A stretch of DNA of 64,000 nucleotides, taken from positions 558,001 through 622,000 of the forward strand of contig NZ_JAPEPO010000002.1 of assembly GCF_026340095.1 (NCBI RefSeq). The letters are read 5' to 3'. Within the stretch, counting starts at the first letter, position 1. Each line of letters begins with the position of its first letter. This DNA comes from Streptomyces sp. NBC_01446. GTDB lineage: Bacteria; Actinomycetota; Actinomycetes; Streptomycetales; Streptomycetaceae. Under the pieces are notes generated by a model. The model was given only the letters and a program-made list of their open reading frames with translations. It was not told the DNA's origin and ran no database searches. A program made the translations under genes and the position numbers. Shown here one piece after another: positions 1 through 64,000 of the stretch.

Positions 1-67
1 GAGCGGCTGTCCCACCTGCGCGGCTGCCGGCTGATGCCCAATGTGACGGGCTGTCACCAGGAGGGGA

Positions 68-262
68 TCAACATCCCTGCTCGGGACGTTCGTCGGCCAC
101 TTCCTCAGGCAGTTCCAAAGAGAACCGCATGGTGTCCTTGCACCGGCAGCGGCGGTGGACGCGGTGTACGTGCCCGTCCGTCAGCCGTGTCACCACCACA
201 GCCACTCGGCGAACGCCGTCAGTCACCGTCATCGGGACATGCAGCTGATGCCGATCCTCCAC
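68..262 (-). CDS. Small hypothetical protein (doubtful)
   Basis: This is an open frame of 64 codons with a GTG start, encoding a basic protein with a Cys-containing stretch HRRCRCKDTMRF and an acidic tail. I do not recognise a family. It lies just beyond the 3' end of the ComB-like gene on the same strand. No clear ribosome binding site precedes the GTG, so it may be only a chance open frame in GC-rich DNA. Confidence 0.2.
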   Translation of the reverse strand: MEDRHQLHVPMTVTDGVRRVAVVVTRLTDGHVHRVHRRCRCKDTMRFSLELPEEVADERPEQGC

Positions 263-306
263 CGGAGGCCGGCTCTCGCACGGCGAGAGTCCGACCTCAC
301 GAGCGA

Positions 307-1008
307 TCAGCTCGAAGCCTCGTCGGTCAGCGAAGACCCGGCTGCCGCACGGAGGACCATGAGCGATTCGTCCAAGGTCGCCACCATGGCAAAGGGGAAC
401 CGGTCGAGCTCCAGACAGAGTTCGACGTCATCAGAATGGACTCCTTGACGCACACCCTCCGCCAGCTCGGCGGCGGCGCGCGACTCACCGGCACGGCGCA
501 GGAACCCAGTTGCGTCCGTCGCAGCCTCGGTGGCTCTCCGAGCGATGTATTGAGCACACGCCAGATCTTCATCGGCCTGCCCGTCCTCGCCGGTGACGAC
601 GAACGTGACACTGTCACTCTTGTTCGTCCGCAAGAGCCGAGCAGTTGCCTCCGCCACCACGAAGCTGGCGCACAGCACCAGCGACGCCTCCTTGACCGCG
701 AGGGCGCCGACCGTCCCTGCCGTGGTCTTCTGCACAACGGTCCGTCCGCCAAGGTCAATAGACCGCATCAGGCCCGGCGAGTTGACGGTGTCGAACCCGG
801 GCGCGGGCGGACCGTCCTTGAGCGCCACCCAATCCGGGTGGCGAGCTTTGAGCGCGAGGGCTTCGTCCAGCGACGCAGCAAGAACGATCTTTTCCGCCCC
901 CTGGGCGAAGGCCCAGGCAGCCACTGTGAAAGCACGCATGACGTCGACAACGACCGCCACGGACGGGGCTTCGACCAGCTCAGTGATGCCAAGGAAACGA
1001 GCGTTCAT
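307..1008 (-). CDS. 2-phosphosulfolactate phosphatase family (ComB-like) protein
   Basis: The 233-residue protein has the ComB fold signature. It starts with an N-terminal [16 protein letters not shown] (residues about 18-33) matching the family's DVLRATT-like segment. A central TTAGTVGAL loop (about 95-103) follows, and then the [18 protein letters not shown] block (about 139-156). Founding members hydrolyse 2-phosphosulfolactate to sulfolactate in coenzyme M synthesis. Actinobacterial homologues are common without that pathway, so the substrate here is unknown. No other CoM or sulfolactate genes are nearby. Length is normal for the family. The ATG at 1008 directly follows a weak GACCGG sequence. 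Confidence 0.75.
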
Positions 1009-1361
1009 CCGGTCATGATCGCGTATGCCCGACCCGAAGCACCCGGGCAGTGATACGCATCACGTCACCGGTCTCGGAATGCGGCACCTCCGGCCGACTG
1101 CGTCGCGAAAGCAGTGCGCAACGACACGCCTGCTCAATCGCCGAGTGGGATGCGGCGATTCGGTGCGGCCACCGTGTCGGCATGTCGACGCCGTTCACCG
1201 GTCCCCGTCTCTGCGCGGCCATCGCCGGTCACCCGGCCTACAGCGACACGACTCTCGAAACCGCCGCCGACTCCTGTCGCCTCGCCAACAGCCGGGCTCG
1301 GGCCGGGGATTCCGCCGCGGCCTGGTGACATCTGCCGTCCCAGGCCGGACAGTGGCATCAC
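1009..1361. other. Intergenic stretch without a supported gene
   Basis: This 353-base stretch separates the ComB-like gene from the methyltransferase gene. Several short frames are open on both strands, but none has a ribosome binding site or a recognisable family. I see no convincing gene here. Confidence 0.5.
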
Positions 1362-2138
1362 CTACTCGGCGGCGCGGGCCACAAGCAGCGGCTGGAAGAA
1401 CCCCGTCTCCTCCGGCATCCGCCACCCGACGTCGACGAACCCGGCCTCAGCTGCGAGACCGGCCAGCCGGTCCCGGCCCAGCGCCCAGTAAGTGGTCCGG
1501 CGGACCTTGACGCGCCAGTCCCCAGCTGCCTCAAAGAGTTGGAAGTGCTCCAGGTCGTAGTGCTCGCCGTCGTCATGCCAGTGCCAGAGCTGGAAGGTGA
1601 CGGTACGTTCTCCATCGTCAGCACCGTCGCCGATCCCCTGAACTTGTGGAGGCGTCGAAGCCGGGCGGTCACGCAGCAGGTCGTCATAGGGGCGTGTGCT
1701 GACCAGCAGTAGGCCGCGGGGGCGCAGCACACGGCGCATCTCGGCCAGGGCGGCGAGCGCATCCTGTTCTGTCAGCAGGTGAGGCAGAGAATTGTCAGCG
1801 CACACGACGGCGTCGAAGCGACCATCGATAAACGGAAGGCTTCGCATATCAGCGGCGGCCGTGCAAAGGCTCAGGCCCCGGCGAGCGGCCTCACGGGCAG
1901 CGCGAACGGCGGCCCGGGGGCTGAGATCGGTCCCGGTGACGCAGTGCCCGCGCAGCGCCAGGCCGATGGCCTGCGTTCCGATCCCGCAGGAACAGTCGAG
2001 CACCGCCACACGATCCTGGCCGATCTGGGCATCCAGAGCATCTCCCTGCCGGCGGATGCTCGCGTCCCAGTCCGGGTAGATCAGGTGGTAGTCGTCAGCC
2101 AGCTCGTCATAGAAGTGCCCCACCGATGCCTCGGACAT
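1362..2138 (-). CDS. Class I SAM-dependent methyltransferase
   Basis: The 258-residue protein has a methyltransferase domain. Motif I is VAVLDCSCGIGTQAIGLA (residues about 44-61), followed by the acidic end of strand 2 (VTGTDLSPRA, about 68-77) and motif IV FDAVVCADNSLPHL (about 109-122). The CSCGIGTQ loop and the N-terminal YDELADDYHLIYPDWD resemble glycine/sarcosine or small-molecule N-methyltransferases, but the acceptor cannot be read from sequence. It is presumably cytoplasmic; no signal peptide is visible. It stands alone: the next gene downstream is more than 350 bases away and the upstream side borders an IS remnant. Confidence 0.85.
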   Translation of the reverse strand: MSEASVGHFYDELADDYHLIYPDWDASIRRQGDALDAQIGQDRVAVLDCSCGIGTQAIGLALRGHCVTGTDLSPRAAVRAAREAARRGLSLCTAAADMRSLPFIDGRFDAVVCADNSLPHLLTEQDALAALAEMRRVLRPRGLLLVSTRPYDDLLRDRPASTPPQVQGIGDGADDGERTVTFQLWHWHDDGEHYDLEHFQLFEAAGDWRVKVRRTTYWALGRDRLAGLAAEAGFVDVGWRMPEETGFFQPLLVARAAE

Positions 2139-2227
2139 GGCCCGAGATTAACGCGCCCTCCCTCACGAGGGACCTGACCGCCCAATGACCGACGCAAACC
2201 CGCTGACCGCAGCGCAGTCCTTCCCCC

Positions 2228-2622
2228 GTGAACGTCTACGAGCGCGCTAATCACCAGTCGGCGTTGAAACACATCGGCAAAGCTGTTGCCGAACGTGAAC
2301 CAGCGGAGACGATCGACGAGTTCGCCCGCCGGAGGACCAGGCGAGAGTGGACTACCTCGGCTTCATCGAGCTGGTCCTCTCCGAAGTGTTCGTCGTCCGC
2401 GACGACCGCCGCTTCTGACAGGGCCTGCGGCTGTCTCTGTTGCCGCACCACAAGACGCTCGACGAGTACGACTTTTCCCTCCAGCCCGACCTCGACCCCG
2501 CAAGGTCGAAGAACCTCGCCACTCTCACGTTTGTCGAGGCAAGGCGAACGCCGCCCTCCTGGGACCGCCAGCGGTCAGCCAGACGCATATCTCTGTCGCC
2601 CTCGCGGTCACAGCCTGCCACG
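2228..2622 (+). pseudogene. IS21-family helper ATPase (IstB) remnant
   Basis: Fragments of an IstB-like protein are readable in three segments. The first is an N-terminal MNVYERANHQSALKHIGKAV. The second is VDYLGFIELVLSE, then LPHHKTLDEYDFSLQPDLDP and KNLATLTFVEA. The third, after a frame change near 2540, is NAALLGPPAVSQTHISVALA. A frame change near 2335, an in-frame TGA at 2416-2418 (where an Arg codon CGA is expected), and decay of the Walker A loop from GPPGVGKT to GPPAVSQT all show it is dead. The C-terminal two thirds (Walker B and beyond) and the partner transposase IstA are missing. Confidence 0.8.
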
Positions 2623-2812
2623 TCCCACATCACGCAGCCCGTGTTGTCCACGCTGGCCTCGGCGAACGACAGTCGGCCTCGGTCGCCGCTCCCGAACCGG
2701 GGAGGTCCGAGCCGGACAACTCCCACGGTGAGAAAACCCGAGGTACTGCCGTCGCCGCCGTCCACTGCATTCAACTCGACCCGGAATACACTCATCCATT
2801 CACCGACCGCTC

Positions 2813-3370
2813 TCAGCGCAGATCGAGCAACATCACGTCATGCAGGTCCGCGCTCTCCCCCCACAGCCGCGCCTCGCCGATCTTGCGGTATCCCCACGCC
2901 CGGTAAGCGGCCGACGCCGCCTTGCTGCCCGGGTGGACGTTCAGCAGCACCCGCTCGGCGCCGATGCCGTCGAGCAGCATCTCGTGCAGACGACGCGCGA
3001 TGCCCTGTCCACGCCACGGTCCGCGCACGGCGAGTTCCATGAGCCCGAAAGTGCGGTGCCCGTCCTCGCGCCGCATGTCCTCGGGTACCGGCTCGGTCAG
3101 TTCGTCCCACCAGCCCGTGTCGGGACCAAGCGGGAAACCGTACGCCATGCCGACCGGCTCGCCGGCCTCACAACGGGCCAAGGTGGCGCGGAACGTGGGG
3201 TTGCGAGCCTGGACAGGAAAGCGGCGGAAGGCGGCAGCGACGTCATCCTCGGTCTCGTTATAAGGAGGCCCGGCGAACGCTTCGGCGTAGATCAGCCTCA
3301 ACGCGTCCACAGCCTGTACTGCGGCCGAGCCGCCCATACGCTCCAACGCGATGACCCCCTGCTGCGCCAT
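2813..3370 (-). CDS. GNAT family N-acetyltransferase
   Basis: The 185-residue protein starts at the ATG at 3370, which has GAGGGGG just upstream; longer upstream frames are less likely. The acetyl-CoA binding segment is LAVRGPWRGQGIARRLHEML (residues about 118-137), the R/QxxGxG/A loop of GNATs, followed by LLNVHPGSKAASAAYRAWGY typical of the C-terminal helix and strand. It should transfer acetyl from acetyl-CoA to an amine; the substrate is unknown. It is divergent from a second, unrelated GNAT gene that begins about 160 bases away. Confidence 0.85.
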   Translation of the reverse strand: MAQQGVIALERMGGSAAVQAVDALRLIYAEAFAGPPYNETEDDVAAAFRRFPVQARNPTFRATLARCEAGEPVGMAYGFPLGPDTGWWDELTEPVPEDMRREDGHRTFGLMELAVRGPWRGQGIARRLHEMLLDGIGAERVLLNVHPGSKAASAAYRAWGYRKIGEARLWGESADLHDVMLLDLR

Positions 3371-3527
3371 GTGGTCCCCCTCGGACGGTCGCCCAATTAC
3401 GCTCACACTCCCCGACAGTGGCACCCACGCCCCAGTCCCGACCTCGACCCTACTCAGGCCACAGTCGACCAGGGAAAGAACAAGAGGCATTCCGCGCCGG
3501 TGTCCCGGTAGAAGGCAGAGTAGGGGC

Positions 3528-4031
3528 ATGTCTACGTACGAGACGATGTCGTTCCGCCTTGAGACCGAGCGGCTGATACTGCGGCCGTGGGTTGAGTCGG
3601 ACGCCGCTGAACTCCGCGCCCTCCACTCCGAACGCGGCAACGGGACGCCCACGGTGGAGTACACCCGGACGCTCATCGCGAAACAGCTCACCGCAGCAGC
3701 GACAACAGGGATTGCCCTGCTGCCCATCCAGCGCCGTGAAGAGGGCGACTTCATCGGCTATTGCGGGTTGATCATCGGCCGCGCCACCGTAGAGGAACCT
3801 GAAATCGCGTATGAGTTGTTCCAGCGCGCGCATGGACGTGGCTATGCCACCGAGGCGGCCGGTGCAGTGCTCGATGCCGCCATTGCGACCGGGCGGAAAC
3901 GGCTCTGGTCGACCGTCGGCACATGGAACACACCGTCGTTGCGTGTCCTTGAGAAGCTCGGGTTCGAGCGGGATCACGTGTCCACGGACGACAGCGGTGA
4001 AGTGGTATGGCTCACACGCTCGTTGCCCTGA
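3528..4031 (+). CDS. RimJ/RimL-type GNAT acetyltransferase
   Basis: The 167-residue protein begins at the ATG at 3528. The N-terminal TERLILRPWVESDAAELRAL is the classic opening of RimJ/RimL-like acetyltransferases. ELFQRAHGRGYATEAAGAVL (about 102-121) carries the acetyl-CoA loop, and WNTPSLRVLEKLGFERDHV is the conserved C-terminal block. Family members acetylate N-terminal residues of ribosomal proteins or small amines such as antibiotics; which applies here cannot be said. It lies between the divergent GNAT gene and a stretch of transposase remnants. Confidence 0.85.
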   Translation: MSTYETMSFRLETERLILRPWVESDAAELRALHSERGNGTPTVEYTRTLIAKQLTAAATTGIALLPIQRREEGDFIGYCGLIIGRATVEEPEIAYELFQRAHGRGYATEAAGAVLDAAIATGRKRLWSTVGTWNTPSLRVLEKLGFERDHVSTDDSGEVVWLTRSLP

Positions 4032-4075
4032 CGCGGGGTCGTCGCGCCCCGGGACTGCATGCTCACGTGATCGAG

Positions 4076-4246
4076 TGCGCTCAGGCGGAGTAGGCGGCTT
4101 GACGGCAGTGGCGGGCCGGCTCGGGATCGGGCTTGGAAACGGCGACGCCAGTGGGACAATTCGAGCCGGTGGGCCGTGTCGTGGATGCGCTGGACAACGA
4201 GGGCGATGAACAGGCGGACGATCTTTTCGCAGGTGAGCGGGATCAA
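4076..4246 (-). pseudogene. IS701-like transposase C-terminal remnant
   Basis: On the minus strand the segment IPLTCEKIVRLFIALVVQRI followed by HRLELSHWRRRFQARSRA matches the C-terminal end of IS701-like transposases in actinomycetes (consensus close to LTxxEIRxLFxAL then HWSxWRRRHQARAR). The upstream part of the gene is absent or out of frame and no catalytic residues remain. The reading frame runs past the expected stop. The identification rests on this short conserved tail only. Confidence 0.55.
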
Positions 4247-4365
4247 CTAGTCCGGGCCGGGCGGCGGGTGTGCTCTGTCGGCGGTCACGCAATTCGGCTC
4301 TGTCGGAGAGCTCGTGACGCCGCGCGGCTGAACTGGCATATATCGAGAACGCGGTTCAGGGGCTT

Positions 4366-4712
4366 TTGGGGCGGCTGCTACTGCATTTAGCTGATGTGGT
4401 GATGGAGTCGGCCAGACGTACGGCTGAGACGGTCACGTTACGTGCGTCGTGTCCGCCTTTTCGGCGAGATGTACGCGGTGCCGACTGCCGTCATGGACGG
4501 TGCACGGCCGCTACATCCGCAGGCTGTCCGACGCACCGCTCGGTGGTGCGGCCGTCGTGATCGAGTTGACCGTGTACCGGTTCAAGCGCCTCAACTCGGC
4601 TCGCCCTGCAGTGACGTTCGCCAAGCAGATCCCTTCCCTGACCAGCCCGCACGCCCGCTATACCCCGCTGCTGCGCGGCGTCAGTCGCTTCTCACCTCTT
4701 GCTCGGGCATAG
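4366..4712 (+). pseudogene. ISL3-family transposase N-terminal remnant
   Basis: Two frames together resemble the N-terminal zinc-finger and HTH region of ISL3 transposases. A first part has METAxTVTLRASC-like residues. After a frame change near 4445-4450 comes WTVHGRYIRRLSDAPLGGAA and VVIELTVYRFKR, then PAVTFAKQIPSLTSPHARYT and a stop at 4710-4712. The conserved Cys residues of the zinc finger are partly lost (for example RLNSARPAV where RCxNxxCPA is usual). Everything downstream, including the DDE domain, is missing. Confidence 0.7.
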
Positions 4713-4997
4713 CCGTACCTGTGCCCTGACAACCGAGAGCAGGCGGTGACCAGCACCCGCAGGTTCGCGACGGCCCTCACACTCCTCGGGAGTGATCTTC
4801 TCGTCGCGACGATCCAGCTGCTCACCTGCATTACAGCTCAGCATGTCCACTCCGCCGTCATACGTCACGAGCGCGGCTTCTCGAAGCCCCAGGAACGCTG
4901 GCCCTCCGCCTGCCCGAACGATACGGCGATGTGGCCCCGGCCACTGCCTTCCGTGCGCGAGGATGACCGCGTCGACGGACGTTGCGATTTGAAGTGT

Positions 4998-5027
4998 TCT
5001 CCTCCCTTCGCAAGCTGAGGAAGGAGA
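4998..5027 (-). repeat. Right-end subterminal hairpin of the IS605-type element
   Basis: The arms TCTCCTCCCTT (4998-5008) and GAGGAAGGAGA (5017-5027) can pair over ten or eleven positions with one internal mismatch. The hairpin lies immediately after the tnpB stop codon. In IS605-type elements this is the transposase-recognised right end and also the scaffold part of the guide RNA used by TnpB. Confidence 0.6.
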
Positions 5028-5034
5028 TTCCCGT

Positions 5035-6366
5035 CTACCTTGCGGTGGCGGGCTTGACGCGCTTTACACGCCTGACGACTGCCCTCCCGGCAGCCGGGAT
5101 GAGCGCGTGGCCCGTCCGGTACAGGTGCAAGATGTTGCGGGCCGCGTTGAAATCGGCGTTGCCCGACCATCCGCAGTCCGGGTTCTTGCATACGAACGTG
5201 GCCTGGTCCTGTCGGCTGCCGGGCGTGATGAAGCCGCAGGCAGAGCAGCGTCGGGAGGTGTGCGGGGCGGGCACCTTGTGCAGGGTGCCGCCGTACCGGC
5301 CGGCCTTGTACGTCAGCATCGTGACCGTCCTGCCCCATGCCTCCTGGCTGATGGAGCGGTTGAGTCCGGCCTTTTGGGCGACGCCTGTCCCCGGCTCGGC
5401 GATGGTGCCCCGAGCGGACTTGACCATGTTCGTGATGGTGAGTGCTTCGACCACTATGACGCCGTACGTCTGGGCGAGGCGGGTGGTCGTCTTGTGCTGC
5501 CAGTCCTGGTGTCGTCGCGTGGCTTTTGCGCGCAGCCCTCGGATCTGGTCATAGGTGTGGTTCAGGCGGCGGCTGGTGCGCTCGCCGGGCTTGCGGTGTG
5601 TCTTGCGCTGGGCGGCCCGGCGCTCCAGGCGCCAGAGCTTGCTCTTTTCCATGGTGTTCAGCCACTTGTCACGGTCGGCGCTGCCATCCGGGAGGCGAGG
5701 CGCACGCCCGTGGTCCTGGTGGTTGCCGTCCGAGAGGGCGAGGGGCAGGTTCACCCCGGCGTCGATTCCGACCTGTGCCCCCGGGTGGGATGCGGGCCTG
5801 GCTTCGAGGCTCTGCACACGGAAGGCGATGTGCCATCCCAGGTGGTCCTTGACCAGCCGTGCCCCGGTGATCCGGTTGTCGGCGTTCGCCTTGTTGCCCA
5901 CGGGGAGGTCTTTGGTCCAACGGAAGCGGACACGGCCGGCCTTGGGAATGTTGGCCATGCCCCAGCGGCGGTGCACCCGCTTGATCTGGAGGTCACGGCC
6001 CTGCGGGATGTCCACGCTCATCACGGACCGGAACCGGCCCTTGAAGTTCGGAGCATCGGCGCGGCCGTCCCAGAAGTTCTTCCAGGCCTGGAAGTACGTC
6101 TTGAGGACCGCTTGCGCGGCCTGCGCAGGAAGGACGGCGAGGAAATCGATCTCCTTGCGGGCCTGGCGTATCGCGGCGTCCGCGTTCGCCAGAGTCCGCT
6201 TCTCCTTCGGCATCATCTGCCACCACGCGTGCAGGCAGTTCCACATCGCGCGGGCGGCATGCGCCTGCTCATCGATGAGGAGAGTCTCGGCAGGAGACAA
6301 TGCCAGTCGGGCACGGTGCCCGAACTGCCGCTTCTCCCAACCAAGTTCACCCACAGTGATCACCAT
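5035..6366 (-). CDS. tnpB: RNA-guided endonuclease TnpB (IS605 OrfB family)
   Basis: The 443-residue protein is full length for TnpB. A RuvC-like catalytic triad is visible: Asp in QVGIDAGVN (about residue 200), Glu in VVEALTITNM (about 305) and Asp in GNADFNAARNI (about 404). The zinc ribbon between them has CSACG and CKNPDC. The N-terminal domain (RARLALSPAETLLIDEQAHA) begins close to the ATG at 6366. TnpB cuts DNA opposite a guide RNA copied from the right end and flanking DNA, next to a TTGAT-like motif. No frameshift or lost catalytic residue is seen, in contrast to the neighbouring tnpA. Confidence 0.9.
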   Translation of the reverse strand: MVITVGELGWEKRQFGHRARLALSPAETLLIDEQAHAARAMWNCLHAWWQMMPKEKRTLANADAAIRQARKEIDFLAVLPAQAAQAVLKTYFQAWKNFWDGRADAPNFKGRFRSVMSVDIPQGRDLQIKRVHRRWGMANIPKAGRVRFRWTKDLPVGNKANADNRITGARLVKDHLGWHIAFRVQSLEARPASHPGAQVGIDAGVNLPLALSDGNHQDHGRAPRLPDGSADRDKWLNTMEKSKLWRLERRAAQRKTHRKPGERTSRRLNHTYDQIRGLRAKATRRHQDWQHKTTTRLAQTYGVIVVEALTITNMVKSARGTIAEPGTGVAQKAGLNRSISQEAWGRTVTMLTYKAGRYGGTLHKVPAPHTSRRCSACGFITPGSRQDQATFVCKNPDCGWSGNADFNAARNILHLYRTGHALIPAAGRAVVRRVKRVKPATAR

Positions 6367-6380
6367 ACTACCGGTGGTCC

Positions 6381-6779
6381 ATGCCGCCGTGATGGAAGCC
6401 GAACCCCGATATCAGAACCGGCCGGCACATCGTCCCCAACCCGCACGTCATGCGGGAGGCGTGCACGGACTTCGAGGCCGAGCTGAAGCAGTTCAACGAG
6501 GACAACCACCTGCACCTGCACTACCCGCCCACGGTCCAGCTCTCCAAGCTGGTCAACTCCCCCAAAGACATCTCCTCCAGGCGTCTGCGCCAGGAGTACG
6601 ACACGCACATCCGCCGCCACCTGTGGGGCGGCCACTTCTGGTCCGGCTCCCACTTCGCAGGAAGCTGCCACGGTGCGCCCCTGACCGTCGCACGCCAATA
6701 CATCGACAACCAGAAGCACCCCGTAGGCCGAGGTGAACAGTGCCGACCCGTGCTCACCCGCGAGTCAGAGCAGTCCTGA
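6381..6779 (+). pseudogene. tnpA: IS200/IS605 transposase TnpA, inactivated
   Basis: From the ATG at 6381 the frame reads MPP, then TGA (6390-6392), then WKPNPDIRTGRHIV. A functional relative would have an Arg codon at the TGA. Directly after NPHV the sequence jumps to MREACTDFEAELKQF, so about 30 residues of the N-terminal core are missing. The HLH of the HUH motif (NHLHLHYPP), the SKLVNSPKDISSRRLRQEY region and the helix with the presumed catalytic Tyr (ARQYIDNQK) remain. The nonsense codon plus the internal deletion make activity very unlikely. Confidence 0.85.
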
Positions 6780-6793
6780 GATGGCCTTCACCC

Positions 6794-6809
6794 CCGGCGT
6801 AAACGCCGG
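6794..6809. repeat. Left-end hairpin of the IS605-type element
   Basis: CCGGCGT (6794-6800) and ACGCCGG (6803-6809) form a perfect short hairpin just beyond the tnpA stop. It sits inside a weaker outer pair of TGGCC and GGCCA. Its place next to the TTGAT motif fits a left-end recognition structure. Confidence 0.5.
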
Positions 6810-6865
6810 AGCACTGGCCAAGATCAAAAGGTAGAGCGCGAGGTCGACGGTCCCGGTCTTGTTCG

Positions 6866-7573
6866 TCAGACGATGACGGGGACCGTCTCGGCGCGGTTGG
6901 TGGACCAGTTGGTGACGATCGGCTTGTCGACGTTGGCGGTGTCGGGGAGCTTGAGTTCGGCGGGGTTGGGGTCGTTGTCGCTGATGGCGATGATGACGTT
7001 CTCGAACTGCTTACCGGCATTGCTCTTGGTGGTCTTGGGGCTGATACCGGTGTATGCGACGGCGGAGCCAGTGAGCTTGATGGGGTCTTCGCCACCCTGT
7101 CCGACGGGGGAGGCGACGCCGTCGGCGCCGGAGCCGAAGGACACACTGGGCGTGTTGACGTCCAGGTAGCAGGTGATGCCGGACTTGGCCTTGGCGGTTA
7201 CGAGGTAGTAGCCGCCGGCCTGGGACTCCGCGGTGACCGTGAAGTCCAGGTCGTTGGTGCCGCAGGACTGTCCGTAGCCGCTCTTCCCGCCGTCGCCGGA
7301 GCCGCTCTTGCTGTCGTCGCCGGAGTCGGACTTGTCGGCGGAGCCATTGGAGTTGGAGCCGCCGGTGGAGGAGCCGCTGGTGGAGGGGCTTTCGCTGGAG
7401 GAGCTGTCGCTCCCGCCGCTGCCGGCGGAGGCGACGGCAGATGGGGTCGCGGAGCTGCCGGCGTCCGCGGTGTCGTCGTTGTCGCAGGCGGTGGTGGTGG
7501 CGGCGAGGGCCGTCACGGCCGCGGCGGCCAGGACGAGACGGGCGGAACGGGTGGCGAGACGCGAACGCATCAT
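6866..7573 (-). CDS. DUF4232-like lipoprotein with Ser/Gly-rich linker
   Basis: The protein of 235 residues has an Arg-rich N-terminus, a hydrophobic Ala-rich segment, and a lipobox-like TTTAC with Cys at about residue 30. A Ser/Gly/Asp-rich low-complexity linker follows (about 36-98). The C-terminal domain has CGTNDLDFTVTAESQAGGYY and TCYLDVNTPSVSF, matching the DUF4232 pattern of paired Cys residues. It is probably tethered to the outer face of the membrane; function is unknown. ATG codons at 7573 and 7570 are both possible starts. Confidence 0.75.
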   Translation of the reverse strand: MMRSRLATRSARLVLAAAAVTALAATTTACDNDDTADAGSSATPSAVASAGSGGSDSSSSESPSTSGSSTGGSNSNGSADKSDSGDDSKSGSGDGGKSGYGQSCGTNDLDFTVTAESQAGGYYLVTAKAKSGITCYLDVNTPSVSFGSGADGVASPVGQGGEDPIKLTGSAVAYTGISPKTTKSNAGKQFENVIIAISDNDPNPAELKLPDTANVDKPIVTNWSTNRAETVPVIV

Positions 7574-7848
7574 GATCTCCAGCGGCTGTCGGTTGCGGTG
7601 TTTCTGCTGACACCGATGACACTAGGGTCGAGTCGATCCTCAAATGATCCTGTGAATGTCCGGGTTCTGTCTCAGCAACTTCGGTTCCGGGAAGTGGCGT
7701 TGGATTGCACCAACCCCAGCTCAAGGGGCATGTCCGGAACCAAGCGTTAGAATCGCGCCATCGCAGGATCAGATGGTTTCGCGATCAGGACGCCCACGCC
7801 CACCACTCCCGGGAACTGGCCGGCGCCAGCAAAGAAGACACGCGGGAG

Positions 7849-7998
7849 TCCACGCCCCCGCAGGTCTGGGGCTCTCCCGTCTTCCGGCACGTGAACCGGG
7901 TGCTCACCCTGGTCTGGGGCGGCGTCTTCGTCGCCACGGCCGTACTCGGACTGGTTGCGCTGCACACGACGTCCGGTGCCGACTGGTTCAACTGGGTG
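7849..7998 (+). pseudogene. Truncated membrane-protein fragment next to a TnpB element
   Basis: The frame ending against the element reads SPVFRHVNRVLTLVWGGVFV then ATAVLGLVAL and DWFNWV. This is a single good membrane segment with a flanking motif seen in small actinobacterial membrane proteins. The frame is cut at the right end of the TnpB element and closes with a few codons supplied by the element. The rest of the gene is not seen on the far side. Confidence 0.4.
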
Positions 7999-8776
7999 AC
8001 GTCCTCCCCGCCCTGAGGGACGGGGATTGCCCTATGAGGGGGTTCGGCCGGTCGCCCGGCTTACGGGTTCCTGTTTCACGGACCGGCTGGTGCCGAGGTC
8101 TCCACAGGCTGACACGGGCTGTCCGCCCGCGTGTCGGATGTTCTTCGCCGCGTTGACGTCGGCATGCTCCGCGTGTCCGCAGCCTGGGGCTTTGCACCGA
8201 AACACCGCTTGGCTCTCACGGTTGTGTCCGGCGACGAAGCCGCAGGCGGAACACCGCTGCGACGTGTAGGCGGGATTCACCTTCACCACGACCGTGCCCG
8301 TGTACCGGGCCGCGCTGGTCAGGGAGAGTTCGAGACGGTGCCACCCCTTGTCGAGGATCGCCCGGTTCAGACCCCGCTTCTGCGCGACCTGGCGGCCCGG
8401 TTCCGCGAGGGTGCCGGAGGCGGAGGCGGCCATGTTCCGGATCCTGAGGTCTTCGAGGACGACCAGAGCGTTCTTCGCAACGATCCGGGATGCCATCTGC
8501 GCGCAGAAGTCTCCGCGCCGATCCGACACGCGGCCCATGACCGTGTTCATAGCGGCGATCACCTTGGCCCGGTTGGTACTGCCGCGCTTGGACCGGGCCA
8601 GGCGCTGTTGCAGCCTGCGATACCGGGTGCTCTCGCCAGACGTGATGAACACCCGGTTGTGGAAGTCGCCGTCCGAGGTGACAGCAGCACTCTTCACCCC
8701 CCGGTCGATCCCGACCGACGTGTCCGGCATGGCGTGCCGCTCCGGAGTGACGGCCTGGTCGTCCACGAGGAAGGAA
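7998..8776 (-). mobile_element. 5'-truncated copy of a stand-alone TnpB element
   Basis: From 7998 to 8776 the sequence is nearly identical to 59579-60359. It comprises the right end with its hairpin (8006-8025, CCCCGCCC pairing with GGGACGGGG) and the 3' three fifths of tnpB. The match stops sharply after GGAAGGAAA at 8776, and the sequence beyond is unrelated. The 5' part of the gene and the left end are gone, so this is a deletion derivative. Confidence 0.85.
8032..8766 (-). pseudogene. tnpB: TnpB, N-terminally truncated
   Basis: About 244 residues remain, and all three catalytic residues are still present: VGIDRGV, VLEDLRIRNM and HADVNAAKNI, with the zinc ribbon CSACG and CKAPGC. About 160 N-terminal residues that bind guide RNA and recognise the target-adjacent motif are missing compared with the copy at 59614-60834. 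Differences from that copy are few (for example NRVF for DWVF, AASASGTL for TASASGTP). An internal start could give a short nuclease-domain protein, but no ribosome binding site supports this. Confidence 0.85.
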
Positions 8777-9203
8777 AGACGGACAGTGTGCGCACTGCGG
8801 GCTGCTGCTCAACCGCCCGGATCGTGCAGCCCCCATCCTTCGCTCAGCACTCTCCCACCGTGCCCGAAGTCCACCGACGCGAACGAGGTCCCCATGCACG
8901 AGGCGTCGAGTTCGCGTCCGGGGTTTCTTCAGGGGCTAGTTGGGTGTTCCTGGCCGAACACTGCTGTCCGCCTCCACTCTCCCGAGGCCGACTGCTGACC
9001 CCATGGCTCGCGCAGCGAAAGTCATAGTCCGCGCTTCCGCGCGCACTGTATTTGCTCGCCGGCTGCGGTCCGCGAGGGAGGGTCAGGCTGATCACCGGAA
9101 GCACCTCACGGTTCCCGCACTGCCGCCGGCCACCGCCGCCATGGGGCCAGCATTCCTGCCCCATCGTCGCCGGGAAACGGACATGGGTTAGCTCTTCCTC
9201 GGT
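8777..9203. other. Unassigned stretch beyond the truncated TnpB copy
   Basis: No supported gene. The plus-strand frame immediately after the junction reads GQCAHCGLLLNRPDRAAP, a Cys-x2-Cys motif reminiscent of the zinc-finger/HNH end of group II intron proteins, and stops at 8937. It is too short and lacks any partner motif to be called. The remainder holds no recognisable coding sequence. Confidence 0.4.
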
Positions 9204-9968
9204 TCAGCCCTGAGCGGACAGAAAGTCCTCGACAGCGGCGGCGAACTGGGCCGGAGCATCGTGATGCACGACATGACCGGCAGGCAGCTCGGCGAGGCAG
9301 GCCTTGCCGGCACGACGGGTGATCATTTCCCCGGCATGGGCGGCCGCCAGCTCATCGCTCCGTGTTCCACGGATCAGCAGAGTGGGGCAGGCAACCGCTG
9401 TCCAGTCCTGCCAGTGGTCACCATTGAGTGCCATCTGCGACGCCACCGTGTGCTCGATGTCGAACGAGAATCCCCAGCCGCCCTCCGCCCGACGGAAGGA
9501 ACACTTCAGATAGGCAGCCGCCGAGCCCAGTGCGGCCACCAGATCCTGGCGCGAAGGCGCATCGCGGGGCAGGCGCAAGGTGAATGACCAGTCACTGTCC
9601 ACCACCGCGCCGATGTCCTCAACGATCAGCGCACAGACCCGATCCGGCTGCCGGGCAGCGTACTGGTATGCGTTCACTCCGCCCAGCGAGTGGCCCAGCA
9701 CCGCCACCGGGCCGATGCCCAGGTGCCGATGGAAGGCAGCCACATCAGCGACGTAATCGTCTCGCTCGTAACGCTGAGCACGATCGGACTCACCGTGCCC
9801 GCGTTGATCGAGCGCGATCACCCTCCAGCGCGGCGCCAACGCCTGAGCCAGAGGCGCGAACGCCGACGCCTCGTTGTAGTGCCCATGCAGGGCCAGAAGC
9901 GGAGTACCCGGACCTCCGAAGTCCAGATACGACAGTTTCCGTCCGCCGACCACGAAGAACTCACGCAT
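9204..9968 (-). CDS. Alpha/beta hydrolase
   Basis: The protein is about 254 residues long when started at the ATG at 9968 (MREFFVVGGRKLSYLDFGG); a GTG at 9998 would add ten residues. It has the oxyanion segment LLALHGHYNEASAF, LDQRGHGESD, the nucleophile elbow VLGHSLGG (Ser about 101), an acidic residue in TLLIRGTRSDEL, and the catalytic His in ELPAGHVVHHDAP. It is a soluble esterase/lipase-type hydrolase; substrate unknown. It stands alone between IS debris and the ABC transporter gene. Confidence 0.85.
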   Translation of the reverse strand: MREFFVVGGRKLSYLDFGGPGTPLLALHGHYNEASAFAPLAQALAPRWRVIALDQRGHGESDRAQRYERDDYVADVAAFHRHLGIGPVAVLGHSLGGVNAYQYAARQPDRVCALIVEDIGAVVDSDWSFTLRLPRDAPSRQDLVAALGSAAAYLKCSFRRAEGGWGFSFDIEHTVASQMALNGDHWQDWTAVACPTLLIRGTRSDELAAAHAGEMITRRAGKACLAELPAGHVVHHDAPAQFAAAVEDFLSAQG

Positions 9969-10182
9969 GATGGGGATGCTATGCGGCAGCACTGACACCC
10001 GATGGCTGACCAGCAGCCAACAGAGAAGGAGCCGCCCTCCTCTCAGTCAGAGCGAGCTCAACGGCTCCGCTCTGGTTCACGTCGCCACCATCCCTTGTGC
10101 AGTTCACGTTGTGGAAGCGGCGACGTGGGACCCTCCCTTCACGCCGCCGCTGTCTTCAGAGTCAGCGACCGTTGGGCAGAGC

Positions 10183-12075
10183 TCAGCGATCCTTGGCCAG
10201 GGCCAGGAGATCCGCGAAAAGCCCTCCGGCGTCTGCCAGGTCGTCGTAGCGGCCCACTTCGATGATCCGACCGTGCTCCATGACCGCGATGCGGTCGGCG
10301 ACCTTGGTGTTCTCGAGTTGGTGCGTGACCACGACCGTGATGCGGTCACAGGCGCCGCCCTTGATCTTCTCGAAGATCTGGTGTTCGCCACGGGCGTCCA
10401 TCTGTGACGTCGGTTCGTCGAGAATGAGCAGTTCAGGGCGCCGGTAGATCGCGCGGGAGCAGGCCAGGCGCTGCCACTGCCCACCGGAGAGCTCGGCGCC
10501 GCCGAAGACCTCCCTGGCGAGCAGGGTCTCGAGGCCGTGGGGCAGGTCGTCGACTGCCTCGCGCATACCGACTGCGTCGATCGCGTCCCAGACGGGAGCG
10601 TCGTCGTGGGTGCGGGGCTGGCCGAGGGTGACGTTCTCGCGGACACACAGAGGCCATTGGGCGAAGAGCTGCGGCACCAGGCCGGTGCGCGCCCAGACGG
10701 TGTCCTGGTCAACGGTGGCCAGGTCCCTGCCGTTCCACAGGATGCGTCCCTTGTCGGCCAGGTAGATGCCGGTGATCAGGCGCAGGAGGGTGGATTTGCC
10801 GCTGCCGTTCTCGCCGACGATGGCGAGGATCTCGCCCCGGCGCAGGGTCAGGGACACCCCGTCGACGGCCGGCAGGTCTTTCCCGGGGTACTGGTAGACG
10901 ACGTTGTCGAACCGGATCTCCTCCACCTTGGCCGGCGCGGGCAACACGCCGCGCTGCGGGGCTCGTTGAGCGGCATCGTCGAGGAACGCCTGCATGTCGG
11001 TGAGGTAGAGGCTGGTGTGGAACAGGGCGGCCCCGTTGATGACCACCTGGGACAGTGCGCCCAGGGTGGTCTGCACGGCGACGACCGCGGTCGCTGCGAT
11101 GGCCAGCTCGATGCGGCCGGTGACCGCCAGCCAGGCGAGGGCCGCCCAGGTCAGGAGCAGGAAGAAGCCGCCGGTCGTGGCGGACAGCAGGGTGATGCGC
11201 AGCGTGCGGGGCGCGACGGCCAGCAGGCGGCGGTCGATGCGTTCGGACAGAGACCTGTACCAGAACAGCAGGTAGCCCGTCATGCCGTTGGCGCGTACCT
11301 CGTCACCGTGCTTGGGCGTGGTGGCCCACCAGCGCATCATGTGGCGCACGTTGCGGTCGCAGACGTTCGCGTAGTGCATCTCGTAGTCGACCCGGGCGGA
11401 GAGGAGCGCGCCGATTCCGGCCGGCAGGACCGCAAGGATGAGCAGCGGAAGCATCGCCCAGTGCAGGGCCGACAGCACGCCGCTCGCTGCGATCATCCTG
11501 ATCAGAGCGGCCATGAACCGTTGTGCGTCGTTCACCATGACGTGGGTGCGGAGCACGCCCATCCCTGCGGCCTCCTGACGGTCTGCGAACCCGTCCTTGG
11601 CGTTGGCCGCGGACTCGACCCGGCACACGGCCTCGACCAGCGCGGTGTCGGCGTACGTCGTCAGCAAGGGCGTCAGGCGCCGGTCCGCGTACGAGGCGAG
11701 CGAGCTGGACAGGCGACCGAGTGCGGTCGTGACGGTCACGACGAGAAGTGCGGGCAGTGCCTCGTGGAGGCGGTCGTCGACGGTTCCGGTTCCGAGGATC
11801 GACTGCATCGCGTGGGCGATCGCGGCCAGGCCCACCGCGGCGGCGACGCCGGTGACGAGCTGGCAGGCGATCAGGAGGAGCACGGCCACGCGGTCGAGCT
11901 GCCAGGCCATGCGGGCGATGCGGCGCAGGACGGACGGCAAGCGGGCGCACATGCGCGTGAACGAGACATCGCCGAGCGGGTTGACGGAGTATTCACCGCT
12001 GTAGCTGATCTCCGCGGGCGGCGGTGGTGGAGGTGTGACGAGGCGGACGGGCCTGCTGTCTGTGGGCAACTGCAC
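10183..12075 (-). CDS. ABC exporter, fused membrane and ATPase domains
   Basis: The 630-residue protein has an N-terminal Pro-rich cytoplasmic stretch and a six-helix membrane domain (about residues 50-350, with hydrophobic helices such as VAVLLLIACQLVTGVAAAVG). The ATPase domain carries Walker A GENGSGKST, a Q-loop VPQLFAQ, signature ELSGGQWQRLA, Walker B LLILDEPTS and the switch His in VVVTHQ. It is one half of a type IV exporter that would work as a homodimer, or as a heterodimer with an unlinked partner. No peptide precursor or maturation gene is adjacent, so the cargo is unknown. The start shown is the first in the frame. Confidence 0.9.
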   Translation of the reverse strand: MQLPTDSRPVRLVTPPPPPPAEISYSGEYSVNPLGDVSFTRMCARLPSVLRRIARMAWQLDRVAVLLLIACQLVTGVAAAVGLAAIAHAMQSILGTGTVDDRLHEALPALLVVTVTTALGRLSSSLASYADRRLTPLLTTYADTALVEAVCRVESAANAKDGFADRQEAAGMGVLRTHVMVNDAQRFMAALIRMIAASGVLSALHWAMLPLLILAVLPAGIGALLSARVDYEMHYANVCDRNVRHMMRWWATTPKHGDEVRANGMTGYLLFWYRSLSERIDRRLLAVAPRTLRITLLSATTGGFFLLLTWAALAWLAVTGRIELAIAATAVVAVQTTLGALSQVVINGAALFHTSLYLTDMQAFLDDAAQRAPQRGVLPAPAKVEEIRFDNVVYQYPGKDLPAVDGVSLTLRRGEILAIVGENGSGKSTLLRLITGIYLADKGRILWNGRDLATVDQDTVWARTGLVPQLFAQWPLCVRENVTLGQPRTHDDAPVWDAIDAVGMREAVDDLPHGLETLLAREVFGGAELSGGQWQRLACSRAIYRRPELLILDEPTSQMDARGEHQIFEKIKGGACDRITVVVTHQLENTKVADRIAVMEHGRIIEVGRYDDLADAGGLFADLLALAKDR

Positions 12076-12492
12076 TCCTTGACACGGTTGTTGACGGACG
12101 GCTTCACGATGTCCGGGTCAACGACAGAGGCACCCGTATCGAACACGCGTGTTTAGGACGGAGAGAGTTCCGTGGCAGGACGGGGTCGGCAGCCGGGTCC
12201 CCATGGCAGGTACGGCTGGACGGCCGGCTCGGTGTGGCCGAATCGCCGATGCCGATACGCATGTGGCGGGCCGCCGAGGCCGACGCCGGCTGGGGCAGCT
12301 GGGGCAGCTGGGGCGTCCTGCGCCAGCTGGGACGAAGGCAGAGACGACGTCTGGATCGGCGCCCAACGCCGCAGCACACTGCGTCCTCTCGGCCGACTGG
12401 GCATCCCCTGGCGAAACTTCGACGGGGGTAACGGCGAGCACCTGAGCAACGGGCAATAGGGGCCCGGCTTGCGCGGTGTGGATGAGGGTTCG
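12076..12492. other. Intergenic stretch upstream of the ABC exporter
   Basis: This stretch probably holds the promoter of the ABC exporter gene; TTGACACGG and TTGACGG hexamer-like sequences lie at about 12078-12100. Several frames are open on the plus strand, one closing with the stretch LGRLGIPWRNFDGGNGEHLS before a stop near 12459, but no family is recognised. A 9-bp tandem repeat lies at 12290-12316. Confidence 0.4.
12290..12316. repeat. 9-bp tandem repeat, three units
   Basis: CTGGGGCAG, CTGGGGCAG and CTGGGGCGT follow each other without spacer. The unit length equals three codons, but no gene is supported here. Confidence 0.8.
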
Positions 12493-12660
12493 GTGACGAG
12501 CATCAGCGACGACCACGTGAAGGTCCACTTCCGAATGGAAATCGACGAGGACGGCTGGCCGCCGGCGAGCGTAGAGAGTCTATGGGCGGTGGACCTCGGC
12601 GATGAGAGGGTGCGGTTGGACAACACCCCATGGTTCGTCCGCGGAGTCGCCAGCGAGGCC
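12493..12660 (+). pseudogene. DUF4265 protein, N-terminal remnant
   Basis: After GATGAGGG, the GTG at 12493 opens a frame reading VTSISDDHVKVHFRMEIDED and then GWPPASVESLWAVDLGDERV, RLDNTPWFVRGVAS. This is the highly characteristic N-terminal half of DUF4265 proteins. After GVAS the family similarity ends and the frame continues into low-complexity sequence, so the C-terminal half (usually about 80 to 100 residues) is lost. Function of the family is not known. Confidence 0.7.
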
Positions 12661-13157
12661 GCCGGCGGCCGACTCTCGGCCGCGGCCGGGCTGATGCACA
12701 CCACTCTCGCCACCTGGCCCTGGCACACCACCAGCAACCAGGCAACCAGCAGCAGCGATGACTCACCGGCAGCCCGGCCCAGGTGCGGCGGGCCTGGGCC
12801 GGGCTGCCTTGAACCGGGCAGCACCCCTTATCTGGAGGCGGTAGGTCTTCCGATGGCTGGTACGGCGGGCTGAATCCCGTGGTCCGACGGCGGAGCTTGT
12901 CGGGGTTTGCCTACCGCCCAGATGTACTTGATCGAGCGTGGAGCGCTCGGTCAATGCGGGCGCGGAGCGGCCGCATTGACACATGGCCAGGCCGGGGCCG
13001 CGCCCAGTGATGGCGGAGAACTTGCCGTACGGCTTCGAGACCGACGCGCGCATCTTCCGCCGGAACCGAGGCGCGGGATGGCTCCGGGCGCAGCTCCGCG
13101 GGGAGGCCCTCGACACTCAGGGGAGGCCCTCGATACTCAAGGGAGCGTTCGCATGTG
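12661..13157. other. Stretch without supported gene downstream of the MFS exporter
   Basis: No gene is supported. Frames on both strands are open but show no family. A 20-bp tandem repeat lies at 13101-13140 close to the 3' end of the exporter gene. Confidence 0.4.
13101..13140. repeat. Two 20-bp tandem units
   Basis: GGGAGGCCCTCGACACTCAG at 13101-13120 is followed directly by GGGAGGCCCTCGATACTCAA at 13121-13140, with two mismatches, and then by GGGAG. The repeat lies just beyond the exporter stop codon. Confidence 0.85.
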
Positions 13158-14336
13158 TCACTGGAGCACCTGGGCGCTTCGGCCGGCCGTGACCACAGTG
13201 CGGAGAGGGAACGCGATGAGCAGCGCGACAGCGACCATGAGCCCGCTCGCCCACAGCGGTCCGAGATCCCCGACCTCGGTACCGAGGGTGGTCGCGGCGA
13301 CGAGGGGGCCGGCGGCGGCACCGAAGTTGAGTGCTGCGGTCGCATACGAGCCGGCCATGGTGGGGGCATCCGCTGCCTCGTAGAGGACCCGCGTGATCAG
13401 CGTGCTGCCCAGCGCGAACGACAGCGCGCCTTGTACGAACACGAGGGTGCACAGGGCGACCGGCGTGTCGGCCAGTAGCGCCAGGGCCGGCCAGCCGACG
13501 AGCAACAGCGGACCACCGACTGCGATGACCAGACCTGGACGCCGGTCGGACAGCCGGCCCGCGACGGTGACGCCGACGAAGGAACCGGCACCGAAGAGCA
13601 CCAGAACGACAGAGATCCACAGTTCGCTCAGCCCGGCGGTGTCGGTCACGACGGGGGCGAGGAAGGTGAAGCTTCCGAATGTTGCCGCGTTCACCAGCGC
13701 GCCGAGCAGCATCACCACGATCAACCGCGGCCTTGCGAGCGGGGCGAGTTCCGCTCGCAAGGCCGGCCCGCCATTCGCCTCGTCCTCCCCCCGCCCCGCT
13801 GGGATTCCCTTCAGAATGCCGAGGGCTGCAGGCAGGCAGAGAGCGGCGACAGCCCAGAATGTGGCCCGCCAGTCGAGCGCCGTGCCGAGTACCGACCCGC
13901 CAGGGACACCGGCGACAGTCGCCACCGTCGTGCCCGACAGCAGGACGGCCAGCGCACGTCCCTTCTTGTCGGCCGGGACCAGCGTGGCGGCAGCCGTCAG
14001 AGCGACGGCAATGAACCCTGCGTTCGTGAGCGCGGCAACGACCCGGGTAGCGACCAGGACCGGAAAGCTGGTGGTGATGGCGCCCACAGCGTGAGTTGCC
14101 GCGAAAGCAAGGACGAATCCGAGAAGGCTGAACCGCCTGGGCCAGTTGCGCGCAAGCGCGGCCACAAGAGGGGCGCCGGCCATCATGCCGATCGCGAAAG
14201 CTGAGGTGAGCACGCTTGCTGTCCCGACTGTGACGTCGAGATCCGAGGCGATGCCCGGCAACAGCCCGGCGAGCATGAACTCCGAGGTGCCCATGGCAAA
14301 GACCGCCATGGCAAGCAGGTACAACGGGAAAGGCAT
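13158..14336 (-). CDS. Cmx/CmlR-type chloramphenicol MFS exporter
   Basis: The protein of 392 residues, started at the ATG at 14336 (GGAG seven bases upstream), has twelve predicted membrane helices. The N-terminal MPFPLYLLAMAVFAMGTSEF then MLAGLLPGIA, and the motif C region LLSGTTVATVAGVPGG, are near-diagnostic of the Cmx/CmlR group of drug:H+ antiporters of actinobacteria, which export chloramphenicol. Motif A-like ALARNWPRR follows helix 2. Location is the cytoplasmic membrane. Competing hairpins lie just upstream of the ribosome binding site, as expected for an attenuated resistance gene. Confidence 0.85.
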   Translation of the reverse strand: MPFPLYLLAMAVFAMGTSEFMLAGLLPGIASDLDVTVGTASVLTSAFAIGMMAGAPLVAALARNWPRRFSLLGFVLAFAATHAVGAITTSFPVLVATRVVAALTNAGFIAVALTAAATLVPADKKGRALAVLLSGTTVATVAGVPGGSVLGTALDWRATFWAVAALCLPAALGILKGIPAGRGEDEANGGPALRAELAPLARPRLIVVMLLGALVNAATFGSFTFLAPVVTDTAGLSELWISVVLVLFGAGSFVGVTVAGRLSDRRPGLVIAVGGPLLLVGWPALALLADTPVALCTLVFVQGALSFALGSTLITRVLYEAADAPTMAGSYATAALNFGAAAGPLVAATTLGTEVGDLGPLWASGLMVAVALLIAFPLRTVVTAGRSAQVLQ

Positions 14337-14348
14337 CGAAGGCTCCGA

Positions 14349-14383
14349 GGTGAGGAGAAGCACGAGAAGGTCATCTCGTCACC
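14349..14383 (-). promoter_or_regulatory. Competing hairpins before the exporter start
   Basis: Two mutually exclusive structures can form in the leader on the minus strand. One is a compact hairpin, ACGAGA with TCTCGT (14362-14367 and 14374-14379). The other is a longer pairing of GGTGAGGAG (14349-14357) with CTCGTCACC (14375-14383), with one mismatch, ending next to the ribosome binding site at 14341-14346. This resembles translational attenuation known for chloramphenicol exporter genes. The only start-like frame here (ATG at 14374) runs into the gene, so no classical short leader peptide is proven. Confidence 0.35.
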
Positions 14384-14399
14384 GCGGCCAGCCCCACGG

Positions 14400-15010
14400 G
14401 CACACTCGTCCCACCGCAGAACGCGGCGCAACGACAGGGCTACGAGTTCAGGGCTTCAGGGGGCTGACGGCGTGACCGAAAGCCCCCACCTTGTCTGACT
14501 CAGGACTCGACATGGCTCGCACGCTACCCGACCGATGCCCGTCGAAGCACCCGGGTTTCACCGGCATCGGCCTGTGTCACCAACGTCATGCCCCGCAACA
14601 ACCAGGGCGCTTCTTGCAGATCATTCGAGAGAGCGGTGGGGCCTCGGGTCGCTTTCCACTTCAAAATGATCAAGGCAGCGGTGATTGTATTCCGCCAGTT
14701 CCGCCAAACCGTAGTCAGCCGGTAAGGGGAAGTCCGCACCCGTGCCCGCTGAGGCGGACGAAGATCTCGGCGAAACCCTTGCGTCTTCCGGGATTTGGGG
14801 GGTGCCATGGTCCTGGGATCCCCCCACCCTTCACTCGAAGCACCCAAGTCCCCATTGACGGAGACCAGTTGATGGCACTCGGCTCGCCTGGAATGGGTTC
14901 CGCCCGGCTGCCGTCCACCCCCGTTCGGCCGCACCACGCTCGCCCGGGCGGCCGGGCGGCCGGGCGGCCGGCAAGGCCATCATCGTGGTCACCTCACGGC
15001 AGGAGAAGCC
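14400..15010. other. Long stretch without supported gene
   Basis: About 600 bases lie between the divergent exporter and secreted-protein genes. A minus-strand frame at 14524-14937 (with NTITAALIILKWK) is open but shows no family and no ribosome binding site. The last 20 bases carry the ribosome binding site AGGAGAA of the secreted protein. Several CG-only runs are present near 14945-14975. Confidence 0.4.
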
Positions 15011-15691
15011 ATGAGAAACAGGAGCGCCCCCCGCTCACCCCGCCGCGCGGCCCTGACCGCGGCGCTCGCCGCGGCGGCCGCCGCCGTCGGCCTCGCCCTG
15101 CCGTACACCGGCGGCGTCCCCGCGGCCCAGGCCGCCGTCCGCAAGCACGTCGACAGCGACTACACACTGTTGCGCCGCTCCCCCGCCTCGTACGTCGTCG
15201 GCACCGCCTACCGCGGCTGGACCGTCGACATCCAGGGTGACCCGCAGGGCGGCTATCGCTGGGGCCACATCTACGGCGACCTCAACTCATGTCTGTGGAT
15301 CTACGACGGCGCGGCCTCCGGCGACGAGGCGCACGCCGACGAGTGCGGCGACCCGGTGACCATGCCGACGTCGGAGTTCACCAACGGCCAGATCGGAGGC
15401 GGAACGTCGGACGGTGCCACCGTGGCCACAGTCGCCGGATCCGGCTGCGCCACGTACGACGGCAGCCACATCACGGGCTACGGAAACGTGCGCCCCTGGG
15501 CTGTACCCACCACCCCCAGTGCCCCGCTGAACACCCAGGTCGCCATCGGCCAGACGGTGCTGTGGCGCTACGTCAGCCGCGACGGCCGCTACGTGATGGT
15601 GCGCGATCCGCGCGGCGGCAGCACCGACGGCGTAGGTCTGCAGAGCTGGTACTTCGTCCCGCGCGGATGCCTGCCGACGACGCTGCCCTGA
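15011..15691 (+). CDS. Secreted hypothetical protein
   Basis: The 226-residue protein is preceded by AGGAGAAGCC. The N-terminus RSPRRAALTAALAAAAAAVG has a twin-Arg-like or Sec signal, with probable cleavage after AQA (about residue 41). The mature part has repeated Tyr/Trp-rich strands (VVGTAYRGWTVDIQG, RWGHIYGDLNSCLWIYD) and four Cys residues. This is the look of SH3-like or SSI-sized extracellular proteins of Streptomyces, but I recognise no exact family. No enzyme motif is visible. Confidence 0.7.
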   Translation: MRNRSAPRSPRRAALTAALAAAAAAVGLALPYTGGVPAAQAAVRKHVDSDYTLLRRSPASYVVGTAYRGWTVDIQGDPQGGYRWGHIYGDLNSCLWIYDGAASGDEAHADECGDPVTMPTSEFTNGQIGGGTSDGATVATVAGSGCATYDGSHITGYGNVRPWAVPTTPSAPLNTQVAIGQTVLWRYVSRDGRYVMVRDPRGGSTDGVGLQSWYFVPRGCLPTTLP

Positions 15692-16420
15692 TCCGGGCGT
15701 CGGGCAGGCTCGCGAGGCGGAGCGAGGGCCCGGGGAAGAGAGCGCCTGGGACCTCGTGGCCGCCATCGAGGAGTGCTTTTGTCGCGTCGGTCATGCCAAG
15801 TCCTGTCCGGAGGCCGGACCGGCTCCCTCCACGACGTGCCGAAGTCCCCGCCGCCCATGATGCGGCGGGCCGCCAATCCGGGCGGGTAGGTCGAGCACAA
15901 GATGGCGGATCTGTTGAGTGTGGTTCGCTCAGGCGTATCCGATCAGCCGCGCTGCGGTCTGAGCGGGAGTCTCGTTCTTTGTACAGATCGTCCGTGTCGC
16001 CATCTGTCGCGCGCCGGGGTCGTCAAGCCAGTGCCCCCAGGAAGTCGTGTCCGTCGATGATCCAGGCCCGCCCCTTGGCCGTCTGCGTTGACTTCGCCGG
16101 GCATGGGCGTGCCCCTCCCGACCGACGTTGCGACGTCGGCCTACTCATACCGGTCGAGCGATCACTCGGAACGCTACGCCCCCACGCGCCGACGCGAAAA
16201 CGATCCATGAGCAATGAGCTTTGCTCCTCGGAAGAAGGTCTCCCGGTAGCTGCTCTTTCCGGGCCGATCACGTTGCCGGTCGTGGCAAGCACAGCGAAAC
16301 ATGAAGTCACGGACTCCCCACCGAAAACCGCGCGCGCACGCCGGTACCGGATCCGCGGCCGGCGGCGCGCGGGTGTGTGCCGCTTGCTGCGTCTACGTTT
16401 GGCCAGTAGGCGCCCTCCGC
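15692..16420. other. Long stretch without supported gene
   Basis: About 730 bases between two convergent genes show no recognised family. A 24-codon minus-strand frame at 15929-16003 ends AQTAARLIGYA. A longer one ends WIIDGHDFLGALA near 16023. Both look protein-like in composition but have no ribosome binding site and no family match, so they are probably remnants. Confidence 0.4.
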
Positions 16421-17440
16421 TCAGGCCGACTCGCGTACCACCAGGCGGGGCAAGATCACCCGCTCGGCGAGCGGGTCGCGGCCCTGTACGAGCGCCGCGA
16501 CCTGCTCGACGGCGGCCCGGCCCACCTGGCGCTTGTCGACGTGCAGCGTGGTGAGGGGCGGGTCCATCAGCTCGCCGAGCATCAGGCCGTCGCACCCGAC
16601 GAAGGCACAGTCGCCCGGGACGTCCAGGCCCCGGCGCAGCGCGCGGCGCATGGCGCCGACCGCGATCAGGTCGTTGTAGCCGAGGACCGCGGTGGTGCCG
16701 GGGTGTTCGGCGAGCACGCGGTCCATCCCGTCGGCGCCGCCCTGCACGGAGTTGGCCACGGGCACGACCGGAGCCCCGCCGGAGTCGAGGCCGTGCTCGG
16801 CGGCCAGGGCGAGGAACAGGGCGCGCCGGGAGTGCGGGTCCGCCCGGTCTCCGCGTGCCCTGTCATCGAGCATCACCACGCGCCGGTGTCCGGCCGCCAT
16901 GAGGTGCCCGAGGGCCTGCCGCATCCCGGACTCGAAGTCGATACGGACGCCGCCGGCGGCAGGCGGCCGGGTGTCGTGGTCCAGGAGCACCAGCGGGATA
17001 CCGGTGCCTCGCACCCGTTCGATGGCGCTCTCGGCGAAGAAGTAGCCGACGCACGCGTCGACATGGTCCGCGACTGTGGCCGCCACCCTCTGCTCGCGTT
17101 CGAGGGCCGACCCGGTGCTGTACACGGCGACCTGCCAGCCGCGCTCGTCTGCCGCCTCCATCACCCCGGCGGCGACTTCGGGAAAGAACGGGTTGAGCAC
17201 ATCGGCGACGACCAGGCCGAGCGTGGTCGTCGCGGAGCCTGCCATGCCGCGCGCATGCCGGTTGGGCCGGTAGCCGAGCGTGTGGGCCACCTCCAGGATC
17301 CGTGCCCGGGTGTCCGGGTCGATCTCCGGCTTGTCGTTGATGGCGCGGGAGACGGTCTGCCGGGAGACACCCGCGGAGCGGGCCACGTCGTCGATGGTGA
17401 CGCCGTGACGCCCGCGCCGGGACGTGCGGGGGGTGGGCAT
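16421..17440 (-). CDS. LacI-family transcriptional regulator 1
   Basis: The 339-residue protein has a LacI helix-turn-helix (VTIDDVARSAGVSRQTVSRA, residues about 14-33) with the hinge YRPNRHARGMA, and a periplasmic-binding-like sensor domain (TTTLGLVVADVLNPFFPEVA through LPRLVVRES). It is divergent from the GH36-like gene with 275 bases between them. A perfect 14-bp palindrome CGTGAGCGCTCACG lies 64 bases upstream of its start, and two related sites lie before the GH36-like gene. It very likely represses both genes until a sugar binds. The sensed sugar is unknown. Confidence 0.9.
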   Translation of the reverse strand: MPTPRTSRRGRHGVTIDDVARSAGVSRQTVSRAINDKPEIDPDTRARILEVAHTLGYRPNRHARGMAGSATTTLGLVVADVLNPFFPEVAAGVMEAADERGWQVAVYSTGSALEREQRVAATVADHVDACVGYFFAESAIERVRGTGIPLVLLDHDTRPPAAGGVRIDFESGMRQALGHLMAAGHRRVVMLDDRARGDRADPHSRRALFLALAAEHGLDSGGAPVVPVANSVQGGADGMDRVLAEHPGTTAVLGYNDLIAVGAMRRALRRGLDVPGDCAFVGCDGLMLGELMDPPLTTLHVDKRQVGRAAVEQVAALVQGRDPLAERVILPRLVVRESA

Positions 17441-17503
17441 CTCGGGGAAGATTCCTCTCTCTGCCTGCCCAAGTGTCGTCCGTCGTCGCTGCCGGACGGA
17501 TCA

Positions 17504-17517
17504 CGTGAGCGCTCACG
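17504..17517. promoter_or_regulatory. LacI-type operator before regulator 1
   Basis: CGTGAGCGCTCACG is a perfect palindrome with the central CG typical of LacI-family operators. It sits in the promoter region of the LacI gene ending at 16421, consistent with autoregulation. Confidence 0.6.
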
Positions 17518-17645
17518 GACATGATGAGCAGCTCGTTGCCTGCTGTCAACGACTGGCTGTCACAGGGCAGTTGAGGTGATCAAGGCTGAATTCAGGAACC
17601 CCTCGCAACGGTCTTGACGGGGACATGCCGCGGCTTCAAGGTACT

Positions 17646-17672
17646 CCGTGAACGCTCACGGGAACGCTCACG
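17646..17672. promoter_or_regulatory. Double LacI-type operator before the GH36-like gene
   Basis: CCGTGAACGCTCACGG (17646-17661) and the overlapping repeat GGGAACGCTCACG (17660-17672) share the ACGCTCACG half-site with the palindrome at 17504-17517. They lie 44 to 70 bases upstream of the GTG start at 17716, where a bound repressor could block the promoter. Confidence 0.6.
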
Positions 17673-17715
17673 AATCGGCCACCCGTCTCTGCAGTCGCCC
17701 TCCCGGAGGACATAC

Positions 17716-19476
17716 GTGACGTCCATCGCGGTCACCACGGCAGAACGCCCGCCCACGCCCACCACCGCGCTCATCGACCGGGTCGGCGTCGCTGTGCTCA
17801 TCGACGGAGCCCCCATAGAGCCCGTAGTGCGTGAACTTCCCGACGGAGTAAGGGCATTGGATGTGTCAGCCCGCGAGGGCGCCGCCGTGGAGATCCGTCT
17901 GGCGACGCCCCTGCAGGACGCCGTCGGCTACTGGCACCCGGACGCCGGCTGGCAGCGGTCCCTGCCGCCGGACTGGGCCGGGCGACTGAACGCCGGCTTG
18001 GTGCACGGCAGCGCGATCGGCTGCCTGTACGAGACGTCGGGGCAGACGCTGCTGGCCTTCGCCGCCCAGGACGCGACGGCCGAGACGCACCTGGTCTTCG
18101 GCGTCTCGGAGCAGCGCAAACTGTTCGCGGTGCATCTTGAACTCACCGCCGGACGGAGGCCGTTCACCCTCCTCTTGGCGGGCCGCAGCCCCTCCCCCGC
18201 GGCGGCGCTGCGCCTGCTGCGACGGCGGCTCGTCGGCACCGCGAAGCTGCCGCCGCTGGCTCTGCCGGAGGCGGGCCGCGCCCCCGCCTACTCCACCTGG
18301 TACGCCTTCGGGCAGGAGGTCACGGCCGACGGCGTGGCACAGGAGGCCGAGCGCGCCGCCGCACTCGGCTGCGGACTGCTGATCCTCGACGACGGCTGGC
18401 AGCGCGGCGGCCGGGAGCGCGGCTACGCCTGGGCGGGCGACTGGCAGGTCGACACGGCCAAGTTCCCCGATCTCGCCGGTCATGTGCGCCACGTGCAGGG
18501 CCTGGGCCTGGCGTACATGGTGTGGATCGCCCCGCTGCTCCTGGGGCCGGACTCCCTCGAGTGGCAGCGGCTCTCCCCGTACGCCCGCATCCCCAGCCCG
18601 ACCGCGCCGGGCGCACACGTCCTCGACCCCAGGGAACCCCGGGTGCGCGCGCACGTCCTGGAGGTGTGCACCCGGCTCGTCGCCGACCACGGGCTCGACG
18701 GCCTGAAGCTGGACTTCCTCGACGACGCCACCGCGTACGCGGACGACGCCGGTGGCCCCGTCGGACCCGCGATGGCCCTGCTGCTCGGGGACCTTCGCGC
18801 CACCCTCGACGCGCTGTGCCCGCGCGGCCCGCTGGTCGAACTGCGCCAGCCCTATCTCGGCCCCGGCATGAGCGCGTACGGGAATCTGCTGCGCGCCACC
18901 GACTGCCCGGCCGACGCCACCGCGAACCGGATCCGCACGATCGACGCGGCGCTCTGCGCGACTGGCGGCGCCGTCCATTCGGACATGCTGATGTGGGACC
19001 CGGATGCAGTGGCCGAGGCGGCGGCCAGGCAGATCCAGTCCGTGTTGCACGCAGTGCCACAACTGTCATGTTTTCTCGGTGAGTTGAGCCCGGACCACCG
19101 CGAGGTCGTGACGTTCTGGCTGCGCCAGTGGCAGCGGTTGCGCCCTGTGCTGCTGGACGGCGAGATGGAGCCGGGCCGCCCGGACGAGCTGTACCCCCTC
19201 GTTCGGGCCCACGCCGGTGACGCCCAGGTGGTCGTCGCGCACGCAGAACGCACCGTCCTCCTTGACCTGATGCGCCACCCCCGGGCCGATCTGGTGAACG
19301 CCACCGCCGCGGACGGCCTGGTCTGCGTCATTCCGCACGGCCCCGTGCGGGCCACGCTCACCACGTACGACGCACGCGGCCGGCTCACCCACTCGGGCCC
19401 CCACACCCTCGGCCCCGGCGCGGTCCGCCTCGACATACCGCCCTCCGGCCTGCTGACCGTCCGGCCACCCTACTGA
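17716..19476 (+). CDS. GH36-like alpha-galactosidase (clan GH-D)
   Basis: The 586-residue protein starts at the GTG at 17716 (GGAGGACATAC upstream). After an N-terminal beta-rich domain (to about 190) the barrel begins with YSTWYAFGQEVT. Next come the clan motif LLILDDGWQ (about 220-228), then LKLDFLDD with the expected nucleophile Asp at about 331, and HSDMLMWDPD (about 419-428) near the acid/base. The family removes alpha-galactosyl side groups. No signal peptide is present, so it acts on imported oligosaccharides. It may form an operon with the GH29-like gene 94 bases downstream and is probably controlled by LacI regulator 1. Confidence 0.75.
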   Translation: MTSIAVTTAERPPTPTTALIDRVGVAVLIDGAPIEPVVRELPDGVRALDVSAREGAAVEIRLATPLQDAVGYWHPDAGWQRSLPPDWAGRLNAGLVHGSAIGCLYETSGQTLLAFAAQDATAETHLVFGVSEQRKLFAVHLELTAGRRPFTLLLAGRSPSPAAALRLLRRRLVGTAKLPPLALPEAGRAPAYSTWYAFGQEVTADGVAQEAERAAALGCGLLILDDGWQRGGRERGYAWAGDWQVDTAKFPDLAGHVRHVQGLGLAYMVWIAPLLLGPDSLEWQRLSPYARIPSPTAPGAHVLDPREPRVRAHVLEVCTRLVADHGLDGLKLDFLDDATAYADDAGGPVGPAMALLLGDLRATLDALCPRGPLVELRQPYLGPGMSAYGNLLRATDCPADATANRIRTIDAALCATGGAVHSDMLMWDPDAVAEAAARQIQSVLHAVPQLSCFLGELSPDHREVVTFWLRQWQRLRPVLLDGEMEPGRPDELYPLVRAHAGDAQVVVAHAERTVLLDLMRHPRADLVNATAADGLVCVIPHGPVRATLTTYDARGRLTHSGPHTLGPGAVRLDIPPSGLLTVRPPY

Positions 19477-19569
19477 TCCAGAGGAGGTCGACCAACTCGC
19501 CTGCACAGCACATTCCTTGTCTGTCCCGGCAACGTCACGGTGCTGCACCCGAAGGAGGAACAACCCCTC

Positions 19570-21441
19570 ATGTCCAGCCAACCAGCGCGCCGGCCACGGC
19601 GCCTGTGGGCCCTGTGGGCGGCCCTGCTCGCCCTGTTCAGCCCCCTCCTGCTCACTCCCGCATCCGCCCCTGCGGCCACGGCCACCGACACGACCGCCAC
19701 CGTGCAGGCGGAGCCGGTGCCGGGCATGTTCAACCCGCGTCAGACCTGGCTGCGCGACTCCACCGCGGGCCTGTTCCTGCACTGGGGCATGTACACCCAG
19801 CCCGAGCACTACGACTGCGACTCCTGGCAGAAGGCCGTGAACGACAGCGGCTGGAACCCGGACTACTGGGTCAAGGAGACGCAGAAGATCCACGGCTCGT
19901 ACATCGTCCTGGCCACCTTTCACAGCCGCCTGGGCTACGCCCGCCCCTGGCCGTCGAAGATCCCCGGCAGTTGCTCGACGAAGCGCGACATCCTCGGGGA
20001 GCTCATCAAGGCGGCCAAGGCCAAGGGCATCAAGGTCATCCTCTACATGACCGACGATCCGCAGTGGCACGACGTCATGGGCCCTGAGTCCTTCGACTCC
20101 GCCGCCTACTCCGCGTACAAGGGCAAGGACGTCGATCTGACGACCCGCCCCGGCTTCGGCGAGTTCAGCTACGACAACTTCTTCGAGGTGATGCACAACT
20201 ACCCGGATCTGAAGGGCTTCTGGATCGACAACGACAACGAGTACTGGGAGCAGCACCACCTGTACGAACAGATCCGTGAGCAGCGCCCGGACATGCTCCT
20301 GAGCAACAACAACGAAGACACGCCGATCATGGACACCGTCAGCAACGAGCAGAAGACCGGCATGACGCCCGACTACGACATGCCGGCGGCGTACTGGACG
20401 TCCATGCCGCGCCTGACGGAGTCCTGTTACAAGGTGCCCTCGAGCGGCGCCTGGTGGTACGACGGTCAGGACCGTCCGGTGGACACGGCGCTCAACATCC
20501 GCCGCTACGTGGCCAACGCGGGCACGTCGTACAAGTCACTGATGGACCTCCAGGCTCAGGTGGACGGGACGTTCCCGCCCCAACAGCAGGCGTTCACCGA
20601 CTACCTGTCGAAGTATCTCGACCCGATCTGGGAGTCGCTCCACGGTGTGGAGGGCGGCGGCTATCTGTACGGCGGGCTGCGCCCGGGCGCCTGGAACGAC
20701 GGGGCCTACGGCTACACCACGGTGAGCAAGGAGGACGCGACGCGCCAGTACATCCATGTCACGACGCGGCCGGCGGGAACCGGCTCCGGCACTCTCCGCA
20801 TTCGTGACAACGGCACGAAGGTGAAGCGGATCAGCGATCTGCGTACCGGCAGGAAGATCGCCTTCGACCAGCACGACGGCACCGTCACACTCAAGGGCAT
20901 CACCACCTGGGACCCGTACGACACCGTGTTCAAGGTGGAGACGGAGCGACACCGCCAGGGCCTGTACCCCTCCAACACGGTGCGGGCCACCGCCACCTCG
21001 TCGAAGGACGGCCACCCGGCGGCCAACCTCACCGACGGCGACCTCACCCGGTACTGGGACTCGAACGCGCAGGTGCCCGTCTCGGTCACGCTGGATCTCG
21101 GGGACATGAAGAAGGCCCGGTATCTGGCGGTGAACCAGACCGAGTGGTCGCCCACGTACAACCGTGAGTCCTTCGGCAGGAAGGAGGACTCGGCCCGGAT
21201 CAAGGACTACAAGGTCTTCGTCAGTGACGACGGCGAGCACTGGGGCGATCCGGTGAAGACCGGTGTCATGGAGAGCGCCCGCAGCACCCGCTACGTCGAC
21301 CTGGACACCACGGCCCGCTACATCAAGCTGGAGGTGGACAGCACCTGGTCGGCGGCGACCGTCGTCCCCTTCTACCACCAGCTGAGGATCGACGAGATCG
21401 CGGTCGGCCACTCGTATCCCGTGAGCCACGACCGCGGGTGA
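19570..21441 (+). CDS. Secreted GH29-like enzyme (alpha-L-fucosidase type) with discoidin domain
   Basis: The 623-residue protein starts at the ATG at 19570, with AGGAGGAA upstream. Its RRPRRLWALWAALLALF signal points to export. The catalytic region (about 50-400) opens with STAGLFLHWGMYTQPEHYDC, the GLFxHWG motif of GH29, and continues with IVLATFHSR and KGFWIDNDN (Asp about 220), where the nucleophile is expected. The usual WFDGG-like context is altered, so substrate may differ from simple fucosides. A C-terminal F5/8 type C (CBM32-like) domain spans about 460-610 (NTVRATATSSKDGHPAANLT). It would trim extracellular side chains. Confidence 0.65.
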   Translation: MSSQPARRPRRLWALWAALLALFSPLLLTPASAPAATATDTTATVQAEPVPGMFNPRQTWLRDSTAGLFLHWGMYTQPEHYDCDSWQKAVNDSGWNPDYWVKETQKIHGSYIVLATFHSRLGYARPWPSKIPGSCSTKRDILGELIKAAKAKGIKVILYMTDDPQWHDVMGPESFDSAAYSAYKGKDVDLTTRPGFGEFSYDNFFEVMHNYPDLKGFWIDNDNEYWEQHHLYEQIREQRPDMLLSNNNEDTPIMDTVSNEQKTGMTPDYDMPAAYWTSMPRLTESCYKVPSSGAWWYDGQDRPVDTALNIRRYVANAGTSYKSLMDLQAQVDGTFPPQQQAFTDYLSKYLDPIWESLHGVEGGGYLYGGLRPGAWNDGAYGYTTVSKEDATRQYIHVTTRPAGTGSGTLRIRDNGTKVKRISDLRTGRKIAFDQHDGTVTLKGITTWDPYDTVFKVETERHRQGLYPSNTVRATATSSKDGHPAANLTDGDLTRYWDSNAQVPVSVTLDLGDMKKARYLAVNQTEWSPTYNRESFGRKEDSARIKDYKVFVSDDGEHWGDPVKTGVMESARSTRYVDLDTTARYIKLEVDSTWSAATVVPFYHQLRIDEIAVGHSYPVSHDRG

Positions 21442-21447
21442 CCAACG

Positions 21448-21486
21448 CGCTTACCCTGAGGGCCTATGGGGCCTTCGGGGTAAGCG
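21448..21486. terminator. Bidirectional terminator between GH29-like and GH10 genes
   Basis: CGCTTACCCTGAGGGCC pairs with GGCCTTCGGGGTAAGCG, a 17-bp stem with two G-U wobbles and a loop of about five bases. It lies between two convergent genes, so it can stop transcription from both sides. Confidence 0.8.
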
Positions 21487-21506
21487 TCCCGGTCGTCACC
21501 CGGCGG

Positions 21507-24009
<2,503 letters not shown>

Positions 24010-24013
24010 CCTG

Positions 24014-24039
24014 AAAGATCTCCGGATGTCTTCCGGAAA
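24014..24039. promoter_or_regulatory. TCCGGA-type operator candidate at regulator 2
   Basis: On the minus strand it reads TTTCCGGAAG, ACA, TCCGGAGATCT. TCCGGA occurs twice, 11 bases apart, just before the start of the LacI gene. It matches the elements at 22807-22832 and 25202-25229. Confidence 0.5.
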
Positions 24040-24114
24040 CCGTAGGACATGCCGTCGACCGTGCGCCGGTCAAGCCGGGATTTTGTCCGACCCGCCGAAC
24101 GCCTGGCCCTGAAT

Positions 24115-25134
24115 CTACGCGCCCCCTGCTCCCAGCACCTCGCGCAGCCAGGTCATTTGGCGACGTACGTGCACGGCGTCGCCGTGCTCGTGGCCGTTGA
24201 ACGGGTAGGCGTGGATCTCCCGGACGGGGTCCGTGCCGGTGAGTTCGCCGTAGCGGTGGTGCGCCGCGTACGCACCGCTGGGCGGGCAGACCTGGTCGCG
24301 CAGGCCGACTCCGAAGTGGGCCGGGGCCTGGGCGCGGCGGGCGAACGAGATGCCCTCGACGTAGCCGAGCGTGCGGTACGCGGCGTCCTCCGCGCCCCGG
24401 TGTACGGCGAGGTAGGCGGCGATCTCGCCGTAGGGCCCCGCGTCGGTCAGGTCGAGGCCGCGCCGGATGCCGCACAGCAGCGGCGCCGTGACCAGGGCCG
24501 CGGCAAGATCGGGGACGAGTCCGGCGACGGCGAGGGCTACTCCCCCGCCCTGGCTGTTGCCCACCGCGGCGATCCGGTCCCGGTCGACGCCGGGCAGGGC
24601 TCGCAGCGCGGCGACGGCACACACCGCGTCGGTGATCAGGCGGCGGTAGTGGTAGTCGTGCGGGTCGAGCAGCCCACGCACCGCAGGTCCCGGGCCGCCG
24701 GGCGCGGCCGCGTGCCGGTCGGGGGTCGCGCCGCCGTTGCCGTACTGGTCGCCCTGGCCACGGTTGTCCATGAGCAGATGGGCATATCCGGCGTTCGCCC
24801 AGGTGAGGCGCTCGTGCGGGAGGCCGCGGCCGCGGCCGTAACCCGCGAACTCGACGACTGCGGGCATGAGTTCGCCGTCGTCCGCGGGCCGGGTGTACCA
24901 GGCGCGGACGGGGTCGCCGGCGAAGCCGCGGAAGGTGACGTCCCAACTCTCGACGAGCCGCAGGCCGGTGTCGACGGGTCGGACGCGGATCAGGGGTTCG
25001 GGGTGGGTGGCGGACTTCAGCGTGGCCTGCCAGAACGCATCGAAATCGGCGGGTTCGTCGGGCTCGGGTCGGTGGCGCTGGAGTTCGTCCAGGGGCAGGT
25101 CGAAGGCGGGCACAGGCACCTCACAGCCGGTCAC
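24115..25134 (-). CDS. Acetyl-xylan esterase / cephalosporin C deacetylase family (CE7)
   Basis: The protein has 339 residues from the GTG at 25134 (AAGGGAG upstream); an ATG at 25164 lacks a ribosome binding site. It shows the CE7 landmarks: FDAFWQATL, the WDVTFRGFAGDPVRAWYTRP strand, RGQGDQ (here DNRGQGDQYG), nucleophile elbow VGNSQGGG (Ser about 193), acidic GLRDQVCPP, and His in FNGHEHGD. Such enzymes remove acetyl groups from xylo-oligosaccharides and usually act in the cytoplasm; no signal peptide is seen. It is divergent from the transporter operon with a shared TCCGGA-type element between them. Confidence 0.85.
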   Translation of the reverse strand: MTGCEVPVPAFDLPLDELQRHRPEPDEPADFDAFWQATLKSATHPEPLIRVRPVDTGLRLVESWDVTFRGFAGDPVRAWYTRPADDGELMPAVVEFAGYGRGRGLPHERLTWANAGYAHLLMDNRGQGDQYGNGGATPDRHAAAPGGPGPAVRGLLDPHDYHYRRLITDAVCAVAALRALPGVDRDRIAAVGNSQGGGVALAVAGLVPDLAAALVTAPLLCGIRRGLDLTDAGPYGEIAAYLAVHRGAEDAAYRTLGYVEGISFARRAQAPAHFGVGLRDQVCPPSGAYAAHHRYGELTGTDPVREIHAYPFNGHEHGDAVHVRRQMTWLREVLGAGGA

Positions 25135-25201
25135 GGAGCCAACTCCCTTTGACGCGGCACCCATTGACAGGGGTCGGGAGCGGCTTTAGGTTGCGGCGAC
25201 G

Positions 25202-25229
25202 TTACCGGAAGATTCCTGAAAGTTCTCGG
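25202..25229. promoter_or_regulatory. TCCGGA-type operator candidate, esterase/transporter region
   Basis: TTACCGGAAG, AT, TCCTGAAAGTTCTCGG. The spacing between the two blocks is one base shorter than at the other two sites. It lies between the divergent esterase and permease genes, where one bound regulator could act on both. Confidence 0.45.
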
Positions 25230-25287
25230 TACCAATTTCCCCGCCCTTGTGATGACTTCCGTCTGCCCGTGTGACGAAAGGCCCTGC

Positions 25288-26274
25288 ATGAGCTCCTCCA
25301 CCATGACGGGCAGCCAGCCCCGCACCGGCGCCGCGCCCGACCCGCCGCCCGACAAGAAGCGTCCGTCCGGCCGTCGTTCCTGGCGCCGATCTCTGCGCCG
25401 CGACTGGCAGCTGTACTCCCTTGCCGTGCTGCCGATCCTGTTCTTCCTGGTCTTCCGCTATCTGCCGATGATCGGCAACGTGATTGCGTTCCGCCGCTTC
25501 GAGCCGGGCGGTTCGATCCTCGGCGAGGAGTGGGTGGGCCTGCGCTATGTGCAGATGTTCCTCAGCGACCCGTCGTTCTGGCAGGTCTTCCGGAACACGC
25601 TCTGGATGGGCCTGCTGACGCTGCTGTTCTGCTTCCCGGTGCCGATCGTGCTGGCCCTGCTGCTCAACGAGGTCCGGCGCACCGCACTGAAACGGTTCGT
25701 GCAGTCGATCTCGTACCTGCCGCACTTCCTGTCCATCGTGATCGTCGCGGGCATCACGGTGCAGATGCTGGCGTCGGACGGCCCGATCAACCATATGCTC
25801 ACGGCGTTCGGCCACGATCCGGTCCGGTTCATCCAGGAGCCCGGCTGGTTCCGGACGATCTACGTCGGTTCCGAGGTCTGGCAGACGGCCGGCTGGGGCA
25901 CGATCCTCTATCTCGCGGCGTTGAGCACGATCGACGAGGACCTGTACGAGGCGGCCCGGATCGACGGCGCGAACCGCTGGCAGCAGACCTGGCACGTGAC
26001 GCTCCCCGGCATCCGCCCCACCATGTTCACGCTGCTGATCCTCAACATCGGCACGTTCATGGTGGTCGGCTTCGAGAAGATCCTGCTGCTCTACAACCCG
26101 CTGACGTACCCGACGGCCGACGTCATCTCCACCTATCTGTACCGCACCGGTGTCGAGTCGAACTCCTTCAGCTATGCCGCCGCCATCGGCCTGTTCGAGG
26201 CGGTCATCGGCCTCCTGCTGATCACGTCCGCGAACCGGCTGTCGCGCAAGACCGTGGGGACGAGCCTGTGGTAA
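25288..26274 (+). CDS. ABC sugar permease, LplB type
   Basis: The 328-residue protein starts at the ATG at 25288. Six hydrophobic segments begin with LYSLAVLPILFFLVFRYLPM, and the ATPase-contact EAA loop is EAARIDGANRWQQTWHVTLP (about residues 230-249). The LplB subfamily, as opposed to the MalF type, is typical of importers for acidic or large oligosaccharides, including aldouronates. The next gene starts 7 bases before its stop, so translation is coupled. No ATPase gene is in the operon; Streptomyces commonly uses the shared MsiK ATPase encoded elsewhere. Confidence 0.9.
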   Translation: MSSSTMTGSQPRTGAAPDPPPDKKRPSGRRSWRRSLRRDWQLYSLAVLPILFFLVFRYLPMIGNVIAFRRFEPGGSILGEEWVGLRYVQMFLSDPSFWQVFRNTLWMGLLTLLFCFPVPIVLALLLNEVRRTALKRFVQSISYLPHFLSIVIVAGITVQMLASDGPINHMLTAFGHDPVRFIQEPGWFRTIYVGSEVWQTAGWGTILYLAALSTIDEDLYEAARIDGANRWQQTWHVTLPGIRPTMFTLLILNIGTFMVVGFEKILLLYNPLTYPTADVISTYLYRTGVESNSFSYAAAIGLFEAVIGLLLITSANRLSRKTVGTSLW

Positions 26275-27179
26275 GCATCCAGACCCCAACCCGCGCCGCC
26301 ACGACCGTGACCGGCCCGACCCGCGGCTACCGCGTCTTCCAAGGCGTCAACGCCGTGATCCTGACGCTGGTCGTGGTGGTCACGCTCTACCCGATCATCA
26401 ACATCGTCGCCCGCTCCCTCAGCGGGGAGCACCAGATCAGGGCGGGCGAGGTGACGCTGTGGCCCAAGGGCTTCAACCTCACCACGTACAAGATCGTCTT
26501 CCAGGACGGGACGTTCTGGCGCAGCTACGGGAACACCGTCCTCTATACGGTGCTCTCCACCGCTGTCGCCATGGCCCTCACCACGATCTACGCGTACGTC
26601 CTGTCGAAGAAGGACCTGCGCGGGCGTACGTTCCTCGTCGGCATCGCCGTCTTCACGATGTTCTTCTCCGGTGGTCTGATCCCCAACTACGTGCTGATCA
26701 CCAGCCTCGGCCTGAAGAACTCGATCTGGGCGATCGCCCTGCCGAACGCCATCAGCGTCTTCAACCTCCTGGTGATGAAGGCATTCTTCGAGAACATGCC
26801 GGCGGAGCTCGAGGAAGCCGCGCAGATCGACGGCCTGAGCACGTACGGGACGTTGCTGCGGATCGTGCTGCCGTTGTCGAAGGCCGTCATCGCGACCATG
26901 GTGCTCTTCTACTCGGTGTCGTTCTGGAACTCATGGTTCTCGGCGTTCCTGTACATGGACAGAGCCGATCTGATGCCGGTCACCGTCTACCTGCGCAACC
27001 TCATCGCGGGCGCCACCGAGGGCGGCAACGCGGGGGCCGCGGCCGACCAGCTCACCCAGGCCGCCGCGAACATCCAGTCGGTGACCATCGTGCTCACGGC
27101 GCTGCCGATCCTCGCCGTCTACCCGTTCGTGCAGCGGTACTTCGTCTCGGGCGTGATGCTCGGCGCGGTCAAGGGCTGA
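26268..27179 (+). CDS. ABC sugar permease, YtcP type
   Basis: The 303-residue protein starts at the GTG at 26268, inside the end of the LplB-type gene. Six membrane helices (VNAVILTLVVVVTLYPII first) and the EAA loop EEAAQIDGLSTYGTLLRIVL are visible. The segment FTMFFSGGLIPNYVLITSLG is characteristic of the YtcP group that pairs with LplB. Together the two form the membrane channel of the oligosaccharide importer. Confidence 0.9.
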   Translation: MVSIQTPTRAATTVTGPTRGYRVFQGVNAVILTLVVVVTLYPIINIVARSLSGEHQIRAGEVTLWPKGFNLTTYKIVFQDGTFWRSYGNTVLYTVLSTAVAMALTTIYAYVLSKKDLRGRTFLVGIAVFTMFFSGGLIPNYVLITSLGLKNSIWAIALPNAISVFNLLVMKAFFENMPAELEEAAQIDGLSTYGTLLRIVLPLSKAVIATMVLFYSVSFWNSWFSAFLYMDRADLMPVTVYLRNLIAGATEGGNAGAAADQLTQAAANIQSVTIVLTALPILAVYPFVQRYFVSGVMLGAVKG

Positions 27180-27221
27180 GCGCAACCACTTCACGCACGA
27201 ACACAATCACGCCTCAACAGA

Positions 27222-27243
27222 CTTGTAGAACAAGGGAGTTCAC
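27222..27243 (+). promoter_or_regulatory. Small hairpin joined to the ribosome binding site
   Basis: CTTGT (27222-27226) and ACAAG (27230-27234) form a short hairpin whose last base begins the ribosome binding site GGGAG of the binding-protein gene. The 64-base gap after the permease gene allows separate control. An almost identical structure occurs at 45560-45574. Confidence 0.35.
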
Positions 27244-28899
27244 GTGACAAACACGGGCCAGCTGTCGAGAAGGTCGCTGCTCGCCGCGGCGGGGTTCGCC
27301 GGACTCGCCGTACTCACCGGCTGCGGCAGCGGTGACGACGTCGGCGACAGCAAGGACCTGTCGAAGAAGCGGAACGGCGCCATGAAGAAGTACAACGCCG
27401 GCGAGCAGTTCAAGGCGACCAAGGCGCTGTCCTTCTCCGTCCTGCACAACAACAACCCGACGTACCCCAGGAAGCAGAGCTGGCTGTTCTGGAAGGAAGT
27501 CACCAAGCGCACCGGCATCACGCTGCAGCCCGTCGACGTCCCGCTGAGCGACTACGAGAAGAAGCGCAGCCTGCTGATCGGCTCGGGTGACGCCCCCTTC
27601 CTGATCCCCAAGACGTACCACCCCTCCGAGGTCGCGTTCGTGTCGTCGGGTGCGATCCTGCCGGTGAGCGAGTACGTGCACCTCATGCCCAACTTCCAGG
27701 ACAAGGTGAAGCGGTGGAAGCTGGAGCCCGAGCTGGACTCCATCCGCCAGTCCGACGGCAAGTACTACCTGCTGCCCGGGCTCCACGAGAAGCCCAAGTC
27801 CGGATACTCGCTGTCCTTCCGCACCGACATCCTCGAAAAGATCGGCGTGAGCCTGCCGACGACGTGGGACGAGGTGTACGACGTCCTCAAGGCGATCAAG
27901 GCGGAGTACCCCGACAGCTACCCGCTCTCCGACCGCTGGAGCACCAACACGGTCTTCCCGGCGGCCGCCCTGCTCAGCTATCTCGGGCAGGCGTACGGCG
28001 TCCGGGCCGGCTGGACGTACGAGAACATCACCTTCGACGCGAAGACGCAGAAGTTCGTCTTCACCGGGGCGACGGACGAGTTCCGGCAGGTCATCGAGTA
28101 TCTGCGCAAGCTGGTCGCCGAGAAGCTGATGGACCCCGAGAGCTTCACCCAGACCGACGACAACGCGGTGAAGAAGCTGCTGGCGGAGAAGTCCTTCGCG
28201 ATCAGCGCGAACCCGCAGGAGCTGGTGCAGAAGTACCGCTACAACCTGGAGCGGCAGGTCAAGGGCGCGAAGATCGAGATGATTCCGGTGCCGATCGGCC
28301 CGGCCGGTGAGATCGTGCTCGGCGGCATCCGTCTGGAGAACGGCCTCATGATCTCCAGCAAGGCGCTCAAGAGCGACAACTTCGTCGCGCTGATGCAGTT
28401 CACGGACTGGCTCTTCTACTCGGACGAGGGCCAGGCGTTCTGCAAGTGGGGCGTCGAGGGCGTCACGTACACGAAGTCCGGCGGCCAGTACAAGCTCAAG
28501 CCCGGCATCAGCCTCATGGGTTCCGACCCCAAGGCCCCCAAGGATCTGCAGAAGGACTACGGCTTCTTCAACGGCGTCTTCACCTACGGCGGCAGCTGGC
28601 AGCTGGTGTCCTCCACCTTCGGCCCGGACGAGAAGAAGTTCCAGGACGTGATGGCCAGGCGGAAGCAGACGCCGATCGCCCCGGCCCACCCGCTGCGGTC
28701 CGCGGAGCAGGAGCAGGCCTCGCTCTGGGAGACACCGCTCACGGACCACATGAACCAGAACACCCTCAAGTTCGCGCTCGGCAAGCGGCCGATGTCCGAG
28801 TGGGACGACTACGTCACCGAGCTCAAGGCCAAGAACATGCAGCAGCTCGTGGATCTGCACAACAAGGCCTACGAGCGGTACAAGAAGGACAACGGATGA
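27244..28899 (+). CDS. Extracellular oligosaccharide-binding lipoprotein, LplA type
   Basis: The 551-residue protein starts at GTG. The signal is RRSLLAAAGFAGLAVLTGCG with the lipobox Cys at about residue 24, so the mature protein is anchored outside the membrane. The sequence (KEVTKRTGITLQPVDVPLSD, FRTDILEKIGVSLPTTWDEV, QFTDWLFYSDEGQAFCKWGV) fits the large LplA/YtcQ group of family 1 solute-binding proteins of about 500 to 560 residues. It delivers sugars to the two permeases upstream. Its stop overlaps the start of the GH39 gene by ATGA. Confidence 0.9.
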   Translation: MTNTGQLSRRSLLAAAGFAGLAVLTGCGSGDDVGDSKDLSKKRNGAMKKYNAGEQFKATKALSFSVLHNNNPTYPRKQSWLFWKEVTKRTGITLQPVDVPLSDYEKKRSLLIGSGDAPFLIPKTYHPSEVAFVSSGAILPVSEYVHLMPNFQDKVKRWKLEPELDSIRQSDGKYYLLPGLHEKPKSGYSLSFRTDILEKIGVSLPTTWDEVYDVLKAIKAEYPDSYPLSDRWSTNTVFPAAALLSYLGQAYGVRAGWTYENITFDAKTQKFVFTGATDEFRQVIEYLRKLVAEKLMDPESFTQTDDNAVKKLLAEKSFAISANPQELVQKYRYNLERQVKGAKIEMIPVPIGPAGEIVLGGIRLENGLMISSKALKSDNFVALMQFTDWLFYSDEGQAFCKWGVEGVTYTKSGGQYKLKPGISLMGSDPKAPKDLQKDYGFFNGVFTYGGSWQLVSSTFGPDEKKFQDVMARRKQTPIAPAHPLRSAEQEQASLWETPLTDHMNQNTLKFALGKRPMSEWDDYVTELKAKNMQQLVDLHNKAYERYKKDNG

Positions 28900-30398
28900 T
28901 CCGCGTCCCGGCCGAGTCGCAGGGCGTCCTCTCCGAGGCGTGGCGGGCGTGCGTCGGCACGGGCCGCCTCGAACTCGCCCTGCGCCGCGACTACCAGGAC
29001 TCCCTCACGCTGCTCCAGAAGGACATCGGCTTCCGGCACATCCGCGGGCACGGACTGTTCAGTGACGGGATGGGCGTGTACCGGCCGTACGAGTGGCAGG
29101 GCGCCCGACAGGTGCATCATTCCTTCACCTACGTCGATCAGGTCGTCGACGCCTGTCTCGCACTCGGCATCCGCCCCTTCCTCGAACTCGGTTTCATGCC
29201 GGGCGAGTTGGCGTCCGGCGGGCAGACCGTCTTCTGGTGGCAGGGGAATGTGACACCGCCCTCCTCGCACCGGGAATGGGCGGACCTGGTGCGCGCGACA
29301 CTGACCCACCTCGTGGACCGTTACGGCCTGGAGGAGGTGCGCGACTGGCCCGTCGAGGTGTGGAACGAGCCGGATCTGCCGGACTTCTGGGAGGGCGCCG
29401 ACCAGGCGGCATACCACCGTCTTTACGAGGTGACGGCGCATGCGGTGAAGGACGTCGACGCCTCGCTCCAGGTCGGCGGGCCCGCCGTGTCGCCCGGCGC
29501 GGACGAGGGCTGGCTCGGGCGGTTCGCAGAGTTCGTGGAGCGGCGGGATCTGCCGGTCGACTTCGTGTCACGCCACGCGTACACCTCGGGGCCCGCGCAG
29601 CCGGTGCCCTTCGGGACGTACCAGGCGCTGGCCCCGGCCGAGCGCCTGCTGGAGCAGTTCGGGGCTCCGCGGCGCGAGCTGAAGGGCACATCGCTGGCAG
29701 ACCTTCCGGTCCACATCACGGAGTTCAACTCCTCCTACCGCCCGGACAACCCGGTCCACGACACGGCCTTTCACGCCGCGTACCTGGCCCCGGTCCTGGC
29801 GGCCGGCGGAGATCTGGTGGACTCCTTCTCGTACTGGACGTTCAGCGACATGTTCGAGGAGGTGGGGGTCCCGACGGCGTTGTTCCACGGCGGTTTCGGG
29901 CTCCTGACGCACCGCCAGGTCAAGAAGCCCACGTACCACCTGTACGCGTTCATGGCCCGCATGGGCCGTGATGTGCTGGCCCGCGGTGACGACCATCTCG
30001 TCGCCCGGCAACCCGACGGGCGGGTCACGGTGCTGGCGTGGGCGCCGCCCGGCACTGACCTGCACACCCTGCGGCTGTCCGTCCCGGTCGGCGACACCGA
30101 GCGCGGCGCGGTCTTCCTGCGTCGCTCCAGCGTCGACGAGGAGCGCGGCAACGCGTACACCGCGTGGCGCCGGATGGGCAGCCCGCGCTCACCACGCCCG
30201 CACCAGCTCGACATGCTGCACGACGCTGCGGAACCGGACAGGAGCCATCTCCGGTTGCCCATCGAGGAGTTCAGGGTGGACGTCGACCTCACACTCGAGC
30301 GGCACGAGGTGACGCTGGTCGAGCTCAGCCCCGTGATCGAGGAGTCTCCCGCCTGGTGGGACGAGGGCCGGATTCTCGGGGGCGGGGGTTCCGGATGA
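28896..30398 (+). CDS. GH39 beta-xylosidase
   Basis: The 500-residue protein starts at the ATG at 28896 overlapping the preceding stop. GH39 landmarks are LLQKDIGFRHIRGHGLFSDG, acid/base Glu in VEVWNEPDLPDFW (about 156), VDFVSRHAY, and nucleophile Glu in VHITEFNSSY (about 274), with FSYWTFSDMFEE and a C-terminal beta domain. No signal peptide is present, so it works in the cytoplasm, releasing xylose from imported xylo-oligosaccharides. It is translationally coupled to its neighbours on both sides. Confidence 0.9.
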   Translation: MIRVPAESQGVLSEAWRACVGTGRLELALRRDYQDSLTLLQKDIGFRHIRGHGLFSDGMGVYRPYEWQGARQVHHSFTYVDQVVDACLALGIRPFLELGFMPGELASGGQTVFWWQGNVTPPSSHREWADLVRATLTHLVDRYGLEEVRDWPVEVWNEPDLPDFWEGADQAAYHRLYEVTAHAVKDVDASLQVGGPAVSPGADEGWLGRFAEFVERRDLPVDFVSRHAYTSGPAQPVPFGTYQALAPAERLLEQFGAPRRELKGTSLADLPVHITEFNSSYRPDNPVHDTAFHAAYLAPVLAAGGDLVDSFSYWTFSDMFEEVGVPTALFHGGFGLLTHRQVKKPTYHLYAFMARMGRDVLARGDDHLVARQPDGRVTVLAWAPPGTDLHTLRLSVPVGDTERGAVFLRRSSVDEERGNAYTAWRRMGSPRSPRPHQLDMLHDAAEPDRSHLRLPIEEFRVDVDLTLERHEVTLVELSPVIEESPAWWDEGRILGGGGSG

Positions 30399-31111
30399 GC
30401 GCCGCACAGGCCGGCTCGCCCGGGGCGGCCCTGCCGCGCGCCTCCCGCGTCTTCGGTGACGGACCGCTGTCGCGGGCCTGCGCCCTCATCCACACGCTCC
30501 TGACCGTCGAGGGCCTGCTGCTGCTCACGCTGGCACCCAGCCTGCTCGGGCTCCTGTTCCTGGGTGCGGACGCGGCGAACCTGCCGCTGGCTGCGTTGTG
30601 CCTCACGCCGCTCGGCCCGGCCCTCTCCGCCGCCCTGTACGCCTTGCACCACCGCAGCCACGATCTGACGGAACTGCGTCCGGCCCGCACCTATCTGCGA
30701 GGGCTGCGCCTCAACTCCGCCGCCGCGTTGCGGATATGGGCTCCGCTGCTCGCCTGGCTGACCGTCATCGCGTACGGCCTCACCCACTTCGCCTCGACCG
30801 GACTCCCCGGCTGGTGGGCCGTGCTCCTCGGGGTCATCTGCGTGGGCGCGCTTCTCTGGGGCGCGCACGCGCTGGTGCTCACGTCCCTGTTCACGTTCAG
30901 GACCGTCGACACGGCGCGACTCGCCGGCTACTTCCTGCTGCGGCACGGCCGGGCGACACTCGGCGCGGCCAGTCTGCTCGTCCTCGCCACCGCGGGCACC
31001 TTGTGGCGGACCGAGGCGCTGCCTCTGCTGCTCGCTCCGGTGCTGCTCCTGTCGCTGCTGCACACCAGCCGTCCGATCATCACCGAGACCCAGGAGGACT
31101 ACACCGCATGA
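30395..31111 (+). CDS. DUF624 (YesL-like) membrane protein
   Basis: The 238-residue protein overlaps GH39 by ATGA and is itself overlapped by GH42. Five or six hydrophobic segments (TLLTVEGLLLLTLAPSLLGL, CLTPLGPALSAALYAL, LLAWLTVIAYGL, VLLGVICVGALLWGAHALV) and the LxPxGPAxxA-type loop are typical of DUF624/YesL. These proteins almost always accompany LplA/LplB/YtcP-type importers and polysaccharide-degrading enzymes; their exact role is not known. An accessory function for the transporter is a reasonable inference. Confidence 0.75.
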   Translation: MSAAQAGSPGAALPRASRVFGDGPLSRACALIHTLLTVEGLLLLTLAPSLLGLLFLGADAANLPLAALCLTPLGPALSAALYALHHRSHDLTELRPARTYLRGLRLNSAAALRIWAPLLAWLTVIAYGLTHFASTGLPGWWAVLLGVICVGALLWGAHALVLTSLFTFRTVDTARLAGYFLLRHGRATLGAASLLVLATAGTLWRTEALPLLLAPVLLLSLLHTSRPIITETQEDYTA

Positions 31112-33135
31112 ACGGCGTGCCCGCCACCACCGGCATCCCCTACGGCGGTGACTACAACCCCGAGCAGTGGCCCGAGGAGGTCTGGGACGCCGACCACCGC
31201 CTGTTCGGCAAAGCCGGGATCGACACGCTGACGGTGGGCGTGTTCGCATGGTCGCTGCTCCAACCCGCCCCGGACATCTACGATTTCACGGTCCTCGACC
31301 GGATCGTGGACCGAGCGGCCGCCGCGGGGCGCCGCATCGTCCTGGCCACCGGCACAGCCGCGCTGCCGCCCTGGCTCGCGAAGGCCCACCCGGAGGTGAA
31401 CCGAACCGACTTCGAGGGCCGTCGGCACGGTTACGGGCAGCGGCACAACTTCTGCCCGAGCTCACCTGTGTACCGCCGCCTGTCCACGACGCTGGCGGGA
31501 CGGATCGCCGAGCGGTACGCGGACCATCCGGCGCTGCTCGCCTGGCACATCAACAACGAGTACGGCGGTGCCTGTTACTGCGGTCTGTGCGCGGAGTCGT
31601 TCCGCGGCTGGCTGCGCGAGAAGTACGGCTCGCTGGACGCCCTGAACGACGCGTGGTGGACGACCTTCTGGTCGCACCGCTACACGGACTGGTCCGAGAT
31701 CGAGCCGCCCAGCGCGCTCACCGAGCACTGGCGCGGCCCGGACCACACCGCTTTCCAGGGCATCACGCTCGACTACCACCGGTTCACCACGGACGCGCTG
31801 CTCGCCTGCTTCGTCGCCGAGAAGGAGGCCGTGCGCGCCCACAGTGCGCACACCCCGGTGACCACCAACTTCATGGGGATGTACCGTCCGTTGGACTATC
31901 ACCGCTGGGCGCCGCATCTCGACTTCGCGTCGTGGGACAGCTATCCGCCGCTGGACGCGCCGCCGACCTGGCCGGCCCTCGCGCACGACCTGATGCGGGG
32001 CCTGAAGGGCGGCGTCCCGTTCTGGCTGATGGAGCAGACGCCGTCCACCACAGCCTGCCGCGACGTCAATCCGCTGCGCAGGCCCGGCGAGTTGCGGCTC
32101 GCGAGCTGGCAGGCGGTGGCGCACGGCGCGGACGCGGTCCTGTACTTCCAGATGCGGGCCTCGCGCGGGGCGTGCGAGAAGTACCACGGGGCGGTCATCG
32201 GCCACGCGGGCCGCGACGACACCCGCGTCTTCCGGGACGTGGCGGAACTGGGACAGGAGTTGGGCCGGGCGGGCGGGGTGACGCTGGGCGCCCGGACGCC
32301 GGCCCGGACCGCTCTGCTCTTCGACTGGGACAGCTGGTGGGCGCTGGAGATGTCGGACGGCCCGTCGCGGCTGGTGCGCTACCAGGATGTCGTGCACTCC
32401 TACTACCGGGCCGCGCGCACGGCGGGCGCGGACGTCGACGTCGTCCCCGTGACAGCGGACCTGTCTGCGTACGACGTGGTCCTCGCACCCCTGCTGCACC
32501 TGGTGAAGGGAGACCTGGCCGCACGTCTGGAGGCGGTGGCGGAGCGAGGCGGCACCGTAGTGACGACCTACCTGTCCGGGCGCGGCGACGAGCACGATCG
32601 CGCCTTCCTCACGGATGTGCCGGGCCCGCTCGGGCCGCTGATGGGTGTCCGGGTCGACGAGTGGGACTCCCGGGCTGCGGAGTGGACGAACCCGGTCGAC
32701 TTCGGCGGCCTGCGCTCACTGGCCCGGCTGGTCTTCGAGCTCGTCGTGCCTCAGGGCGCCGAGCCCGTCGCCACCTACACCACCGACTTCTACGCCGGAA
32801 CGCCCGCCGTCACCCGAAACTGTTTCGGGGAGCGCGGTGGCGAGGGCTGGTACGTGGCGACGCAGCTCGATGACGCGGGTACGGACCGGGTGGTGCGCCA
32901 GGTGCTGTCCCGGCACGGTCTCATCGGTCCGTACGCCGAGGTGGCCGGCGTGGAGACGGCGACCCGTGTCACTGCCGACGGGACACGCTTGTTGTTCCTT
33001 CTCAACCACGCTTCTGTGGAGGTGGAGTTGACGGTCCACGAGTCGGCGACGGATCTCCTGACGGGCAAGGGGTACGCGCCCGGCGAGCCCCTCGCGCTGG
33101 ACCCGCTGGGCGTGTGCGTACTGCGCCTCGCATGA
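31108..33135 (+). CDS. GH42 beta-galactosidase
   Basis: The 675-residue protein starts at the ATG at 31108 with CAGGAGG upstream. It opens with GIPYGGDYNPEQWPEEVW, has the acid/base Glu in LAWHINNEYGG (about 151), a metal-type CYCGLC cluster, the nucleophile Glu in FWLMEQTPS (about 309), then the trimerisation domain (GARTPARTALLFDWDSWW) and a C-terminal beta domain. It is cytoplasmic and removes beta-galactosyl (possibly alpha-L-arabinopyranosyl) residues. It is the last gene of the transporter operon and ends only four bases from the convergent GH67 stop. Confidence 0.9.
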   Translation: MNGVPATTGIPYGGDYNPEQWPEEVWDADHRLFGKAGIDTLTVGVFAWSLLQPAPDIYDFTVLDRIVDRAAAAGRRIVLATGTAALPPWLAKAHPEVNRTDFEGRRHGYGQRHNFCPSSPVYRRLSTTLAGRIAERYADHPALLAWHINNEYGGACYCGLCAESFRGWLREKYGSLDALNDAWWTTFWSHRYTDWSEIEPPSALTEHWRGPDHTAFQGITLDYHRFTTDALLACFVAEKEAVRAHSAHTPVTTNFMGMYRPLDYHRWAPHLDFASWDSYPPLDAPPTWPALAHDLMRGLKGGVPFWLMEQTPSTTACRDVNPLRRPGELRLASWQAVAHGADAVLYFQMRASRGACEKYHGAVIGHAGRDDTRVFRDVAELGQELGRAGGVTLGARTPARTALLFDWDSWWALEMSDGPSRLVRYQDVVHSYYRAARTAGADVDVVPVTADLSAYDVVLAPLLHLVKGDLAARLEAVAERGGTVVTTYLSGRGDEHDRAFLTDVPGPLGPLMGVRVDEWDSRAAEWTNPVDFGGLRSLARLVFELVVPQGAEPVATYTTDFYAGTPAVTRNCFGERGGEGWYVATQLDDAGTDRVVRQVLSRHGLIGPYAEVAGVETATRVTADGTRLLFLLNHASVEVELTVHESATDLLTGKGYAPGEPLALDPLGVCVLRLA

Positions 33136-33139
33136 GCCG

Positions 33140-35107
33140 TCAGTAGATTCGGCGCCCGCCCGCGTCCGGGATTCCGGACTTGCGCAGGAAGTAGCTGTTC
33201 ACGTGGTCGCGCCACTCGCGGGCGCTGCGCAGCTGCTCGTCGTACAGCTCGGCGACCCGGGCGTGCCGGGCGGGCGCCACCAGATCGGCCAGCGTCGCCC
33301 ACACTCGCTGTGCTGCCTGGGCCTCCTCGACGCCTTCGAAGTGGGTGTCGTAGATGTGCTGGATCACGGTCTTGCCGCTGTGCAGGACGTGCCCGTACGG
33401 GACGTGGTGGAAGAACAGGAGCAGCTCGTCGGGGCAGCTCTCGGGTGTCTCGTACGTCTGTGACCAGGGTTTGGCGTACTGGGCCGCGTACCCGGTGCCG
33501 GTGGCGCGGCTGCGGTCGACGCCGATGCCGTCGCGGTCGGCGAAGTGGTAGGTGCCCCAGGGGCTGTACTCGTACCCGTCGACGCTGGGCCCGTAGTGGT
33601 GTCCGGGCTGCACCATGAAGCCGACGCCGAGCGGCGCCGTGTACTTCTCGTACGTTTCCCAGGAGCCGCGCAGTACCGCACGGAGGCCGGAGCGCAGCCG
33701 CTCGGGGTCGGCGGTCTCCTCCGGGGTGAACGTCAACTCGGTCCACTCGTCGAGGAGTTGCTGCGGATCGGCGTCCGGCTGCCATGCCAGGCGGCCGAAC
33801 GCGTACAGGTTGAACTGGGCGAGCGGGTGCCCGGTCCAGTAGGGGTCGGCTCCGGCGTTCGAGACGGCCACCAGGCCGCCACCGTCCGCGAGTTGGCCGA
33901 CGGTGGTGCCGTCCTCGCCCTCGGGCCGGAAGCCGAGCACTTCGGACCACATCGGGGCGAGCGCGCACACGTGCCGTTGTTGCCCGGTGTACTCCTGGGT
34001 GGCCTGCAGCTCGACCGCGACCCGGGTGCGGGGCAGGGCGCCGATGACCGGCGAGACGGGTTCGCGGACCTGGAAGTCCATCGGTCCGTGCTTGACCTGG
34101 AGCACCGCGTTGTCCTTGAACTGGCCGTCGAGTGCGGCGAAGTGGTCGTAGGCGGCGCGCGCCCGGTCCGTGGTCCGGTCGCGCCAGTCCTGTAGGTGGT
34201 TGTAGACGAAGGCCCGCCAGTGGACGGTGCCGCCGTGCGGGGCGAGCGCGTCGGCGATCAGGTTCGCGCCGTCGGCGTGACTGCGCCCGTAGGCGAAGGG
34301 GCCCGGCTGTCCTTCGGAGTCGGCCTTGACGACGAAGCCGCCGAAGTCAGGAATGTGCGCGTACACGTGGTCGGCGGCAGTGCGCCACCAGTCCCGTACA
34401 CCGTCGTCGAGCGGGTCGGCGGTGTCGAGCGCGCCCAGGACGACGGGTGCGGCGAAGCTCACGGAGAGGTGGGTGCGGATGCCGTACTCCCCCAACTCTC
34501 CCGCGATGGCGGCCACTTCACCGATGCGGTCGGTGAGGAGCCGGGCCTCGCCCCCATGGACGTTGACGTTGTTGACGCAGACGGCGTTGATCCCGCAGGC
34601 CGCGAGGAGCCGTGCGTACGCGCGGACCCGGTCGCGGTCCGCGCGCGCCCGTCCGTCTTCCCAGAACAGCGAGCCGCCCGCGTAGCCGCGCTCGACCTGG
34701 CCCATCACGGGATGCACGTCGATGTTGTCCCAGTGGTTGAGCATGCGCCTGGAGAGGGCGGGGCGGTGGGTCTGCTCGGGGGCGTCGGTGAACGCGGCGG
34801 CGCCGAGGCGCACGACATGGAAGAAGCCGTACAGGAGGCCGGCCGGAGCGGCGGCCGTGACGGTGGTGCGCCCGCGGGACCTCGTCAGAGTGAAGCCCTC
34901 GGGGCCGGTGTCGGCATCGCCGTCGAGTCGGAACACGACGTCTCCGTTACCGTGCAGTGCGCCGACGTTGGCCTGGGCGTACGCGACTTCGGCGCGCAGT
35001 GTGTCGACGAGCGGGCCGTCGCCTTCGATCGTGACGCGCCGTGATCCGATGCCACGCAGCGCCTCGTCGGGCAGCCAGGCGTGGTCGATCCCGCTCGGGC
35101 CGGTCAT
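33140..35107 (-). CDS. GH67 alpha-glucuronidase
   Basis: The 655-residue protein starts at the ATG at 35107 overlapping the GH2 stop (ATGA). Landmarks of GH67 are LNHWDNIDVHPVMGQVERGY and SLFW, then AACGINAVCVNNVNV, VVKADSEGQPGPFAYGRSHA (about 260-279), MDFQVREPVSPV, ELQATQEYTGQQ and GVGFMVQPGHHYGPSVDGYE. The length is that of the family. GH67 enzymes cut methylglucuronic acid from the non-reducing end of short aldouronic acids made by GH10, and act inside the cell; no signal peptide is present. This ties the locus to glucuronoxylan. Confidence 0.95.
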   Translation of the reverse strand: MTGPSGIDHAWLPDEALRGIGSRRVTIEGDGPLVDTLRAEVAYAQANVGALHGNGDVVFRLDGDADTGPEGFTLTRSRGRTTVTAAAPAGLLYGFFHVVRLGAAAFTDAPEQTHRPALSRRMLNHWDNIDVHPVMGQVERGYAGGSLFWEDGRARADRDRVRAYARLLAACGINAVCVNNVNVHGGEARLLTDRIGEVAAIAGELGEYGIRTHLSVSFAAPVVLGALDTADPLDDGVRDWWRTAADHVYAHIPDFGGFVVKADSEGQPGPFAYGRSHADGANLIADALAPHGGTVHWRAFVYNHLQDWRDRTTDRARAAYDHFAALDGQFKDNAVLQVKHGPMDFQVREPVSPVIGALPRTRVAVELQATQEYTGQQRHVCALAPMWSEVLGFRPEGEDGTTVGQLADGGGLVAVSNAGADPYWTGHPLAQFNLYAFGRLAWQPDADPQQLLDEWTELTFTPEETADPERLRSGLRAVLRGSWETYEKYTAPLGVGFMVQPGHHYGPSVDGYEYSPWGTYHFADRDGIGVDRSRATGTGYAAQYAKPWSQTYETPESCPDELLLFFHHVPYGHVLHSGKTVIQHIYDTHFEGVEEAQAAQRVWATLADLVAPARHARVAELYDEQLRSAREWRDHVNSYFLRKSGIPDAGGRRIY

Positions 35108-38100
35108 GAGGCCGCCGCATCGAGCGCGACGATCCCGCACGCCCCGGCGGGTTCGCCCGGCCTGCGGCTGGTCAGGTCCAGGCGGAGACGGCTGCCGTGC
35201 ACCGCGTCGAAGGTGATGACGGTCGGCTCACCGGACGCCGCCGCCCAGTCGATGTCGGCGTCACGCACGGCGACATAGCGCTTGCCGTCCCAGACCGACA
35301 CGTCGACCGAGGCGGGCAGGGAGTGTTTCGCGTCGACCGTGAAAGAGACTTCGATCCGGCCGATCTCGCGTTCCTGGGCCCATGCCACGGACACCCAGTC
35401 GGTGGGCCGGGCGCCGTCGAAGGCGGGCAGCAGGGCGGTGGCCGCCTTCTGGAAGGAGTTGGACCACTGGGTCGCGGGGTCCCCGTCGAGGATCGCGGCG
35501 GGGAGAGTGCCGGTTGCGCCGGAGTAACTCGCGTCGGCGAGTGGGTACTTGGATGCTCCAGGACCGGGGTCGGGGGCGAAGGGTTCGGCGGGCGTGACGG
35601 GCCCGCCCGCCGGTCCCGCCACCCGCACGGAGACCTTCCCGGCGCGCAGCCCGTCGGCGGTGGCCGTGACGGTCAGCGCGCCCGGCGCGGTTCCCGCCCG
35701 CACCATGGCGAGCGCGAGGCCGTGGAAGGCGGTGCGTGTACTGGCCTGGTACCGCTCGGCGCTCTCCTGCCTCCCGTTGTCCAGACCGGCCAGCCCACCG
35801 CCCTTCACGGCGAATTCGAGGAGGTGCTCGGCGTCGGGGACGACCACGCCGCGCGTGTCGACGACCTCGGCCGTGACGAAGACCAGCGAACGCCCGTCGG
35901 CTGCGACAGACTCGCGGTCGGCGGTCAGTCGCACGCCGTGCGGCGTCCCTGCGGTGCGCAGCACATCCGTGGCCACGACTTTCCCGCCCGCGCGGGCGAC
36001 GGCCTTCAACTCGCCTGCCGCGTACGGAACCTTCCACGACAGATGCAGCTTGCCTGCGCTGCCGTTCGGCGACGTGTAACTGCCGGGGTAGGGACCGGAA
36101 GTGACCGTCTTGTCGTCATGCGTCGCTTCCGTGGTCTCCAGGTAGGCGCGCCCGTCGACGGTCTTCTTGGCGTCGAAGGAACGCACGCCCAGGGAACGGC
36201 CGTTGAGGAGGAGTTCGACCTCGGCGACGTTCGCGTACGCCCATACCTCCACCTCCTGGCCGGGCTTGTGCGTCGTCCAGTCCATGGGCAGCAGGTGCAC
36301 CATCGGCTCGTCGGTCCACTGGCTGCGGAAGAGGTGGTACATGTCCTTGGGGAACCCGGCCGTGTCGACCGCACCGAAGAACGACGCCTTCACCGGGAAC
36401 ACGTTGTACGGGGTCGGTTCGCCGATGTAGTCGATGCCGGACCACAGGAACTCGCCCGCGAAGAAGCGCCGGTCGCGGTCCTTCTTCAGGCCGTACTCGC
36501 CGCTCATCGTCCAGGAGGCGAGGTTGTTGTCGTACGACGAGGTGGCGCGCCGGCCCGGGGTGTGGTTCTCCCCGGTGTTGAGGTGCTCGGACTCCTGGTA
36601 CGCGCCACGGGTGGACGTCTCCGACGACGACTCGGACTCGAAGAGGAACAGGTGCGGGTAGCGGGCGTGCAGCGCGTCGACGGACGCGGCGGTGTTGTAG
36701 TTGAGGCCGAGGCCGTCCAGCTCGGCCAGGATCAGGTCCGCGGGCGACCCGGCGGCGGGCAGCGAGCGGTACTTGTCGGAGCCGATGACGACGGGCCGGG
36801 TCGTGTCGATGGCCTTGATGTCGGCGACGAGCCGCCGCGCCATCTCCACGCCTTCGGCGCGGGTCGAGTCGGGGATCTCGTTGCCGATCGACCACATCAG
36901 AACGGCGGGCGAGTTGCGGGCGGCGCGCACCATTTCGGCGATGTCGGCGTCACTGTGGGCGTCGAAGAACCGGCCGTAGTCGTAGAGGTTCTTTCCGGTG
37001 CGCCAGCAGTCGAAGGCCTCCACGAGCATGACGATGCCGAGGTCCTCGCAGGCCTCGATCACCTCGGGGGCGGGCGGGTTGTGGGACGTGCGCAGCGCGT
37101 TCACGCCCATGGACTTCATGATCGTCAGCTGGCGGCGCACGGCGTCGGGCTGGACGGCCGCGCCGAGCGCGCCGAGGTCGTGGTGGAGGTCGACGCCCTT
37201 GAGCTTGGCGTGGGTGCCGTTGAGCGAGAAGCCGTGGTCCGGGTCGAAGGTCGCGTGCCGCACGCCGAACCTTGTGCGGTAGGTGTCGACGGTGCGGCCG
37301 TCCACACGCAGGTCGGTGACGAGGGTGTAGCGGTGGCCCGGGGTGTCGATGGACCACAACTGCGGCTCACGGAGGGTCATTTGGCCGTGCGCCGTGGCCG
37401 GGTCGGAGCCGACGTCCTTCAGTACGGATTCGGTGCGGGCGACGCGGCGGCCCTTGGCGTCGCGGAGGGTGGAGACGACGGTCACGGCCGACGCGGTCGC
37501 ACCGGAGTCGTTGACGACGGCCGTGCGGACGTCGACCTTCGCGTATCCCTTGTCGAGGGTGGCGGCGAGGTCGGGCGTCGTCACGAAGGTGCCCCAGCGC
37601 TGGACGTGCACCGGTTCGGTGATCACGAGGCGGGCGCGGCGGTAGATGCCGCTGCCCGAGTACCAGCGGCTGCTGGGCAGCCGGTTGCGGACCTCGACCG
37701 CGAGGACGTTGCTGGTGGCGCCGTCGGCGTGCAGCAGGTCGGTGATGTCGTGGGCGAACCCGGTATAGCCGTAGGGGTGGTTGCCGACGAGATCGCCGTT
37801 GACGTAGACGTTCGCGTCCATGTAGACGCCGTCGAACTCGACGGAGATCCGCTTGCCCGCATAGGCGGCGGGGACGGTGAACTTCTTGCGGTACCAGCCG
37901 AGTCCGCCAGGCAGGAAGCCCGTGCCGCTGGTCGTGTTGTGTTCCGTCGTGGGGGTCTGCTCGATGCTCCAGTCGTGCGGAACGGCGACCATCCGCCAGT
38001 GCGCGTCGTCGAACCCGGGCTGCTCGGCGTCGGCGTAGGCTCCCGTCGGATCGGCGATGCCGTCAGGGCTGACGAGCGCGAACCGCCAGCCGTCGTCGAG

Positions 38101-38229
38101 GCCGACGGTGCGGCGGCCGACCGGTCCGGTGCGGTCGGCGGCGGCCGCGCCGGGTGCGGGCAGGGCGAACGTCCCGGCCATGGAGCCGGCCGCGCTCGCG
38201 GCCAGCACGGTTCTACGGGTGACATGCAT
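35104..38229 (-). CDS. Secreted GH2 beta-galactosidase-like enzyme with discoidin domain
   Basis: The 1041-residue protein has a twin-Arg signal (TRRTVLAASAAGSMAGTFAL). The GH2 sugar-binding domain (LDDGWRFALVSPDG, WYRKKFTVP, GSGIYRRARL) comes first. The barrel follows, with LKGVDLHHDLGALGAAV, acid/base Glu in WSIGNEIPDS (about 449) and the nucleophile expected in FLFESESSSET (about 530). Beta-sandwich domains including DUF4982-like sequence are next, and the protein ends with an F5/8 type C-like C-terminus (YPLADASYSGATGTLP). It probably removes beta-galactosyl groups outside the cell. It heads a two-gene operon with GH67. Confidence 0.85.
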   Translation of the reverse strand: MHVTRRTVLAASAAGSMAGTFALPAPGAAAADRTGPVGRRTVGLDDGWRFALVSPDGIADPTGAYADAEQPGFDDAHWRMVAVPHDWSIEQTPTTEHNTTSGTGFLPGGLGWYRKKFTVPAAYAGKRISVEFDGVYMDANVYVNGDLVGNHPYGYTGFAHDITDLLHADGATSNVLAVEVRNRLPSSRWYSGSGIYRRARLVITEPVHVQRWGTFVTTPDLAATLDKGYAKVDVRTAVVNDSGATASAVTVVSTLRDAKGRRVARTESVLKDVGSDPATAHGQMTLREPQLWSIDTPGHRYTLVTDLRVDGRTVDTYRTRFGVRHATFDPDHGFSLNGTHAKLKGVDLHHDLGALGAAVQPDAVRRQLTIMKSMGVNALRTSHNPPAPEVIEACEDLGIVMLVEAFDCWRTGKNLYDYGRFFDAHSDADIAEMVRAARNSPAVLMWSIGNEIPDSTRAEGVEMARRLVADIKAIDTTRPVVIGSDKYRSLPAAGSPADLILAELDGLGLNYNTAASVDALHARYPHLFLFESESSSETSTRGAYQESEHLNTGENHTPGRRATSSYDNNLASWTMSGEYGLKKDRDRRFFAGEFLWSGIDYIGEPTPYNVFPVKASFFGAVDTAGFPKDMYHLFRSQWTDEPMVHLLPMDWTTHKPGQEVEVWAYANVAEVELLLNGRSLGVRSFDAKKTVDGRAYLETTEATHDDKTVTSGPYPGSYTSPNGSAGKLHLSWKVPYAAGELKAVARAGGKVVATDVLRTAGTPHGVRLTADRESVAADGRSLVFVTAEVVDTRGVVVPDAEHLLEFAVKGGGLAGLDNGRQESAERYQASTRTAFHGLALAMVRAGTAPGALTVTATADGLRAGKVSVRVAGPAGGPVTPAEPFAPDPGPGASKYPLADASYSGATGTLPAAILDGDPATQWSNSFQKAATALLPAFDGARPTDWVSVAWAQEREIGRIEVSFTVDAKHSLPASVDVSVWDGKRYVAVRDADIDWAAASGEPTVITFDAVHGSRLRLDLTSRRPGEPAGACGIVALDAAAS

Positions 38230-38307
38230 GAACGAGTCCCCTCAAAGCCAACACTACTCACCAGAAAGCAACTTGAGCGGACTGATTCTTTCGGCTTCGG
38301 GCCCTGA

Positions 38308-38937
38308 TTAGTCAAGGGCCTTACCAAATATGGTGTCGAGGAACTCGTTGCCTGTGAGGCTTTCCGCCACGGCGCGAGCGAGGAGCGCGTGCCCCTCGTC
38401 GCCCGGGTGGACGCCGTCGACCAGGTGCGCCGGGGTGAGCAGGCCGACGCCGGGCAGCAGGGCGAGCCGGTCGTCGCCGCCGCGGAGGGTGTCGCGTGTG
38501 GCCCGTTCGACGGCGTCGCGGAGCTCGGCGAGGGTGGCGCCGAGCGCATTGGGGATCGCTTCGGCATCCGAGCGGCGGACCGGTGAGACGACGAGCAGCG
38601 GCGTGTGCGGATGGCTGGTGCGGACGGCGGCGAGGAAGGCCAGGGTCATCTCGTACAGCAGGCCCGCCGTGTGCGGTGTGCGCGACCAGCAGTTTACAAG
38701 GCGCTGGCGGCGCACCTTGCGGTGCAGCTTCGCGACCTTCTCGACCGCTCGCCGGTGGTTGGCTGTCCGCTTGTCACGGCGCACACGCGGAAACCTCGAC
38801 AGGGCCCGCTGTGCGGCTTCCATCTTCGCGGCGCTCTTCGCCCGGTAGGCCCGCTGTTCGGCGGCGCGCTGACCGTGCGGATGGGAGCCCTGCCAGGGCT
38901 TCGGTACGTCGATCTCGTACAGCACATCGAGGTCCAT
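38308..38937 (-). other. Mosaic ORF: flavin oxidoreductase start + TnpB middle + SGNH hydrolase end
   Basis: One uninterrupted frame of 209 codons joins three unrelated pieces. Residues 1-32 (MDLDVLYEIDVPKPWQGSHP then HGQRAAEQRAYR) are the start of a luciferase-like flavin monooxygenase. Residues 33-80 (KMEAAQRALSRF, NHRRAVEKVAKLHRKVRRQR) are an internal TnpB segment. Residues 81-209 (LLYEMTLAFLAAVRTSHPHT, LVDGVHPGDEGHALLARAV) are the C-terminal part of an SGNH/GDSL esterase with its Asp-x2-His-type block. Each parent is truncated, so an active enzyme is unlikely. It probably arose by insertion followed by deletion. The SGNH part fits an esterase formerly belonging to the hemicellulose locus. 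Confidence 0.75.
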
Positions 38938-39340
38938 TGCGGGGCTCGTCCGACGGGTGGCCTGCCTGGGTGCCGTGCGCGGTGCGGACGATGCGCCGAA
39001 TCTGACGAAGTGTCAAGGGACGCCGGGTCACGCCAGGCCCTGCGTCCGACCCCCGCCTGGCCTCCGTCCCCATCGCTCCGGCGTCGGGGAAGTCCGGCAT
39101 CCCGTCGGCGTTGACCGAAATCAGGAGTAACTGCGGCGGAAGGCGGCACGGTGCACGGCGACGACAAGATCCGCGGGGGCAAGCTCGCCGTCGACGACGT
39201 GGATTCGTCGCGCAGAAGCCGGGGAGCGCGGCGGGCCGGCACCGACAGCATCGCCGTCAGATGTGGAACCAGCTGATGCGTGCCCCCGGGGAAGACGTTG
39301 ACCACCCGGGTCGCTCACTTGCGACGGCCCGGCGAGTCGG
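38938..39340. other. Stretch without supported gene
   Basis: About 400 bases separate the mosaic ORF from the HAD gene. A minus-strand frame contains IHVVDGELAPADLVVAVHRA near 39125-39195 and another contains VVNVFPGGTHQLVPHL near 39260-39305. Both look like coding remnants but match no family I recognise. Confidence 0.4.
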
Positions 39341-40072
39341 TCAGGCGTTCGTGGGTGAAAGGTGGTCGGGGAGGTCGGTGAGCCGTTCGATGCGGAGCAC
39401 CGTTTCGTCTGCCGTCGGCGACGGTCCACCGGTGACGAAGTCGATGCCGCGGTCCAGCCAGATACCGGTGAGCCCGGCGTGGGCGGCTGCGTTCACATCG
39501 CTTTCCAGCATGTCGCCCACGTTGACCGCCTGCGCGGGATCCGTCCGCATCCACCGGCAGGCGGTGGCGTAGGCGACGGGCTTGGCCGCACCGAGCTCGG
39601 TCGGGGTCAGAACCGCTTCGAAGTATTCGAGGAGGCCGAAGCGGGCGAGCTTGGCACGCTGCTGCTCGGGGTCCCCGTTGGTGAGAACAGCCAGACGCGG
39701 TCCTCGGGGGAGACGTTTCAGGGTCTCCAGGCATGGCCGGACGTCGGGATAGCACCGCCAGGACTCCTCGAACACGGTGAGGTAGCGCTCGGCGATCCAG
39801 GCATCCAGAAGGGCGGGACTTTCAGGAACCGACTCGCCGAGCATCGGCAGGAACGAACGAAGCCTGCGTCGGTGGTGCTCAGTGAAGGAGCACTGACCGG
39901 CCAGGTATTCCCGCATGTGGCGCGCCTCCAGCGTCCACCACAACGTCACCAGCTCCTCCGGTGGAGCCGCCGCGTTCGGCGCGGCCTGAACGATCTGGCC
40001 GATCGTTTCCAAGACCGCGCTTCGATGATCGACCAGGGTGCCGTCCAGATCGAAGAAGATCACATCCGCCAT
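39341..40072 (-). CDS. HAD-superfamily hydrolase
   Basis: The 243-residue protein starts at the ATG at 40072. HAD motif I is FFDLDGTLVDH (nucleophile Asp 8), motif II LAVLTNGDPEQQRAKL (about 129-144), motif III Lys in ELGAAKPVAYATA, and motif IV VNVGDMLESDVNAA (about 187-200). A helical cap lies between motifs I and II. This is the arrangement of HAD-IA phosphatases such as YjjG-like nucleotidases and phosphoglycolate-type enzymes; the substrate is not predictable. It is a single gene. Confidence 0.85.
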   Translation of the reverse strand: MADVIFFDLDGTLVDHRSAVLETIGQIVQAAPNAAAPPEELVTLWWTLEARHMREYLAGQCSFTEHHRRRLRSFLPMLGESVPESPALLDAWIAERYLTVFEESWRCYPDVRPCLETLKRLPRGPRLAVLTNGDPEQQRAKLARFGLLEYFEAVLTPTELGAAKPVAYATACRWMRTDPAQAVNVGDMLESDVNAAAHAGLTGIWLDRGIDFVTGGPSPTADETVLRIERLTDLPDHLSPTNA

Positions 40073-40361
40073 AGGTTGATCATCTCGCGGCGTCTGCCTC
40101 TGCCGCCAGAAGGCAGGTAACGCAAGTCCCTTCGGGATAGTTGTCCAGCTCGTCACAACAGGGCGAACGATGGCCGATGCGGCACTGGAACCGCCCGGCA
40201 ATCCGCCCAGTGGCGTCAGGCACGGGCCCCCGCCTCCGGCCAACAGCGTCCAGGTACAGGGCCGTTCCGGCATCCGCGGGCACACGCGCCGCGGATGCCG
40301 GCTGGCACCGGCACCCGCACGCACCCCGGACCGGCCGCCCACGGCCTTCGCGCCGGGGCGC

Positions 40362-40859
40362 TCAGTCGTCAGCGATCTGCAGGGCCAGCGCGAAGTGCTC
40401 ACCGTCAGTCCCTGCCAGGAGGCTGTCGAACAGTCGGGTGAGCCCGTTCACTGCGCCGCATTCGACGTCGTGGTTGGTCCACCAGCTGGCCTCCGCTCCG
40501 AGCAGGGACACCACCCGGGCCGCCGCGCGCTCGGCGGGCTCGACGGGCAGGTGCCGGTGGCTCGGCCAGACCAGGTCGACGGCCGCGACCTGGGCCAGGA
40601 ACGAGGCGGCCTCGTGTGTCTCGACCGGTTCCAGAGCGGCGCAGATCTCAGGGACGGACGGCGGGGCGTAACCCGGCAGGAAGCGCCGCCAGGCCTCGTC
40701 CGCCGCGATCGCAGCCAGCAGCGTACAGATCCGGGCCGCCAGCTCCGGCAGGTCAGGTTCCGGCTCATCAAAGCGCCCGGCCGCCACGTAGACCCGCATT
40801 GGCGTGGAGAGCTCTGCCATGCCGGCTTCGAGCTCGGTCAGGACCCCCATGGACGTCAT
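40362..40859 (-). CDS. Conserved hypothetical protein
   Basis: The 165-residue protein starts at the ATG at 40859 (MTSMGVLTELEAGM). It is acidic and mostly helical, with clusters PELAARICTLLAAIAADEAW, HEAASFLAQVAAVDLVWPSH and LGAEASWWTNHDVECGAVNG. No signal peptide, membrane segment or known motif is seen. The composition is even and protein-like across the whole frame, which supports it being real, but I do not recognise a family. Confidence 0.55.
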   Translation of the reverse strand: MTSMGVLTELEAGMAELSTPMRVYVAAGRFDEPEPDLPELAARICTLLAAIAADEAWRRFLPGYAPPSVPEICAALEPVETHEAASFLAQVAAVDLVWPSHRHLPVEPAERAAARVVSLLGAEASWWTNHDVECGAVNGLTRLFDSLLAGTDGEHFALALQIADD

Positions 40860-41018
40860 GGTGGGATTCTGCCGTACGGACCTGCCCCTCCTCGCCCCGC
40901 ACCCAGGCCAACCAGAACCCTCAAAGCACGCGCGGCTCCTCGATCGCAGCACGCACGCACCCTGCTCCTGCCCCGCGCCAGTCGGACGCGGGCTTCCCCT
41001 CAACTACGCTGTCGCGTC

Positions 41019-41126
41019 ATGACGGTCGTGATCATCGGTGGTAGCGGGTTCCTGGCAGGACACACGGGAAACGCAGGCCGGGGCCCTGCGGAACGCGAAG
41101 GTCCGCAGGGCCCCGGCCTGTCCTAA
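41019..41126 (+). pseudogene. NAD(P)-binding reductase, N-terminal stub
   Basis: The ATG at 41019 opens MTVVIIGGSGFLAGH, the beginning of a Rossmann-fold dehydrogenase or NmrA-like protein (GGxGFLG pattern). After 15 residues the frame enters the terminator hairpin at 41074-41120 and stops at 41124. The rest of the gene is missing, so this is a deletion remnant. Confidence 0.5.
41074..41120. terminator. Perfect 19-bp hairpin terminator
   Basis: CAGGCCGGGGCCCTGCGGA (41074-41092) pairs perfectly with TCCGCAGGGCCCCGGCCTG (41102-41120) around a nine-base loop. It lies about 50 bases beyond the DUF6131 stop codon on the minus strand and would end that transcript. It also closes the reductase stub on the plus strand. 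Confidence 0.85.
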
Positions 41127-41171
41127 GGGTGCATCCCGTCGGCGTACATGTGGACACCGGTCCACGCACCG

Positions 41172-41327
41172 TCAGAAGTAGTGCCTACGTCCCCCCACCA
41201 TGCGCCCGCTGGCGCCGAGGATCCACAGGACCGCACCGACGACGACGAGGATGCCGCCGACCGTCGTCAGCAAGGAGATCCCGACCAACAGGCCGATCAC
41301 GAGCAGAATGGCTCCGAGGACAATCAT
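41172..41327 (-). CDS. DUF6131 small membrane protein
   Basis: The 51-residue protein starts at the ATG at 41327 with AGAGGAACACCC upstream. Two membrane segments (IVLGAILLVIGLLVGISLLT and TVGGILVVVGAVLWILGA) are followed by the basic tail GRMVGGRRHYF. This pattern, ending in GGRRHYxx, is that of DUF6131 proteins common in Streptomyces. The function is unknown. Confidence 0.8.
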   Translation of the reverse strand: MIVLGAILLVIGLLVGISLLTTVGGILVVVGAVLWILGASGRMVGGRRHYF

Positions 41328-41638
41328 GGGTGTTCCTCTCATCAAGTCTTGTCTGTATGCGTCGGGCCTCTGTCCGGCCGACGGCACCTGCTTCCCGCCG
41401 CCTGCATGGCCCGGAGCGGGTCAGAACCCTGCCACCACGGAATCTTGCGGCCGCTGGGTCTCTGCCGTGCTAGCTCCGTGTGCCCACCTCTTGGTGGCCC
41501 ATGCGTCGGCAGTCCACGTCCTTGCCTTCACCGAGGACTTTCCGCCGCCGCGACAGGGGCAAAGACCGGCGTAGTGAGGAAGACAACACTCGGCAATGTG
41601 CCAGGGGTCGACTCCTCCGGTGGGGGCAGGCGGTGGAT
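41328..41638. other. Intergenic stretch between divergent DUF6131 and DUF1206 genes
   Basis: It should contain both promoters. No gene or clear repeat is recognised. Confidence 0.4.
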
Positions 41639-42481
41639 ATGACTACTGGATCGGCAGCGGCACGCGGACGCGGTCAGGCACGACGCGCCGCGCACAGCAA
41701 GGCAGTTGCGGCGGGAGCCCGTGCAGGCTTTGTCGCTCGCGGGATCATCTACGTCCTGATCGGCGTTCTCTCACTGCGGATCACTTTCTCGGACGGGGGC
41801 GGCAAGCAGGCGGACCGGGGCGGAGCCATCGCCGAGATCGCGGGCAAGCCCTTCGGTGCCGCTCTGCTCTGGCTGCTCGGCACAGCCCTGGCGGGTATGG
41901 CCCTGTGGAGGCTGTCCGGGGCGGCGTTCGGTCAGGCAGGGCCCGATGGCAAGAAGGCGAACAAGAGGGCGATGGCCGCAGGCCGTTCTGTCTTCTACGG
42001 ATTCGTCTCGTACTCCGTGTTGTCCTACGCCGCCGGCGACAAGGGCAGCGGAAGCGGCAGCTCGGACGAGAACTCCCGCGACGTCACGGCGAAGGTCCTG
42101 GATTGGCCGTGGGGCCAGTGGATCGTCGCCATCGCCGGCGCCGCGGTGGCCGCGGCCGGTGTATGGATCGCGGTGAGGGCCCTCCGGCGCACCTTCCAAG
42201 AACACCTGAAGATGTCCCGGATGTCGCCGAAGAGCCGTCAGATGGTCACTGTGCTCGGGGTGTTCGGCGGGGCGGCTCGGGGCGTCGTCTTCGCTGCCGC
42301 GGGCGGCTTCGCCGTCACGGCGGCCGTCCAGCACAAGCCCGGCAAGGCCAAGGGCATGGACGACACCCTGCGCTCTTTCGCGGATACACCTGTCGGTCCC
42401 TGGCTCCTGGTGTTCGTCGCGGTCGGTCTCGTGACTTACGGGGTGTTCTCCTGGGCCTGCGCCCGCTGGCGCAAGCTCTGA
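41639..42481 (+). CDS. DUF1206 integral membrane protein
   Basis: The 280-residue protein starts at the ATG at 41639. It contains three DUF1206 repeats, each of two membrane helices: AGFVARGIIYVLIGVLSLRI with ALLWLLGTALAGMALWRL; AGRSVFYGFVSYSVLSYAAG with WIVAIAGAAVAAAGVWIAV; and GGAARGVVFAAAGGFAVTAA with LLVFVAVGLVTYGVFSWACA. Ser/Gly-rich loops separate them. The function of this family is not established; it is often found among stress-induced Streptomyces genes. Confidence 0.85.
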   Translation: MTTGSAAARGRGQARRAAHSKAVAAGARAGFVARGIIYVLIGVLSLRITFSDGGGKQADRGGAIAEIAGKPFGAALLWLLGTALAGMALWRLSGAAFGQAGPDGKKANKRAMAAGRSVFYGFVSYSVLSYAAGDKGSGSGSSDENSRDVTAKVLDWPWGQWIVAIAGAAVAAAGVWIAVRALRRTFQEHLKMSRMSPKSRQMVTVLGVFGGAARGVVFAAAGGFAVTAAVQHKPGKAKGMDDTLRSFADTPVGPWLLVFVAVGLVTYGVFSWACARWRKL

Positions 42482-42518
42482 TCTACCCACGGCGCTCCGT
42501 CAGAACGGGACCTCGCCC

Positions 42519-43442
42519 TCACGCACCTCGGCCTTCCGCCTCGGCCACGCGCCTGCCGACCCGCGCGGCGGTCTCCCGCAGCCAGATGTGGGCCGCGTCG
42601 TGTGTGTGCACCGGGTGCCACCACATCGCCTCCTGCAGGGGGACCGCCTCGTAGGGCGGATCGACGACACGGACGGCGGCGATCGGGGCGAGGAGGCGGG
42701 CGAGCCGGGCCTGGATCAGGGCGATCCGCCGGGTGCCCGCCACCAGCAGCGGCAGCAGCTGGAAGTTGTCGACGGACACCTCCACGTGCGGCTCGACGCC
42801 GAGCATGCCGAGCTGGCGTACGGCGGGGGCGTCGTAGGTCCGCTGGTAGGTGACCCAGGGCAGGCGCGCGAGGTCCTGCCGGGTGAGCCGTTCCTCGACG
42901 CTGGGGTGATCCTGGGCGACGAGGAAGACCCAGCGGTCGTCGTAGAGGTCGGTGGCGGGGAAGTCGCTGATGACGCCGTGCGGCATGAGCAGCCCGTCGA
43001 CCCTGCTGAGCAGGGTGGCCGTGTCGTCGACGACGGTGGGCGGGGTCTGGGTGAAGCGCAGACGGATGCCGGGCGCCTCCTCGTGCACGACTCGGGCGAG
43101 TTCGGCGCCGAACACGGAGACGGCGTAGTCGGATGCCACCAGCTTGAACTCACGGTTCTCCGTCGTCGGGTCGAAATCGGCCTGGCTGGCGAAGAGCCGC
43201 TCCAGTACGTCGTACGCGGTGGAGGTGCGGTCGAGCAGCACCTGGCCGAGGGCGGTCAGCTCGTAGTGACCGCCGACGCGGGAGAGCAGGTCGTCTTCGA
43301 AGTGCCGGCGCAGGCGGGCCAGGGCGGCACTCATCGCGGGCTGGCTCAGCCCGACGCGCTGCCCGGCACGCGTGACGTTGCGCTCCTCGAGCAGGGCCCG
43401 CAGAGCGACGACGAGGTTGAGGTCCAGGCGGGCCAGATTCAC
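42519..43442 (-). CDS. LysR-family transcriptional regulator
   Basis: The 307-residue protein starts at the GTG at 43442 with AAGGGGAAG upstream; a longer reading from 43508 lacks such a site. The helix-turn-helix is in LARLDLNLVVALRALLEERN to VGLSQPAMSAALARLRRHF. The effector domain begins FKLVASDYAVSVFGAELARV. The NodD/PcaQ-like look (RLDLNLVVALRALL) fits regulators of aromatic catabolism. It is divergent from the catabolic operon with a nested dyad between them and very likely activates it in response to a pathway compound. Confidence 0.9.
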   Translation of the reverse strand: MNLARLDLNLVVALRALLEERNVTRAGQRVGLSQPAMSAALARLRRHFEDDLLSRVGGHYELTALGQVLLDRTSTAYDVLERLFASQADFDPTTENREFKLVASDYAVSVFGAELARVVHEEAPGIRLRFTQTPPTVVDDTATLLSRVDGLLMPHGVISDFPATDLYDDRWVFLVAQDHPSVEERLTRQDLARLPWVTYQRTYDAPAVRQLGMLGVEPHVEVSVDNFQLLPLLVAGTRRIALIQARLARLLAPIAAVRVVDPPYEAVPLQEAMWWHPVHTHDAAHIWLRETAARVGRRVAEAEGRGA

Positions 43443-43471
43443 GCGCTTCCCCTTGTTGTTCGACGCCGACC

Positions 43472-43521
43472 AGGGAATATCTGCTCGATGGATGGCGATC
43501 ATCCACATAATCGATTTCCCT
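43472..43521. promoter_or_regulatory. LysR-type operator candidate
   Basis: Outer arms AGGGAA (43472-43477) and TTCCCT (43516-43521) enclose an inner dyad GGATG-GCGAT-CATCC (43490-43504). The nested dyad lies between the LysR gene and the first catabolic gene, 50 bases before the latter's start. Confidence 0.5.
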
Positions 43522-43569
43522 GATCACCGGTGGCGGGTCCAGATTAGTCCCACCGCACATCAGGAGGAC

Positions 43570-44571
43570 ATGTCCGTGAAACCTGCCCCCGCGTCCGCGC
43601 TCTTCGCCGGCCCCTTCGCGCTCGCGACCCTCTCGGCCCCGGACGGCCCGGTGTTCCCCGCACTCGTCACCTCCGAGGCGCTCGTCGTCGACCTGCGTAT
43701 CGCCCTCGACGACGATCAGTTGACCGTCCGCGGGATCCTGGATGACTGGCCGACGGTCCAGCCCCGTCTGCGGTCCCTGGCCGGTGGCGGCGCTGTGGAG
43801 CGCGAGCCGTTGGCGGAGTTCCGGGTGCACGCGCCGGTCGAGCCGCGGCAGGTGTTCCAGTCCGGCGCCAACTACCGGCAGCACGTCATCGATCTGCACG
43901 TGGCCCATCGCGCACCCGGCGACGAGCAGCCGGAGGAGGAGCGTCGGGCGGAGGCCGCGGAGATCATGGACCGGCGGGCCGCCGAGGACCTGCCGTACGT
44001 GTTCATCGGCCTGCCGAGCGCGATCACGGGCGCGTTCGACGACGTGGTACTGCCCGCGTGGGCCGAACAGCCGGACTGGGAACTGGAGTTGGCGGCCGTC
44101 ATCGGCCGGCCTGCGCACGGTGTGTCGGTCGAGGAGGCTCTGGAGTACGTCGCCGGGTACACGATCGCCAATGACCTCACCGACCGCGCCACCGTCTTCC
44201 GCCGGGACATGCCGCAGATCGGCACCGACTGGCTGCGCAGCAAGAACGCGCCCGGTTTCACGCCGCTCGGCCCGTGGATCGTGCCCGCCGAGTCGATCGC
44301 CGACCCCGACGACCTGCATCTGCTGCTGAAGCTGAACGGGGAGACGATGCAGGACGAGTCCACCAAGGACATGATCTTCGACGTGGCACGGATGGTGTCG
44401 TACGCCTCGCAGTCCGCTCAACTCCTGCCCGGTGACTTGGTCCTGACCGGATCACCGGCCGGCAACGGCCTGCACTGGGGACGACTGTTGCGCGACGGCG
44501 ACGTCATGGAGGGCTCCATCACGGGGCTCGGGACGCAGCGCACCCGCTGCGTGGCGGAGGACGCGTCGTGA
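43570..44571 (+). CDS. Fumarylacetoacetate hydrolase-family protein 1
   Basis: The 333-residue protein starts at the ATG at 43570 with AGGAGGAC upstream. The C-terminal FAH domain shows metal-binding acidic residues in WELELAAVIGRPA (ExE, about 176-178), VAGYTIANDLTDR, KNAPGFTPLGPWIV, LNGETMQDESTKDMIF and PGDLVLTGSPAGNG. The family carries out hydrolysis, decarboxylation or hydration of ring-cleavage products. The N-terminal 90 residues are divergent. Its stop overlaps the next start (GTGA). Confidence 0.85.
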   Translation: MSVKPAPASALFAGPFALATLSAPDGPVFPALVTSEALVVDLRIALDDDQLTVRGILDDWPTVQPRLRSLAGGGAVEREPLAEFRVHAPVEPRQVFQSGANYRQHVIDLHVAHRAPGDEQPEEERRAEAAEIMDRRAAEDLPYVFIGLPSAITGAFDDVVLPAWAEQPDWELELAAVIGRPAHGVSVEEALEYVAGYTIANDLTDRATVFRRDMPQIGTDWLRSKNAPGFTPLGPWIVPAESIADPDDLHLLLKLNGETMQDESTKDMIFDVARMVSYASQSAQLLPGDLVLTGSPAGNGLHWGRLLRDGDVMEGSITGLGTQRTRCVAEDAS

Positions 44572-45530
44572 GCCTGGACCGGACCGATCCGGAGGGGGCC
44601 ATCACCGCAGCCGCCAAGAAATATTCCAACTGGGGCCGTTGGGGCGAGGACGACGCACTCGGCACCCTGAACTTCCTCGACGAGACCAAGCGCCGCGAAG
44701 GCGCCGCCCTGGTACGGCGGGGCGCCAGCTTCTCCCTCGCCCAGCGGTTCGACATGGACGGGCCGCAGAGGGGCTGGCGGCGCCGTACCAATCCGGTGCA
44801 CACGATGCTGGACACCGGCACCGATGCCGCTCTCGGCCGCCAGGGCTTCCCGCACGGTCTCGGCGGCGCCGACGACGTGATCGCCATGCCGTTGCAGTGC
44901 TCCACGCAGTGGGACGGCCTCGGCCACATCTTCGACCACGGCAAGGCGTGGAACGGCCGCCCGGCCGAGCACGTTGTCACCTCCGACGGGGATTTGGTGA
45001 CGGGCATCGAGCACATGGCGCCGTACGTCGCCGGGCGCGGGGTGCTGCTCGATGTGGGCCGTGTCGTGGGTGAGGACGGTGAACTCCCCGACGCGTTCGC
45101 CATCACCGAGGAACACCTCACAGGGACCGCCCAAACGCACGGCGTCACGGTCGGTCGAGGCGACATGGTGCTCGTGCGTACCGGACAGCTCACCCGGGCC
45201 CGGCGCGACGGCTGGGGCGAATACGCGGGCGGACCGGCACCCGGCATGTCGTTCACCTCGGCCGGCTGGCTGCACCGCACCGAGATCGCCGCGATCGCCA
45301 CCGACACCTGGGGCTTCGAGGTGCGGCCCAACGAGTTCGACCGCGCCTTCCAGCCGCTGCATCAGGTCGCCATCCCCAACATGGGCCTGCTCATCGGCGA
45401 GATGTGGGACCTGGACTCGCTGGCCGCCGACTGCGCGGCCGACGGCGTGTACGAGTTCTGGCTGACCGCTGCCCCGCTGCCCATCACGGGCGCCGTCGGC
45501 TCACCCATCAACCCGATCGCCGTCAAGTAG
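44568..45530 (+). CDS. Cyclase-family protein (kynurenine formamidase-like fold)
   Basis: The 320-residue protein begins with GTG overlapping the preceding stop. It shows the metal-binding segment MPLQCSTQWDGLGHIFDHGK, a variant of the HxGTHxDxPxH motif in the large subgroup of the family. It also has GVLLDVGRVVG, VGRGDMVLVRTGQL, and the C-terminal HQVAIPNMGLLIGEMWDLDS. Members hydrolyse amides, lactones or cyclic intermediates; in this operon it may act on a ring-cleavage or lactone intermediate. No signal peptide is seen. Confidence 0.8.
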   Translation: MSLDRTDPEGAITAAAKKYSNWGRWGEDDALGTLNFLDETKRREGAALVRRGASFSLAQRFDMDGPQRGWRRRTNPVHTMLDTGTDAALGRQGFPHGLGGADDVIAMPLQCSTQWDGLGHIFDHGKAWNGRPAEHVVTSDGDLVTGIEHMAPYVAGRGVLLDVGRVVGEDGELPDAFAITEEHLTGTAQTHGVTVGRGDMVLVRTGQLTRARRDGWGEYAGGPAPGMSFTSAGWLHRTEIAAIATDTWGFEVRPNEFDRAFQPLHQVAIPNMGLLIGEMWDLDSLAADCAADGVYEFWLTAAPLPITGAVGSPINPIAVK

Positions 45531-45533
45531 CCC

Positions 45534-45560
45534 TCAACCACCTCAGCCACCTCAGCCACC
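45534..45560. repeat. 9-bp tandem repeat, three units
   Basis: CTCAACCAC, CTCAGCCAC and CTCAGCCAC follow each other directly after the cyclase stop codon and run into the hairpin at 45560-45574. Confidence 0.85.
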
Positions 45561-45579
45561 TTGTGGAACAAGGGAGTTC
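45560..45579 (+). promoter_or_regulatory. Small hairpin joined to the ribosome binding site
   Basis: CCTTGT (45560-45565) and ACAAGG (45569-45574) form a six-bp hairpin whose last two bases start the ribosome binding site GGGAG of the monooxygenase gene. The unit AACAAGGGAGTTC is identical to that before the binding-protein gene at 27244. Confidence 0.35.
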
Positions 45580-45582
45580 CCC

Positions 45583-46713
45583 ATGAACACACCCCGAACG
45601 GTCCTCGTCGTCGGCGGCGGCGCGGCCGGCAACGCCGCCACGATCCTGCTGCGCCGGTCCGGTATCGCCGTCGATCTGATCGAGGCGAAGGAGGACTGGA
45701 ACGCCACGGCCGGCTCCGGCATCACCCTCCAGGGCAATGCCCTGCGTGTGCTGCGTGAACTGGGCGTGTGGGAGCAGGTGGAGAAGTCCGGGTTCGGTTT
45801 CGGCGCGGTCGGCATCACGGCTCCCGACGGCACCGTCCTGCACGTCGCCGAGGACCTGCGCACCGGCGGCGACGACCTGCCCGCCACCGTCGGCATGCAG
45901 CGCCCACAGTTGCAGCGCATCCTGATCGACGCGGTCCGCGCGAGCGGCGCCACCATACGTCTGGGTGTCCGGGCCACGTCTCTGGACCAGGACGGCGACA
46001 GCATCACCGCGCGCTTCAGCGACGGCAGCGAGGGCCGCTACGACCTGGTGATCGCGGCCGACGGTCTGGGCTCCACCACCCGCGCGGCCATCGGCATCCC
46101 CGACAGGCCCGAGCCCACGGGCATGGCCATCTGGCGCATCGCCGCGCCGCGTCCGGCCGGCGTGACCCGCACGAACCTCGCTTACGGCGGCCCGGCCTAC
46201 ATCGCCGGGTACTGCCCCACCAGCGACACGACCCTGTACGCGTACGTCGTCGAGGGCAACCGCGACCGCGCCACGATCCCACCTGAGTCGTACGCCGAGG
46301 AGATGCGCTCCCTGGCCGAGCTCTACGGCGGATTCTGGCCTGAGATCACCGCGCATATATCGGACCCGGCGAAGGTCAACTACACCTGGTTCGACCGGAT
46401 GTTGGTCGAGGGCTCCTGGCACCGCGGCCGGGTCATCCTGGTCGGCGACGCCGCGCACTGCTGCCCGCCCACTCTCGCCCAGGGCGCCGCGCTGTCCCTG
46501 GAGGACGCCTGGGTGCTCGCCCAGATGCTGACCGCCGCCTACGTCTGGGACGACGCGCTGTTCCAGGCGTACTACGAGCGGCGGATCCAGCGCGTGCGTC
46601 CTGTCGTCGAGGCGTCCGTCCAGATCGGGCAGTGGCAGCTCGACGGCGTGCGCGACGCCGACGTCCCCGGCCTGATGGGCCGCACGATGACCATGATCAG
46701 GGAGCTGCCGTGA
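45583..46713 (+). CDS. FAD-dependent aromatic monooxygenase
   Basis: The 376-residue protein has the FAD motif VLVVGGGAAGNAATILLRRS (residues about 7-26), the DG motif YDLVIAADGLGSTTR (about 153-167) and the second FAD motif RVILVGDAAHCCPPTLAQGA (about 285-304). This is the class A flavoprotein hydroxylase family (p-hydroxybenzoate or salicylate hydroxylase type). It would use NAD(P)H and O2 to add a hydroxyl group to an aromatic ring, sometimes with decarboxylation. Its stop overlaps the next start (GTGA). Confidence 0.9.
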   Translation: MNTPRTVLVVGGGAAGNAATILLRRSGIAVDLIEAKEDWNATAGSGITLQGNALRVLRELGVWEQVEKSGFGFGAVGITAPDGTVLHVAEDLRTGGDDLPATVGMQRPQLQRILIDAVRASGATIRLGVRATSLDQDGDSITARFSDGSEGRYDLVIAADGLGSTTRAAIGIPDRPEPTGMAIWRIAAPRPAGVTRTNLAYGGPAYIAGYCPTSDTTLYAYVVEGNRDRATIPPESYAEEMRSLAELYGGFWPEITAHISDPAKVNYTWFDRMLVEGSWHRGRVILVGDAAHCCPPTLAQGAALSLEDAWVLAQMLTAAYVWDDALFQAYYERRIQRVRPVVEASVQIGQWQLDGVRDADVPGLMGRTMTMIRELP

Positions 46714-47708
46714 CACCGCCCACCGTCGACGTGCACGCGCACGTCCTGCTGCACGAGGTAGAGGCTCTGGTGGAGGGCCTGCCGGGGCTGGTCGATGCGC
46801 GAGCCCTGGATGCCCGGCGCAACGGTCCCGCCGCCCTCGCCGTCAACGGCCCGATGATCAGCGAGCGGCTCCTCCGCTTGACCGACGTGGCAGCACGGCT
46901 CGCTGCGATGGATGCCCAGGGCGTGGACGTCCAACTGGTGAGCCCGTCCCCCTCGCACTACCACTACTGGGCTGACGAGGAGACGGCCGAGAAGGTGTAC
47001 CGGCTGGCCAACGAGGCGACAGCGGCGCACTGTTCACTCGCCCCCGACCGGCTGCGCGGCCTGGGGCTCGCACCGCTGCAGCACCCGGAACAGGCCGTTG
47101 GCGCACTCCAACATGCCCTGGAACAGGGCATGTTGGGCGTGGAGATCTCCAGCCACGCCCCGGGACGGGAGCTGTCCGATCCGGCCTACGAGCCTTTCTG
47201 GTCCCGCGCCGAGGACACGGGCGCGATCGTCTTCCTGCACCCGTTCGGCTGCACGCTCGACGAGCGACTCGACCACTGGTACCTCTCCAACACCGTCGGG
47301 CAACCCACCGAGAACGCCGTCGCCCTCTCGCACCTGATCTTCTCGGGTGTGCTCGACCGCCACCCCGGCCTGAAGATCGTCGTGGCGCACGGCGGCGGCT
47401 ATCTGCCCACGCACATCGGCCGCTCCGACCACGCCTGGTCGGCCCGCTCGGACGCGCGGGCCGGGTGCGCGCACCCGCCGAGCAGCTACCTCGGACGGCT
47501 GTACTTCGACTCTCTGGTCCACGACCCCTACGTGTTGCGGGAGTTGGTGCGGGCGGCCGGCGCGGACCGGGTGCTGCTCGGCTCCGACTTCCCCTTCGAC
47601 ATGGGCACCGAGGACCCGGTCGGCGCGCTGCGGGCCGCGCACCTGTCCGACGCCGATTTCCACGCCGTACGGGGCGGCAACGCCGCCGCTCTCTTCCGGA
47701 AGGACTGA
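46710..47708 (+). CDS. Amidohydrolase-family decarboxylase (ACMSD-like)
   Basis: The 332-residue protein starts at the GTG at 46710. It has the metal-binding VDVHAHVLL (HxH at about 7-9), further metal ligands in IVFLHPFGC and KIVVAHGGGYLP, and the catalytic Asp in LLGSDFPFDMG. This is the ACMSD / gamma-resorcylate / 5-carboxyvanillate decarboxylase group, which removes CO2 from aromatic acids or ring-cleavage products in a Zn- or Mn-dependent reaction. It is translationally coupled to the monooxygenase. Confidence 0.85.
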   Translation: MTPPTVDVHAHVLLHEVEALVEGLPGLVDARALDARRNGPAALAVNGPMISERLLRLTDVAARLAAMDAQGVDVQLVSPSPSHYHYWADEETAEKVYRLANEATAAHCSLAPDRLRGLGLAPLQHPEQAVGALQHALEQGMLGVEISSHAPGRELSDPAYEPFWSRAEDTGAIVFLHPFGCTLDERLDHWYLSNTVGQPTENAVALSHLIFSGVLDRHPGLKIVVAHGGGYLPTHIGRSDHAWSARSDARAGCAHPPSSYLGRLYFDSLVHDPYVLRELVRAAGADRVLLGSDFPFDMGTEDPVGALRAAHLSDADFHAVRGGNAAALFRKD

Positions 47709-47714
47709 TCCACC

Positions 47715-48653
47715 ATGAGTAACCGCCTGCTCACCCACCTGCGGCACGTCGACCTCGCCGTGCCGGACTACGACAAGCAGCTCGACTTCTACGCGGGTGT
47801 CTGGGGCCTGACGAAGGTCGAGGAAGGCTCCGGCATCTCCTTCCTCGCCGCCGAGGGCTCCCCCGAGCAGTACGTCGTCCGGCTGCGCAAGGCCGACGAC
47901 AAGCGCCTCGACCTGGTGTCGTACGGGGCGGCTTCGGCTGCGGATGTGGACACGCTTGCCGAGCAACTCCTTGTGGGGAAAGTGGAGTTGATCACGCGTC
48001 CTGGCAAGGTCGACTCCCCGGGCGGCGGCTACGGCTTCCGGTTCTTCGACGTCGACGGGCGCACCATCGAGGTCTCCGCCGACGTCGAAGTACGACAGCA
48101 CCGCAAGATCGAGGAGAAGGAGGCCATCCCCGTCAAGCTCTCCCACGTCGTCCTCAACTCCCCCGACCTGAACCGGACGCGGGACTGGTACGAGCGCCAT
48201 CTCGGCTTCGCCCTGTCCGACACGCTGTCCTCGCCGCACATGGGCGAGGTCATGCACTTCATGCGGATCAGCAACCAGCACCACTCCATGGCGATCGCGC
48301 AGGGCCCGCACACCTCCCTGCACCACGTCTCGTTCGAGATGCGCGGCCTCGACGAGTACATGCGCGGCTCCGGCCGGGTGATGCGGGCCGGCTTCCGGAA
48401 GATCTGGGGTCCGGGACGGCACATGGCGGGCGACAACACGTTCACATATTTCCTCGACCCGCACGGCAACACCGTCGAGTACACGACGGAGTTGGAGAGC
48501 CTCGACGAGGACACCTGGCACCCGCACGTGTACGACTTCTCGCAGCCCGAGGTCACCGACCAGTGGGGCACGGCCAACGCGATGAACGAACTCGTCGCCA
48601 AGGAGTCGTTCAACGACGTCGACCGCGGTGTGTTCGTCGCCCCGCCGGTCTGA
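47715..48653 (+). CDS. Extradiol ring-cleavage dioxygenase (VOC fold)
   Basis: The 312-residue protein has two vicinal-oxygen-chelate domains. The N-terminal one starts LRHVDLAVPDYDKQLDFYAG. The C-terminal one has LSHVVLNSPDLNRTRDWYER (first His ligand), SLHHVSFEMRG (second His) and FLDPHGNTVEYTTELE (Glu ligand). The 2-His-1-Glu set and the two-domain size match type I extradiol dioxygenases acting on catechols. It lies six bases after the amidohydrolase stop. It should cleave the dihydroxy-aromatic made by the monooxygenase. Confidence 0.9.
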   Translation: MSNRLLTHLRHVDLAVPDYDKQLDFYAGVWGLTKVEEGSGISFLAAEGSPEQYVVRLRKADDKRLDLVSYGAASAADVDTLAEQLLVGKVELITRPGKVDSPGGGYGFRFFDVDGRTIEVSADVEVRQHRKIEEKEAIPVKLSHVVLNSPDLNRTRDWYERHLGFALSDTLSSPHMGEVMHFMRISNQHHSMAIAQGPHTSLHHVSFEMRGLDEYMRGSGRVMRAGFRKIWGPGRHMAGDNTFTYFLDPHGNTVEYTTELESLDEDTWHPHVYDFSQPEVTDQWGTANAMNELVAKESFNDVDRGVFVAPPV

Positions 48654-48748
48654 TCCCACCCGAGTTCCGGGGGCGCGGCGGCCCTGTCATGCCCTGACTC
48701 CACGCTCCGCGCTCCCGGCCCGCATTCCGCGTGCCAGGAGAATCCCTC

Positions 48749-49720
48749 ATGCGCTTCGCCACCTACGTACACCAGCACCAGACACACGCCGCCGTCGTCG
48801 AGGCGGACGGCACCCTGTACCCCGTACCGGGTGTGCGCTCCTTGACCGAACTGATCGAGTCGGCCAACGGGTTGGCAGCCCTGCTGCAGACGGGCGCCGC
48901 GTCCCTCGGCGCGCCACCCGGACCGCATGTCTCCCAGGTCCGCCTGCTGCCGCCCCTCCAGCCCGCATCCATACGGGACTTCGTCACCTTCGAGGAGCAC
49001 GTCGAGGGCGTACGCCGCTCCGTCGACGGCGTCAGCGGCGTGCCCGAGCAGTGGTACGCGGCCCCCACCTTCTACTTCACCAACCCCCACGCGGTGTTCG
49101 GCCCGCACGACGACATCCCCATGCCACCCGGATCCGCTCTCCTCGACTACGAACTCGAAGTGGCCGCCGTCATCGGTCGCGAGGGGCGCGATCTCACCCC
49201 CGGGCAGGCCCGTGACCACATCGTCGGCTACACCGTCTTCAACGACTGGTCCGCCCGCGACCTCCAGTCCGCCGAGATGAAGGTCGGCCTCGGCCCCTGC
49301 AAGGGCAAGGACACCGCCACCACGCTCGGCCCGTGTCTGGTCACCGCCGACGAGCTGGAGCCGTACCGCGACGGTGACGGCTTCCTGCGCCTGGCCCTCA
49401 CGGCCGATGTCAACGGGCAGGTGGTCGGCAAGGACCTGCTGTCCAACATGAGCTGGACCTTCGAGGAGATGGTCGCCTACGCCTCACGCGGCACGCGCGT
49501 CGTCCCCGGCGACGTCCTGGGCTCCGGCACCTGCGGCAACGGCGGCTGCCTCGCCGAACTGTGGGGAATACGCGGCGAACACACCTCGCCGCCGCTGAGG
49601 GCCGGCGACACGGTCACGCTGACCGCCGAGGGCATCGGCTCCGTATCCAACACCGTCGTCCTCGGCGCGGACCCGGTCCCGCTCCCGGCTGGGCGCCGAC
49701 GTACCCGGGAGCGGCCGTGA
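48749..49720 (+). CDS. Fumarylacetoacetate hydrolase-family protein 2
   Basis: The 323-residue protein starts at the ATG at 48749 with AGGAGAA upstream. The FAH domain shows FVTFEEHVEG, LLDYELEVAAVIGREGRDLT (ExE), VGYTVFNDWSARDLQ, KGKDTATTLGPCLVTADEL and PGDVLGSGTCGNGGCLAELW. This is the group of hydratases and isomerases for meta-cleavage products (HpcE/MhpD-like). It differs strongly from FAH protein 1, so the two probably catalyse different steps. Its TGA overlaps a GTG that begins the SDR remnant. Confidence 0.85.
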   Translation: MRFATYVHQHQTHAAVVEADGTLYPVPGVRSLTELIESANGLAALLQTGAASLGAPPGPHVSQVRLLPPLQPASIRDFVTFEEHVEGVRRSVDGVSGVPEQWYAAPTFYFTNPHAVFGPHDDIPMPPGSALLDYELEVAAVIGREGRDLTPGQARDHIVGYTVFNDWSARDLQSAEMKVGLGPCKGKDTATTLGPCLVTADELEPYRDGDGFLRLALTADVNGQVVGKDLLSNMSWTFEEMVAYASRGTRVVPGDVLGSGTCGNGGCLAELWGIRGEHTSPPLRAGDTVTLTAEGIGSVSNTVVLGADPVPLPAGRRRTRERP

Positions 49721-49993
49721 ACAACATGCCAAGAGGCTCTTCGGGAAGGTCGTGGTCGTCAGAACGGAGATGACCGCGTCGGCGGCACCCGCCTTCCGCG
49801 AGAGCAACCTCCGCGAGACACCCCTCGGCCGCACGGGCACGGTCGACGAGATCACTCCGCTCGTCGCCTTCCTGCTGTCCGACGAAGCCTCCTTCGTCAC
49901 CGGCGCCGAAATCCCCGTGGACGGCGGCTGCACCGCCCACGGGGGCGCGCCAAGTCGATCTCCGACGCCCTGCGACCGGGAGCCGACGCGTGA
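49717..49993 (+). pseudogene. SDR oxidoreductase, C-terminal remnant
   Basis: A GTG overlaps the FAH stop but its frame closes after 18 codons. In another frame the end of an SDR is readable: VVVVRTEMTASAAPAFRESN, LRETPLGRTGTVDEITPLVA, FLLSDEASFVTGAEIPVDGG. A single-base shift near 49945-49951 moves the end into a third frame reading KSISDALRPGADA and TGA at 49991. The Rossmann region and catalytic Tyr-x3-Lys are gone. It was probably the dehydrogenase of the catabolic operon. Confidence 0.8.
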
Positions 49994-50156
49994 AGCGCCT
50001 GGAGTGAAGGGTCGGCCTGATCCCCGGCACCGCCCGCGGCCAGGGACGGGGAGCGGCGCTGGTCGCCGCGTCCCCGGCCCATGTCGACTCACCCATTGCG
50101 CACCCACCACTCACTCCAGCTCAGGCGAGCCAGTCACAGGATCGCCGGAAGCCCGC

Positions 50157-51677
50157 TCAGGCCTTGCCCTGCATGCTGCTCCGGGCAGGGTTGGCCTGCT
50201 TCGCCGCCTTGGGGTCCTTCTCGTCAGCCTTGGCTCGCACGCCCTGCTGGATGCGCTCGCCGAGGGCCTTGTCGATGTTGGACCAGTACTCGAAGGCCCT
50301 GGCGAGGACGGGTTCACTCACCCCGTTGAGCAGGTGCCCGACGACGTTGTCCACGAGCCGGTCGCGCGCGGCGTCGTCAAGGACCTCGCGCACCAGCGTT
50401 CCCGGCTGGCCCCAGTCGTCGTCATCGGCATGGTCGACGTACGCGGCGCGCGTGATGTCGCCGTCCGCGTGCCAGCTGGGCGGTGCGTAGCGGCCCGAGT
50501 CGGCTGCCGGGCCGCCCTTGGAGTTGGGGGCGTAAACCGGGTCCTCGGTCTTGCGGTACGCCATGGCTCCGTCTTTGGAGTACGTGTTCAGCGGCGCGAC
50601 GGGAGCGTTGACCGGCAGCTGCTGGTAGTTGCCGCCGATGCGGTGACGGTGCGCGTCGGCGTAGGAGAAGAGTCGCGCCAGCAGCATGCGGTCGGGGCTG
50701 GGGCCGATGCCGGGGACGAGGTTGTTGGGCTGGAACGCGGCCTGTTCGATCTCGGCGTGATTGTCCGTGGGGTTGCGGTCGAGGGTCATCCTGCCGACCT
50801 CGATCAGCGGGTAGTCGCTGTGCGGCCACACCTTGGTCAGATCGAACGGGTTGAAGCGGTAGGTGGCCGCTTCCTCGTACGGCATGATCTGCACCTTGAG
50901 CGTCCAGCTCGGGTACTCGCCGTCCCGGATGTGCTCGAAGAGATCCCGGGTGTGATAGTCGGTGTCGACCGCACACATCTGGTCACCCTCGTCCTGGGTG
51001 AAGAACTCGATGCCCTGGTCGGTCTTGAAGTGGTACTTCACCCAGAACCGCTCGCCCTGCGCGTTGATCCACATGTACGTGTGCGAGGTGTAGCCGTTCA
51101 TGTGGCGCCAGGAGCGCGGGATGCCCCGGTCGCTCATCAGCCACGTGACCTGGTGCGCGGACTCGGGCGAGAGGGTCCAGAAGTCCCACTGCATGTCGTG
51201 GTCACGGAGGTTGTTGTCCGCGCGGCGTTTCTGGGAGCGGATGAAGTGCTGGAACTTCATCGGGTCCTTCACGAAGAAGACCGGGGTGTTGTTCCCCACC
51301 ATGTCGTAGTTGCCCTCGGTGGTGTAGAACTTCACCGCGAATCCGCGCGGGTCACGCCAGGTGTCCGGGCTCCCGCGCTCACCGGCGACGGTCGAGAACC
51401 GGATCACCAGATCGGTGCGCGTGCCCGGCTGGAAGACCGCGGCCTTCGTGTAGGCGCTGACGTCTCCGGTGACTTCGAAGTGGCCGAAGGCGCCGCTTCC
51501 CTTGGCGTGCGGCTGCCGCTCAGGAATGCGCTCCCGGTTGAACTGCGCCATCTGCTCGATCAGATAGGAGTCCTGCAGGAGGATCGGGCCACCGGCGCCG
51601 ACGGTGAGCGAGTGTTCGTCGCTCTCGACCGGAACGCCGGCATCCGTGGTGGTCGCCTTGCCTGTCACGTCGTTCAT
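50157..51677 (-). CDS. Monofunctional haem catalase
   Basis: The 506-residue protein is a small-subunit catalase. The catalytic His 57 lies in [13 protein letters not shown] and the catalytic Asn at about 130 in [13 protein letters not shown]. The proximal haem Tyr at about 340 is in [14 protein letters not shown]. It starts with [20 protein letters not shown], typical of actinobacterial KatA-type enzymes. It converts hydrogen peroxide to water and oxygen in the cytoplasm. The H2O2-producing type of enzyme (PoxB-like) is the next gene upstream on the same strand. Confidence 0.95.
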
Positions 51678-51941
51678 GAGCTACGTGCGCCTTTCGATCG
51701 GTGTGTTCGTCGCGCCGCGAGGCCAGGCCCGCGGCTACGGAGGGTCACGGCGGGAAGCTTCGCAGCTGATCGGCAGATACCTGGGCATGCTGGTCCACAT
51801 CCAGACTGCGGCTTCTTCGCTCATTCGGCCTTTTTTCCAGCTCGGCCACACCCCTCCTGGGTGATCTTTCGTCGGTCGGGGTCCGCGTGCCCGCGTTCAC
51901 GCCGCCGATACGTGCCGGGTCCCGGATTCCCGGGCCGGAGG

Positions 51942-53672
51942 TCAGCGTCCGCCGGGGCTCGTGAGGTTCTCGCGGATCTTGGCGATGGCGAAGCCCCAGC
52001 CCTGCTGGATGGTCGGCTTGGCGGGCACGGCGATCTCCTCCGGGTTGGTGAGGACGTCCAGGAGGACCGGTCCCGGCGTGGCGAAGGCCCGGCTGACGCC
52101 CTCGGCCAGGTCCTCGGCCCGGCTCACCCGGATGCCGGTGATGCCGAGTGCCTCGGCGACCGCGGCGAAATCCGGGTTGTCGAGCTCCGTGCCGAATTCC
52201 GGCAGGCCCGCCTGCTCCTGCTCCAGCTTCACCATCCCGAGGCGCTGGTTGTCGAAGACGACGAGCTTCACCGGCAGTCGCTGGCTACGGACGGTCATGA
52301 GATCGCCGAGGAGCATCCCGAGTCCGCCGTCGCCGCAGAAGGCGACGACCTGCCGGTCGGGATCCAGGAGCTGTGCGCCGATCGCCTGCGGCATGGCGTT
52401 GGCCATCGAGCCGAGGTTGTAGGAGCCGAGCAGGCGACGGGATCCGCGCATCTCGACGAAGCGTGACAGCCAGACGGTGGCCATGCCCGTGTCCGAGGTG
52501 AAGACGGCGTCGTCGGCAGCCAGGACGTCCACGGCGGCGGCCAGCGCCTCGGGGCGGACCAGGTGGTCGCGGTTGTCGAAGGCGGACCGCACCTTGCCGA
52601 TCAGCCCGCGGTCGTGGCCGGGCGCGGCCAGCCGCTGCTGTCCCTGCTGCCAGGTGCCGAACTTCTCGCGCGCGTCATCCAGGTGTTCGCGGTCCTTGCG
52701 GCGCTCCAGCCGCTCCAGGAGGCCCCGCACCGTGGGACCGACGTCGGCGGCGAGGGCCACGTCGACCGGGACACGTCGCCCGATGTGCTCGGCGACCCGA
52801 TCGACCTGGACGACCTTCTTGCCCTCCGGGTACCACTCCCGGTACGGAAAGTCGGTGCCGAGCAGCAGCAGGGTGTCCGCTCCGTCCATCGCGTGCGCGG
52901 CGGCCGGGTTGCCGATCAGCCCGGTCTGGCCTACCTGGTAGGGGTTGTCGCCCTCGAAGCCTTCCTTGGCCTTGAGCGTGAGCACCATGGGCGAGGCCAG
53001 TCGGTCCGCGAGGGCGAGGACGTCCTCGCGGGCGCCGCGCGCTCCCCGGCCGACGAGCATCGTGACCTTGCCGCCGTCGCGGAGCGCGTCGGCCGCCTCG
53101 TCCAGTACCGGATCGTCGGGCCGGTTGGCCGAACCGGCGACGGAGAGGCGGGCCGGCCGGTCCGCCGGCAGTTCCTGGTCGCCGATGTCGCCGGGGACGG
53201 TCAGCACGGCCACACCGCGCCGCCCGATCGCAGTGCGCACCGCGATCTCCAGCAGGCCGGGCATCTGCTCCGCAGACGTGACGGTGGCGCGGAACACGGC
53301 GACATCGCGGAAGAGCAGGTCGTTGTCGACCTCCTGGAAGTAGTCCGTGCCCACCTCCGCGAGAGGCACCTGCCCGGCGACCGCAAGCACCGGGGTTCCA
53401 CTCTTCGCCGCGTCGTACAGACCGTTCAGCAGGTGCACGGAGCCAGGTCCCACGGTGCCCATGCAGACCCCGAGGGTGTCGGCGAGCTGGGACTGGGCCC
53501 CGGCGGCGAACGCGGCGGCCTCCTCGTGCCGGCACCCGACCCATTCGACGGACCCGGACGCGCGGATGGCATCGGTGAAGGGATTGAGAGCATCCCCCAC
53601 CACGCCGAAGACATGGCGTACTCCGAGTTCCTCCAAGGCGTCGATCACGACGCGGGCCACGGTTCGGCTCAT
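51942..53672 (-). CDS. poxB: Thiamine-diphosphate enzyme, pyruvate oxidase/dehydrogenase (PoxB) type
   Basis: The 576-residue protein has the three-domain TPP layout. The N-terminal Pyr domain carries the activating Glu in GCRHEEAAAFAAGAQ (about 50), then a FAD-binding middle domain, then the PP domain with the ThDP motif AFCGDGGLGMLLGDLMTVRS (about 443-462). TDYFQEVDNDLLFRDV and the overall look match PoxB of actinobacteria, a peripheral flavoprotein that turns pyruvate into acetate and CO2. It is a monocistronic-looking gene upstream of catalase on the same strand. Confidence 0.9.
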   Translation of the reverse strand: MSRTVARVVIDALEELGVRHVFGVVGDALNPFTDAIRASGSVEWVGCRHEEAAAFAAGAQSQLADTLGVCMGTVGPGSVHLLNGLYDAAKSGTPVLAVAGQVPLAEVGTDYFQEVDNDLLFRDVAVFRATVTSAEQMPGLLEIAVRTAIGRRGVAVLTVPGDIGDQELPADRPARLSVAGSANRPDDPVLDEAADALRDGGKVTMLVGRGARGAREDVLALADRLASPMVLTLKAKEGFEGDNPYQVGQTGLIGNPAAAHAMDGADTLLLLGTDFPYREWYPEGKKVVQVDRVAEHIGRRVPVDVALAADVGPTVRGLLERLERRKDREHLDDAREKFGTWQQGQQRLAAPGHDRGLIGKVRSAFDNRDHLVRPEALAAAVDVLAADDAVFTSDTGMATVWLSRFVEMRGSRRLLGSYNLGSMANAMPQAIGAQLLDPDRQVVAFCGDGGLGMLLGDLMTVRSQRLPVKLVVFDNQRLGMVKLEQEQAGLPEFGTELDNPDFAAVAEALGITGIRVSRAEDLAEGVSRAFATPGPVLLDVLTNPEEIAVPAKPTIQQGWGFAIAKIRENLTSPGGR

Positions 53673-53787
53673 GTGTGTCTCCTCTCGAACGACTCGAACG
53701 CTCGGCTGACTCGAATGATCGGTACGAGCTCCCGTCAGGCGTAGCCCTCGGGTATGGGGGGTCAGGCATGGGTGTCAGGTATGACCG

Positions 53788-55371
53788 TCAGGAGGCAAAG
53801 CTGTCCGGATCCGCTGCCTGCCAGTCGGCGGCCCAGCCCTCCGGCGGTTCGGCGAGCAGTTCACCGGGGGACAGCCACTCGTACAGTTCGGCGTAGGACC
53901 GGAACCGCCCATGGTCCTCGCGGCGCCGCAGCAGCCGAGGGCCCAGTTCCGCGGCGTCCCGTACGCCCATCGCCGCCATGATCTGCAACGCACTGTCAAC
54001 GGTGGCCTGTTGGTAGCGCGCGACGCGCGCGGCCTTGTCTACGATGTCGAGCGCGCGGGCCCGGCGCGGATCCTGGGTGGTCACGCCGGTCGGGCAATGG
54101 TTGGTGTGACAGCGCTGGGCCTGGATACACCCGACAGCGAACATCATCGCCCGGGCCGCGTTGGTGTAGTCGGCACCCATGGCCAGGCGCTTGACGATGT
54201 CGGAACCCGTCGCCACCTTGCCGCTCGCACCGATCCGGATCCGTTCCCTCAGCCCCGCGCCGGTCAGGGCGCTGTGCACGGTGAACAAGCCGTCGGTGAG
54301 CGGCATGCCGAGGTGGTCGGCGAATTCCAGCGGCGCTGCGCCGGTACCGCCCTCCGCACCGTCCACCACGATGAAGTCCGCAGTGGTCCCTTCCTCCCGC
54401 ATGGCTTTGCACACGGCGAGGAACTGTGTCCTGGATCCGGGGCACAGCTTGAAGCCCACCGGTTTGCCGTTGGCCAGTTCCCGCATCCGGGCCAGGAACC
54501 GGACGAGTTCGCGCGGGGTGGAGAAGACGCGGTGGTACGGCGGCGACACTATGGTCTCGCCTTCGGGAACACCTCGGACCGAAGCGATCTCGGCGTTCAC
54601 CTTGCTGCCCGGCAGGACACCTCCGATCCCGGGCTTGGCCCCCTGCGACAGCTTGAGCGACACACACCGAACGGACGGATGAGCGGCCTTCTCGGCGAAC
54701 TGCCGCGCGTCGAAATCCCCTTCACGGGTGCGGCAGCCGAAGTAGCCCGTGCCGATCTCCCAGACGAGGTCACCGCCGGGGCGCAGATGGTACGTCGACA
54801 GGCCGCCCTCCCCGGTGTCGTGTGCGAACCCGCCGCGTGCCGCACCGGTGTTCAGAGCCACGACGGCGTTCGACGAGAGCGAACCGAAGCTCATCGCCGA
54901 GACGTTGAGAAGGGCCATGTCGTACGGCTCGGTGCAGTCGGGGCCGCCGATCCGGACACGGGGCGGCGTGTCGGGCACGTCCACCGGGGCCATGGACGGC
55001 ACGAGGAACTCGTAACCGCGATCGTCCATGTCACGCTCGCTGCCGAACGGTTCCTCGGCGGCGACGCCCTTGGCCCGCTCGTAGACGATGGTGCGGGTGT
55101 CCCGGTCGTAGGGCCTGCCGTCGTAGTTGCGCTCCACGAAGTACTGCTGCAGCTCCGGGCGCAACCTCTCCATGAGGAAGCGCAGGTGGCCGAGCACGGG
55201 GTAGTTCCGCAGTACAGCGTGCCGGCGCTGGACCAGGTCGTAGACGCCGGTCAGCGCCGCGGCCGTGAGCGGGGCCGCAGCGAACCACCACCACTGAGAT
55301 GCCGAGAGAGTGAGCAGCAGACTGCCGAGCGCGCAGGCCGTCAGCAGCCCCACCGTTGCGATACGCGTCAT
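53788..55371 (-). CDS. FMN-binding glutamate synthase-like protein with N-terminal membrane anchor
   Basis: The 527-residue protein starts at the ATG at 55371. Two membrane segments come first (VGLLTACALGSLLLTL and WWWFAAAPLTAAALTGVY). The synthase domain follows, with MSFGSLSSNAVVALN, GEGGLSTYHLRPGGDLVWEI, LSQGAKPGIGGVLPGSKV, VVDGAEGGTGAAPLEF and the Fe-S type CIQAQRCHTNHCPTGV. The amidotransferase domain of true GltB is absent. Such stand-alone proteins exist in many bacteria and their reaction is not known. Confidence 0.85.
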   Translation of the reverse strand: MTRIATVGLLTACALGSLLLTLSASQWWWFAAAPLTAAALTGVYDLVQRRHAVLRNYPVLGHLRFLMERLRPELQQYFVERNYDGRPYDRDTRTIVYERAKGVAAEEPFGSERDMDDRGYEFLVPSMAPVDVPDTPPRVRIGGPDCTEPYDMALLNVSAMSFGSLSSNAVVALNTGAARGGFAHDTGEGGLSTYHLRPGGDLVWEIGTGYFGCRTREGDFDARQFAEKAAHPSVRCVSLKLSQGAKPGIGGVLPGSKVNAEIASVRGVPEGETIVSPPYHRVFSTPRELVRFLARMRELANGKPVGFKLCPGSRTQFLAVCKAMREEGTTADFIVVDGAEGGTGAAPLEFADHLGMPLTDGLFTVHSALTGAGLRERIRIGASGKVATGSDIVKRLAMGADYTNAARAMMFAVGCIQAQRCHTNHCPTGVTTQDPRRARALDIVDKAARVARYQQATVDSALQIMAAMGVRDAAELGPRLLRRREDHGRFRSYAELYEWLSPGELLAEPPEGWAADWQAADPDSFAS

Positions 55372-55495
55372 GGTCCTCGTTGTCCTCGTCCAACTGGGCT
55401 GCGGCTCTGGCGAGTCCGCGTCACTGCTGTCGTGGGCACGGCGAGGGGGCCGACCGCACGTAGCGGCCCGGTCCCCCCGTTCTGCGGAGGTCTGG

Positions 55496-55912
55496 TCAGA
55501 TCGTGGGGCGACCGGGGGGCGTCGGCCCAGCGCCCGGAGCGTCCGGAGCCCCCGGAGTCCCCGGAGTCCCCGGAGCGTCGTAATACGTGCCGACCTGCTC
55601 GTGATAGCCGGCGTCGCCCAGGTGCTTGTCCTTGTCGAACTCCGGCGCACTCTTGATCTGATCCTTGGTCAGCGCGACCTGGATCGTCCTCGCCTCGGCG
55701 TCGATGCCGGCGATGGTGCCCGCCGGCAGCAGGACCTCCTTGCCGAAGATCCACACACCGGTGTCGACCACGATGTACTGCGAGCCGACGTCGTTGGAGT
55801 GCTTGTCGACCTTGCCGATGTGGCCGTCCGCGGCCTCGACCTTGTAGCCCGTGAGATCGGCGTTCTGGGTGTGACCAGCGCCGGCCGGGTAGCTCCAGAT
55901 GTTCTCGGTCAT
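55496..55912 (-). CDS. PRC-barrel domain protein with repetitive Pro/Gly tail
   Basis: The 138-residue protein starts at the ATG at 55912 with GGAGGCACCACC upstream. The PRC-barrel is LTGYKVEAADGHIGKVDKHS to VLLPAGTIAGIDAEART, followed by a short helix (LTKDQIKSAPEFDKDKHL). The tail APGTPGTPGAPDAPGA is encoded by five 9-bp repeats and probably varies in length between strains. PRC-barrels of this type occur in photosynthesis, RNA-maturation and general stress proteins; the role here is unknown. Confidence 0.85.
   Translation of the reverse strand: MTENIWSYPAGAGHTQNADLTGYKVEAADGHIGKVDKHSNDVGSQYIVVDTGVWIFGKEVLLPAGTIAGIDAEARTIQVALTKDQIKSAPEFDKDKHLGDAGYHEQVGTYYDAPGTPGTPGAPDAPGAGPTPPGRPTI
55535..55579. 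repeat. 9-bp tandem repeat, five units, inside the PRC-barrel gene
   Basis: CGGAGCGTC, CGGAGCCCC, CGGAGTCCC, CGGAGTCCC and CGGAGCGTC are contiguous. On the coding strand each unit gives three residues of the Gly/Pro-rich tail. Confidence 0.9.
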
Positions 55913-56051
55913 GGTGGTGCCTCCGTACATCAGCCATTCTCGTCCAGGCGGTGCGGACCGCACCGTGCGTCCTGTCCGGCGACACCACTCCGACTGTCCG
56001 AGCTTCCCGCCGCTAAACAAGGCCGTTCTGACATGGCTGGAAGAACAGGGC

Positions 56052-57428
56052 TCACCGAGACTCGGACGACGACGGCAGGACGGCACCCGCCGGCGTCCCT
56101 GACACACTCCGAACTCGGTTCTCCTCAGCGACGAGACGGAGCACGCGCTCCCGCTCATCGCGGCCCCAGGTCTCCTTGGTCGCAAGGATGCCGACGAGCC
56201 CGGTCAAGGCCGCGGCGAGGTAGAGCAGCGCGGCGCCCGGCCAGCCGAACGCTCCCACCAGCGCAGCGGCAAGCAGCGGCGCGAAACCCCCGATGGCCGC
56301 GGCGACTTGGTAGCCGAGCGAGGCTCCCGAGGTACGGGTCGCGGTGCGGAACTGCTCAGTGAGCAGCGAGCCCTGGGTTCCCGTGAGTGACGCGTGGATG
56401 AGGCCGATGCCGATGATGAATACGGTCACCACGAGGGCGGGTTGGGCGGAGTTGGTGAGCAGGTACATCGGGAAGGCGAAGAGGATCGCCGCCGTGCAGG
56501 CCGCTACGTAGATGGGGCGGCGTCCGATGCGGTCGGTGAGTGCGCCGGCGAGGAAGGTGACCGCTATGGCGAGGATGCTGGCGGCGGTGATCGCGCCGAG
56601 GGCGACGGACCTGAGATCGGGGTGGCGTTCGGTGATGTAGTTGAGCAGGTAGGTCGCGGTGGAGTAGTAGGCGAAGGATTCGACGACGCGCAAGGCGATG
56701 ACGCGCAGGATGCCGGGCCAGTCCCCGGCCAGAGTCGCAAGGAGCGGATTCTTCTCCGTCTTGCCGCTGGCCCGGACCTCCTGGAACTCAGGTGATTCGG
56801 AGAGCCGGGAACGCACGATCAGCGCGACGATCACGAGGACGGCGCTGAGCAGGAAGGGCGTCCGCCACTGCCAGCTGCCGCCCAGGGTGTCACTCCACGC
56901 GAACACGCCGCTGGCCAGGGCGATGCCGAGAGGGTTGCCGGACTGAGGGATCGCGGCGAACATGCCGCGGCGGTGCCATGGCGCATGCTCGTAGGCCATG
57001 GTGATCGCGCCACCCCATTCGGCACCGAACGCGAGGCCCTGGATCATGCGGATGGCCACGAGCAGGATCGGTGCGAGCACCCCGACCTGTCCGTAGGTCG
57101 GCAGCACGCCGATGAGGAAGGTGGCAGCGCCCATGACGCTCATCGCCGTGACAAGCACGGGTTTGCGGCCGTACTTGTCGGCGAAGTAGCCACCGACAGC
57201 ACCTCCGAGCGGGCGCATGACGAAGCCGACTGCGAGGGTGGCGAAGGAGAGCAGGGTGCCGACGTACCGGTCGCTGTCGGGGAAGAAGACCGCTCCGAAG
57301 TAGAGCGCGGAGGCAGTGCCGTACGCGATGAAGTCGTAGTTCTCGACGCTGGTGCCGAAGGCCGCGGCGACTGCTGTCTTGAAGCGGTCCTTGGAGCCGA
57401 GCACGCTTCGCTGGGTGCTGGTGGACAT
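56052..57428 (-). CDS. MFS transporter, metabolite:H+ symporter (MHS) type
   Basis: The 458-residue protein starts at the ATG at 57428 with AAGGAGAA upstream. Twelve membrane helices are present, with AAAFGTSVENYDFIAYGTAS at the first helix, GGAVGGYFADKYGRKPVLV (motif A) after helix 2, and LAFGAEWGGAITMAYEHAP. These are hallmarks of the MHS family (shikimate, citrate, alpha-ketoglutarate and proline transporters). It is the third gene of a same-strand set with LacI regulator 3 and RpiB, which suggests uptake of a sugar acid or polyol feeding RpiB. Confidence 0.85.
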   Translation of the reverse strand: MSTSTQRSVLGSKDRFKTAVAAAFGTSVENYDFIAYGTASALYFGAVFFPDSDRYVGTLLSFATLAVGFVMRPLGGAVGGYFADKYGRKPVLVTAMSVMGAATFLIGVLPTYGQVGVLAPILLVAIRMIQGLAFGAEWGGAITMAYEHAPWHRRGMFAAIPQSGNPLGIALASGVFAWSDTLGGSWQWRTPFLLSAVLVIVALIVRSRLSESPEFQEVRASGKTEKNPLLATLAGDWPGILRVIALRVVESFAYYSTATYLLNYITERHPDLRSVALGAITAASILAIAVTFLAGALTDRIGRRPIYVAACTAAILFAFPMYLLTNSAQPALVVTVFIIGIGLIHASLTGTQGSLLTEQFRTATRTSGASLGYQVAAAIGGFAPLLAAALVGAFGWPGAALLYLAAALTGLVGILATKETWGRDERERVLRLVAEENRVRSVSGTPAGAVLPSSSESR

Positions 57429-57632
57429 GGCAGTTCTCCTTGATAGGTCACCGGTTCGTTGCCGGCGTCTACGCAGTGAGGAGCAGGAGGGGGCGCACGG
57501 AGGGGTGGTCGGGTCCATTGACCGGGTGTTCTCGGGCATGCCGAGGAGGCGCCCGGCGTAGGTCGTCCGTGGGCAGGGCGTGCGGTGTCAGCGGAAGAGG
57601 GAGTTCACCCGCTGCAGGGTGTGCGTGGCTTG

Positions 57633-58088
57633 TCAGTTGGCCGGAGTCAGAGCGTCGAGCGCGTTGAGTTTGGCTACCCGGCGGCGGGTTTCTTCTTCGT
57701 CGTCGAAGACCGCACCGAGGAACTCACGGATGATGTCGGGCACAAGCGCGTGCGGGACCAGCCAGGCCCCCATGGCAATGGCGTTGGCATCGTCGTGTTC
57801 GACGGCCTGGTGGGCGGAGTACGGCTCATGGGTGAGGCCGCAGCGTATGCCGGGCAGTTTGTTGGCTGCCATGACGGCGCCCTGGCCGGTGCCGCATACG
57901 AGCACGGCCCGGTCGGCGGAGCCGGAGAGGACTACCTCGCAGGTCGTGCGGGTGATGTCCGGGAAATCGACTGGGTCAGTGGTGTGGGTGCCGCAGTCGG
58001 TCACTTCGTGTCCGAGAGCCTCAATGGCCTGGCGGACGGAGTCCTTGAGCGCATATCCGGCGTGGTCTGCGCCGAGGGCGACCTTCAA
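57633..58088 (-). CDS. RpiB/LacA/LacB-family sugar-phosphate isomerase
   Basis: The 151-residue protein has GADHAGYALKDSVRQAI, the DPVDFPDITRTTCE segment, the active-site loop VLVCGTGQGAVMAANKLPGI and RCGLTHEPYSAHQAVEHDDA, all standard for RpiB-type isomerases. The catalytic base position (Cys in VCGTGQG) is present. It interconverts ribose 5-phosphate and ribulose 5-phosphate or similar phosphorylated aldoses and ketoses. Housekeeping pentose-phosphate isomerase is usually elsewhere, so this copy probably serves the sugar imported by the neighbouring MFS protein. Confidence 0.9.
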   Translation of the reverse strand: MKVALGADHAGYALKDSVRQAIEALGHEVTDCGTHTTDPVDFPDITRTTCEVVLSGSADRAVLVCGTGQGAVMAANKLPGIRCGLTHEPYSAHQAVEHDDANAIAMGAWLVPHALVPDIIREFLGAVFDDEEETRRRVAKLNALDALTPAN

Positions 58089-58271
58089 CGGATGTTCCTT
58101 TCATGAGGGCGCGATGCGGTCGGCCCCGCCGGTGAGGGACGGACGTGCAGCGCTCGGTCGTGTGCGGGAGCGGCAGTGAGCGCAGCGTGCGGCCGTGGGG
58201 TCGGTCGCATGCTGCGCCATGAGGGAGTTGGTGGGTTTCGGTGACGGTCGTGCGCACGAAGATCCGAGCGC

Positions 58272-59267
58272 TCATCGGATGTCCTGCACGCACCGGTCGG
58301 CAAAGGTGGTGGGGATGCGTTCCCCGGATGCCGCGCGGCCACCGATGAGGTCGACGAGCCCGCGCACACCGAGCCGGCCGATCGACGAGGCGTCATTGCG
58401 AACCGCGCTGATGGGTGGCGAGGCGAACTCGAACCAGTCGAGGTCGTCGAAGGAGACGACCTCGATGCGGGCCGCCTGCTCCGCGCCGAGCCGCTCACGC
58501 AGCGCGCGCACGGCGCCCAGGGTCGTCTGCCCGTTTGCACCGAACACGGCCGTGAACGTGACCCCCCGGTCGAGGATGCGACACATGGCCTCGGACGCAC
58601 CACCGGCCAGGAAGTCACCGGCGTCGAGCAGCCTCTCGTCGGTACTGATGCCGTGCGCCCGGCGCCCGGTGAGATAGGCGGCTCGGCGCTCGGCACCGGT
58701 GGAAATGGTGTCCGGGCCGCCGACGAAGGCGACGTCTCGGTGTCCCCGGCTCTGCAGCCACGCGAGCACCTGCTGTACGCCCTGAGCGTTGTCCGTGCCA
58801 TAGAGCGGAGCGTCGACGCCCTCGATCGTACGGTTGAGGAACACGAGCGGGAGTCCGGACGCGAGCGTGGCCGCGACCTGCGGCGAGACGGTGCCCTGCG
58901 GCGAGAACAGCAGGCCGTCGATGCGTTGAGCGGCGAAGGTCCGAAGGTAGGCGTCAGCCTGCTCGGCATCCTCGTTCGCGTTGGCCAGCAGCACGGTGTA
59001 CCCGTGGCGGCGCGCCTCCTGCTCGGCGGCGTGAGCCAGTTCGGAGAAGAACGGGTTGCGGATGTCCGAGACAAGCAGCCCCAGCACATCGGTTCGGGCC
59101 CGTCGCAGCGACCGGGCGGGCCCGTTGGCGATGTATCCCAGCTCCGCCGCAGCCGCGAGCACGCGGGACCGGGAGTCGGCAGAGGTCTGGCTGCTGCCGC
59201 TGAGCACCCGGGATGCGGTACCGAGTGCGACCCCGGCCCGCGCCGCGACGTCCTTGATCGTGGCCAC
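58272..59267 (-). CDS. LacI-family transcriptional regulator 3
   Basis: The 331-residue protein starts at the GTG at 59267 with GGAGGTGGGGCGG upstream. The helix-turn-helix is ATIKDVAARAGVALGTASRV and the hinge is YIANGPARSLRRA. The sensor domain contains LGLLVSDIRNPFFSELAHAA, FVGGPDTISTGAERRAAYL and VVSFDDLDWFEFASPP. A perfect 16-bp palindrome ATGGAAACGTTTCCAT lies 16 bases upstream of the start, so autoregulation is very likely. It heads the set with RpiB and the MFS transporter. Confidence 0.9.
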   Translation of the reverse strand: MATIKDVAARAGVALGTASRVLSGSSQTSADSRSRVLAAAAELGYIANGPARSLRRARTDVLGLLVSDIRNPFFSELAHAAEQEARRHGYTVLLANANEDAEQADAYLRTFAAQRIDGLLFSPQGTVSPQVAATLASGLPLVFLNRTIEGVDAPLYGTDNAQGVQQVLAWLQSRGHRDVAFVGGPDTISTGAERRAAYLTGRRAHGISTDERLLDAGDFLAGGASEAMCRILDRGVTFTAVFGANGQTTLGAVRALRERLGAEQAARIEVVSFDDLDWFEFASPPISAVRNDASSIGRLGVRGLVDLIGGRAASGERIPTTFADRCVQDIR

Positions 59268-59282
59268 CCGCCCCACCTCCTC

Positions 59283-59298
59283 ATGGAAACGTTTCCAT
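59283..59298. promoter_or_regulatory. Perfect LacI/CcpA-type operator
   Basis: ATGGAAACGTTTCCAT is a 16-bp perfect palindrome with the central CG of LacI-family sites. It overlaps the promoter region of LacI regulator 3. Confidence 0.75.
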
Positions 59299-59578
59299 AG
59301 ATCGAATAGAACTAAGATCGCATAGGGAACGGGTGGCGGGCAAGGTCCAGGAACGAACCGCGGTTCCGGAGAACGCCGGCGGCCCTCTGCAACACCGGAA
59401 CCGTCGGAAGCGAAGACACCTCCACCATCGACACCAACTCCCCGCAGAACTACGGCAGTTGGCAACTGAGCCGACGAAAGTGAGCCCGGTGCGTGGTCAC
59501 GCGCCTGCGGGGCCGTCCCCGCCGAGTCGCTGCCCGATGACCCTTGGCGGCCCGGTTCAGACCGATGTAGCGGCAGAT
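59299..59578. other. Stretch between LacI regulator 3 and the TnpB element
   Basis: No gene is supported. A plus-strand frame ends TIDTNSPQNYGSWQLSRRK with a stop near 59491, which looks like the end of a protein, but no start or family is seen. It may be the tail of a gene removed by rearrangement. Confidence 0.35.
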
Positions 59579-59730
59579 TGACGTCCTCCCCGCCCTGAGG
59601 GACGGGGATTGCCCTATGAGGGGGTTCGGCCGGTCGCCCGGCTTACGGGTTCCTGTTTCGCGGACCGGCTGGTGCCGAGGTCTCCACAGGCTGACACGGG
59701 CTGTCCGCCCGCGTGTCGGATGTTCTTCGC
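59579..59730 (-). ncRNA. Probable guide RNA (omega RNA) of the TnpB element
   Basis: In TnpB systems the RNA is made from the 3' end of tnpB and the right end, and the guide is the host sequence beyond it. Here the right-end hairpin (59589-59608) sits directly after the stop codon. The guide would read ATCTGCCGCTACATCG on the minus strand just past 59579. The 5' limit is not defined by the sequence and is given only roughly. Confidence 0.35.
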
Positions 59731-60834
59731 CGCGTTGACGTCGGCATGCTCCGCGTGTCCGCAGCCTGGGGCTTTGCACCGGAACACCGCTTGGCTCTCA
59801 CGGTTGTGTCCGGCGATGAAGCCGCAGGCGGAACACCGCTGCGACGTGTATGCGGGGTTCACCTTCACCACGATCGTGCCCGTGTACCGGGCCGCACTGG
59901 TGAGGGAGAGTTCGAGACGGTGCCATCCCTTGTCGAGGATCGCCCGGTTCAGGCCCCGCTTCTGCGCGACCTGGCGGCCGGGTTCCGCGGGGGTGCCGGA
60001 GGCGGAGGCGGTCATGTTCCGGATCCTGAGGTCTTCGAGGACGACCAGAGCGTTCTTCGCAACGATCCGGGATGCCATCTGCGCGCAGAAGTCTCCGCGC
60101 CGGTCAGACACGCGGCCCATGACCGTGTTCATAGCGGCGATCACCTTGGCCCGGTTGGCACTGCCGCGCTTGGACCGGGCCAGGCGCTGTTGCAGCCTGC
60201 GGTACCGGGTGGTCTCGCCAGACGTGATGAACACCCAGTCGTGGAAGTCGCCGTCCGAGGTGACAGCGGCACTCTTCACCCCCCGGTCGATCCCGACCGA
60301 CGTGTCCGGCATGGCGTGCCGCTTTGGAGTGACGGCCTGGTCGTCCACGAGGAAGGAAACAAACCAGTGCCCGGACCTGCGGCTGACCGTCGCGGAGCGG
60401 ATCTCCCCACCCAGGGGGCGCGAGAAGCGGAAGCGGACCCATCCCAGTTTCGGGAGCTTCACGCGACCCCACTTGCGGCCCAGGCGCTCCACGGTGATCA
60501 GACTCCCGGCAGGGAACCGGAACGAGGGAGACCAGCGGGCCTTGGACCGCCACCGCACCTTGAATGTGCCGTGGTCGCGGCACGCCTTGTCGAGGTCCCG
60601 GAGGGTCTGCTGCAACACGTGCGACGGCGCGGCCTTCAACCACCCGTGCTCGCGCTTGGCGTCGGCCAGCTCGCCGGCCTGCGGGACGTAGTTCATCCAC
60701 GCGCCCCGGCGCCGGTATGCCCGCCGCTGCTCCAGACCGGTGTTCCACACCGACCGGCAGATATCAGCGAACTCCTCACACGCCGCAGCCTGACCGGCCG
60801 TCACCTCAAGCCGGTACCTACGACCAGTCAGCAC
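59614..60834 (-). CDS. tnpB: RNA-guided endonuclease TnpB, stand-alone
   Basis: The protein has 406 residues from the GTG at 60834, which follows GGAGGGGGG; a TTG at 60852 would overlap that site. It starts VLTGRRYRLEVTAGQAAACE. The nuclease triad is Asp in SVGIDRGVKSA (about 182), Glu in VLEDLRIRNM (about 266) and Asp in HADVNAAKNI (about 363), with zinc-ribbon CSACG and CKAPGC. It appears intact. It is a different lineage from the TnpB at 5035-6366 and about 95 percent like the truncated copy at 8032-8766 by eye. Confidence 0.92.
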   Translation of the reverse strand: MLTGRRYRLEVTAGQAAACEEFADICRSVWNTGLEQRRAYRRRGAWMNYVPQAGELADAKREHGWLKAAPSHVLQQTLRDLDKACRDHGTFKVRWRSKARWSPSFRFPAGSLITVERLGRKWGRVKLPKLGWVRFRFSRPLGGEIRSATVSRRSGHWFVSFLVDDQAVTPKRHAMPDTSVGIDRGVKSAAVTSDGDFHDWVFITSGETTRYRRLQQRLARSKRGSANRAKVIAAMNTVMGRVSDRRGDFCAQMASRIVAKNALVVLEDLRIRNMTASASGTPAEPGRQVAQKRGLNRAILDKGWHRLELSLTSAARYTGTIVVKVNPAYTSQRCSACGFIAGHNRESQAVFRCKAPGCGHAEHADVNAAKNIRHAGGQPVSACGDLGTSRSAKQEPVSRATGRTPS

Positions 60835-60974
60835 AAGAACACCCCCCTCCAACTGAAGTGATCAGGCTAACGCGAGCCACTGACAACGCAGCGAACTCCA
60901 CCGCTTCGCAGCTCCGGCCCGAGAATGAGCTAACCCCTCCCTAAACGAAAGGAGCCTGCGCCCAAGAGACCCGA

Positions 60975-61874
60975 TCAATTGCCGCTCGGCGAGATCCCGC
61001 GAAGCCCCTTGTAGGGAACCGGTTGTCCGGTGTGCGCGTCGAGCAGGACCCGGTCTCCCAGGGGCCGTTCCAGTTCAACTGCCACCTGCTGCAGTTTGGC
61101 CTGCTTCGTGCAATTGCCGTCGTCGTTCGCTTCCTTGACGGAGGCCGACAGCACGACGCTGCGGGTCGTTTCCAGCACGTCCACCACCGCGCCGTCGTCG
61201 CAGGCACCATGGAGGGCGACGACGGTTACCGAGCGCCCGTCTGCGGCAATCCGGACGAGCCGGTCGAGCGGATAGCCGGGGATGTCGCGGGCCGGCCCGA
61301 TCGGCGGCCGCGGGAGTTTCGACGGGATGGCAGCGGCCCGCTTGAGCGGGGAGGCATAGCCGTCCAGGGTGAAGAGCCAGGCCGGGACCGTCGCCGGTCC
61401 GCGGCTGGTGGCCACGCTCATCTCCCCCAGCTTCGCCCCGGTCACGGTGAGGTGCGGTTTTCCGCCCACGCGGGTGCCGGCCAAGGTCTTGTACGACGCG
61501 TGCGCCCCCATCAGAGGCCGGGTGAGCGACTCACCCCTGGCCCACGTCACCGCGCCGTCCTTGGGGCCCGTCTCGGGCAACTTGCCTCGCAGAACGATGT
61601 TCTGGCCTTCGTATGCCTGCCTGTCAGCCGGATCGTGCAGGCCGCCGCGCGGCGGCTGGACTTTCTCCCCTGTGGGGTAGAAGCCAGCACGCCACGCGGC
61701 GGCTGCGGTTGAGCCGTCCCACGCTTCGGCGACCTGCCGGGCACGGTCCGCGTGCACATCTGTGTCACTGACGGCCGCCTTCTGGCTACCGCAACCGGAG
61801 CCCGCCACCAGGCCGACGACGCAGAGACCGGCCCCGGCAAGCAGCCCGACGGAGCGCGATGCCTTGGTGCGCAT
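60975..61874 (-). CDS. Hypothetical lipoprotein
   Basis: The 299-residue protein has a signal RSVGLLAGAGLCVVGLVAGS with a lipobox Cys at about residue 28. The mature part contains HADRARQVAEAWDGSTAAAAW, FYPTGEKVQPPRGG, DGYASPLKRAAAIPSKLP and VVALHGACDDGAVVDVLETT, with no family I recognise. It should be anchored on the outer face of the membrane. Its stop codon lies inside the TTGAT motif that borders the TnpB element, so the element sits exactly at its 3' end. Confidence 0.75.
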   Translation of the reverse strand: MRTKASRSVGLLAGAGLCVVGLVAGSGCGSQKAAVSDTDVHADRARQVAEAWDGSTAAAAWRAGFYPTGEKVQPPRGGLHDPADRQAYEGQNIVLRGKLPETGPKDGAVTWARGESLTRPLMGAHASYKTLAGTRVGGKPHLTVTGAKLGEMSVATSRGPATVPAWLFTLDGYASPLKRAAAIPSKLPRPPIGPARDIPGYPLDRLVRIAADGRSVTVVALHGACDDGAVVDVLETTRSVVLSASVKEANDDGNCTKQAKLQQVAVELERPLGDRVLLDAHTGQPVPYKGLRGISPSGN

Positions 61875-62007
61875 GTGACCTCCCGGTCGTACGGAGGTTC
61901 TGCCTCTGTGACGTGACTGGTCCAGCGCAGGTTCACCGCTTGCGGCAGTTTTCTGCCGCAGCGCCGTCAGTACTTCCGCGGCCCGCGCGTGGGAGGGCGC
62001 GAGTGGG

Positions 62008-62736
62008 TCAGGAGAGCCAGTCGGTGTATCGGGTGGGGGCGAGGTGTGCGTCCTTGTCGGTGAGGACGTCGCCCTTGACGGCGGCGAACATTCCGGCGGT
62101 GGGGTCGGTGACGACGGTGCGGTTGTCGCCCTTGTGGGCCAGGGTGATCCGGCCCAGCTCGTCCAGGGTGAAGATCTCGGGGCCGCCGATGTTGCGGATG
62201 CCGTTCAGCGGGGCGCCCGCGGCGACCTCCGCCACCGCGCCGGCAACGTCCTTGGCGGCGATGGGCTGGATGGGCGTGGCGGGCAGGCGGACGGTGTCGC
62301 TGTCGGCGGTCCAGGACATGACGGCGTCGATGAACTCCATGAACTGCGTCGCGCGGACGATCGAGAAGGGGACCGGTCCGTTCGCGACGATGTGTTCCTG
62401 GAGCGCCTTGGCCCGGTAGTAGTCCAGCTCTGGGACCTGGTCGGTGCCGACGATCGAGAGGATGACGAAGTGGCCGACTCCGCCCTTTTGGGCGGCCGCC
62501 AGAAGGTTGTCCATGGAGGTCTGGAAGAAGGCCGGGGAGGCGTCGTCGAAGGTCGGGGAGTTCGTGAGGTTGATGGCGACGTCGGCGCCGGCCATCGCCT
62601 CGTCCAGTCCCTGGCCGGTGATGACGTCGACTCCGGTGGACTTCGAGTGCGGTACTGCCTGGTGCCCGGCGGCGTTCAGGTCCTTGACGACCTGCGAACC
62701 GATCAGTCCGGTACCGCCGATGACTGCGAACTTCAT
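62008..62736 (-). CDS. NmrA/SDR-type NAD(P)H-binding oxidoreductase
   Basis: The 242-residue protein starts at the ATG at 62736. The Rossmann motif is FAVIGGTGLIGSQVVKDLNA (residues about 3-22), followed by VDVITGQGLDEAMAGADVAI, HFVILSIVGTDQVPELDYYR (Tyr-x3-Lys as YYRAK) and PFSIVRATQFMEFID. This is the atypical SDR group related to NmrA and quinone reductase QorB. A redox role with the neighbouring nitroreductase and azoreductase is plausible. Confidence 0.85.
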   Translation of the reverse strand: MKFAVIGGTGLIGSQVVKDLNAAGHQAVPHSKSTGVDVITGQGLDEAMAGADVAINLTNSPTFDDASPAFFQTSMDNLLAAAQKGGVGHFVILSIVGTDQVPELDYYRAKALQEHIVANGPVPFSIVRATQFMEFIDAVMSWTADSDTVRLPATPIQPIAAKDVAGAVAEVAAGAPLNGIRNIGGPEIFTLDELGRITLAHKGDNRTVVTDPTAGMFAAVKGDVLTDKDAHLAPTRYTDWLS

Positions 62737-62755
62737 GAGATGCCTTTCGTCGGAG

Positions 62756-62770
62756 ATATATGCGCAATAT
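62756..62770. promoter_or_regulatory. AT-rich imperfect palindrome before the NmrA-type gene
   Basis: ATATATGCGCAATAT is nearly palindromic around GCGC and stands out in GC-rich DNA 20 bases upstream of the start codon. It may be a regulator site or part of the promoter. Confidence 0.25.
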
Positions 62771-62835
62771 GGCATAAGAACAGCTATTTGGGTCTGGCGG
62801 AGAGCAGGGGCCGCACCGGTTCAGGGTGCGCGGCG

Positions 62836-63504
62836 TCAGGAGCCGTCGACGAACATGAGGGTCTCGTCGAGGGGTGCCCGGCCCGTACGGGCGTGATCGG
62901 CCGCGACGTCCTCGAACCCGATCGACATGCCGCAGAAGAGCATGAGCTCGCTTGGGGGTGACAGGACCTCCGCGACGCTCGTGTGGAACTTCGCCCACGC
63001 CATCTGCGGGCAGCTGTGCAGGCCTTCGGCGCGCAGGAGCAGCATGACGGTCTGCAGATACATGCCGACGTCGGCCCACTGGGGTGCGCCCATGCCGCGG
63101 TCGATGTAGCAGAACAGGGCGGCGGGCGCGCCGAAGCAGTCCCAGTTCGCGGAGGCGGCCCGCTGGCGCGCCTCCAGGTCCTCGCGCGCAATGCCGAGTG
63201 CGCCGTAGCGCTGCGCTCCGAAGGCGGACCGGCGCTCGCAGTAGGGGGCCTTCAGGGTGGGCGGGTACTGCTCGTACTCCGGCTCGTCCCATGGGTCGCC
63301 CGCGGCTAGGCGCTCGCCGGCGCGCTTCTTGATCTCGGCCAGCGGTCCGCCGGTCACAACGTAGGCGCGCCACGGCTGGATGTTCGATCCGGACGGCGAC
63401 CAGGCCGCGGCGGACAGGACACGCTCCAGCGTCTCCCTCGGGACCTGCCGGTCGGTGAATCCGCGCACCGCGCGTCGGCTCGTGACCGCCTCGTAGACGT
63501 CCAT
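62836..63504 (-). CDS. Nitroreductase-family flavoprotein
   Basis: The 222-residue protein starts at the ATG at 63504 (GAGGAGG nine bases upstream). The family signatures are EAVTSRRAVRGFTDRQVPRE (FMN-binding Arg residues), AAWSPSGSNIQPWRAYVVTG, QWADVGMYLQTVMLLLRAEG and FCGMSIGFEDVAADHARTGR. It should be an FMN-dependent NAD(P)H oxidoreductase acting on nitroaromatics or quinones. It is divergent from the azoreductase gene with 151 bases between them. Confidence 0.9.
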   Translation of the reverse strand: MDVYEAVTSRRAVRGFTDRQVPRETLERVLSAAAWSPSGSNIQPWRAYVVTGGPLAEIKKRAGERLAAGDPWDEPEYEQYPPTLKAPYCERRSAFGAQRYGALGIAREDLEARQRAASANWDCFGAPAALFCYIDRGMGAPQWADVGMYLQTVMLLLRAEGLHSCPQMAWAKFHTSVAEVLSPPSELMLFCGMSIGFEDVAADHARTGRAPLDETLMFVDGS

Positions 63505-63558
63505 GAGTGCGTACCTCCTCATCTACTCAACGCGTAGGACTTCGTTACAGTCGATATA

Positions 63559-63572
63559 GTATCACTCAATAC
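63559..63572. promoter_or_regulatory. GTAT-N6-ATAC dyad between nitroreductase and azoreductase
   Basis: GTATCACTCAATAC is a short dyad within an unusually AT-rich stretch of the divergent promoter region. Regulators of the HxlR/MarR type often bind such sites near azoreductase and nitroreductase genes; no regulator gene is in view. Confidence 0.3.
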
Positions 63573-63655
63573 CATCTCGTGTTTGACTATCGCTGAGCAC
63601 GCGAATTCCCAGCCCACGACATCCCGTCTCGGGCACAGAATTTTGGAGAGAACCC

Positions 63656-64000
63656 ATGGCCACGCTGCTGCACATCGACTCGTCCGTGTTCCCCGGCGAG
63701 GCGTCCTCGTCCCGGTCGGTCACGGCCGCCTTCCGCAAGGTCTGGGAGGAGCAGCACCCGGAGGGCACGGTGGTCTACCGCGACCTCGCCGCCGCCCCCG
63801 TCCCGCACATCACCGCCGCCGCCTGGTCCGCCGGATACGCCGCTCCGTCCGAGCGCACCCCGGAGCAGTCCGCCGCGTTCGCCGCGCGCGTGAAGCTCAT
63901 CGAGGAGCTGGAGCAGGCGGACACGGTTCTGATCGGCGCCCCCATGTACAACTTCTCGATCCCGTCGACCCTGAAGGCATGGCTGGACAGCGTGCTTCTG
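63656..64000 (+). CDS. azoR: FMN-dependent NADH-azoreductase (partial, cut by the window end)
   Basis: The first 115 codons are present from the ATG at 63656, with TTGGAGAGAAC upstream. They read MATLLHIDSSVFPGEASSSR (the FMN phosphate-binding SSxxxxxSxSR pattern), then VVYRDLAAAPVPHITAAAWS and VLIGAPMYNFSIPSTLKAWL, the PMYNFxIPSxLKxWxD signature of AzoR. These enzymes reduce azo compounds and quinones with NADH. The gene continues beyond the window. Confidence 0.9.
   Translation, partial: MATLLHIDSSVFPGEASSSRSVTAAFRKVWEEQHPEGTVVYRDLAAAPVPHITAAAWSAGYAAPSERTPEQSAAFAARVKLIEELEQADTVLIGAPMYNFSIPSTLKAWLDSVLL

Follow-up and report, generated by a model that had tools for sequence, protein, structure and literature searches.

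A 209-codon open frame joining parts of three genes in Streptomyces sp. NBC_01446 is probably an end-joining repair scar with a captured TnpB fragment

The window, i.e. the whole 64,000-nucleotide stretch of Streptomyces sp. NBC_01446 DNA analysed here (G000:C2:558001-622000 of a 10.86 Mb genome in four contigs), contains on its minus strand a reading frame at 38937-38308 that begins with ATG and encodes 209 amino acids with no internal stop. It joins the start of an LLM-class flavin monooxygenase (LLM) gene, an internal fragment of a TnpB gene and the end of an SGNH/GDSL esterase gene. We consider it likely that this frame is not the product of a gene family but the scar of an end-joining repair in which a scrap of TnpB was captured. 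The features of the locus are the following.

33140 to 35140, minus strand: GH67 family gene, 666 aa, also colinear in strain VRA16 (Pfam and BLASTN)
35104 to 38229, minus strand: GH2 gene, 1,041 aa, downstream of the fusion and colinear with the intact relatives (Pfam GH2 domains)
38308 to 38694, minus strand: C-terminal remnant of the SGNH/GDSL esterase, starting from the Asn of the GTN block (alignment to parents)
38695 to 38698, minus strand: joint 2, TGTA between the TnpB match (to 38699) and the SGNH match (from 38694)
38699 to 38843, minus strand: internal TnpB fragment of about 145 bp (BLASTN match 38846-38699, 148 bp)
38841 to 38843, minus strand: joint 1, GGG common to the SID14478 LLM gene and TnpB, a 3-nt microhomology
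38841 to 38937, minus strand: first 32 codons of the LLM gene (similarity to the SID14478 LLM, BLASTN)
38938 to 39020, minus strand: upstream region that remains from the lost LLM gene (82% to VRA16 locus L065, 3524-3691, over 39020-38843)
39138 to 39203, plus strand: start of a divergent lipoate-protein ligase gene, about 18 codons, broken off (79% to L065 3360-3427; translation)

A reading of the sequence alone had assigned the frame to a flavin oxidoreductase, TnpB and an esterase, and piecewise matches bear out all three origins. The LLM piece equals the LLM of Streptomyces sp. SID14478 at 31 of 32 residues and 90 of 96 nucleotides, and residues 1-32 of the fusion are 74-97% identical to LLM starts in all 18 loci with a displayed hit. 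Residues from about 81 to 195 correspond to the SGNH esterase; in the genus search the top 27 foreign matches have 50-74% identity and weaker ones lower values. These similarities to the parents, like that of the TnpB piece described below, are much stronger than chance would give, which does not hold for the frame's being open. The esterase remnant keeps the Asp-His block DGVHPGDEGH, at fusion residue 174, but has lost both the nucleophile block, GDS, and the block NLGYAG: in the parent GDSI stands at residue 140, the first retained residue is 202 of 332, and no GDS occurs in the fusion. At its tail the window has one base fewer than VRA16, so that the last codons are in different frames. The fusion retains 32 of 371 LLM residues and 48 TnpB residues. 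Neither it nor its N-terminal piece matches PF00296 (Bac_luciferase) at E values up to 1, whereas the intact LLM parent does so at 2.6e-55. Judged from these retained parts, no activity of the LLM, TnpB or esterase type is expected of the fusion.

Uninterrupted parent genes were sought at the same site in relatives and were found in two, SID14478 (L063) and VRA16 (L065), where an intact LLM gene is followed by a short-chain dehydrogenase (SDR) gene, the SGNH gene and GH2. In SID14478 the order is lipoate ligase (divergent), LLM (1446-2561), SDR (2558-3367), SGNH (3364-4362) and GH2 (from 4448), and VRA16 has the same gene order. The parents carry the expected domains (LLM, PF00296; SDR, PF13561; SGNH, PF13472 and PF14606). 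The GH2 protein of SID14478 shares 85.7% identity with residues 32-1039 of the window GH2, and that of VRA16 82.9% over the full length; within the nucleotide alignments that begin in the SGNH remnant, GH2 is 82.5% identical to L063 and 82.6% to L065. The VRA16 match to the window continues through GH67. In eight members of the genus the start of LLM and the end of SGNH share a contig and a strand and are separated by about 1.9-2.8 kb.

The alignments also define what is missing. Window 39203-38841 matches L063 1232-1542 and window 38694-35053 matches L063 3967-7627; against L065, window 39020-38843 matches 3524-3691 and window 38694-33001 matches 6166-11855. Since BLASTN is colinear on both sides, positions 1543-3966 of L063 (2,424 bp) are absent from the window as a single block, comprising 91% of the LLM gene, the whole SDR gene and the first 201 of 332 esterase residues. 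Together with the TnpB insert of about 145 bp, this block supports the earlier proposal of an insertion plus a deletion. The LLM and esterase parents are neighbours in one LLM-SDR-SGNH run, and therefore a single contiguous block with the whole SDR gene has gone. The loss of SDR had escaped the sequence-only reading, as had the internal nature of the TnpB piece, which retains no element end.

The trio LLM-SDR-SGNH was surveyed by tblastn (E 1e-10, at most two stretches per gene, stored flanks only) in 32 loci (L060-L091), which had been fetched by their match to the fusion and are therefore biased towards carriers of LLM or SGNH, the intervening SDR being independent of that bias. It lies on one strand in 21 of them, 19 of which are distinct because L061/L085 and L062/L079 are the same contigs, while GH2 adjoins in two of the 32 within the stored flanks. 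The 11 loci without the trio have LLM and SGNH with no close SDR between them (L066, L067), LLM on the opposite strand (L069), only the LLM start (L074 and L086, which record the same contig), LLM at the end of a contig (L076), a broken LLM (L084), or SGNH only (four loci, L088-L091). By these counts the esterase is no less a member of the trio than of the hemicellulose locus. An extra esterase did once stand at this locus, as had been supposed and as both intact relatives indicate, with the nuance that it was at least as much part of the trio. The window's genome holds no intact LLM of this type (the best long match has 34% identity), and no second SGNH match was found in it. Elsewhere the LLM match in L086/L074 (G002) is limited to the first 58 codons, and the LLM gene in L084 (G039) is internally deleted with a broken frame; the LLM gene thus appears to have been lost repeatedly in Streptomyces, although the search used the LLM start as query and so favours finding remnants of broken LLM genes.

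The TnpB fragment is 96.6% identical to G000:C1:558298-558445 in the window's own genome, where it corresponds to residues 220-267 of a 409-aa frame. It represents positions 798-945 of an element of about 1,427 bp, whose edges are inferred from where the similarity between copies stops, and neither element end is present. Eight copies were compared with the fragment; the other seven are 90-95% identical, and an exact (100%) donor was not found among them. As the sequence-only reading had proposed, the fragment is of a lineage other than that of the window's three other TnpB matches (5125-6312, 8131-8781 and 59713-60819): the donor-type protein is only 31-33% identical to these, and they are absent among the fragment's 17 hits. 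Its lineage has several near-full elements plus incomplete ones in the genome. Among 40 matches scored, of 213 initial candidates, the isolated element-internal pieces, judged by coordinates, are the window fragment and C2:381364-381484 only; the remaining scored matches extend to an element end, have a partner piece from the same element, or represent conserved parts of other TnpB genes. At C2:381364-381484 (L103), element positions 727-847 are directly followed by 26 bp of positions 1364-1389, and this is possibly a second scar of the same kind.

The TnpB family in this genome shows further features of its own. There are 127 matches to NF040570, located on C1, on C2 and, in the case of C3, largely near both contig ends. 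Four copies have a 1,832-bp gap at element position 1164/1165 (C3:7773639/7775471, C1:686960/685128, C1:464127/462295 and C3:197799/195967; L105, L106), one of them being only 78% identical to the query element. In both copies read the gap encodes the same IS110-family transposase (PF01548, PF02371), which suggests a site-directed insertion into tnpB; such insertion is the expected behaviour of bridge-RNA elements. A different gap of about 1.45 kb lies at element position 110/111 in two copies, C1:387495/388944 (L107) and C2:430551/432001, and a larger gap of 2.7 kb occurs in the copy at C1:688015/690746. Rfam gave no match on three TnpB-neighbour loci (L107 included).

The in-phase joints that had been placed near 38842 and 38698 agree with the limits of homology. 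At joint 1, LLM homology stops at 38841 against L063 or at 38843 against L065, and since VRA16 has GCG at the position of the SID14478 GGG, the microhomology amounts to 1-3 nt. The TGTA at joint 2 cannot be assigned as a block to either parent: its first T is possibly a TnpB variant, the G matches TnpB and the A is possibly SGNH, leaving 1-4 nt unassigned. With at most 3 nt of microhomology at one joint and 1-4 unassigned nucleotides at the other, both are as expected of end joining. The genome has four matches to Ku, one over the whole model and three partial.

From these data the following course of events may be proposed. At the ancestral site, as the relatives show, LLM, SDR, SGNH and GH2 followed each other on one strand, with GH67 next in VRA16. 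One or more breaks in LLM and SGNH would have led to the loss of the single block of about 2.4 kb seen in the alignment. The ends would then have been rejoined by non-homologous end joining, capturing a TnpB piece of about 145 bp from elsewhere in the genome, either copied or broken off its source gene. Both joints would have fallen in frame by chance, producing a 209-aa frame that opens at the start codon of LLM and finishes with the end of SGNH.

Openness of the frame had been regarded as unusual, a view that the simulations do not uphold. Random same-strand joins of these genes were open in 17.5 and 16.6% of cases in two runs, and either-strand joins in 16.8%; joins in native phase at both joints made up 11.1%. 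Because about 17% of random joins are open and the scar looks young, the open frame needs no selection. The TnpB piece has a dS of 0.087 over 135 nt to its nearest copy, as compared with 0.63 for the SGNH remnant and 0.27, over a short 96 nt, for the LLM piece, both against SID14478, which suggests, if rates are comparable, that the insert arrived long after the divergence from SID14478. At 3.5% divergence, under uniform substitution, a frame of this composition would gain no new stop with a probability of about 0.62. In Tajima comparisons the window had more unique changes in eight of ten cases, which are non-independent; the highest chi-square was 2.1 and none was significant. The dN of the SGNH remnant to L063 is 0.227, against 0.232 between L063 and L065, and of the columns that are otherwise invariant, two carry a change unique to the remnant, a number within the range of 0-3 seen for the remaining 15 sequences. 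Relative-rate and dN/dS analyses of this one sequence of about 115 codons, a weak test, showed neither clear relaxation nor clear constraint. The lack of significant acceleration fits a young scar and is not in itself proof of a loss of function.

The same three-part structure in distant species would have spoken for one real protein family; it was looked for and was not found in the genomes and plasmids searched. The joint-1 pattern, with two mismatches allowed, occurred in three of 392 genomes, exactly in the window's own only, and its backwards control in none. The joint-2 pattern, with one mismatch allowed, occurred in 22 of 392, again exactly in the window's own only, and its inexact matches look like chance because the backwards control matches in at least as many genomes. 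In 150 genomes of the genus, the window's own among them, none of the foreign matches extends across the three pieces; three start at residues 66-68 and extend just a few residues into the TnpB part. Among the matches listed, none spans the three pieces in 100 relatives by DNA (up to four candidates scored per genome) or in the scan of genome contigs. Among 72,556 plasmid records a coverage of 80% of the query was reached nowhere, and the best 10 of 12 matching records match the TnpB part only. VRA16, which aligned with fusion residues 15-202 at 48%, was considered as a fusion relative and rejected, as it carries the intact genes. A conserved three-part protein family is consequently rejected, no relative spanning all pieces having appeared in the genus, DNA-relative, contig, junction-pattern or plasmid searches. 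Among the literature listed, no account of this locus appeared.

Other origins have to be weighed against a single repair event. Elements often insert and then suffer a deletion next to them, and a TnpB-type transposon of about 1.4 kb could have entered LLM or SGNH or the space between them, a later deletion or deletions taking its ends and the flanking genes; the abundance of the family and the mixture of near-full and incomplete elements of this very lineage speak for such a history. It requires, however, that deletions ended on both sides within one small element, and no element end is found at either joint. A single event accounts more simply for a host loss that forms one continuous interval and cuts into both outer genes, and we regard the two-step history as possible but unlikely. 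Homologous recombination between two TnpB copies was rejected by reasoning, since a full-length TnpB would remain. That the frame results from an assembly or sequencing error is scarcely conceivable: the assembly is near complete (four contigs, 99.99% completeness, 2.1% contamination), and colinear flanks, repair-like joints and a TnpB piece diverged from every scored copy are unlike a mis-join of existing copies.

There remains the question of whether the frame is used. A functional new chimeric protein kept by selection would agree with three pieces in native phase, with 209 open codons, with an LLM piece differing from SID14478 at one residue of 32 and with an SGNH remnant that has not significantly accelerated. 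Against it stand the absence of a complete catalytic centre (no esterase nucleophile, and LLM and TnpB pieces of 32 and 48 residues), the loss of the GGAG core, the frequency with which random joins stay open in an apparently young scar that had little time to gather stops, and the absence of the chimera from the other genomes searched; we find it highly improbable. If transcribed, the fusion would be at most a leader to GH2. Whatever its origin, the in-frame scar might be maintained because translation that runs unbroken from the start of LLM to the end of SGNH couples or protects GH2 expression downstream, a suggestion to which we give little credence. If it were true, the deletion would have brought a hemicellulase-type gene under the promoter of LLM, behind a chimeric leader peptide without enzymatic function.

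The region upstream of the frame is that of the lost LLM gene. A TTGACACTTCGTCAGAT motif at about 39016-39000 is conserved upstream of LLM in L060, L063, L065, L078, L080, L081, L082 and L084, with a variant in L083, and L061 shows only the motif end within the stretch displayed. It contains a TGAC-N5-GTCA inverted repeat and is possibly a promoter and operator. The GGAG core of a ribosome site precedes LLM in 9 of 14 relatives and is missing in the window; in the other five, which may be leaderless, a TTGACA motif stands near the ATG. Neither of these layouts is present in the window. Further upstream, the lipoate-protein ligase gene, intact beside LLM in L063 and L065, is reduced in the window to a remnant more diverged than the LLM piece, which we interpret as a second, older-looking deletion scar.

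The scar at 38937-38308 is ordinary in kind, unusually clean and well documented here. With intact parents known for both sides, it offers a clean natural example of the type of end-joining scar obtained in the laboratory in Streptomyces. Such scars can mimic new fusion genes, and in high-GC genomes a frame that stays open across one says little for the presence of a gene. A survey of them would allow natural end joining in Streptomyces to be counted by sequence only.

The closest known counterparts are the scars left by I-SceI breaks in the chromosome centre of S. ambofaciens. Microhomologies of 1-6 nt were present in 50% of these scars and added nucleotides in 40%, deletions ranged from 191 to 23,591 bp with two clones having larger ones, three clones carried inserts of 30, 42 and 83 bp, the 30-bp one matching a transposase gene, and inserts in all five insertion events ranged from 30 bp to 18.8 kb (PMC5869714). 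Kan-sensitive clones included only one from lineages without kuA and none from those without ligC/ligD (PMC5869714). The scar analysed here resembles these NHEJ scars in its kb-range deletion, a microhomology within 1-6 nt, few added nucleotides and a short insert; it differs in being natural rather than I-SceI-induced, in an insert of about 145 bp as against 30, 42 and 83 bp in the central region there, and in that the event itself was not watched (PMC5869714).

The LLM-SDR-SGNH run of SID14478 and VRA16 lies at the same site, in the same order and on the same strand, and provides direct relatives of both scar ends; there the run is intact, whereas the window lacks SDR and has both outer genes truncated. 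The middle piece, finally, is 96.6% identical to part of a gene of the RNA-guided TnpB family (NF040570), but unlike such genes it amounts to only about 10% of the element, with neither end and no complete catalytic domain.
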